The position numbers were made by a program, and so were the translations under genes. Below the pieces are notes generated by a model. The model was given only the letters and a program-made list of their open reading frames with translations, was not told the DNA's origin and made no database searches. A stretch of DNA of 36,241 bases from Burkholderiales bacterium. GTDB taxonomy: Bacteria; Pseudomonadota; Gammaproteobacteria; Burkholderiales; Burkholderiaceae. Below are positions 1 to 36,241 of the stretch, piece after piece. Each line of letters starts with the position of its first letter. Positions within the stretch are counted from its first letter, which is position 1. The stretch covers positions 1 to 36,241 of the forward strand of contig JAGXBI010000002.1 in assembly GCA_018971155.1 (NCBI GenBank), given 5' to 3'.

Positions 1-431
1 AAGCGTTCCCGCGCGGAAAACTCCAGCACGGCATCGAATTCCCGCTGCTCGGCGGGCGCGCCAATGCCCGACTGCTCGAGCCCGCTCGGTGCGAGGGCGC
101 GGGCCAGGCGCGGGCTGAGCTCGCGCGTGCGCGGCAGGCGCCCCGCAATCTGCGGCAAGAGCAGGCGCTGCGCCTGCCCCAGCAGGTCGGGCGCACGCCA
201 AAATACGTGGAAAGCCTGATCGAACAGCGGCCGCTGTTCGTGCCGCGTCAAAAACAGCGCCGCCAGCGCGGCGTACCAGTCATCACGCCGCTCGACGCCG
301 ATCAACGTCACGGCGACCAGTGCATCGGCAACCTGCGCCGGGCCAACCGGCACGCCCGCCGCGCGCAGCACGCGGGCGAAATGCATCCGGTTCCCGGCAA
401 GCTTGCCGCCCGGTGCCGCTGCCTCGGTCAC
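1..431 (-). CDS. CoxE-like VWA-domain protein (MoxR-associated), truncated by the left window edge; GTG start overlaps the MoxR stop
   Basis: Minus-strand reading from GTG at 431 gives [82 protein letters not shown], typical of the CoxE N-terminus. It sits directly downstream of the MoxR ATPase. Confidence 0.8.
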   Translation of the reverse strand, partial: MTEAAAPGGKLAGNRMHFARVLRAAGVPVGPAQVADALVAVTLIGVERRDDWYAALAALFLTRHEQRPLFDQAFHVFWRAPDLLGQAQRLLLPQIAGRLPRTRELSPRLARALAPSGLEQSGIGAPAEQREFDAVLEFSARER

Positions 432-1384
432 GATACCGCGCCCGGCGGAGCGTGCGCCACGCCGGCTTGAATGTCTCGCAACATATCGGCGGCAACCTGG
501 CCCTGCACGCGCAGCAGATCGTCCTGGTATTTGAGCAGCGCGCCGAGCGTTGCGTCGATGGTGTCGGGGTCGAGCACCAGGCTATCAAGCGTGGTCAAGG
601 CGCGGGTCCAGTCGATGGTCTCGGCCACGCCGGGCGATTTGAACAGATCGGCGCCGCGCAGGCGGTGCACGAACGCGACCACCTGGCGCGACAGCACAGC
701 CGGCGCATCCGGCACTTTGCGCTGCAGAATCTCCAGTTCGCGCGCGGCGCTCGGGTAGTCGACCCAGTGATACAGGCAGCGGCGCTTGATCGCGTCATGA
801 ATCTCGCGCGTGCGATTGGAGGTCAGCACCACCACCGGCGGCTCGGCCGCGCGGATCGTGCCGTATTCAGGAATGGTCAATTGAAAGTCCGACAGGATCT
901 CCAGCAAAAAAGCCTCGAATGGCTCGTCGGCCCGGTCGAGTTCGTCGATCAGCAGAATCGGCGGCCCGGCCGAGTCGGCCTCCAGCGCCTGCAAGAGCGG
1001 CCGCTTGAGCAGGAACGTCTCGCTGTACAGATGCGCGCTCAGTGCGTGATTGTCCAGCGAGGGCGCCGCACGCGTGGCCTCGGCCAGACGGATCTCGAGC
1101 ATCTGGCGCGCGTAGTTCCACTCGTAGGCGGCCGCCGAGATATCTAGCCCTTCATAGCATTGCAAGCGGATCAGCCGGCGCCCCAGCATGCCGGCCAGGG
1201 CCTTGCCGACTTCCGTTTTGCCCACGCCGGCCTCGCCCTCGAGAAACAGCGGCCGGCCCATGCGCAGCGCCAGAAAAATCGTGGTCGCCAGATTGCGCGG
1301 CGCGATGTAGCCGGTCCGGGCCAACGCCGCCTGCACCGCGTCGACCGTGCCGGGCAGGCCCGGCGTGCCGGTCGCCTCGCTCAT
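428..1384 (-). CDS. MoxR-family AAA+ ATPase (CoxD-like)
   Basis: Start taken at [12 protein letters not shown] (internal to the longer ORF). Walker [16 protein letters not shown]; Walker B-like [49 protein letters not shown] is typical of CoxD/MoxR. Confidence 0.9.
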
Positions 1385-2181
1385 GCAGCCAGCGCCGCGG
1401 CGACGGCGCGGCCGGTCAGCACCGGGATCAGGTGCGCGCGGTAGTCGGCACTGGCGTGCATGTCCGCGTTCAGCATGGCCGGGTCGACCGTAATGCCGCG
1501 CAACGCATCGGCACTGAACTGCTTGCCCAGCGCTGCCTCGAGTGCGCTTGCGCGAAACACGCACGGGCCAGCGCCAGTGACCGCCACGCGCACGCCCTGC
1601 GGTCCGTCGCTGACGAATACGCCAACCAGCGCGAAGCGCGATGCCGGCTGGCGAAACTTCAGATACGCGGCGCGGCGTGGCACGGGAAATGCTACCGCCG
1701 TGATGATTTCATCGGGCGCCAGCGCGGTCTCGTACATGCCGAGAAAGAAGTCGTCAGCGGCGATCTCGCGCCGGTCGGTACGCACCACCGCGCCCAGGCC
1801 AAGCACTGCGGCCGGATAACATGCGGCCGGGTCGTTATTGGCCAGCGAGCCGCCCAGGGTGCCGCGATTGCGCACCTGCCGGTCGCCGATACCGTCGGCC
1901 AGCGCCGCCAGCGCGGGGATTGCCCGTCGCACCTCGGCCGATGCGGCGACTGCTGCGTGCGAGGTCATCGCGCCGATCACCACCTGCGCGCCGTCGACGC
2001 GGACACCCTTGAGCGCGGCCAGCGCCCCCAGATCGATCAGGTCGGAAGGTGCGGCCAACTGCAGTTTCATCGCCGGCAACAGGCTTTGACCGCCGGCCAG
2101 CAGGCGGGCCTCGGGATGCGCGGCAAGCCACTTCGCCGCATCGGCAAGATCGGTCGGACGATGGTAGTTGAATGATTTCAT
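1381..2181 (-). CDS. FAD-binding (medium) subunit of a xanthine dehydrogenase/CODH-family molybdenum hydroxylase (CoxM-like)
   Basis: [51 protein letters not shown] and [22 protein letters not shown] are FAD-binding signatures of the family. Confidence 0.93.
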
Positions 2182-2196
2182 CGAGACTCCCTCGCT

Positions 2197-4569
2197 TCAG
2201 GCACGGCCATTGGACGATGTTTGCAGCGCACGCCACACGCGCTCGGGCGTCGCCGGCATGTCCAGATGCAACACGCCCAGCGCGTCGGTGATCGCGTTGA
2301 TGACAGCCGGCGGCGAGCCGATCGCGCCGGCCTCGCCGCAACCCTTGACGCCCAGCGGATTGTGCGTGCAGGGCGTGCAGGTGGTATCCACCGCGAAGCT
2401 GGGCAGATCGTCGGCCCGCGGCATCGCGTAATCCATGTAGGAGCCCGTGAGCAGCTGTCCGCTCTCGGGATCGTAGACGCACCCTTCGAGCAATGCCTGG
2501 CCAATGCCCTGCGCCAGGCCGCCATGCACTTGTCCCTCGACGATCATCGGGTTGACGATGTTGCCGAAGTCGTCGACCGCGGTCATGGCGACGATCTCCG
2601 TCTGGCCGGTGTCGGGGTCGACCTCGACCTCGCAGATATGGCAGCCGGCCGGATAGGTGAAATTGGTCGGATCGTAGAAGGCCGACTCGTCGAGCCCCGG
2701 TTCGAGCGATTCGAGCGGATAGTTGTGCGGCACATAGGCGGACAGGGCGATCTGTGCGAACGGCAGCGCCTTGTCGGTGCCCGCGACATTGAATTTGCCG
2801 TCCTTGAACTCGATGTCGCCTTCGGCCGCCTCGAGCATGTGCGCGGCGATCTTCTTGCCCTTGGCGATCACCTTGTCGAGCGCCTTGACGATCGCCGAAC
2901 CGCCCACCGCCAGCGAGCGCGAGCCATAGGTGCCCATCCCGAACGGTACGCGCCCGGTGTCGCCATGCACGATGTCGACGTCCTCGTAGGCTATGCCGAG
3001 CCGGTCGGCGACGATCTGCGTGAAGGTCGTCTCGTGCCCCTGCCCGTGACTGTGCGAGCCGGTGAATACCGTCACCTTGCCGGTGGGATGCACGCGCACT
3101 TCGCCGGCCTCGAACAATCCGGCACGCGCGCCGAGCTGGCCGGCGATATTCGACGGCGCCAGGCCGCACGCCTCGATGTAGCACGAATAGCCCAACCCGC
3201 GCAGTTTGCCGCGCTGCCGGGCCGCCTCGCGACGCGCGGGAAAACCCGCGACATCGGCCAGTTGCAGCGCCTTGTCGAGACTGGCGCCGTAATTGCCGGT
3301 GTCGTAGCACAGGGCCACGGGCGTTTGATAGGGGAACTGCGTGACAAAATTGCGACGCCGCAGCTCGACCGGATCGATCTTCATCTCGCGCGCCGCGGTC
3401 TCGACGATGCGCTCGACCACATAGGTCGCTTCGGGGCGGCCCGCGCCGCGGTAGGCATCGACCGGTGCGGTATGCGTGAAAACACCCGTGACTTCGCAAA
3501 AGATCGCCGGCGTGGTGTACTGGCCGGCGAGCAATGTCGCATACAGGATGGTCGGCACGCTCGAGGCAAAGGTCGACAGGTAGGCGCCCAGATTGGCCTT
3601 GGTGTGCACCCGCAGGGCGAGAAACTTGCCGTTCGCGTCGAGCCCGAGCTCGGCCGTGGTCACGTGGTCGCGCCCGTGCGCGTCGGAAAGAAACGACTCG
3701 GAGCGCTCGGCGGTCCACTTGATCGGGCGGTTGATCTGCTTGCTGGCCCACACCAGCGCGGTTTCCTCGGCATACAGGAAAATCTTCGAGCCGAAGCCGC
3801 CGCCCACGTCGGGGGCCACCACGCGCAGTTTGTGCTCGGGCAGGTTCAGCACGAAAGCGGCCATCAGCAGGCGTTCGACGTGCGGGTTCTGATTCGCGAC
3901 ATAGAGCGTGTAGCTGTCGTCGGCGCGGCTGTAGTGCGCCACCGCAGCGCGCGGTTCGATCGCGTTCGGAATCAGGCGGTTGTTGATGAAATCCAGGCGC
4001 GTGACATGCGCGGCCCTGGCCATCGCCGCGTCGACCGCCGCCTGGTCGCCCAGGCTCCACACGTAGCACACGTTGTCCGGCGCGATATCGTGGACCGCCG
4101 GCGCGCCGCTGCGCACTGCGGCATCGGGCGCGACCACTGCATCCAGCGGCTCGTAATCTACGTCGACCAGCTCGGCCGCATCACGCGCCTGCGCCAGCGT
4201 CTGGGCGATCACCAGCGCAACCTGGTCGCCGACATAGCGCACCGTGTCGATGGCCAGCACCGGATGCGGCGGCTCCTTCATCGGCTGGCCGTGCACGTCG
4301 GTAATCAGCCAGCCGCACGGCAAGCCGCCGATGCCCGCGCGCTTGATGTCTTCGCCCGTGAAAATCCCCACCACGCCGGGCGCCTGGCGCGCGGCGTCGA
4401 GCCGGTAGCCGCGAATGCGCGCGTGAGCATACGGCGAGCGCACGAAGTACGCGTAGGTCTGGCCGTCCATCTGGACGTCGTCGGTGTATTGGCCGGCACC
4501 GGTGAGAAATCGGTAGTCTTCCTTGCGGCGCACGGCATGGCCGATGCCGCCCGCGAGATCGGTCGTCAT
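2197..4569 (-). CDS. Molybdopterin-binding large subunit of a xanthine dehydrogenase/CODH-family hydroxylase (CoxL-like, form II motif)
   Basis: 790 aa; [19 protein letters not shown]-terminus; GGGFGSK; active-site loop [29 protein letters not shown]-terminal motif. Confidence 0.94.
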
Positions 4570-4573
4570 GGCG

Positions 4574-5047
4574 TCAGCCCTCCATCGCCGCCAAGCCGGC
4601 CTGCACCGCCTTGACGATGTTGTGGTAGCCGGTGCAACGGCACAGATTGCCCTCCAGGGCGCGGCGAATCTCCGCTTCGCTCGGCGCCGGCTCGCGCCCG
4701 GCCAGCTCGCATGCGCTCATCACCATGCCCGGCGTGCAAAAACCGCATTGCAGGCCGTGATGTTCGCGAAATGCCGCCTGCATCGGATGCAATGTGCCAT
4801 CCGCGGCAGCGAGCCCTTCGATGGTGGTCAGCGCGGCGCCGTCGGCTTGCACCGCCAGCATCGCGCACGACTTGACCGCGCGGCCGTCGAGCAGCACCGT
4901 GCACGCGCCGCATTGCGACGTGTCGCATCCGACGTGGGTGCCGGTCAGGCGGAGGTTGTCGCGGATGAATTGAACCAGCAGGGTTTCGGGAGGAACTTCA
5001 GCGGTCACGGCGCGGCCGTTGACCGTCAAGGACACCTTGACTGTCAT
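4574..5047 (-). CDS. 2Fe-2S iron-sulfur (small) subunit of the molybdenum hydroxylase (CoxS-like)
   Basis: [16 protein letters not shown] plant-type 2Fe-2S motif and CGFCTPGM...[13 protein letters not shown] second cluster motif. Confidence 0.95.
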
Positions 5048-5303
5048 GCGTGTCTCCTCAGGGTTTTAGTGAAGGCATGAACCGACAAGCAGTTTTCATT
5101 GTTGTCCCAAGCCTGCCGCAACGCAAGCGCATTTTCCCGGGCTGCGGCCACCGCCTCGCGCTACCGACCCCGTATATTCCACGGTATACAGCGAGCGATT
5201 TGCCGCTATACTGGTTCGGGTAGGACGTGCGGCCGTCAGGCTGCGTACGTCGATTGTGTTCCGGAACGCTCCGTTGGGGGGCGAGCTCCGGCGGGAGAAA
5301 CGC

Positions 5304-6311
5304 ATGGACAGCGTCGATCTGGAGGTTCTTAAAACTGCGGCGGCATGGGCCGAGGCCGGCTATTTCGTTACCCTCGGCACGGTCGTGCGCACATGGGGAT
5401 CGGCGCCTCGCCCAGTGGGCTCGATGCTGGTGATTCGCGAGGACGGCCACTTGAAAGGATCGGTCTCGGGCGGCTGCGTCGAGGACGACATGATGGATCG
5501 GGTGCGCGGCGGCCAGTGGCCGAGCAGCACACCCGAATTGACCACTTATGGCGTATCGGCCGAACAGGCACAGCGCTTTGGCCTGCCATGCGGCGGCACG
5601 CTGCAGATCGTGCTCGAGCCGGTCGGCGCGAAATCGCGGCTGCGGGACCTGCTGGGGGCAATCGCCCAGTACCGCCTGGTGGTGCGCGAGCTGGATATGG
5701 CCAGCGGCGAGGTTCGCATCGTGCCGGGCCACCGCACGCCCGCGCTGGAATTCGACGGCCAGCGCCTGATCACGTCCCATGGGCCGCGCTTTCGCCTGGT
5801 CGTGATCGGCGCCGGGCAACTCTCCCGTTATGTCGCCAGCATGGCGGTGGCGCTCGACTATCACGTGATCGTCTGCGACCCGCGTGAGGAGTATGCCGAG
5901 GAATGGGATGTGCCGAATACCGAACTGGTACGAGAGATGCCCGACGACCTGATCGTACGTTTGCGGCTGGACGCGCACAGTGCCGTCGTCACACTGACTC
6001 ACGACCCCAAGCTCGACGACATGGCATTGCTCGAGGCGCTCAAGTCGCCGGCGTTCTATATCGGCGCGATCGGTTCGCGCCTCAACAACGACAAGCGCCG
6101 CGAAAGATTGTCGCTGTTCGATCTGAGCAGCAGCGAAATCGCCCGGCTGCACGGCCCGATCGGCCTATATCTCGGCGCGCGCACGCCGGCCGAGATCGCC
6201 GTGGCGATCATGGCGGAGATGACCGCGATCAAGAACGGCATCCCGGTGCTGCAGAATTTCTCTGCCAAAGACCCGGCAACGCTGGGCGCGGGTTGCGCGA
6301 CAGTGGCCTGA
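5304..6311 (+). CDS. XdhC/CoxI family molybdenum cofactor insertion/maturation protein
   Basis: MDSVDLEVLKTAAAWAEAG...VRTWGSAPRPVGSMLVIREDGHLKGSVSGGCVEDD; FGLPCGGTLQIVLEP; C-terminal Rossmann-like VIGAGQLSRYVASMA and YIGAIGSRLNNDKRRERL. Confidence 0.93.
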   Translation: MDSVDLEVLKTAAAWAEAGYFVTLGTVVRTWGSAPRPVGSMLVIREDGHLKGSVSGGCVEDDMMDRVRGGQWPSSTPELTTYGVSAEQAQRFGLPCGGTLQIVLEPVGAKSRLRDLLGAIAQYRLVVRELDMASGEVRIVPGHRTPALEFDGQRLITSHGPRFRLVVIGAGQLSRYVASMAVALDYHVIVCDPREEYAEEWDVPNTELVREMPDDLIVRLRLDAHSAVVTLTHDPKLDDMALLEALKSPAFYIGAIGSRLNNDKRRERLSLFDLSSSEIARLHGPIGLYLGARTPAEIAVAIMAEMTAIKNGIPVLQNFSAKDPATLGAGCATVA

Positions 6312-6358
6312 ACGCCACGCTCCGCCGCTCGCGCGCCGGCTGCGGTCCAACAAAAAAA

Positions 6359-6376
6359 CGCCGCCCGCGGGCGGCG
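6359..6376 (-). terminator. Rho-independent terminator for the 6414..6839 gene (minus strand)
   Basis: Perfect 18-nt palindrome cgccgcccgcgggcggcg. Read on the minus strand it is followed by TTTTTTT. Confidence 0.8.
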
Positions 6377-6413
6377 TAAGTTCGCGTTGGAGACTCAATT
6401 CGATCGACCGCGC

Positions 6414-6839
6414 CTACCAGAAGAATGCGGCCCGGGCATGTCCGGTCTTTGAAATCGACACGTTGCGGCTGAGCTTCCTGCCATCGTGCTGCGCTGTCAC
6501 GGTGTAGCTGCCAGGCGGCAGCTTGACCAGCATGAAAGGCCCTTGAGAGGACGCGTCGAGCACCACCGTGCCATGATTCGAGGTGATCGTGACCGGCACG
6601 TCGGCGAGGTACACGTTGCCGCTTTTCCTCTTGCCGTAGAACTCGAGGGCCAGCGGGTAATCGGGCGTGACCGCCTTGATCGCCGACGACTCGTCGCTGC
6701 CGACGCCGCCGGACAGGTAGCTTACCGCACCCGAGTGATGTACTTGCGGCAATGCCGCCGGCTCCGCCCATGCGACCTGCGCACCGCTTGCCAGCACCAA
6801 CGTCGCACATGCGGCCCACCGTACCATTCCCTGTTTCAT
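6414..6839 (-). CDS. Small secreted/periplasmic protein with a possible carboxypeptidase-regulatory-like beta-sandwich
   Basis: MKQGMVRWAACATLVLASGAQVAWA signal peptide, then a ~115 aa mature region including VTITSNHGTVVLDASSQGPFMLVKLPPGSYTVTAQHDGRKLSRNVSI (PPGSYTV is typical of carboxypeptidase-regulatory-like folds). Confidence 0.7.
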   Translation of the reverse strand: MKQGMVRWAACATLVLASGAQVAWAEPAALPQVHHSGAVSYLSGGVGSDESSAIKAVTPDYPLALEFYGKRKSGNVYLADVPVTITSNHGTVVLDASSQGPFMLVKLPPGSYTVTAQHDGRKLSRNVSISKTGHARAAFFW

Positions 6840-6869
6840 GTTCGACTCCTTTTGTAGAACATCGCCTCG

Positions 6870-6893
6870 TGGGGCCGGTGTGGGCCGGCCCCA
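6870..6893. terminator. Stem-loop in the htrA / small-protein intergenic region, possible transcription end
   Basis: 9-bp perfect arms TGGGGCCGG-tgtggg-CCGGCCCCA; no U-tract, so terminator function is uncertain. Confidence 0.4.
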
Positions 6894-6923
6894 CCCCAAG
6901 GTTCGCCAGAAGCCCCCGGTGGC

Positions 6924-8411
6924 TCAGCCGAGGCCCAGATCGACCGGGATGAAGATCTGCTGGCCCTCGCGCTGAATCAGCAAGGCCACGTTTTCACCGG
7001 CGGTCTTGATCTTTGCGCTCAGTTGCGCCGCGCTCCTGACCGGCGTGCCGTCGATCGACAGAATGATGTCGCCGGCCTGCACGCCCGCCTGTTCGGCCGG
7101 CCCGCTGCTGCGCTCGACCAGCAGGCCATGCGTGACCTGGGCCTCGCTCATTTCGTTCGGCGTGAGACTGCGCACGCTCACACCTAGCTTCGTATGCGTG
7201 GTTTGACCGCTGCCGTTGGACGCAAGTTCGGTTCCGTTATAGGAGCCGAGCTTGACGCTCACGTGATGCTTCGCGCCGTCATGCCACACCAGCAGATCGG
7301 CGGTATCGCCCGGACGCATATCGGCAATCATCGCGGGCAATTGCGTTGAGTCGTCAACCTTGTTGCCATTGACCGCAAGGATCACGTCACCCGGCTTCAG
7401 GCCCGACTTGGCGGCAGGGCCGGTCTTGTCGATGGAACTGACCAGCGCGCCGGTAGGCGAAGACAAGCCGAAAGATTTGGCCAGCGGTTGGCTGACCTCC
7501 TGGATCGCCACCCCGAGTCGGCCACGCGTGACCTTGCCGTATTGCTGCAACTGCGTCTTGACCTTCATCGCCAGATCGATTGGGATGGCGAACGAAAGGC
7601 CCTGGAAGCCGCCCGTGCGGGTGTAGATCATCGAGTTGATACCGATCACCTCCCCATTCAGGTTGAACAGCGGCCCGCCCGAGTTGCCGGGGTTGACGGG
7701 CACGTCGGTCTGGATGAAAGGCACGTAGTTCTCGTCGGGCAGCGAACGCGACTTGGCGCTGACGATGCCCGAGGTGACCGTGTTGTCAAACCCGTACGGC
7801 GAGCCGATGGCGAGCACCCATTGGCCGACCTTGGTATCGGCCGGATTGCCGATCTTGACCGTTGGCAGGCCGGTGGCATTGATCTTGAGCAGCGCGACAT
7901 CGCTGGCCTTGTCGCTGCCAACGACCTTGGCCTTGTATTCGCGCTTGTCGGTCAGCTTGACGGTGACGTGCTGTGCGCCGTCAACGACATGCGCATTGGT
8001 CAGGATATACCCATTCGGGCTCACGATAAAGCCCGAGCCGAGATCCTCCGAAGGCTGGCTGTTTTGCGGCTGCTGTTGCAGACCGCCGTAAAACTGCCGG
8101 AAGAACTGATAGAACGGATCGTTCTGGTTCATCCCCGGCGGCATTTGAACCGTGTTCGACTGGCTCGCGGCGCTGGCGTCGTGCACGGCGCTGATATTGA
8201 CCACTGCGGGGCCATAGTGCTGCACGATCGACGAAAAGTCCGGCACCATCATCCGTGCCGCCGGTTGCGACGTAGTCGCGCTCGCGGCTGCCGCCACCGC
8301 GGGCGTGACCATGGTGGCTTGCCAATGTTGCCGTCCCGCCAGATAGCTCGCCGACAGCGCGGCGATCGCCCCGCCGGCCACCAGCACGCGCGTCAATTTC
8401 GTGGTTTGCAT
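6924..8411 (-). CDS. Do/DegP/HtrA-family periplasmic serine protease with two PDZ domains
   Basis: Start at MQTTKLTRVL; LTNAHVVDGAQ (His), ASDVALLKI (Asp), NPGNSGGPLFNLNGEVIGINSMIY (Ser); two C-terminal PDZ-like regions (GLKPGDVILAVNG, GVQAGDIILSIDG). Confidence 0.96.
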   Translation of the reverse strand: MQTTKLTRVLVAGGAIAALSASYLAGRQHWQATMVTPAVAAAASATTSQPAARMMVPDFSSIVQHYGPAVVNISAVHDASAASQSNTVQMPPGMNQNDPFYQFFRQFYGGLQQQPQNSQPSEDLGSGFIVSPNGYILTNAHVVDGAQHVTVKLTDKREYKAKVVGSDKASDVALLKINATGLPTVKIGNPADTKVGQWVLAIGSPYGFDNTVTSGIVSAKSRSLPDENYVPFIQTDVPVNPGNSGGPLFNLNGEVIGINSMIYTRTGGFQGLSFAIPIDLAMKVKTQLQQYGKVTRGRLGVAIQEVSQPLAKSFGLSSPTGALVSSIDKTGPAAKSGLKPGDVILAVNGNKVDDSTQLPAMIADMRPGDTADLLVWHDGAKHHVSVKLGSYNGTELASNGSGQTTHTKLGVSVRSLTPNEMSEAQVTHGLLVERSSGPAEQAGVQAGDIILSIDGTPVRSAAQLSAKIKTAGENVALLIQREGQQIFIPVDLGLG

Positions 8412-8463
8412 GGGCCTCTCCTCTAACAAAGCAGTTCGAATGACTGCAGCGTAGCGAGGCAGA

Positions 8464-8480
8464 CTTAAGGCAACCTTAAC
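8464..8480 (-). promoter_or_regulatory. Putative PmrA/QseB-type response-regulator box upstream of htrA
   Basis: Minus strand GTTAAG-gttgc-CTTAAG: tandem hexamers with a 5-nt spacer, 53-69 nt upstream of the htrA ATG; next to a QseBC/PmrAB-type system. Confidence 0.5.
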
Positions 8481-8577
8481 GACAAGCGTGAGGTTCCGGG
8501 CGGACGAGGTGGCCGCCGACCGGCCCGCGCCTGCATCCGCACCCGACGGGCACCGCTGCCGCCCTTATGCGGTCGGC

Positions 8578-9900
8578 TCACAGCAGCGGTGCGGCGGCGG
8601 GTTCGCCAAACCGCACGCTCACGCACAAGCCACGGCCATCGGCGCCATCGCTCAGGATCACGTCGGCATGGTGAGCCTCGGCGATGCGTTTGACGATGGC
8701 CAGGCCCAGGCCGCTGCCATCGCCGGTTTGCCCGGTACGGCGATAAAAGCGGTCGAACACGCGCGGCCGCTCGTCGGCCGGAATGCCCGGCCCGGTATCG
8801 ATCACGTCGACCCGTCGCGGCGCGAGCCGCACATCGACCCGGCCGCCCTCGGGCGTGTATTTGATCGCATTGTCGATCAGGTTGCCGAACAGGGTGCGCA
8901 ATGCGTCCGCGTCTCCCGACACCTGGGCTTGCGTCTCCTGCGGCGCGGCGCGCTCCAGCCCGAGATCGATATGGCGCGCCTCGGCCAGCGGCGCATAGGA
9001 GGCGACGACGGCTTGCAACACGTCGTCCAAACTGATTTTCTGGAGATTGCTCGGCGCTTCCGGATCTTGCCGTGCCAGGGTAAGCAACTGCTGCACCAGC
9101 CGTGTGGCGCGCTGCATGCCATGCCGCAAGTCGACCAGTGCGCCGCGCCGCTCCTCGTCGTTGCTCGCGCGCTCCAGAATTTGCAACTGCAGTTGCAGGG
9201 CGGTGAGCGGCGTGCGCAGTTCGTGCGCGGCATCGGCGACAAACGCCTTTTGCTGGTCAAGTGCGTGCGACAGACGTTCGAGCAGGCTGTTGAGCGCCTG
9301 CACGAGCGGGCGCACCTCGTCGGGCAGCCGGGTGTCAGGCAGCGGCTCGAGTGCGCCCGGCGCGCGCTGATCAAGCGCGTGCGTGACTCGCCTTAGCGGA
9401 CGCAGGCCGCGTCCGACGATCAGCCACACCAGCAGCGCCAGGACCGGCACGAGTATGACCAACGGCAGCAGCGTACGCACCGCCAGCGCGGCGGCCAGCG
9501 TATCGCGCACGCTCATCGGCTGCGCCAGTTGCACGACATTGTGGCCCACAACGGCGCCATAGACGCGCCAGTCGCCTTGCGGCGTGCTGATGGTGTTGAA
9601 GCCGAGTTCGGCCCGATGCGGCAGCGGCGCGCGCGGATGCGAATAGTACAGCTGCACGCCATTGCGGCTCCAGATCTGGATGACCAGCCCGCCCTCGCTG
9701 TCATGCATGCCGGGTACCGACGAGAACGCTTCCGGCGGCAGTGACAAGGCCATCTGCTGCAATTGGAAATCGAACAGCTCATTGGCTTGCCACAATGCCT
9801 GGCGGTAGATGGCCACGCCAGCCAGCACCAGCGCCAGCAGCATCGTCAGCAACAGGCTGACCAGCAATTCGCGCCGGATCGAGCGCATCGCACGCATCAT
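8578..9900 (-). CDS. Sensor histidine kinase, QseC/PmrB-like
   Basis: MRSIRRELLVSLLLTMLLALVLAGVAIYRQALWQANELFDFQLQQMALSLP (QseC N-terminal type); H-box FVADAAHELRTPLTALQLQLQIL; N-box NLIDNAIKYTPEGG; DTGPGIP; GSGLGLAIVKRIAEAH. Confidence 0.95.
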   Translation of the reverse strand: MMRAMRSIRRELLVSLLLTMLLALVLAGVAIYRQALWQANELFDFQLQQMALSLPPEAFSSVPGMHDSEGGLVIQIWSRNGVQLYYSHPRAPLPHRAELGFNTISTPQGDWRVYGAVVGHNVVQLAQPMSVRDTLAAALAVRTLLPLVILVPVLALLVWLIVGRGLRPLRRVTHALDQRAPGALEPLPDTRLPDEVRPLVQALNSLLERLSHALDQQKAFVADAAHELRTPLTALQLQLQILERASNDEERRGALVDLRHGMQRATRLVQQLLTLARQDPEAPSNLQKISLDDVLQAVVASYAPLAEARHIDLGLERAAPQETQAQVSGDADALRTLFGNLIDNAIKYTPEGGRVDVRLAPRRVDVIDTGPGIPADERPRVFDRFYRRTGQTGDGSGLGLAIVKRIAEAHHADVILSDGADGRGLCVSVRFGEPAAAPLL

Positions 9901-10568
9901 TGCCCGGCGCCGGCAGGCGCCACCATGTAGCCGACGCCGCGCACGGTACGGATCCAGTCGCCGCCGAGTTTCTTGCGCAAGCCGTGAATGTAGACCTCGA
10001 CCGTATTGCTGCTCACTTCCTCGCCCCACCCATAGAGTTTTTCCTCGAGCTGACTTTTCGACAGCACCGCGCCGGGGCGCATCAACAACGCCTCGAGCAA
10101 TGCGTATTCGCGCGCCGAGAGCGGCACCGGCCGCTCGTCGAGGCTGACCGCGTGCGCCGCCGGGTCCAGCGTCAGCGCGCCATGACGGATCACCGGTTCA
10201 CTGCGCCCGGCGTGGCGGCGCAGCAGCGCCCGCATGCGCGCGGCCAGCTCGTCGAGCTCGAACGGCTTGACGAGATAGTCGTCGGCGCCGGCGTCCAGCC
10301 CCAGCACGCGCTCCTTGACCGCGTCGCGCGCGGTCACGACCAGCACTGGCAATGTCTTGCCCGTCGCGCGCAGCGTGCGCAACACGTCGATGCCGTCGCG
10401 CTTGGGCAGTCCAAGATCGAGCAGCACGCCATCGTAAGGCTGGAGGTCGACGGCATTGAGCGCCTGCTGCCCGTCGGCCACCCAATCGACCGTCCAGCCG
10501 TCCTGGCGCAAGCCCTTGCTCACCGCCTCGGCAATCATGCGATCGTCTTCCACCAGCAAAATCCGCAT
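9897..10568 (-). CDS. OmpR/PhoB-family response regulator, QseB/PmrA/TctD-like
   Basis: Start at MRILLVEDDRMIAEAVSKGLRQDGW; DGVLLDLGLPKRDG phospho-acceptor region; C-terminal winged helix ending TVEVYIHGLRKKLGGDWIRTVRGVGYMV; 4-nt overlap with the kinase. Confidence 0.95.
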   Translation of the reverse strand: MRILLVEDDRMIAEAVSKGLRQDGWTVDWVADGQQALNAVDLQPYDGVLLDLGLPKRDGIDVLRTLRATGKTLPVLVVTARDAVKERVLGLDAGADDYLVKPFELDELAARMRALLRRHAGRSEPVIRHGALTLDPAAHAVSLDERPVPLSAREYALLEALLMRPGAVLSKSQLEEKLYGWGEEVSSNTVEVYIHGLRKKLGGDWIRTVRGVGYMVAPAGAGQ

Positions 10569-10667
10569 CGCGCTTGCTCCCATTGCTTTATCGAATCGTC
10601 GGTTGCCGGCCATTTTATCTACAATGTCGGCTGCCCCAGTCAATCCATTCGATCCGCCGATTTGCCC

Positions 10668-12179
10668 ATGCGTTCCAAATTCCTGCTTGCCCCCTTGCTC
10701 TGCGCTGTCTGCGCCCTCGGTCTGATCGGCGCGCCGCAAAGCCAGGCCCACGGCAAGCAGGCACGCCATCATCCGCCTCACGCGCCCGCGCGGCGCACCG
10801 GACTGCCGCCGCAACTGGCCGGCCTGCTGGCCGCCTCGCGACTGCCGGCCACGCATGACAGTCTTTACGTGGCGCGCGTCGCCAACCCCGACAAGACACG
10901 CCGCGCGCCGCCCCGGCCGTTGCTGAGCCTGAACGCCGATTTGCCGCGCAACTCGGCCTCGACCATGAAGCTGATCACCACGGCTGCCTCCCTCGACCTG
11001 CTCGGTCCCGATTATCGGTGGCGCACGGCCACCTATACCGACGGCGTGATCGAGAACCGCGTCCTGCATGGCAATCTTTATGTGCGCGGCACGGGCGACC
11101 CCAAACTGGTGCCCGAAGAGATGGTCAAGCTGGTCGCCGACATCCGCGACGCCGGCATCGACCGGATCGACGGCGACCTGGTGCTCGATCGCAGCTATTA
11201 CGGCTCCGGCATCCGCGATGGCGGGCCGATTGACGACGAGGTGGACCGCCCCTATAACGTGTCGCCGGATCCCTTGCTTTACTCATTCAAGGCGCTGTCG
11301 TTCACTTTCAATGCCGACACGGCACAAGGCGTCGATATCAGCGTCCTGCCGCCGCTGTCGCCACTGACCATCGACAATGGCCTGACGGCCGTCGGCGGGC
11401 CCTGCGGCGATTGGCTCGGCCGCATCCACCCGCGACTCGAGACCGATGCGAGCGGCGCGCTGGTAGCGCATTTCTCCGGCGGCTACCCGGTGTCGTGCGG
11501 CACCCAGCAGTGGAATGTCGCCGCGCCCGACGCCAATCAGTTTTTCCTCGACGGATTCCGAGCGCTGTGGGCGGCCGCCGGCGGCCAGCTCGACGGCGGC
11601 GTGCGCGATGGCGTGGTACCGCCCGGCGCGCGCCTGGTCGCTTCGTATCGCGGCCAGACTCTGGCGCAGGCGATCTACGACATGAACAAGTTCAGCAATA
11701 ACGTGATGGCGCGCCAGATCTTCCTGACCCTCGGGGCGCGCGAGGAGAAGCCGCCCGCGACGCTCGACAAGGCGCGTGCGGCGGTGCGGGACTGGCTGGC
11801 GCAAGCCCATCTGTCGATGCCGGGCCTGGTGCTGGACAATGGCTCGGGCCTGTCGCGCTACGCACGTATTACCGCGGCCGACATGGGCCGGCTGCTCCAA
11901 TACGCGATCAATCGTCCGACCGGCCAGCAGTTCATGCAGAGCCTGCCGCTGGTGGGCGTCGACGGCACGATGCGCAATCGGCTCCGGGGCGACGGCGTAA
12001 GCGGCAATGCCTACGTCAAGACCGGCACGCTCGATGATGTGCGCGCCATCGCCGGCTACGTCGGCACGGCCGCCGGCAGCAGTTACGTAGTGGTGGGCAT
12101 CATCAACGATCCGCAGGCGCGCGACGGCATTGCACTGCTCAACGGACTGCTCGACTGGGTTTACCACCACGCACCGTAA
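10668..12179 (+). CDS. dacB: D-alanyl-D-alanine carboxypeptidase/endopeptidase, PBP4 family
   Basis: Signal peptide MRSKFLLAPLLCAVCALGLIGAPQSQA; active-site motifs SASTMKLITT (SxxK), NKFSNNVMAR (SxN), YVKTGTL (KTG). Confidence 0.93.
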   Translation: MRSKFLLAPLLCAVCALGLIGAPQSQAHGKQARHHPPHAPARRTGLPPQLAGLLAASRLPATHDSLYVARVANPDKTRRAPPRPLLSLNADLPRNSASTMKLITTAASLDLLGPDYRWRTATYTDGVIENRVLHGNLYVRGTGDPKLVPEEMVKLVADIRDAGIDRIDGDLVLDRSYYGSGIRDGGPIDDEVDRPYNVSPDPLLYSFKALSFTFNADTAQGVDISVLPPLSPLTIDNGLTAVGGPCGDWLGRIHPRLETDASGALVAHFSGGYPVSCGTQQWNVAAPDANQFFLDGFRALWAAAGGQLDGGVRDGVVPPGARLVASYRGQTLAQAIYDMNKFSNNVMARQIFLTLGAREEKPPATLDKARAAVRDWLAQAHLSMPGLVLDNGSGLSRYARITAADMGRLLQYAINRPTGQQFMQSLPLVGVDGTMRNRLRGDGVSGNAYVKTGTLDDVRAIAGYVGTAAGSSYVVVGIINDPQARDGIALLNGLLDWVYHHAP

Positions 12180-12309
12180 TACGCCGGCGCGAGCGGCGAA
12201 ATTTCGAGGCATTACTCTACATGCCACAGCGCGCGCGCTCGGCTGCGCATGCCATCATGCGAGCAAACCGACAATACCGAGCGGCACAACCAGCCGCCAG
12301 GAGACGCGC

Positions 12310-13164
12310 GTGCATTTCGACCCCGAACTCATTTTGCTGGCCCTCGCGCCGGTATTCCTGCTGTGCATCGGCTGGGAGGCGTGGTATTGGCGACGCCGCC
12401 GGCAGCCCATCTACTCGTTGACCGACACTGTCAGTAACGCAGCGCTGGCGCTGATGCATCAGGGTGCCGACAAGCTGGCCTGGCTCTTCGTGATTCCGCT
12501 CTATGCCTGGATCTACACGCACTACCGGATCTTCACGATGCGCCCGGGCTGGATCGAATTCCTGCTGCTGTTCCTGGTGCAGGACCTGCTGTACTACGCA
12601 TTCCACCGAGCCAGCCACCGCGTGCGCTGGCTGTGGGCCGCGCATGTGGTGCATCATTCGTCGACTCGCCTGAATCTCTCGACCGCGTTCCGTCAGAGCC
12701 TGATGTATCCGGTGGCCGGCATGTGGCTGTTCTGGGCGCCAATGGCGCTGCTGGGTTTTCCACCGCAGCAGATCGTCGCCATCGTGCTGTTGAATCTGGC
12801 ATTTCAGTTTTTCGTGCACACCCAGGCCATCCCCCGGCTTGGCTGGCTGGAATATGTGTTCAACACGCCGTCGATCCATCGTGTGCATCATGCACGCAAT
12901 CCACGCTACATCGACCGCAATTACGCCGGTGTGCTGGTGATCTGGGATCGTCTGTTCGGCTCGTTCGTGCCAGAGAACGATGCCGACCCGTGCGAGTACG
13001 GCATCGTCGAGCAAATTCATTCGCACAACCCGGTGACGCTCACGTTCCACGAATGGCGCGCTATGCTACGGGATTTTCTATTGTTGCCGGGTTGGAAAAA
13101 TAAATGGATGGCGGTGTTCGGGCCGCCCGAGTGGCGCCACCGGCGCGCCGACCTGCCTGCGTGA
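12310..13164 (+). CDS. Sterol desaturase/fatty acid hydroxylase superfamily membrane protein
   Basis: GTG start VHFDPELILLALAP; histidine clusters HRASHRVRWLWAAHVVHHSS and HRVHHARNPRYIDRNYAGVLVIWDRLFGSF. Confidence 0.92.
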   Translation: MHFDPELILLALAPVFLLCIGWEAWYWRRRRQPIYSLTDTVSNAALALMHQGADKLAWLFVIPLYAWIYTHYRIFTMRPGWIEFLLLFLVQDLLYYAFHRASHRVRWLWAAHVVHHSSTRLNLSTAFRQSLMYPVAGMWLFWAPMALLGFPPQQIVAIVLLNLAFQFFVHTQAIPRLGWLEYVFNTPSIHRVHHARNPRYIDRNYAGVLVIWDRLFGSFVPENDADPCEYGIVEQIHSHNPVTLTFHEWRAMLRDFLLLPGWKNKWMAVFGPPEWRHRRADLPA

Positions 13165-14681
13165 CACACGGGGAGAATGGCTTGGAATACGGGGAATATG
13201 TCCGCTACGACGGACTCGGGCTGGCCGATCTGGTGCGCCGGCGCGAGGTCAGTGCGGCCGAACTGCTGGAAGCGGCGCTGGCGCGCGCTGCAGCGGTCAA
13301 TCCGGCTCTCAATGCAATCGTGATTCCGATGACCGAGATTGCCCGGCAAAGGGCCGGCGAAGCGTTGCATGGCCCATTTGCCGGCGTGCCCTTTTTGCTC
13401 AAGGATCTGTTGCAGGATTATGCCGGCGCGCCAAGCACCTCCGGCAGCCGCGCCTTCAAGGACGCCGGTTACCGGCCGGCGGTGCACGCCGAAATCGTCA
13501 GGCGCTGGCTGAACGCGGGGGTAGTGATATTCGGTCGCACCAATTCGCCCGAATTCGGCAGCAAGGCGGTCACCGAACCGCTGGCCTGGGGCCCGACGCA
13601 CAACCCCTGGAACCTCGCGCACGTCTCGGGGGGTTCGTCGGGCGGATCGGCCAGCGCGGTCGCCGCCGGCATCGTGCCGATTGCCGGCGCCAGCGACGGC
13701 GGCGGTTCGATCCGTATTCCCGCCTCTTATTGCGGCCTGTTTGGCTTCAAGCCCGGGCGCGGACGCACGCCATGGGGTCCCGACCTGGGCGAACAGATGC
13801 ACGGAGCGGCAATGACGCACGTGCTCACGCGTTCGGTGCGCGACAGCGCCGCCATGCTGGATGCGACCCATGGCCCCGAACCGGCCTCGCTGTATGTGCT
13901 GGCACCCCCGGCGGGGTCGTATCTGGCCGAGGTGTCGCGCGAGCCCGAACCGCTGCGCATCGCCTTCATGACGCGCTCGCCGATCGACACACCGCTGCAT
14001 CCCGAGGCAGTCGCCGCAGTGGAACGCACCGCCAGCCTGCTCGACTCGCTGGGACATCACGTCGAGCCCGCCGCGCCGGCGATCGACGGACACCAGTTGG
14101 CGCGCGATTTCATGACGATCTGGTTCGCCACCACCGCCCATGTGCTTGGCCAGGCGCAGGCCCTTCTCGGGTGCGGCCGTCGGGGCTTCGAGCCAGACAC
14201 GCTGTCGCTCGCGGCAATGGGCCGCGCCACGCGCGCCGATGAGTATTACGGTGCTTACGAACGCGTCAATCGTGTGGCTCGGCAGTTGGGCGAATTCCAC
14301 CAGCGCTTCGATCTGCTCTTGACGCCTACCGTGGCCCACCCGCCGCCGCAAATCGGCGAGGTAACCACACCGGCCTGGCGGGGTGCGGCGCTGCGTCTGT
14401 TGACGGCGCTGGGGCAGGCTCGTCCGGTGTTGCGATCGGGGGTAGTACACGACATCGCGCTGCGCAATCTGCGCTGGGTGCCATTTACCCAACTGGCCAA
14501 CATGACAGGTGTGCCCGCGATGTCGATGCCATTGCATTGGACTGCAAACGGACTGCCGATGGGCGTGCAATTCATCGCGCCGACCGGCGGCGAGAGCATG
14601 CTGTTTCGCCTCGCCGGACAATTGGAACAGGCCCGGCCATGGTTCGACCGCCTGCCGGAGGTGGCGAGCTCAGTCGGCTGA
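13161..14681 (+). CDS. Amidase-signature family protein (start ambiguous: GTG 13161 or TTG 13182)
   Basis: PFLLKDLLQDYAG catalytic Lys region; GGSSGGSASAVAAGIVPIAGASDGGGSIRIPASYCGLFGFKPGRGR amidase signature. Confidence 0.94.
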   Translation: MTHGENGLEYGEYVRYDGLGLADLVRRREVSAAELLEAALARAAAVNPALNAIVIPMTEIARQRAGEALHGPFAGVPFLLKDLLQDYAGAPSTSGSRAFKDAGYRPAVHAEIVRRWLNAGVVIFGRTNSPEFGSKAVTEPLAWGPTHNPWNLAHVSGGSSGGSASAVAAGIVPIAGASDGGGSIRIPASYCGLFGFKPGRGRTPWGPDLGEQMHGAAMTHVLTRSVRDSAAMLDATHGPEPASLYVLAPPAGSYLAEVSREPEPLRIAFMTRSPIDTPLHPEAVAAVERTASLLDSLGHHVEPAAPAIDGHQLARDFMTIWFATTAHVLGQAQALLGCGRRGFEPDTLSLAAMGRATRADEYYGAYERVNRVARQLGEFHQRFDLLLTPTVAHPPPQIGEVTTPAWRGAALRLLTALGQARPVLRSGVVHDIALRNLRWVPFTQLANMTGVPAMSMPLHWTANGLPMGVQFIAPTGGESMLFRLAGQLEQARPWFDRLPEVASSVG

Positions 14682-15671
14682 GAAAGCCGCGGCCGCGCGC
14701 TGCAGGCGATCGTCGACCGCCGCCCACTCGGGGCGCGCCGGCAGGCGCTCGAACAGGATGTGGGACACGCCGGCCGCATCGAGCTGCCGCAGCAGCGCGT
14801 AGAGGGTACTGGCCAGCGCAGCCGGCTCGCCCGGCAATTGCACGGCAAGAATGTCGTCGCCGCGCACGGTTGCCAGTGTCGCCTCGAAGGCCGCGACTGC
14901 AACGCGCTCGCCAGGGCGGCGCACCGACAGCGCCGCCGGCAAGGCGGACGCGTCGAACAGAAACAGCGGCGTGCGCGGCGCGTAATGCGCCTTCAGGGTG
15001 CCGGAGGCGCGCGGCGCGTCGCTGTCGGTCAGCGGCATGCGGGGCGCCTCGCCAATGACCGCGGCGATCTGCTCTGGGGTGATGTGTCCCGGGCGCAGCA
15101 GTGCAGGGAATCCGCGCGACAGATCGAGAATGGTCGATTCGATGCCGACCGGCGTGGCGCCGCCGTCGAGCACGTGCACCTTGACGCCGGGCAGGCCATC
15201 GAACTCATCGCGCACATGCTGCGCGGTGGTCGGGCTGACGCGCCCGAAGCGATTGGCCGATGGCGCCGCCACACCGCCGCGGCCCTGTTTGAATGCCCGT
15301 AGCAGGGCCTGCGCGACCGGATGGGACGGGCAACGCAAACCCACTGAGTCCTGCCCACCGCTGACCGCCGGGTGGATATGCGGCGCGCGCTTGAGGATCA
15401 ACGTCAGCGGGCCGGGCCAGAACGCATCGATCAGCGCCCGTGCGGCCGGCCCGATGGCGTCGCTCCAGTAGCCCGGGTCCGCGCCGGGCGCCAGATGCAC
15501 GATCACAGGGTGATCGGCGGGCCGCCCTTTGGCCGCATATATCGCGGCGACCGCCTGCGGATTCTCGGCGTCGCCGCCCAGGCCGTAAACCGTCTCGGTG
15601 GGAAACGCGACGAGTTCGCCCGCTTCCAGCAGATCGGCAGCCTGGCGAATGTCGTCCGGAGTCGGCATCAT
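14670..15671 (-). CDS. L-threonylcarbamoyladenylate synthase, Sua5/YwlC type
   Basis: GELVAFPTETVYGLGGDAENPQAVAAIYAAKGRPADHPVIVHL; SANRFGRVSPTTAQHV; C-terminal Sua5 domain APGTLK-like (RASGTLKAHYAPRTPLFLF). Confidence 0.95.
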   Translation of the reverse strand: MMPTPDDIRQAADLLEAGELVAFPTETVYGLGGDAENPQAVAAIYAAKGRPADHPVIVHLAPGADPGYWSDAIGPAARALIDAFWPGPLTLILKRAPHIHPAVSGGQDSVGLRCPSHPVAQALLRAFKQGRGGVAAPSANRFGRVSPTTAQHVRDEFDGLPGVKVHVLDGGATPVGIESTILDLSRGFPALLRPGHITPEQIAAVIGEAPRMPLTDSDAPRASGTLKAHYAPRTPLFLFDASALPAALSVRRPGERVAVAAFEATLATVRGDDILAVQLPGEPAALASTLYALLRQLDAAGVSHILFERLPARPEWAAVDDRLQRAAAAFSAD

Positions 15672-15684
15672 GAGGGGGCGGCGC

Positions 15685-16860
15685 TCACGCATCCAGGGGT
15701 ATGCACAGCAAGCGGGCAGCGTCGCGTGCGGCCTCGCATGCTTCGTCGAGCGTGCTCGCGGCAAAGGTAACGTGGCCCATCTTGCGGCCCGGCCGCGCCT
15801 CCTCCTTGCCGTACAGATGCAGCCGCGCCGAGGGCAGCGCCGTCACTTCGTGCCAGCGCGGGGTGATCGGGCTGCCCTGCGCGAACCACACATCGCCCAG
15901 CACATTGAGCATTACCGCCGGTGAATGCTGGCGCGTGTCGCCCAGCGGCAGTCGCGTCATGGCTCGCACTTGCTGCTCGAACTGACTGGCGGCGCATGCG
16001 TCGATGGTGTAGTGCCCGCTGTTGTGCGGGCGCGGCGCCATTTCGTTGGCCACCAGCGAGCCGTCGCGCAGCACGAAAAACTCGACGCACAGCACGCCGA
16101 CGTAATCCATGCGGGCGGCGATCGCCTGCGCGGCATCGCGCGCGGCCTTCTGCACGATCTCGCTCGCGTCGGGCGCCGGCACCGTGGTAGTGGCCAGAAT
16201 GCCGTTGGCATGGACGTTCTGCGCAAGCGGGTATATGGCCACCGCGCCGTCGACGCCACGCGCGATCAGCACCGATACCTCGAACGCCAGCGCCAGCCGC
16301 TTTTCGAGCACGCATGCCACGCCGTTCATCGCCGCATGCGCGGCGCGCACGTCGGCCGCGCTCTCGACGCGCACCTGCCCCTTGCCGTCATAGCCCAGGC
16401 GTGCCGTCTTGAGAATACCGGGCAGCACGCCGGCGAGCGCCGCGTCGTCGAGCGCGGCCAGCGCCTGATCCGATTCGATCACCAGATGAGGCGCGACCGG
16501 CACGCCGCACCCGGCGATAAAACGCTTTTCGGCAATGCGGTCCTGCGCGATGGCCACGCAACGGCCGGCCGGGCTGACGTTGGCCTGGCGCGCCAGGAAA
16601 TCGAGCGCCTGGGCCGGCACGTTTTCGAATTCGGTCGAGACGGCCTCGCACAGCGCCGCCAGCTCGGCCAGCGCCGCTTCATCGAGATACGGCGCGCACA
16701 GATGGCGATCGGCCACGGCGCTGGCCGGGCAGCGCGGATCGGGGTCGAGCACGCAGACCTTGTATCCCATGGACTGCGCCGCGAAGCAGAACATGCGCCC
16801 TAATTGGCCGCCGCCCAACATGCCGAGCCAGGCACCCGGAAGAATCGGTTCAGGTTTCAT
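15685..16860 (-). CDS. purK: 5-(carboxyamino)imidazole ribonucleotide synthase
   Basis: [39 protein letters not shown]-grasp motifs; [29 protein letters not shown]. Confidence 0.97.
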
Positions 16861-16916
16861 CGTTTTTACGTGTGGGGTCGCCGCCTCCCGCGAGGCGGAC
16901 GGTCAAACCGCCAACC

Positions 16917-17450
16917 TCAGGGCTGCGGCAACTGCATGCCGCGCGCCGCTTCGGTCTGGCGCGCGCGAAACTGTTCCAGGCGTTCGGCCAGATCGGCGTC
17001 ACCGGCGGCCAGCAAGGCGATCGCGCACAGCGCCGCATTGGCCGCGCCAGCCTCGCCGATGGCGAAGGTCGCCACCGGAATGCCTTTGGGCATTTGCACG
17101 ATCGACAGCAGCGAGTCTTCGCCGCGCAGGTATTTGCTCGGCACCGGTACACCCAGCACCGGCACGATCGTCTTGGCCGCGAGCATGCCCGGCAGGTGCG
17201 CGGCGCCGCCCGCGCCGGCGATGATCGCACGCAGGCCGCGCGAGCGCGCCTGCTCGGCGTAACGGTACATGTCGTCGGGCATGCGGTGCGCCGAGACGAC
17301 GCGCGCCTCGAACGGTATGCCGAATTCGCGCAGAATCGCGGCGGCGTGTTGCATTACGTCCCAGTCGGAACTGGAGCCCATCACGACGCCGACCAGCGGC
17401 GCCTGGGCAGACTGGGCAGCGGGCGCGGCGGCCTGTTCGGTAGCAGTCAT
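16917..17450 (-). CDS. purE: 5-(carboxyamino)imidazole ribonucleotide mutase
   Basis: [61 protein letters not shown]. Confidence 0.97.
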
Positions 17451-17464
17451 GTCGGCGCCACCCA

Positions 17465-18385
17465 TTACTTCAAGGCCTGGCCGGTCAGGCGCTCCAGCGC
17501 CTCGCGGTATTTGGCGGCGGTCTTCTCGATCACCTCGGCCGGCAACCTGGGCGCGGGCGGCTCCTTTTTCCACGGCTGGGTTTCCAGCCAGTCGCGCACG
17601 AACTGCTTGTCGAACGACGGCGGGTTGCTGCCGACCAGGTAGGAGTCGGCCGGCCAGAAGCGCGACGAATCGGCGGTCAGGATCTCATCCATCAGATACA
17701 GCTCGCCCTGGTCGTCCAGACCGAACTCGAACTTGGTGTCGGCAATCAGGATGCCGCGCGTGGCCGCGTATTCGGCCGCCTCGCGATACAGGCGAATGCT
17801 GATGTCGCGAATGCGCTCGGCCAGCGCCTGGCCGATGCGCCGCTGCATTTCGTCGAACGTGATGTTCTCGTCGTGATGCCCCATCTCGGCCTTGGCCGCC
17901 GGGGTGAAGATCGGCTCCGGCAGACGCTGGGCATTTTGCAGGCCGGCCGGCAGCTTGACGCCGCACACCGCGCCGCTGGCCTGATAGTCCTTCCAGCCGC
18001 TGCCCGCCAGATAGCCGCGCACCACCGCCTCGACCAGAATCGGCTTGAGCCGCTTGACGACCATCGCCCGCCCGTCGACCTGGGCGGCTTCGTCAGCCGT
18101 GACCACGCTGCGCGGCGCGATGCCCGTCAAGTGATTGGGCACGATGTGCCCAAGCCTGTCGAACCAGAACTCGGCCATCTGGTTGAGCACCCGCCCCTTG
18201 CCGGGAATCGGCTCGCCCATCACGACGTCGAACGCCGACAACCGGTCGGTGGTGACGATCAGCAATTTGTCGTCGCCCACGGCGTAGTTGTCGCGAACCT
18301 TGCCGCGCGAGAGCAGCGGCAGGCTGGTGAGATGGGATTCGTAGAGGGCTGGGATGGCGTTGGCAGTCACGGCGGGCTCGTTCAA
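17465..18385 (-). CDS. purC: Phosphoribosylaminoimidazole-succinocarboxamide synthase
   Basis: [77 protein letters not shown]. Confidence 0.97.
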
Positions 18386-18459
18386 GAGGGAGCAAAGAGC
18401 GAATTATACTCGTCAGCCGCAAAAATGACGGCCGCGCCGGGACGGCGGCGCCGACGAAA

Positions 18460-18492
18460 AATCCCTCGCGGGCTGTCTGCCCGGGAGGGATT
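18460..18492 (-). terminator. Rho-independent terminator of fba
   Basis: AATCCCTCgCGGGC-tgtct-GCCCGgGAGGGATT stem-loop, followed by TTT on the minus strand; lies 3' of the fba stop. Confidence 0.75.
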
Positions 18493-18541
18493 CCCGTGCA
18501 TGGCCGGGCACGGTGCCCGGCCGCGATTTGCCGTTATCGGC

Positions 18542-19606
18542 TTACTGGACGATCTGCGCGAGTTCGCCCTTGGTGTAGCGCTCGGCCATTTTTTCGAGCG
18601 CCACCGGTTTGATCCGGGCGCCCTGCCCTTCGCAGCCGAAGGCCAGATAGCGCGCCTTGCAGATTTGCTTGGCGGCTTCGCGGGCCGGCTTCAGATAGTC
18701 GCGCGGATCGAACTTGCCCGGATTCTCGAACATGAAGCGGCGCACCGCACCGGTCATCGCCAGGCGGATGTCGGTGTCGATGTTGACCTTGCGCACGCCA
18801 TGCTTGATGCCTTCCTGGATTTCCTCGACCGGCACCCCGTAGGTTTCCTTCATGTCGCCGCCGAACTGACGAATCTCGGCCAGCAGCTCCTGCGGCACCG
18901 ACGACGAGCCGTGCATCACCAGATGGGTATTCGGGATGCGGCGATGGATTTCCTTGATACGCTCGATGGCGAGAATATCGCCCGTCGGCTTGCGGCTGAA
19001 CTTGTAGGCGCCGTGCGAGGTACCGATGGCGATGGCCAGCGCGTCGCATTGTGTCTGCTTGACGAAGTCGGCGGCCTGGTCGGGGTCGGTCAGCAACTGC
19101 TCGCGGGTCATCGTGCCCTCGGCGCCGTGCCCGTCTTCCTTGTCGCCCTTCATGGTTTCGAGCGAGCCCAGCACGCCCAGCTCGGCCTCGACCGTCACGC
19201 CGATCGCGTGCGAGAACGCCACCACCTGGCGCGACACCTCGACGTTGTATTCATACGTGGCAACCGATTTGCCGTCGGCCTGCAGCGAGCCGTCCATCAT
19301 CACGCTGGTAAAGCCGCTGCGGATCGCCGCCATGCATACCGCCGGCGACTGGCCATGATCCTGGTGCATCACGACAGGCACGTGCGGATAGGCTTCGACC
19401 GCCGCGTCGATCAAATGACGCAAAAACGCCTCGCCGGCATATTTTCGGGCTCCGGCCGAGGCCTGCATGATGACCGGCGCGCCGACTTCATCGGCTGCGG
19501 CCATGATGGCCTGTACCTGCTCGAGGTTATTGACGTTGAAGGCCGGCAAGCCGTAGCTGTGCTCGGCGGCGTGGTCAAGCAGTTGCCGCATGGATACGAG
19601 AGGCAT
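18542..19606 (-). CDS. fba: Fructose-1,6-bisphosphate aldolase, class II
   Basis: [81 protein letters not shown]. Confidence 0.97.
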
Positions 19607-19668
19607 GGTTATCTCCTTGATACAAATAAATTCAGTGCGAATCGGCCAATGGCGCCCGTGCGCGCGTG

Positions 19669-21117
19669 TCAGACTCGCCCGACCTGGACGATTTTCAGGG
19701 TATTGCTGCCGCCCGGCTGCCCCATCGGCTCACCCACGGTGAGCACGATGGTATCGCCGCGCCGCACGATGCCGTGCTCGAGCAGCAATTGCTCGGCCTG
19801 CTTGAGTGCGACGTCGCGATCGAGGCTGGCGTCGGCATGCAGCGGCCGGACGTTGCGGTACAGCGCCATCTTGCGTTCGCTGGCGACCTGGGGCGTGAGC
19901 GCGAAGACCGGTACGTGGATCTTGTGACGGCTCATCCACAGCGCGGTAGCACCGGACTCCGTGAGCGCCACGATCGCCTTGGCACGCAGATGATGGGCGG
20001 TGAACAAGGCCCCTGCCGCGATCGATTGGTCGATGCGGGTAAAGGTCTGGTCCATGAAATCATGGTCGAGTTCCACATGCTCCGATTTTTCGGCTTCCAG
20101 GCAGACCGCGGCCATGGTCTCGACGGTTTCGATCGGATACTTGCCCGCGGCGGTTTCGGCGGAAGTCATGACCGCATCGGTACCGTCGAGCACCGCGTTG
20201 GCGACGTCGGACACCTCGGCACGCGTGGGCACCGGATTATGGATCATCGACTCCATCATCTGGGTCGCCGTGATGACCACCTTGTTGGCCTCCCGCGCCA
20301 TGCGGATCATGCGCTTTTGCAGCGCCGGCACCGCGGCGTTGCCGACTTCGATGGCCAGATCGCCGCGCGCGACCATGATGCCGTCGGACGCGCCGAGAAT
20401 TTCCGCCAGCGCCGGAATCGCCTCGGCGCGCTCGATCTTGGCGATCATGTGCGGCCGGATGCCATGCGGCGCGCCAGCGATATTGGCCAATTGCCGCGCC
20501 ATCTCCATGTCGGTGGCGCTTTTCGGAAACGACACCGCGACGAAATCGGCCTGCAGGGCCATCGCCGTCTTGATGTCTTCCATATCCTTGGCCGTCAGCG
20601 CCGGCGCGGTCAGCCCGCCGCCCTGGCGATTGATGCCCTTGTTGTTCGAGAGCTCGCCGCCCACCTTGACGGTGGTGAAGATCTGACTGCCCATGACGCG
20701 GTCGACCACCAGTTCGATCAGGCCGTCGTTGAGCAGCAGCTTGTCGCCCGGTCTGACATCGCGCGGCAAATCGACGTAGTCGAGCCCGACCCGTTCCTGA
20801 TTGCCGAGCTCGCAGGTTGCGTCGAGAATGAAGCCGGCGCCGGCCGCGAGCACGACCTTGCCTTGCTCGAACTTGCCGACACGGATCTTCGGCCCTTGCA
20901 GGTCGGCCATGATCGCCACTTCGCGCCCGGCCCGCCGAGCCGCTTCGCGCACCGCCGCGGCCCGATCGATGTGGTCCTGCGCCGTGCCGTGCGAGAAGTT
21001 CAGCCGCACCACGTCGACCCCGGCGGCGATCATGCGCTCGAGCACCTCCGGCGCACTGGAGGCCGGGCCGATGGTGGCAACGATCTTGGTGGCACGCTTC
21101 AATACGTCAACATCCAT
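19669..21117 (-). CDS. pyk: Pyruvate kinase
   Basis: [96 protein letters not shown]. Confidence 0.97.
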
Positions 21118-21148
21118 CTTGTCGTCCTCATGGTGCACTGCGGGAAAC

Positions 21149-21163
21149 CGGCGCGAAGCGCCG
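21149..21163. other. Short stem-loop in the pgk-pyk intergenic region
   Basis: CGGCGC-gaa-GCGCCG. Confidence 0.4.
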
Positions 21164-21173
21164 ACACGAGCGC

Positions 21174-22367
21174 TCAAGCGCGTTTTTCCAGAATTTCGAC
21201 GGCGGGCAGTTTCCGGCCTTCGAGAAACTCCAGGAATGCGCCGCCGCCAGTTGAAATATAGTCAATTTGACTGGCGATCCCGTATTTGGCAATCGCCGCC
21301 AGCGTATCGCCACCGCCGGCGATCGAGAAGGCCGACGACGCGGCGATCGCGCGCGCCAGCGTTTCGGTCCCGTGGCCGAACTGGTCGAATTCGAATACGC
21401 CGACCGGGCCGTTCCAGACGATCGTGCCGGCCTTGGCGAGCTGTTCGGCGAGTGCTTGCGCGGATTTCGGACCGATATCGAGAATCATGTCGTCGGGCGC
21501 GACGTCGCGGGCGTCCTTGACCGTAGCCGAGGCGTCGGCGCTGAATTCCTTCGCGCACACGACGTCCACCGGGATCGGCACCGACGCGCCGCGCCTGGCC
21601 ATGGTGTCGATGATCGACCTGGCTTGTTCGACCAGATCGGCCTCGGCCAGCGATTTGCCGATCGGCAGCCCCGCAGCGAGCATAAAGGTATTGGCGATGC
21701 CGCCGCCCACGATCAGTTGATCGACCTTGTCGGCCAGCGACTGCAGGATGGTCAGCTTGGTCGATACCTTGGAGCCGGCGACAATCGCCACCAGCGGCCG
21801 CGCGGGCTGCCCGAGCGCCTTGCCCAGCGCATCGAGTTCGGCCGCCAGCAGCGGGCCGGCGCAGGCCACCGGCGCGTATTGGGCGATGCCATAGGTCGTG
21901 GCCTCGGCACGATGCGCCGTGCCGAACGCATCGTTCACGTAGATGTCGCACAGCCTGGCCATCTTGCGGGCCAGCTCGTCGTTATTCTTTTTCTCGCCCT
22001 TGTTCAACCGGCAGTTTTCCAGCAGCACGACCTGTCCCGGCGCGACGTCGAAGCCGCCGTCGACCCACTGGCTGATCAGCTTGACCTCGCAACCCAGCAG
22101 CTCGGACAGCCGGGCCGCCACCGGCGCCAGCGAGTCTTCGGGCTTGAATTCGCCCTCGGTCGGGCGGCCCAGGTGCGAGCTGACCATCACCGCGGCGCCC
22201 GCCTTGCGGCACATCTCGATGGCCGGCACCGAGGCGCGAATCCGCGTGTCTTCGGTAATATTGCCATGATCGTCTTGCGGCACGTTCAGGTCGGCACGGA
22301 TAAAAACACGTTGGCCGGCAACTTTGCCCTGGGCAATCAAATCGGAAAGACGCAAAACAGTGGACAT
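21174..22367 (-). CDS. pgk: Phosphoglycerate kinase
   Basis: [83 protein letters not shown]. Confidence 0.97.
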
Positions 22368-22464
22368 GGCAAGGAAAGGAGATGAGTCGAAAAAACGACC
22401 ATTTTACCTGAACCCCTACCCATAAAACGCGAATCGCGGCCACATATCGCCGCCCCGGAATCTG

Positions 22465-22788
22465 CTACAGATAAAGACGGGCGATGGTAAATACCATCAT
22501 GCCGAGCAGAATCATCTCGAGCATCTTGCGCCGCCATGCGTACCAGGCGATCGCAAAAACGCCACTGATCAGTTGCGGATTGCCGATCGAGAATAGGAAG
22601 CGATCTTGCCAGAGCAGCGTATCGGGCACCACAATGGCCGCGAGCGCGGCCGCCGGGGCGTAACGCAGCGCCCGCTGCACGCGCGCGGGCAGCACCACGC
22701 GTTCGCCGGCCAGCAAAAAGCCGGCGCGAAGCAGAATAGTCACCACCATCATGGCGACGATGGCCAGCCAGATCTGCCAGGTACTCAT
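22465..22788 (-). CDS. azlD: AzlD family branched-chain amino acid export subunit
   Basis: MSTWQIWLAIVAMMVVTILLRAGFLLAGERVVLPARVQRALRYAPAAALAAIVVPDTLLW; 4-nt overlap with AzlC. Confidence 0.9.
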   Translation of the reverse strand: MSTWQIWLAIVAMMVVTILLRAGFLLAGERVVLPARVQRALRYAPAAALAAIVVPDTLLWQDRFLFSIGNPQLISGVFAIAWYAWRRKMLEMILLGMMVFTIARLYL

Positions 22789-23549
22789 GAGCGCTCCTCC
22801 AGCTTTTTGCCGGATGTGGCCATCGCATTGATCTGGCGCAGCCTGACGCGCTCGATCATCTCGTCGCAGGCCATGCCGGCGACGATCGCCGCGGCCACCG
22901 CGAGCAACAGACTGAGCCGGTACGGCAGGTTGAAGGCCACCAGCACCAGCACCGACGAGACCACCACGGCCAATGCGGTCGAGCGATTGACGATGGTGTG
23001 CACCAGCACCGGAATCAACGCCAGCGTACCGGCGAATTCGAGTCCCCAGGAATTCGGGATGGCGCTGGCCAGCAGAATGCCGAGAATCGACGAGACCTGC
23101 CAGGCGAGCCAGTTCGTCAGCGTCACGCCGTAATAGAAACTTTCCTTGCCGGGCACCGGACCGGGCTCGTAACCCTGGCGCATGAACATGACGAAGGCGA
23201 TGTCGCCGTTGAGAAAGCCGAGCAGGACGCGTCGCCATATCGGCAAATGGGCGAAGTGCGGCTGCAGGCCCGCGCTGAAGATCAGAAAGCGCAAGTTCAC
23301 CATCGCCGAGGTCAGCAGGATCATCCACAACGGCAGATTGGCGGCAAACAGCGGCAGCGTGGCCAACTGGGCCGAGCCGGCATACACCAGCAGCGACATG
23401 CCGATGGCCTGCCCCAAAGTCAGCGAGGATTTGCTCATGGCGATGCCGGTCACCAGCCCCCATGAGAAAACCGCCATCGCCGTGGGGGAAATCACTCGCA
23501 TGCCGGCCAGGAAGGCGCGGCGTTCAAATTCGGGCAGGCGGTTCAGCAT
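22785..23549 (-). CDS. azlC: AzlC family branched-chain amino acid export subunit
   Basis: Polytopic protein with GMRVISPTAMAVFSWGLVTGIAMSKSSLTLGQAIGMSLLVYAGSAQLATLPL, typical of AzlC (PF03591-type). Confidence 0.93.
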   Translation of the reverse strand: MLNRLPEFERRAFLAGMRVISPTAMAVFSWGLVTGIAMSKSSLTLGQAIGMSLLVYAGSAQLATLPLFAANLPLWMILLTSAMVNLRFLIFSAGLQPHFAHLPIWRRVLLGFLNGDIAFVMFMRQGYEPGPVPGKESFYYGVTLTNWLAWQVSSILGILLASAIPNSWGLEFAGTLALIPVLVHTIVNRSTALAVVVSSVLVLVAFNLPYRLSLLLAVAAAIVAGMACDEMIERVRLRQINAMATSGKKLEERS

Positions 23550-23835
23550 AGGGTGGCCGGTGGCACGCGGCCCGGGCGGGCACGCGCGGCCGATGGGACG
23601 GCTTGTCTCGTTTCATTGTGAGCGGAATGTCGGGCATTATAGCGAAGGTAAGCGACCGCTTAATAGCGTTCGCCGCTGCGCTGTCGCACGCCGGCAACGC
23701 CCGGCGCGCGGCGGGCCGAGCAGCGACAAGCAGCCCGCAAGGCGGGCGGCTGTTTTACAATAGCGGTCTACGGAATCGCGCGCGCGCCGCGCGCTCCAAC
23801 GATCAAGATACCGCCCCCTTTCACTGGAGATCACT

Positions 23836-24756
23836 ATGTCAATGGCCGACCGCGACGGCAAAATCTGGATGGACGGCAAGCTCATCGAGTGGCGCGATGC
23901 GAAGATTCACGTCCTGACCCACACTTTGCACTATGGCATGGGCGTCTTCGAAGGCGTGCGTGCCTACCAGACCACCGAGGGCACAGCGATCTTCCGCCTC
24001 AAGGAGCATACCCGGCGGTTGTTCAATTCCGCCAAGATCTTCCAGATGGTCGTGCCGTTCGATCAGGCCACCATCGCCAACGCGCAACTCGAGGTGGTGC
24101 GCGCCAACCAGCTGCAATCCTGCTACATCCGGCCGATCATCTGGGTCGGCTCCGAAAAGCTCGGCGTCTCGGCCAAGGGCAACACCATCCACGTGGCGAT
24201 CGCCGCCTGGCCGTGGGGCGCCTACCTGGGCGAAGAAGGCATGGCGCAAGGCATTCGCGTCAAGACTTCATCGTTCCAGCGCCATCACGTGAACGTATCG
24301 CTGGTGCGCGCCAAGGCCTGCGCCTGGTACGCAAACTCGATTCTGGCCAATCAGGAAGCGACCACTGACGGCTACGACGAAGCGCTCCTGCTCGACACCG
24401 ACGGCTACGTCTCGGAGGGCTCGGGCGAGAACGTGTTCATCGTGCGCGACGGCAAGATCTATACGCCGGACCTGGCCTCCTGCCTGGACGGCATCACGCG
24501 CGACGCGGTGATGACGCTGGCCCGCGACCACGGCATTCCGGTCATTGAAAAGCGCATCACGCGCGACGAAATGTACTGTGCCGACGAAGCTTTCTTCACC
24601 GGCACGGCCGCCGAGGTCACCCCCATTCGCGAACTGGACAACCGCACGATCGGCGAAGGCCGGCGCGGCCCGATCACGGAAAAGCTGCAAAGCGCCTTTT
24701 TCGACGTGGTCGGGGGCAAGAATCCCAAATACAAAGAGTGGCTCACTAAAATCTAA
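23836..24756 (+). CDS. ilvE: Branched-chain amino acid aminotransferase
   Basis: GKIWMDGKLIEWRDAKIHVLTHTLHYGMGVFEGVRAYQT; EALLLDTDGYVSEGSGENVFIVRDGKIYTP; FFTGTAAEVTPIRELDNRTIGEGRRGPIT. Confidence 0.97.
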   Translation: MSMADRDGKIWMDGKLIEWRDAKIHVLTHTLHYGMGVFEGVRAYQTTEGTAIFRLKEHTRRLFNSAKIFQMVVPFDQATIANAQLEVVRANQLQSCYIRPIIWVGSEKLGVSAKGNTIHVAIAAWPWGAYLGEEGMAQGIRVKTSSFQRHHVNVSLVRAKACAWYANSILANQEATTDGYDEALLLDTDGYVSEGSGENVFIVRDGKIYTPDLASCLDGITRDAVMTLARDHGIPVIEKRITRDEMYCADEAFFTGTAAEVTPIRELDNRTIGEGRRGPITEKLQSAFFDVVGGKNPKYKEWLTKI

Positions 24757-24769
24757 CCGATAACAAACT

Positions 24770-24795
24770 GCCGGCGAGATCTCCGATACGCCGGC
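24770..24795 (+). terminator. Possible terminator downstream of ilvE
   Basis: GCCGGCG-N12-CGCCGGC stem followed by ...tctttttc; weak U-tract, some distance away. Confidence 0.4.
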
Positions 24796-24822
24796 CATTG
24801 CGTCTTTTTCTCGAGGCCCCCA

Positions 24823-25020
24823 ATGAGTGCAGTAAAAGAAATGCCGCTGATCGAAGTCGGCGCCGAAGATTTGCCCGTGCATTGCCCGAATCCCCGCATG
24901 GAACTGTGGAACGAGCATCCGCGCGTGTTCATCGACGTGATGCATGGCGAAGCTGCCTGCCCCTATTGCGGCACGCGTTACCGCCTGAAAGAAGGCGCCG
25001 TCGTGAAAGGCCATCATTGA
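24823..25020 (+). CDS. Zinc-finger (zf-CHCC, NDUFS6-like) domain protein
   Basis: 65 aa: LPVHCPNPRMELWNEHPRVFIDVMHGEAACPYCGTRYRLKEGAVVKGHH. Confidence 0.9.
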   Translation: MSAVKEMPLIEVGAEDLPVHCPNPRMELWNEHPRVFIDVMHGEAACPYCGTRYRLKEGAVVKGHH

Positions 25021-25062
25021 AAGCTTATCGCCTCTCCTGCCAGACACGTGCCGCGAGGCACA

Positions 25063-26088
25063 ATGCATAAAGCTCTGGTAATCGCCCCCAATTGGATCGG
25101 CGATGCACTGATGGGCCAACCGCTGTTCGTGCTGCTCAAACGGCTTCACCCCCGCTTGCAGATCGACGCCATTGCGCCGGGTTGGGTGGCGCCCATCCTC
25201 GAGCGCATGCCGGAGGTCGACCGCGTGGTGGCGACCGATCTGGCGCATGGCAAACTGCAGCCGCTGGCACGCTGGCAGCTCGCCGGCGCCCTGGCCGACG
25301 AGCAGTACGATGCAGCCTATGTACTGCCGAATTCGTTCAAGTCGGCGCTGATTCCCTGGCTCGCGCGTATTCCGCTGCGTATCGGCTACACGGGCGAGCA
25401 GCGCTATGGACTGCTCAATGTGCGGCACGCCAATCCGCCCAGGACCGAACGCCCGCCAATGGTGCGTCATTACGCCGCGCTGGCGTTCGCGCCGGGTGCC
25501 AGCCTGCCGGCAGACTTGCCGACCCCGCGCATCGAGTCCGACCTGAACGAGTCGGCGCGCGTCTACCAGCGCTTCGGCCTGGACTTGCGCGTGCCGCTGG
25601 TCGTGTTTTGTCCGGGCGCCGAATATGGCCCGGCCAAGCGCTGGCCAAGCGGGCATTTCGCTGCGCTGGCGCAACTGGTCAGGCGCTCGTTTCCCTACAC
25701 GCAGATCATCGCGCTGGGCTCCTCCAAGGACGGGCCGCTGGCGCAGGAAATCGCCGCCGCGGCGCCGTTCGTGCAAAATTTGTGCGGCCAGACCTCTTTG
25801 TCGGAAGCCTGTGCGATACTCGGACGGGCGAACGCCGTGGTCAGTAACGACTCCGGGCTGATGCATGTGACGGCCGCCTTGCGGCGACCGCAAATCGCGC
25901 TGTTCGGTTCGTCCGACCCGCGCCACACGCCGCCGTTGTCGAGCGCCGCGCACGTGCTTTGGCTCCACCTCGATTGCAGCCCGTGTTTTGCGCGCGAATG
26001 CCCGCTCGGACACCTGCGCTGCCTGAACGAGCTCACGCCGGAGCATGCGTTCGCCAACCTACGCAATTTGCTCCTGACGCAACGGTAA
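25063..26088 (+). CDS. waaF: Lipopolysaccharide heptosyltransferase II
   Basis: KALVIAPNWIGDALMGQPLFVLLKRLHP; FCPGAEYGPAKRWPSGHFAALAQ; VSNDSGLMHVTAALRRPQIALFGSSDPRHTPPLS. Confidence 0.96.
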   Translation: MHKALVIAPNWIGDALMGQPLFVLLKRLHPRLQIDAIAPGWVAPILERMPEVDRVVATDLAHGKLQPLARWQLAGALADEQYDAAYVLPNSFKSALIPWLARIPLRIGYTGEQRYGLLNVRHANPPRTERPPMVRHYAALAFAPGASLPADLPTPRIESDLNESARVYQRFGLDLRVPLVVFCPGAEYGPAKRWPSGHFAALAQLVRRSFPYTQIIALGSSKDGPLAQEIAAAAPFVQNLCGQTSLSEACAILGRANAVVSNDSGLMHVTAALRRPQIALFGSSDPRHTPPLSSAAHVLWLHLDCSPCFARECPLGHLRCLNELTPEHAFANLRNLLLTQR

Positions 26089-26093
26089 CCGCC

Positions 26094-26558
26094 ATGCCAC
26101 GCTTCGTTCGCCTCTTCGACGCCGCCGCCGACACCATCACCGCCTTCTATGACGCGCTGCGCCGCGGGCAGACCGACCAGGCGATGCTGCTTTGGGCCAA
26201 CGAGGATTTCGTCAGCTACGTCCTCCCCGACGGCATGCGCCTGGCGGGCCTGGAACAGATCCGCCAGGGATTGGCCGAGCAACTCGCGCAAAGCGTCATC
26301 CTGATCGAGCCGGTGGAGACCGCCGAGTACGATACCGTCGGCACCGTGATTCACACTGCCACCGAGGCGCTGCGAAGCGGTGCCGGCACGAGCGGTAGCA
26401 CGCCGGCGGCACCCGCGCGCCTGATCCACACCACGTATGTACTGGTGCACGACGGCGGCGACTGGCGTTTCGCCCACATCCATTCCAGCCCGCTGCCGCA
26501 ACCGGCCATCGAGCAGTTCGGCTCGCTGATGCGCTCGCGCCCCGACGGGTTGCATTGA
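26094..26558 (+). CDS. NTF2-like / SnoaL-like (DUF4440-type) protein
   Basis: FVRLFDAAADTITAFYDALRRGQTDQAMLLWANEDFVSYVLPDGMRLAGLEQIRQGLAEQ...HTTYVLVHDGGDWRFAHIHSSPLP. Confidence 0.85.
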   Translation: MPRFVRLFDAAADTITAFYDALRRGQTDQAMLLWANEDFVSYVLPDGMRLAGLEQIRQGLAEQLAQSVILIEPVETAEYDTVGTVIHTATEALRSGAGTSGSTPAAPARLIHTTYVLVHDGGDWRFAHIHSSPLPQPAIEQFGSLMRSRPDGLH

Positions 26559-26559
26559 G

Positions 26560-27600
26560 ATGTCCGGCGTGTCGCCGAAGCATCTCGCCGCGCGAACCGA
26601 TTATCGCGCCCCGGGCTGGTTGCCCGACGCCCACAGCCAGACGATCTACCCCGCCCTGTTCGGCCGTGCGCCGGCGATTGCCTACCGGCGCGAAGAATGG
26701 AGCACGCCGGACGGTGATTTTATCGACGTCGACTGGCTCGCGACACCGCCGACAACGACCCCGGAAGCGCCGCTGATAGTTCTGTTTCATGGGCTCGAGG
26801 GCGGGTCCGGCAGCCATTACGCGCGCGCGCTCATGGCGGCCGTGAGCGCGCGCGGCTGGTGCGGCGTGGTGCCGCATTTTCGCGGCTGCGGCGGGCGCCT
26901 GAATCAGGCGCCGCGCTTTTACCATTCGGGCGACAGCGCCGAGGCCGACTGGATCCTGCGTCGCTTACGTGCCCAGCACAGCGGCCCGATCTTCGCCGCC
27001 GGCGTCTCGCTCGGCGGCAATGTGTTGCTGTGCTGGCTTGGGCGCCAGGCCAGCGACGCAAACTCGATCGTCGATGCGGCCTGTGCGATTTCCGCGCCAC
27101 TGGATCTGAATGCTGGCGGAGAGGCGCTCGGGCGAGGCTTCAATCGCATCTACACGCGCAATTTCCTGGCCACGCTCAAGAAAAAATCGCTCGCCAAGCT
27201 GCTTCAGTATCCTGGCCTGTTCGATCGCGAGGCCATGCTGGCCGCGCGCGACCTGGCCGCCTTCGACAACGTCGTCACCGCGCCACTGCACGGCTTTCGC
27301 GATACCCTGGACTATTGGACTCGGGCTTCGAGCAAGCCGCTGCTGCCCGCCATTACCTTACCGACGCTGGTGCTCAACGCCCGCAACGATCCTTTCCTGC
27401 CTGGCGCGCACCTACCCGGTCCGGCCGAGGTCGGCGCGTACGTCGAACTGCTGCAACCGGCCCATGGCGGGCATGTCGGATTCATGACACCTCCCTTTCC
27501 TGGCAGCCTGTCGTGGCTGCCCGACACCGTGCTCGGCTACTTCGGAAAATTCATTCGCCATGGACGAGATCGTCAAGCAAGCGCTGGCCAAATGGCCTAA
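26560..27600 (+). CDS. Alpha/beta hydrolase, YheT family
   Basis: YRAPGWLPDAHSQTIYPALF; IVLFHGLEGGSGSHYARALM; PHFRGCGGRLNQAPRFYHSGD; FAAGVSLGGNVLLCWLG nucleophile elbow. Confidence 0.94.
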   Translation: MSGVSPKHLAARTDYRAPGWLPDAHSQTIYPALFGRAPAIAYRREEWSTPDGDFIDVDWLATPPTTTPEAPLIVLFHGLEGGSGSHYARALMAAVSARGWCGVVPHFRGCGGRLNQAPRFYHSGDSAEADWILRRLRAQHSGPIFAAGVSLGGNVLLCWLGRQASDANSIVDAACAISAPLDLNAGGEALGRGFNRIYTRNFLATLKKKSLAKLLQYPGLFDREAMLAARDLAAFDNVVTAPLHGFRDTLDYWTRASSKPLLPAITLPTLVLNARNDPFLPGAHLPGPAEVGAYVELLQPAHGGHVGFMTPPFPGSLSWLPDTVLGYFGKFIRHGRDRQASAGQMA

Positions 27601-28180
27601 CGTCCCCCATTGCTTCGGCTGGCTGGCGCTTGACCGGCGCGGCGTCTGGCGCATGCGCGACGAAGCCGCGCAGCGCGACGGCCGTCTGGGCGAGCCGATC
27701 CGGCACGCCGCCTTGAACGGCTTCATCAATCGCAACTATGGCTGCGATGATTCAGGGCAGTGGTATTTCCAGAATGGCCCCCAGCGCGTCTATGTCGAAC
27801 TGGATTACACGCCGTTCGTGCTGAGGCTCGATTGGAGCGATCAATCACCGGCGCTGACCGATCAGACAGGCGCACCGTTCGAGCCCGCCGCCTGCCTGCT
27901 CGACGATGAAGGCAACTTGCTGTTCGAGAGCGAGAGCGCGGGCACGGCGGGCGCACCGGCACGCATTGGCGTGCTGCACGATCACGATCTCGGGTTGCTG
28001 GCCGAGTACGATGCCCTGCCGGACGAGCTGCCCGCGCCGCCGCATGAGGCGCGGCTGCACTGGGGCACCGGCCGGATGCTGCCGCTACGGACCATCACGC
28101 GTGCCAGTGTGCCTGCGCGCTATGGCTATGAACCACATCCTGCCGCAAAGCCGCGCAAGGACACCGACACGACGCAATGA
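27560..28180 (+). CDS. Conserved hypothetical protein (DUF2946-annotated family in Burkholderiaceae, from memory)
   Basis: 206 aa; MDEIVKQALAKWPNVPHCFGWLALDRRGVWRMRDE...INRNYGCDDSGQWYFQNGPQRVYVELDYTPFVLRL; start overlaps the YheT 3' end by 41 nt. Confidence 0.85.
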   Translation: MDEIVKQALAKWPNVPHCFGWLALDRRGVWRMRDEAAQRDGRLGEPIRHAALNGFINRNYGCDDSGQWYFQNGPQRVYVELDYTPFVLRLDWSDQSPALTDQTGAPFEPAACLLDDEGNLLFESESAGTAGAPARIGVLHDHDLGLLAEYDALPDELPAPPHEARLHWGTGRMLPLRTITRASVPARYGYEPHPAAKPRKDTDTTQ

Positions 28181-28246
28181 GTTGCGCGCCAACGCGCGCT
28201 GCTATGATGTTCGTCATCCGAGTCGTCTCTGTACATTTTCAGTCAC

Positions 28247-28726
28247 ATGGCAAATCTCACGCACTTCGACGCCACCGGTCAGGCCCATATGGTCGACGTT
28301 GGCGATAAAGATGTCACGCACCGCGTCGCGATCGCGCGCGGTACGATCGTCATGCAGCCGCAGACGCTGCAACTGATCCGCAGCGGATCCGCTAAAAAAG
28401 GCGACGTCCTTGGCGTGGCGCGCATCGCGGCGATTCAGGGCGCCAAACGCACCGCAGACCTGATCCCGTTGTGCCATCCGCTGGCGCTCACGCGCGTGGC
28501 GGTGGAGTTTCTGCTCGACGAGGCCGCCAGCGCCGTACACTGCCGCGCTCAGGTCGAAACGCTGGGCCGTACCGGGGTGGAGATGGAAGCGTTGACGGCC
28601 GTGCAGGTTGGGCTGCTGACCATCTACGATATGTGCAAGGCGGTCGACCGCGGGATGACGATGACCGACGTACGCGTGCTGGAGAAGCACGGGGGCAAGT
28701 CGGGGGATTGGGTGGCGACAGCATAG
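28247..28726 (+). CDS. moaC: Cyclic pyranopterin monophosphate synthase
   Basis: [95 protein letters not shown]. Confidence 0.97.
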
Positions 28727-28760
28727 CTTTCGCTGCAATACACCTCAGGAAGCGGCACAT

Positions 28761-28793
28761 AAAAAAAGCTCGCGTTCGCACGCGAGCTTTTTT
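28761..28793. terminator. Bidirectional rho-independent terminator between convergent moaC and groEL
   Basis: aaaaaaaGCTCGCGttcgcaCGCGAGCttttttt: A-tract, perfect stem, T-tract. Confidence 0.93.
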
Positions 28794-28839
28794 ATGACCG
28801 GGGCGCCTGTTGCCAAACGCCCCCGACACGTGCCGGATA

Positions 28840-30522
<1,683 letters not shown>

Positions 30523-30534
30523 TCAAGTAGACGC

Positions 30535-30825
30535 TTACTTGTTCACCACGGCCATCAGGTCTTCTTCGCGCATCACCAGCAATTCCTGGCCGTCGATCTT
30601 GACGCTTTGGCCAGCATATTTGCCGAACAACACACGATCGCCGACCTTAACGTCCAGCGCAATCAAATTGCCCTTGTCATCTTTCTTGCCCGGACCGACG
30701 GCCAGAATCTCGCCCTGATCGGGCTTTTCGGCGGCTGCATCGGGAATAACGATACCGGAAGCGGTTTTCGTTTCATTGTCCAGGCGCTTGACGATGACGC
30801 GGTCATGCAAGGGACGAAGGTTCAT
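30535..30825 (-). CDS. groES: 10 kDa co-chaperonin GroES
   Basis: [48 protein letters not shown]...[30 protein letters not shown]. Confidence 0.99.
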
Positions 30826-30900
30826 ACAAACTCCTCTTCTCTAGTGAAATTGCCAAACCGGAATATGCAAGACGATGCATATTCATTGAATTCAGGATTG

Positions 30901-30927
30901 TTAGCACTCTGCGCCAACGAGTGCTAA
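30901..30927 (-). promoter_or_regulatory. CIRCE operator (HrcA binding site) upstream of groES-groEL
   Basis: TTAGCACTC-tgcgccaac-GAGTGCTAA: perfect 9-N9-9 inverted repeat identical to the CIRCE consensus. Confidence 0.97.
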
Positions 30928-30956
30928 TTATAGGGACGGGGTTTTGCAATTTCAAG
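30927..30956 (-). promoter_or_regulatory. groESL promoter: sigma70-like TTGAAA-N17-TATAAT with an overlapping sigma32-like CTTGAAA...CCCTATAA
   Basis: Minus strand CTTGAAATTGCAAAACCCCGTCCCTATAATTAGCACTC: -35 at 30955-30950, -10 at 30932-30927, directly abutting CIRCE. Confidence 0.8.
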
Positions 30957-31164
30957 GCAAGAAGTGGGGGAAAATGCAAATTCTTTTGTCGCAAGTGACA
31001 CTTGGCGATGCCATTGCCCGCATTACGGTGAATCTTGCACAAGCTCAACGGGCCATTGCTCGCGCACCGACGGCAACCGATATCGCCATTCCCTACCGGT
31101 CAGCTCTCGCCTCGGGCGCGCTCGATGATTGGATGTCTCGCGACGCTTTGACGCTCGCAGTTGC

Positions 31165-33276
31165 CTACGCGCCACCCTCGCGCCAAAAAACGGACGCGAG
31201 GTACTTCAACCCACGCCAGGCAAAACTTTGTCGCGCACCGCCGATCGTAGCGGTGCCGTCGATCTCGCGGGGCCACGCCTCGTTCGCCGGACATTCGCCG
31301 ATTCGCACGCGATAGATCGCCGCGAGCGGCACCAGCTGATGCGTGTCCGGTTTTTGCTGCACGGGCAGCGGCCCGCCATAGACGCTCGCGAGCGACGGGA
31401 CATCGAGCGTCGCCGCGTTCACGCGATCGACCGCCGTCACGCGGCAATGCACCGCGCCCAGCTCGGGCACCGATGCCACGAAATCCACCCGATCGCCCGC
31501 CGCGATGCGCGCCGCATCGCCCTCGCCGACGAACGCTTCACCCTTCACGCCGATCGGCCCGACGACGTCGAACACGTGCTCGCCGCGCGGCAGCCAGGTA
31601 CCCGGCGCAAGCGCGTCGTCGGTCTGCACAACACCGTCAAACGGAGCGCGCAGCGTCAGCTGGGCAACCTGCGCGGCGAGTCCCGTCACGGTTTGGCGCG
31701 CTGCTTCCCATCGGCGACGCAGCGCCACTCCCTGTTCCAGCAACCGATTGTCGAACGACTGCTGCGCGACCTGCCAGCCCAACAGCGTCTCATCGACCTG
31801 CGCCGCCTGCAGCCGGTGCGCGAGGTCAGGCGAGGCAAGGACCGCGAGGACGTCCCCCGCGCGCACACGCTGCCCGTCATGCACGATCGGCGCCTGCTCC
31901 GTCACGTACCCGGCCTCGGGCGCATAGAGCCCTTGCGCGCGCAACGGCCCGAGCACTGCGGGGGCACTGACGCCGCCATGCCACGGCAGCACGAAAAAGC
32001 CCAGCAGCAGCGTGCCGACGATCGCCGTGCGCCGCGTTTCGCGACGCCAGTGCAACTGCGCGCGACGCTGCCAGCACGCCGTGATTTCACGCGCCACGGG
32101 TCGCGCGATGAACCAGCCGAACTCGACGAAAAACAGCATCAAGCCCAGCGCCTTGAAAAACGTGTGATAAACAACCAGAGCAATTGAAAAAAAGACCACC
32201 AGCCGGTACAGCCACGTCACGAAAGAAAAGGCAATCAAAAAGCGCCTGCGCTTGACCGCGCACGGTTCGGGTTGCGGCTCGCCGAAACCGAACAGCCGCT
32301 CTCTGAGCCACCATCGCCCGAGTGCGAAGGCCCGGTCGTGCAGGTTCGGCATGTCGAGCCAGTCCGACAGCAGGAAGTAGCCGTCGAAGCGCATGAACGG
32401 GCTTGCGTTGATCGTCAGCGTGCCGATCCAGGTAGTCGTCGCGAGCAGAAACGCGCCGGCGCGCAGCGGCCCGTCGGGCAGCACGCTCCAGGCGAGCGTC
32501 GCCACGGCGGCCAGCGCAAGCTCCGTCAGCATGCCGGCCGCGCCGATGCGCAGCCGCTGCGCGCGCCCCGGTACCTTCCAGGCTTCGGTCGTATCGGTAT
32601 AGAGCACCGGCACCATCACGAGCAGCGCGACGCCCATCGTCGGCACCCGGCAGCCGTAGCGATGCGCTGTGAATGCGTGCCCGAATTCGTGCAATATCTT
32701 GGCGCAGGCGATGGCCGCGCCGATCGCAACCAGCCCGCGCACGTCGGCGTATCCATGGAACGTATGAATGAACTCGTCCCAGCGCTGCGACACCAGCACG
32801 AGACCGCTCAGCGCCATCAGCACGATCACCATCCAGAACGCCGGCCGGTAGGCGATCTCCGCGTAGCGTGCGAAGCGCCGCAAGAACGGCATCGGGTGCC
32901 ATAGCGGGACACGAATCATCAAGTAGTGCTTGAGCAACCACATTGCACGCGAGAGCTTGTGCGCGGCCGCTGCATTCTCGAGCAGCCCGGTATCGGCCGG
33001 ACTCGCCGCAACGAGCAAATGCTGATAGTGCAGCATCCGCAAGAGCGCTTCGAAGTCATCCCTCGTCAGTCGCAGCGTCGTCTGCGCATTGACCGAAGCC
33101 ACGATCGCCTCGGGGTCGTCGAGCGACCAGCGCGAGAGCATTTCGAACGCGGGCCAGCCGATCTGGAAGAAGCGATTGCCCGCAGGATCATGGAGCATCC
33201 AGGTCGGCGCGCCGTCGGGCGTCGCCGCGCCGGGGGTCAGGCTCAGTTCCTGGCGAAGAGAAGGAAGGTGTGACAT
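31165..33276 (-). CDS. Three-part fusion: PqqD-like N-terminus, M50/site-2-protease-like membrane domain, C-terminal HlyD-type adaptor domain
   Basis: 703 aa. PqqD-like WMLHDPAGNRFFQIGWPAFEMLSRWSLDDPEAIVASVN; zinc motif HEFGH at residues 196-200 (nt 32677..32691) and NASPFMRFDGYFLLSDW; HlyD-like LYAPEAGYVTEQAPIVHDGQRVRAGDVLAVLASPDL...LRAPFDGVVQ. Confidence 0.85.
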   Translation of the reverse strand: MSHLPSLRQELSLTPGAATPDGAPTWMLHDPAGNRFFQIGWPAFEMLSRWSLDDPEAIVASVNAQTTLRLTRDDFEALLRMLHYQHLLVAASPADTGLLENAAAAHKLSRAMWLLKHYLMIRVPLWHPMPFLRRFARYAEIAYRPAFWMVIVLMALSGLVLVSQRWDEFIHTFHGYADVRGLVAIGAAIACAKILHEFGHAFTAHRYGCRVPTMGVALLVMVPVLYTDTTEAWKVPGRAQRLRIGAAGMLTELALAAVATLAWSVLPDGPLRAGAFLLATTTWIGTLTINASPFMRFDGYFLLSDWLDMPNLHDRAFALGRWWLRERLFGFGEPQPEPCAVKRRRFLIAFSFVTWLYRLVVFFSIALVVYHTFFKALGLMLFFVEFGWFIARPVAREITACWQRRAQLHWRRETRRTAIVGTLLLGFFVLPWHGGVSAPAVLGPLRAQGLYAPEAGYVTEQAPIVHDGQRVRAGDVLAVLASPDLAHRLQAAQVDETLLGWQVAQQSFDNRLLEQGVALRRRWEAARQTVTGLAAQVAQLTLRAPFDGVVQTDDALAPGTWLPRGEHVFDVVGPIGVKGEAFVGEGDAARIAAGDRVDFVASVPELGAVHCRVTAVDRVNAATLDVPSLASVYGGPLPVQQKPDTHQLVPLAAIYRVRIGECPANEAWPREIDGTATIGGARQSFAWRGLKYLASVFWREGGA

Positions 33277-33315
33277 CGATGCGCCGCGTCAGTAGCAATC
33301 AAGACCGCGCACGGC

Positions 33316-34758
33316 CTACCAGCCGAGCCACTGCCGCGCGCTCGCCAGCGGGCGGCGCAGCAGATAGTAGGCAAGCGGCACCCAGCGGCCGTGAATGCGC
33401 GCAGTACCCATGACGCCGAGCGGCGGCTTGACCCTGCCGGTAAACGTGGCCTTTACGCGATAGGCCACCACGCCATCGGGCGTCGGCTCGGCACGGTAGG
33501 CCACCGTGTCGATGCGTGCATCGTAGGAGGCGAACGGCGAGCTCTTCGGATAAAGCGTGACACTTGCACCAGGCACCACGTCGACGTTGTCGGCGACGGG
33601 CACGTAGGCGGTGAGCTCGACGTGAGCTGGATCGGCAAGCAGCATCACCTTCTCGCCGATCGACACCGCTTTGCCGTTCCAATCGTTCGGATCGGAGAAC
33701 ACAGCGACGCCCGCACGCGGCGCGTTCACACGTACACGAGCGAGTTCGCGCGCCGTATAGTCGAGTTCGACTGCGCTTTGGTCGAGCTTGCCCTTGCGCA
33801 GCGCCATATCGAGCCGATCCTTATCGTCGGTGACTGCGAGCTGGGCCGTCTGCCGATACTCCTCCTGCGCCGTTGCGTAGTTCTTGTTCGCCACGGCATA
33901 GCGCGAGGCGAGCGCCGTGGAGTCGAGCGCAAACAGGGGGGTACCCGCTGCGACACGCTGGTTCGGCTGCGCGAACAGGCGATCGATCACGCCATCGAGC
34001 GGAGCGCGCACGACGAACGGGTCCTTCGGCGTAACCTCGGCCGGCGCAAGCACCGTCAGCGGCACGGGCGCGACGAGCGCACAAGCGGCTGCTATGAGCA
34101 CGCGACGCCGATACTTGCCTACACGCAACGCAAGCCTGGCGCGCGCGCTCCAGGAAGCCCGCGGAGAAAACGCCGCGAGCGCGTGCGACCAGACGCGTGC
34201 GAGCTCGGCGAGCAGCGCCTCGTCCACCGGCGTCCACGGCTGCTCACGCGCGAAAACCACGCCGCCGAACGAGCGGCCCAGCCGATCGAAGAGCGGCACC
34301 CATAGGGCGTACGGTGGCCACCAGGCTTCCCATTCGGCCGCGAGCGTGCCGGGCAGGCTGTCGGCAGTGAAGGCTTGCGGTCCAGCCGGCGATGCCGGGT
34401 CGGCGCTGTGCGCCGGTGCACTCGATTGCCCTGCATTGCCGGGCACCTCGCCCGCGCCCTGCCCCCCGTCGGCCGCGGCAGCATGCGTACGACGGTCAAG
34501 CGCGCGGCACACTTCGCCGAGCCACTGCACGTATGGCGCGCCCGGGTCGCTCTGCGGCAGGCCCGACACGGCGGCGACCGCGCCGGGCACGGGCGCCGGT
34601 GCGCGCCACCACGCCGCCTGCCGGTACGGCACGAGCGAGAGCGTTTCATTGACCACGACAAAGCCGAGCGTCTGCTCGCTCGGCGCTTCGCGCGCACGCG
34701 CGGACAATTGCCAGAGCACGGCAAGCGCGCTCGCCTCGATCCGCAGCGGTGCGTTCAT
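33316..34758 (-). CDS. HlyD-family membrane fusion protein with a GAF-like cytosolic N-terminal region
   Basis: 480 aa. N-terminal ~200 aa soluble GAF-like region ending LFDRLGRSFGGVVFAREQPWTPVDEALLAELARVWSHALAAF; one TM (VLIAAACALVAPVPLTVLAPAEV); HlyD-like FVVRAPLDGVIDRLFAQPNQRVAAGTPLFALDS. Confidence 0.82.
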   Translation of the reverse strand: MNAPLRIEASALAVLWQLSARAREAPSEQTLGFVVVNETLSLVPYRQAAWWRAPAPVPGAVAAVSGLPQSDPGAPYVQWLGEVCRALDRRTHAAAADGGQGAGEVPGNAGQSSAPAHSADPASPAGPQAFTADSLPGTLAAEWEAWWPPYALWVPLFDRLGRSFGGVVFAREQPWTPVDEALLAELARVWSHALAAFSPRASWSARARLALRVGKYRRRVLIAAACALVAPVPLTVLAPAEVTPKDPFVVRAPLDGVIDRLFAQPNQRVAAGTPLFALDSTALASRYAVANKNYATAQEEYRQTAQLAVTDDKDRLDMALRKGKLDQSAVELDYTARELARVRVNAPRAGVAVFSDPNDWNGKAVSIGEKVMLLADPAHVELTAYVPVADNVDVVPGASVTLYPKSSPFASYDARIDTVAYRAEPTPDGVVAYRVKATFTGRVKPPLGVMGTARIHGRWVPLAYYLLRRPLASARQWLGW

Positions 34759-34771
34759 GTGCGGCTACCGC

Positions 34772-35623
34772 TTAATGACCGGGCGCGGCAAAACGCGCCC
34801 AACCGCTCATGCCCGGCAACAACTCGGGCGTGTGGGCAGACAGCGCGGCCGTCACATCGACGGTCTGCGTCACCGGATCGACGCGCGCGCCGATACGCGC
34901 CACCTTGGCCGGATAACTCCTGCCGACTTCATCGACGCTTACCGTCAGCGCGTGGCCGGGCTTGAGCCAGACGAGCCACTTCGACGGCACGATCATCTTC
35001 AGTTCGAGATGGCTCGTGTCGATGATCGTGAGGAGCGTTTTGCCGGGCTCGGCGAACTGCTGCGCCGAGGCACTGCGCTTGACGACGCGCCCGTCGAACG
35101 GTGCGGTAATGCCGCACTTTCTCACGGTCGCCTGCATGTAGGCCACTTCCGCCGCGCTTGCCTTGGCTTTCGCCTGCGCTTGCTGCACCTCGACTTCGCC
35201 GATCGAATGCAGTTGCGAGAGGCGATCATTGACGCGCTGGAGCTGCACGGCCGCCTCGGCTTCCGCCTGGGCCTTGTGCAATTGCGCGACGTAGAGCGAG
35301 CAATCCAGCGAGACGAGCGTCTGCCCGGCGCGGAATGCATCGCCGTCGCGAAACGGCATCGAAGCGATCTTCGCGCTGATTTCGCTCGAAATATCGACCT
35401 GATCGCGCGCGACGAGCTGGACCCGGATCCGGCCATCGTCCTCGGCATGCACAGACGAAGAAACGCCGAGCGTCGCCGGCGCATTGGGCACTGCGGGTAC
35501 GGCAGAAGACGCGCGCGGCGGCGCGGCTTGCGGCCCTGCGGCTTGGGCACCCCCGCAAGAACAGCTATAGGCCACTACCATCAGGGCTGCACTGCGCAGC
35601 CCCGCCCGACACCATGAATTCAT
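34772..35623 (-). CDS. HlyD/RND-type periplasmic adaptor subunit with signal peptide
   Basis: 283 aa. N-terminal signal-like MNSWCRAGLRSAALMVVAYSCSCGGAQA; IASMPFRDGDAFRAGQTLVSLDCSLYVAQLHKAQAEAEAA; KCGITAPFDGRVVKRSASAQQFAEPGKTLLTIID. Confidence 0.88.
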   Translation of the reverse strand: MNSWCRAGLRSAALMVVAYSCSCGGAQAAGPQAAPPRASSAVPAVPNAPATLGVSSSVHAEDDGRIRVQLVARDQVDISSEISAKIASMPFRDGDAFRAGQTLVSLDCSLYVAQLHKAQAEAEAAVQLQRVNDRLSQLHSIGEVEVQQAQAKAKASAAEVAYMQATVRKCGITAPFDGRVVKRSASAQQFAEPGKTLLTIIDTSHLELKMIVPSKWLVWLKPGHALTVSVDEVGRSYPAKVARIGARVDPVTQTVDVTAALSAHTPELLPGMSGWARFAAPGH

Positions 35624-36241
35624 TGCGTTTTAACTCCATCCGCGCGGCCCAACTGGGTCCAACGCGTTTGCTCCTTGTCGATCGATTGCTCGATCGATTT
35701 CAAATCGCCAGTGCCGGCATCGGCGGGCAACGGGTCGAGTCCGAGCGTTGCCAGCAGCTGACCGTACGCGCCTTCGAGCTCGCCATAGCTTTCATACAGG
35801 CGAAGTTCCGACATCATCGCGGAGGCTGCCGCGCGGATCTCCTCGAGCTTGCCCTGCGCATTCGCGACGGTGGCGTTGTGCATGTGCTGAAGGATCTGCG
35901 CATCGACATCGTTGATCTGCCTGAACAAATCGAACTGACGCTGCTTTGCGCTCAACTCGGCGCGCGCGACGTGCACCTGCGTGAGCACGGCCATCGACAG
36001 CGCAAGCTGCTGCGCGTGAGCGACTTCGCGTTGCGCATTCGCCATGCCGCGAATGTTCTTCGCGTTGAGCAGGTTCAACAGGTTCCAGCTCACGTTGATG
36101 CCGGCCGCGCGCCATGCATGATAGGCCAGGAAGCTGTTGCTGTCGTAGTGCGTGCCCAACTGCAGTTCGATGCCCGGCAGCAGCTTGGCGATAGCCTTGT
36201 GCGTCTCGTTGACGCTGATGCGCTCGTTGTAGCTCGCTTCG
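35620..36241 (-). CDS. TolC-family outer membrane efflux protein, C-terminal part (truncated by the right window edge)
   Basis: Open frame runs to the window edge: EASYNERISVNETHKAIAKLLPGIELQLGTHYDSNSFLAYHAWRAAGINVSWNLLNLLNAKNIRG...YESYGELEGAYGQLLATLGLDPLP; 4-nt overlap with the next gene. Confidence 0.85.
   Translation of the reverse strand, partial: EASYNERISVNETHKAIAKLLPGIELQLGTHYDSNSFLAYHAWRAAGINVSWNLLNLLNAKNIRGMANAQREVAHAQQLALSMAVLTQVHVARAELSAKQRQFDLFRQINDVDAQILQHMHNATVANAQGKLEEIRAAASAMMSELRLYESYGELEGAYGQLLATLGLDPLPADAGTGDLKSIEQSIDKEQTRWTQLGRADGVKTQ

Follow-up and report, generated by a model that had tools for sequence, protein, structure and literature searches.

At the end of the window (the whole 36,241-nucleotide stretch of DNA analysed here), four genes lie on the minus strand in the transcription order TolC (cut), HlyD, GAF-HlyD and PqqD-M50-HlyD (Table 1). 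The TolC and HlyD genes share a 4-nt overlap, and the two junctions that follow are gaps of 13 nt and 39 nt. This gene order, the overlap and the short gaps had been described in a sequence-only reading of the same DNA and are confirmed here. Its remark that the visible part contains no pump also holds, and no ABC or RND pump adjoins these genes in relatives. The window stops exactly where its contig ends (G000:C57, 36241 of 36241 bases) in a 495-contig draft genome, so the TolC gene is truncated by assembly and not by biology; its start is missing from the host draft assembly. The remaining TolC piece is 90% identical to the full-length TolC of Trinickia soli, and in relatives the TolC protein has a lipoprotein-type signal that ends in LSGC.

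Table 1. Features of the operon and of the candidate cargo gene of the host. Positions are those of the window unless a contig is given.
Feature	Position	Strand	Basis
TolC-family outer-membrane protein, C-terminal 206 codons	35620..36241	-	OEP 3.4e-4
HlyD-type periplasmic adaptor with signal peptide, 283 aa	34772..35623	-	HlyD_3, RND_mfp 7.7e-37
GAF-HlyD: GAF-like domain, one membrane helix, HlyD adaptor; 480 aa	33316..34758	-	HlyD_3
GAF-like N-terminal region of GAF-HlyD, residues 1-215, presumably cytosolic	34114..34758	-	GAF matches in relatives
PqqD-like domain, multi-helix M50 intramembrane metalloprotease and HlyD adaptor, 703 aa	31165..33276	-	Peptidase_M50 1.4e-6
PqqD-like N-terminal domain of the M50 protein, residues 1-90	33007..33276	-	Relatives and AlphaFold model
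HExxH zinc motif (HEFGH, residues 196-200)	32677..32691	-	Invariant in 43/43 and 62/62
Asp298 in NASPFMRFDGYF, expected third zinc ligand of M50 proteases	32383..32385	-	Invariant in 62/62
HlyD adaptor part of the M50 protein, residues 437-660	31297..31968	-	HlyD_3 6.7e-12
LEPR-DUF4347 giant, N-terminal 437 codons	G000:C45, locus L117, 1..1311	-	Cut at contig start

All three adaptors match HlyD_3 in Pfam (6.7e-12, 2.4e-15 and 5e-21). In a Foldseek search with the full M50 model, the HlyD part matched MacA/MexA (E about 1e-11), and the best 50 matches were all adaptor structures. PqqD and GAF are sub-threshold in the window proteins (Pfam). Among relatives, PqqD exceeds the Pfam cut-off in L036 (26.1 bits, cut-off 23.4) and GAF in L033 (50.3 bits, cut-off 22.4); a GAF match was obtained in 6 of 38 members (best 1e-4) and at 4.6e-13 in a distant relative. 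A search of PDB sequences with the N-terminal profile, made for PqqD identity, gave chance matches only. In the AlphaFold model, the N-terminus of the M50 protein consists of three strands and three helices, which we take to be the PqqD topology. PqqD-like domains bind leader peptides in peptide maturation systems.

A genome scan yielded 80 relatives with flanks, including Burkholderia, Paraburkholderia, Trinickia, Chromobacterium, Duganella, Phytobacter, Azospirillum, Geobacteraceae and others, and 88 loci were examined for shared gene families. Apart from a giant repeat protein, TolC, the adaptor family and the M50 protein, no gene family is common to more than 11 of the 88 loci; no pump family is conserved near these 88 loci, and no conserved modifying enzyme or small ORF was found near the related loci. 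In the Chromobacterium group and one Phytobacter (L062, L064, L067, L070-L072, L074, L075, L082, L084 and L092), three extra genes of about 175-195, 110 and 195-230 aa lie downstream of M50. The usual order, seen in most loci with enough flank, is giant, TolC, HlyD, GAF-HlyD and M50-HlyD. When only related loci whose upstream flank reaches 6.5 kb or more are counted, a clear same-strand giant ORF lies upstream of TolC in 60 of 64. The four exceptions are two loci made unclear by frame breaks (L077 and L088), one with another gene in that place (L086) and one with no giant and an inverted TolC (L061). The giant-TolC junction is a 4-nt overlap in 14/44. In the earliest branches (L131 and L031) the giant sits after M50, adjoining TolC, and it is therefore the partnership that is conserved rather than a fixed order.

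These neighbourhoods bear directly on what the sequence-only reading had considered. The transporter that, as one of two options, it placed beyond position 36241 does not appear in relatives, where the next upstream gene encodes a giant repeat protein and not a pump; an ABC or RND pump directly upstream in the same operon was rejected as a candidate, given that the giant gene occupies that position. Its suggestion of large surface proteins as substrate agrees with all comparative data, and when the gene set was sought in other genomes and the neighbours tabulated, as it had proposed, the constant partner proved to be the giant.

The gene set had also been taken for a distinct, undescribed system, which needs revision. 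Secondary SecA_DEAD proteins have been reported together with M50/HlyD, GAF/HlyD, HlyD and sometimes OEP proteins (Kamneva, Poudel and Ward, 2015; PMC4452313), in a locus without an ABC transporter or a known cargo, whose role was left unknown (PMC4452313). SecA was suggested to be the motor and M50 the pore, and the main text of that paper names neither DUF4347 nor a giant cargo (PMC4452313). The window's operon shares with this locus M50-HlyD, GAF-HlyD, HlyD, sometimes an OEP protein, and the lack of an ABC transporter. SecA2 loci were found among the relatives (L033, L035, L128, L129, L130 and L137), and the window's M50 protein is homologous to theirs. In contrast to the 2015 locus, the window's operon is not accompanied by a second SecA, the host genome has one SecA only, and the window's branch carries its own TolC as a standard part. 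Its M50 proteins form a separate clade (48/48 sequences together, support 0.96, midpoint root). A second SecA occurs in 0/14 genomes that have only the window's branch, compared with 21/36 that have only the sister branch; it is present in 3/313 genomes without M50-HlyD and absent in most of 30 named relatives tested. One SecA_DEAD match (G110:C1, around 2262362-2263534) falls within an open frame reported as 24580 aa, which may be an enormous ORF or an artefact. The operon is a SecA2-less, TolC-carrying branch of the sparsely described 2015 locus. The gene set was already known; the giant cargo association and the separate SecA2-less clade are new, and a candidate cargo, which the 2015 locus lacked, is assigned in this analysis.

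The giants range from about 1500 to over 2500 aa, many of them running off the end of the retrieved sequence. Every giant with a visible N-terminus has a LEPR-type motif (LEPR.MFDGA or LEQR.MFDGA), followed almost always by DUF4347 and then by Ig-like and cadherin-like repeats; the L113 giant keeps the LEPR-like start and has no recognisable DUF4347. At the opposite end, the motif [GA][KR]xx[LF]xxQ[FLMI] was found in 60/60 giants, with an invariant Gln and a median distance to the C-terminus of 25 residues. Its background frequency is 0/1200 in random internal windows of the same giants and 10/749 in other ORFs. The C-terminal motif is weaker in the earliest branches of the window's clade (L131, L032 and L133), and no QF motif was seen at the C-terminus of sister-branch giants; it is a feature of the window's branch. 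DUF4347 giants likewise lie next to GAF-HlyD and M50-HlyD in sister-branch loci, whether or not these have SecA2. Several of these giants begin with a LEPR.LLSAD-like start (L125, L126, L127, L134, L135 and L036), which makes the N-terminal LEPR motif a shared feature of the superfamily. Unlike TolC and HlyD, the giants have no ordinary signal peptide; a hydrophobic stretch in the host's own giant and in the L040 giant is ambiguous.

The host genome encodes exactly one DUF4347 protein, located on contig C45 (DUF4347 E = 3.9e-57), which starts MKFAASL and has LEPRIVYDAS near its start. It runs off the start of C45 after 437 codons, as would a giant bridging C45 and C57, and its gene is probably the one that the operon lacks upstream of TolC. 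Synteny suggests one giant bridging C45 and C57 across a join that is unseen, and the C-terminal half of the giant is absent from the host draft assembly. No link of DUF4347 or LEPR-XLL to the M50-HlyD locus was found in the literature searched, in which DUF4347 is mentioned for a T6SS effector and in a proteomics entry unlinked to the locus; nor was a described export route found there for giant LEPR/DUF4347 repeat proteins.

Co-occurrence was assessed in 370 genomes taken evenly across the class. M50-HlyD was present in 57/370, DUF4347 in 50/370 and both in 40/370, giving an odds ratio of 71 and a Fisher P of 1.2e-30, a value that overstates independence because the genomes are related. About 20 of the M50-HlyD/DUF4347 pairs lie within 1-40 kb on one contig. 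Discordant genomes comprise 17 of the 57 with M50-HlyD, which have no DUF4347 match, and 10 with DUF4347 only. The association thus reaches beyond the operons that revealed it.

In the M50 protein, His196, Glu197, His200 and Asp298 are invariant in 62/62 sequences, which argues that it has been kept as a protease and not only as a channel, and proteolysis is probably part of M50-HlyD function. Among NCBIfam models, the M50 part scores best against the daptide protease NF041824 (157.6 bits, E = 4.9e-46), below the 300-bit cut-off. With the daptide and epipeptide intramembrane metalloproteases (NF041824 and NF058609), it shares an HExxH protease core and detectable similarity; it differs from them in lying far under the family cut-offs, in being fused to an adaptor and in having no RiPP genes nearby. 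DUF4347 has an invariant SHG and an invariant Cys, and in its model (pLDDT 81) the invariant His and Cys are positioned as in the caspase-type fold. Foldseek matched the model to Tce1 (PDB 9qpe, 6e-4), then to legumains (about 0.01-0.05) and caspases. A DUF4347 profile search of PDB sequences returned 9qpe at E = 0.007, later confirmed by fold; designed TIM barrels from the same search were disregarded, the match covering a short stretch. Tce1 has been reported to be a putative cysteine protease, its His/Cys pair aligning with self-processing protease domains of toxins (PMC13323088). On the model, DUF4347 looks like a caspase-type protease. Tce1 (PA0256, a T6SS effector of P. aeruginosa) shares the DUF4347 fold and its His/Cys pair, and differs in being a small T6SS cargo and not a domain of a giant repeat protein.

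A further close comparison is the type I secretion of giant adhesins (LapA, SiiE and BapA type), in which TolC and an HlyD adaptor likewise accompany a giant repeat protein, a cargo that lacks an ordinary signal peptide and has a conserved C-terminal tail. In the giants described here, the conserved C-terminal motif is a candidate for the uncleaved C-terminal secretion signal of type I cargo. The HlyD-type adaptor and the TolC-type channel of such a system are both present in the operon. However, the operon has no ABC transporter, one of its adaptors is joined to a protease and another to a GAF-like domain, and its candidate cargo has an additional N-terminal LEPR motif and DUF4347. Type I secretion proper fits poorly, given that no ABC transporter was found in the locus or the related loci and that the four ABC exporters of the host fall below the type I cut-offs. 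An RND, MFS or ABC tripartite efflux pump also fits poorly, since the cognate inner-membrane pump is absent and the upstream gene of the relatives is the giant.

We consider it likely that the operon encodes machinery dedicated to exporting and processing a single giant surface protein, whose gene lies just upstream of TolC. Gene order, conservation, the cargo association, the conserved active sites and the lack of a dedicated pump support this reading. The giant might instead leave by another route and be merely processed or anchored by the operon, as the conserved M50 active site and the protease-like DUF4347 would allow; LapA-type adhesins are handled by separate proteases. This is rather unlikely, as a dedicated TolC with three adaptors makes an export conduit more likely, the giants have no clear signal peptide, and no type I ABC transporter was found in the host. 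It is quite unlikely that an ordinary type I or tripartite system is at work with its ABC, RND or MFS pump encoded at another place in the genome. Such systems typically include adaptors and TolC, and TolC partners are often unlinked. However, of the four ABC exporters in the host, whose best names are MsbA, cyanophycin-associated or unassigned MsbA-like, none passes the NCBIfam cut-offs for type I secretion, a comparison made for ABC exporters. Furthermore, no pump is conserved near any related locus examined, and we know of no such pump that normally has two adaptors carrying cytosolic sensor-type domains.

A RiPP-like locus for peptide maturation and export, with PqqD-M50 cleaving small modified peptides, would account for the daptide protease as best match and for the leader-peptide binding typical of PqqD-like domains. 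We regard it as highly improbable, given that the daptide match is far below the cut-off of 300 and that the conserved partner is a giant repeat protein; neither a modifying enzyme nor a small ORF proved to be conserved. As in the second option of the sequence-only reading, the M50-HlyD protein, here partnered by GAF-HlyD, could also be the inner-membrane channel in place of the ABC transporter, energised by the proton motive force or by the cargo folding outside the cell. To our knowledge, M50 proteins do not serve as protein channels, and this counts against such a channel, as do the invariant protease residues and the addition of SecA in the sister branch, which points to the Sec route. In its favour are a multi-helix membrane protein fused to an adaptor, a gene set with no other conserved member and, in the window's branch, no second SecA, together with the pore idea already raised for the sister loci (PMC4452313); the channel is possible but doubtful. 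We offer only tentatively the idea of a one-step export of proteins thousands of residues long, in which an adaptor-fused site-2 protease and a GAF-adaptor replace the ABC transporter and the PqqD-like domain picks the cargo via the LEPR and QF motifs.

For the export and processing machine that we favour, we infer the following cargo recognition, route, cleavage and energy source. In the cytosol, the PqqD-like and GAF-like domains would recognise the conserved ends of the giant (N-terminal LEPRxxFD and C-terminal GKPxLxxQF). M50-HlyD and GAF-HlyD would together make up a platform in the inner membrane and, with the soluble HlyD protein, a bridge to the TolC-type lipoprotein. Housekeeping SecA/SecYEG is the most likely driver of translocation, because the sister branch recruits a second SecA. 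The M50 site would cut the chain in or near the membrane, leading to release or maturation, and the caspase-like DUF4347 may process itself once outside.

The system is real and conserved, and its cargo candidate is well supported. The orphan secretion locus of 2015 thereby gains a specific candidate cargo, the giant LEPR/DUF4347 repeat proteins, and three uncharacterised signatures (LEPR-XLL, DUF4347 and M50-HlyD) are tied into one system across many Proteobacteria. The second SecA is dispensable, as the window's branch shows, and this brings both the energy source and the part played by the M50 protein within reach of a direct test.

Some features of the window stand apart from these questions. 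A strong sigma-70-like promoter (TTGAAA, 17 nt, TATAAT) lies on the minus strand between the operon and groES (window 30927-30955), an interval in which no terminator-like site was detected. The M50 protein is 89% identical to that of Paraburkholderia kururiensis, 83-87% to those of Trinickia, and 68% to that of Pandoraea communis, a genome listed under the host's genus. The GC content is 65.4% in the window and 59.8% at the host SecA locus. The window may have been acquired by horizontal transfer or may be a mis-binned contig.

Follow-up and report, generated by a model that had tools for sequence, protein, structure and literature searches.

A Candidate Reader and Cutter of Giant LEPR-Motif Proteins: an RRE, Site-2-Protease, and HlyD Fusion Encoded in TolC-Type Operons

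The last gene of an operon in a Burkholderiales genome (GenBank assembly GCA_018971155.1) encodes a 703-amino-acid (aa) protein in which a PqqD-like RRE domain, an M50/site-2-protease (S2P) core, and a HlyD adaptor are fused (positions 31165 to 33276, minus strand). The stretch analyzed here, referred to as the window, comprises the first 36,241 nucleotides of contig JAGXBI010000002.1. The fusion is probably a giant protein's tag reader and cutter, because it shares one operon with a tag-matched giant in many species. On balance, we favor a role as the subunit that, in the inner membrane, recognizes and processes the substrate of a dedicated envelope machine exporting a single giant, in which the RRE domain would read an N-terminal LEPR leader and the M50 site would cut it. 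The proposed substrate is thus a giant protein and not a small RiPP, an assignment for which the genomic support is good. The system appears to be a variant of a known, uncharacterized secretion-like locus, to which a substrate is here assigned.

Domain architecture of the fusion protein

A reading-frame check identified the open reading frame (ORF) as intact, with an ATG start. Homologues of the protein number in the hundreds (at least 591 confirmed stretches), so the fused architecture is not due to chance. A preliminary description, made from the sequence of the window, had read the protein as PqqD-like, S2P-like, and HlyD-like modules in one polypeptide, and the RRE fold, invariant S2P residues, and HlyD fold described below bear this out.

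The N-terminal module (residues 1 to 100; 32977 to 33276, minus strand) is a PqqD-like RRE domain predicted to be cytosolic. The profile search proposed for this region gave a mixed outcome. The window protein's own sequence had no match to Pfam PqqD (PF05402), but the profile matched 4 of 62 aligned homologous N termini (best E value, 1.3e−8), and one full-length homologue, from locus L118, passed the gathering score (30.2 versus 23.4). Searching a profile of the N terminus against PDB sequences returned no match. The structure prediction that had also been proposed returned an RRE fold. The AlphaFold2 model of residues 1 to 108 (pLDDT 81) consists of three strands followed by helices, and the top eight Foldseek matches in the PDB were all RRE domains (probability, 0.93 to 1.00), among them leader-bound TbiB1 of a lasso-peptide system, a second lasso B1 protein, and a sactipeptide maturase. 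VIA Z values were 10.8 (6jx3, 82 residues), 10.3 (TbiB1, 5v1v), and 10.2 for lasso RREs and 8.7 for Methylobacterium PqqD (5sxy). By its modeled structure, the N-terminal fold is that of a PqqD-like RRE, the leader-recognition domain of RiPP pathways, and leader binding is predicted from this fold.

Residues 110 to 430 (31987 to 32949, minus strand) form a predicted seven-transmembrane-helix (TM) M50/S2P core, delimited using Pfam, NF041824, AlphaFold2 helices, and the positive-inside pattern. Pfam Peptidase_M50 scored 28.2 bits (cutoff, 27.2), and the NCBIfam model daptide_HExxH (NF041824) aligned over residues 89 to 384 with an E value of 5e−46, its score of 157.6 bits lying below the equivalog cutoff of 300. 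Seven long helices were present within residues 145 to 429 of the full-length AlphaFold2 model (pLDDT 86). The preliminary description had reported intact HEFGH and NASPFMRFDG motifs, and both were recovered. HEFGH, the zinc-binding and catalytic motif (residues 196 to 200; 32677 to 32691, minus strand), is followed by NASPFMRFDG (residues 290 to 299; 32380 to 32409, minus strand), which supplies the third zinc ligand, D298. H196, E197, H200, N290, and D298 were identical in all of the 128 distinct homologues that were aligned by profile. The core is, as judged from these residues, an S2P with a complete set of conserved catalytic positions, and protease activity is predicted.

The remaining residues, 431 to 703 (31168 to 31986, minus strand), constitute a predicted periplasmic HlyD/MFP adaptor, with a Pfam HlyD_3 score of 46.5 bits (cutoff, 22.2) and MacA, MexA, and EmrA as the best PDB matches by Foldseek (E value of about 1e−10). 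The sum of Lys and Arg residues per loop alternates (6, 1, 2, 0, 5, 0, 3, 1), which together with hydropathy fits an N terminus inside and a C terminus outside. This topology would place the RRE domain in the cytosol, the HlyD adaptor in the periplasm, and the zinc ligands where TM2 (H196/H200) and TM4 (D298) meet the cytosol.

The operon and its giant partner

The genes in the window operon are ordered TolC, MFP, GAF-like HlyD, and fusion. Directly upstream of the fusion gene lies a 480-aa protein (33316 to 34758, minus strand) with a diverged GAF-like cytosolic domain and a HlyD adaptor (HlyD_3, 57.6 bits); in its orthologue from locus L062, the GAF domain passes the gathering score (27.3 versus 22.4). 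The next gene encodes a 283-aa periplasmic adaptor of the RND_mfp/CusB-like HlyD type (34772 to 35623, minus strand; TIGR01730, 127 bits, above the cutoff). The C-terminal part of a TolC-family outer-membrane factor follows (35620 to 36241, minus strand; OEP, 20.9 bits for the fragment), the gene being cut by the contig end at 36241. A complete orthologue, with an OEP score of 99 bits, is found in locus L226 of the environmental relative Paraburkholderia kururiensis, where the full operon comprises a 2,440-residue frame, TolC, MFP, GAF-like HlyD, and the M50 fusion. Directly downstream of the fusion gene in the window are groES/groEL (28840 to 30825, same strand), unrelated housekeeping genes outside the operon with their own σ70-like promoter match (30955 to 30927; 11 of 12 positions).

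This gene order recurs in 80 homologous loci, with a giant (>1,000 to 2,800 residues) as upstream neighbor wherever that position is in reach, and the operon with its upstream giant spans Alpha-, Beta-, and Gammaproteobacteria and Desulfobacterota. On a Burkholderia anthina plasmid, the RefSeq annotation reads DUF4347, TolC, MFP, HlyD, HlyD. The first gene of the relatives' operons encodes a giant repeat protein, mostly of 2,000 to 3,500 aa, and a giant LEPR-motif surface protein accompanies the operon in 62 loci. The giants of these window-type (type A) loci share a C-terminal Ig-like (He_PIG-like) module in the 62 loci, ending in a "GKPSLxxQF"-like tail in 55 of 62 by a strict pattern. Their N termini are short and basic and carry LEPRhhFDA/G, usually followed by DUF4347. 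A Sec-like hydrophobic segment is lacking from the LEPR giants: by a rough measure on which a window adaptor scores 1.51, the top 15-residue hydropathy had a median of 0.92, with 0 of 49 at ≥2.0, compared with 2.06 to 2.52 for Sec-type DUF4347 proteins. The giant of locus L082 (1054 to 8619) starts with an ESPR extended signal peptide, as in type V secretion, before its LEQRFMFDGA; this could possibly be a relic or indicate a hybrid route.

The window genome has one DUF4347 gene, running off a contig end (G000:C45:502-993, minus strand), whose product has the N-terminal sequence MKFAASLSKLLRAMPASDKSKGARGAVAAMPAPLIVALEPRIVYDASVAS. Upstream of this gene, short stretches match sequence preceding the P. 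kururiensis giant in the same order; a query with the C terminus of that giant found no match in the window genome, as an assembly gap might explain. We infer that a single gap within the giant gene separates the end of C45 from the end of the window contig; the giant's N terminus and the operon are on different contigs, joined by analogy and short synteny alone. The assembly breaks on either side of the presumed giant (G000:C45:1-1311 and window position 36241), consistent with loss of a repeat-rich gene during assembly.

The preliminary description had proposed that the fusion recognizes a substrate peptide and had suggested looking for small ORFs with leader-like N termini nearby. Maturation and export of a small RiPP-like peptide encoded close to the gene would suit the RRE domain and the relatedness of the core to the maturation proteases of daptides and of the YydH system. 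We consider this reading highly improbable, as the operon contains no RiPP enzyme and has a giant gene upstream instead, and no conserved short ORF is found near the gene. A comparison across 80 loci of ORFs of 25 to 120 aa in the 1.5 kb that follow the M50 gene gave lineage-specific matches only, the best family being confined to close relatives and present in at most 10 of the 80 loci. Upstream, where room for a small ORF was also checked, the gaps before the M50 gene were mostly <60 bases. Regulated intramembrane proteolysis, with the S2P cutting an anti-sigma factor or a sensor, is a similarly remote explanation. It would accord with S2P family membership and with the GAF-like domain in the neighboring protein, but the conserved neighbors are secretion genes and a giant, and a secretion role accounts more directly for the HlyD tail and TolC. 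A phage or viral origin was also considered and rejected (a single contig among 2.9 million).

The LEPR motif and a SecA-type sister machine

Of 50 records from hosts of the M50 fusion, 47 contained DUF4347 giants, compared with none of 14 controls. Across 370 genomes of the class, DUF4347 was present in 42 of 58 fusion-positive genomes versus 10 of 312 others (odds ratio, 79; Fisher P = 1.7e−32, with genomes counted as independent despite relatedness); 16 of the 58 M50-positive genomes had no DUF4347 match, and DUF4347 and the fusion lay ≤40 kb apart in 22 genomes. Every readable DUF4347 giant of the fusion-positive genomes carried the motif [LMV]EPR-h-h-[FYL]-[DSE], in which P is sometimes replaced (LEQR, LEKR, LEAR). 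A stricter pattern, drawn up as a regular expression after examples had been seen, matched 39 of 44 distinct frames and was found in 0.2% of shuffles; the other five frames had VEPR, MEPR, or a final E.

Outside fusion operons, the motif was missing from 10 of 11 DUF4347 proteins. These motif-less proteins start at DUF4347, have a Sec-type signal, or adjoin an ABC type I secretion system (T1SS). The exception, from an M50-negative genome (G266), is a protein at a contig edge with a motif-like LEKRIVFDA. Conventional T1SS arrangements were seen at loci L124 and L133, where a motif-less DUF4347 giant frame adjoins two ABC genes, HlyD, and TolC; the genome concerned contains LEPR-type operons as well. 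The LEPR motif tracks the protease and not DUF4347. DUF4347 itself was ruled out as the recognized feature, given that DUF4347 proteins occur without the machine and that a LEPR giant with no visible DUF4347 is paired with one.

A second layout of the machine encodes an M50 fusion about 25% identical to the window type together with a SecA paralogue (PF07517; E value, 2e−102). The RRE-M50-HlyD protein, GAF-HlyD, and MFP are common to both, but the SecA-type layout has no TolC homologous to that of the window type. SecA_DEAD proteins were present in 16 of 24 SecA-type (type B) locus rows versus 0 of 118 type A rows. The SecA-type giants, of up to about 10,000 residues, have the classical LEPR-XLL form "LEPRhLLSAD". 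Mapped onto a tree of the 128 fusions, the SecA and TolC labels are accounted for by a single change. The final motif residue was D in 10 of 10 window-type genomes and S in 12 of 12 SecA-type genomes, a correlation confounded by phylogeny, since the types form two clades. One genome (G403) holds both machines, with a LEPRLMFDGA giant directly upstream of its TolC-type operon and a LEARFLLSAD giant on another contig. On a Pontibrevibacter plasmid, RefSeq annotates a LEPR-XLL protein, DUF3467, MFP, "PqqD family peptide modification chaperone," DEAD/DEAH helicase, and MFP; this giant has MEPRVLLSAD near its N terminus and no DUF4347 visible in 200 residues, and the "chaperone" is RefSeq's name for the fusion with which it is paired. 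In a SecA-type operon (L250, 9863 to 10144), a DUF3467 protein of about 93 aa separates the LEPR-XLL giant from the adaptor. At L118, a ShlB/FhaC-type two-partner outer-membrane protein (4219 to 6303) adjoins the SecA-type locus and is possibly an outer-membrane exit replacing TolC.

SecA-type loci were described by Kamneva, Poudel and Ward in 2015, who suggested SecA as the ATPase and M50 as the pore and called their biological role "completely unknown" (PMC4452313). The text of that paper contains no substrate, no PqqD/RRE domain, no LEPR motif, and no SecA-less version. Their SecA_DEAD/T1SS-like locus resembles the window operon in its M50-HlyD, GAF-HlyD, and HlyD adaptor genes, in sometimes having an OEP gene, and in having no ABC transporter; the M50 fusions are homologous by BLAST and profile at about 25% identity. 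It differs in that the window operon has no SecA but does have a TolC gene. Naming a substrate for a module whose role was "completely unknown" in 2015 therefore provides a test.

Transferred to the window, the pore proposal of these authors for the SecA version (PMC4452313) would make the polytopic M50 domain the inner-membrane channel, replacing an ABC transporter, with proteolysis secondary. Within the operon, the fusion is indeed the only polytopic membrane protein, and ABC genes are not conserved alongside it (no ABC match at all in 113 of 118 type A locus rows); however, catalytic residues that are invariant in 128 of 128 homologues would be needless in a pure channel. No S2P fold is known to form a protein channel. 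We regard the pore proposal as distinctly unlikely.

Proposed mechanism and related systems

In the favored reading, the cytosolic RRE domain would bind the LEPR segment of the giant as a leader, the M50 site would cleave that leader at the membrane, and the HlyD tail, the two other adaptors, and TolC would form a conduit through which the giant leaves the cell in one step. That the RRE binds the LEPR segment and the S2P cleaves it is the simplest reading, since the N-terminal LEPR motif is the consistent common feature of the substrates. No cleavage site is visible in the giants. For the sister machine, the SecA paralogue is the likely motor. The window-type operon contains no ATPase gene, and the window genome has one SecA only (a 933-aa frame); candidate motors here would be this housekeeping SecA, an ABC protein encoded elsewhere in the genome, or the proton motive force. 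The sequence of events in the preliminary description, namely, to recognize, cleave at the membrane, and hand over to TolC, remains plausible, as it fits the RRE fold, the invariant S2P residues, the topology, the HlyD fold, and the operonic TolC. What had to be replaced is its substrate, the small peptide giving way to the giant LEPR surface protein seen in 62 loci.

The same components could serve retention and release, in the manner of LapA retention and its release by LapG. Export would proceed C terminus first by means of the tail, the RRE-bound LEPR segment would anchor the giant, and a later cut by M50 would set it free. The conserved He_PIG-like module and "GKPSLxxQF" tail of the type A giants, comparable to the C-terminal signals of T1SS substrates, are in keeping with such a scheme, and the GAF-like domain could sense a signal. 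Nevertheless, SecA-type giants have no such tail, although they too carry LEPR and are paired with a homologous M50 fusion, and we judge retention and release to be unlikely. The C-terminal tail as a common signal was ruled out on the same observation.

More broadly, and tentatively, the loci could represent a separate class of ABC-less one-step secretion, in which an RRE reads the LEPR leader of giants and an adaptor-fused intramembrane protease removes it. As part of this tentative proposal, the class would have two branches, one driven by a dedicated SecA and the other, that of the window, running without one. LEPR-XLL would then be a leader for this route.

Several known systems resemble parts of this arrangement. 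The daptide protein MpaP is an RRE-S2P fusion encoded beside precursors with an N-terminal ELExMEAP and has been assigned to leader removal (PMC10036551). MpaP/DapP (PMC10036551; NF041824) share with the window protein an N-terminal RRE fused to S2P and substrates with an N-terminal leader motif, whereas the window protein is also fused to HlyD and is paired with a giant rather than a short precursor. The epipeptide maturation protease YydH/LiaK (NF058609) has an M50 HExxH and weak similarity to the window protein (E value, 3e−4); it differs in having no HlyD module and a small peptide substrate. Type I secretion of giant adhesins (LapBCE or HlyBD-TolC) likewise involves TolC, HlyD adaptors, and a giant Ca-repeat/Ig-like substrate with a conserved C terminus, but the window operon has an RRE-S2P protein and no ABC transporter. 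LEPR-XLL (NF012209, LEPR-8K) and Planc_extracel (PF07595) describe a short LEPR motif at the N terminus of surface proteins of great length, and earlier work has regarded PF07595, the planctomycete form, as a signal for the cell surface (PMC8567305). The SecA-type giants carry LEPR-XLL, and one type B giant is so annotated by RefSeq; the window-type giants have LEPRhhFDA/G instead, for which NF012209 scores of 13.8 and 13.3 fall below the cutoff of 17.

Searches of the open-licence literature, in which earlier work may have been missed, returned no text linking SecA-type loci to LEPR giants or an RRE and no description of the SecA-less TolC type; no paper naming M50, HlyD, and PqqD together was found there. 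The LEPR-XLL motif, the mark of some of the longest bacterial proteins, would by these results gain a partner. If the proposal is true, RiPP leader recognition has been reused to secrete proteins of thousands of residues, beyond peptide natural products.

Widespread in Proteobacteria, the system is also carried by Escherichia coli and Citrobacter plasmids. Complete TolC-type operons were identified on two of these plasmids (L254, 4695 to 22073, corresponding to NZ_CP060066.1, 20836 to 38214; and L248, NZ_CP142906.1), which are IncHI1B where typed. Their giants, of about 3,668 and 4,465 aa, start MTTIKNRRLRPRAHRFALESRQLFDGAALAE, followed by a DUF4347-like segment. The tail of the E. coli plasmid giant reads GAPSLAAQ, and the GAF-HlyD gene is split in one Citrobacter copy.
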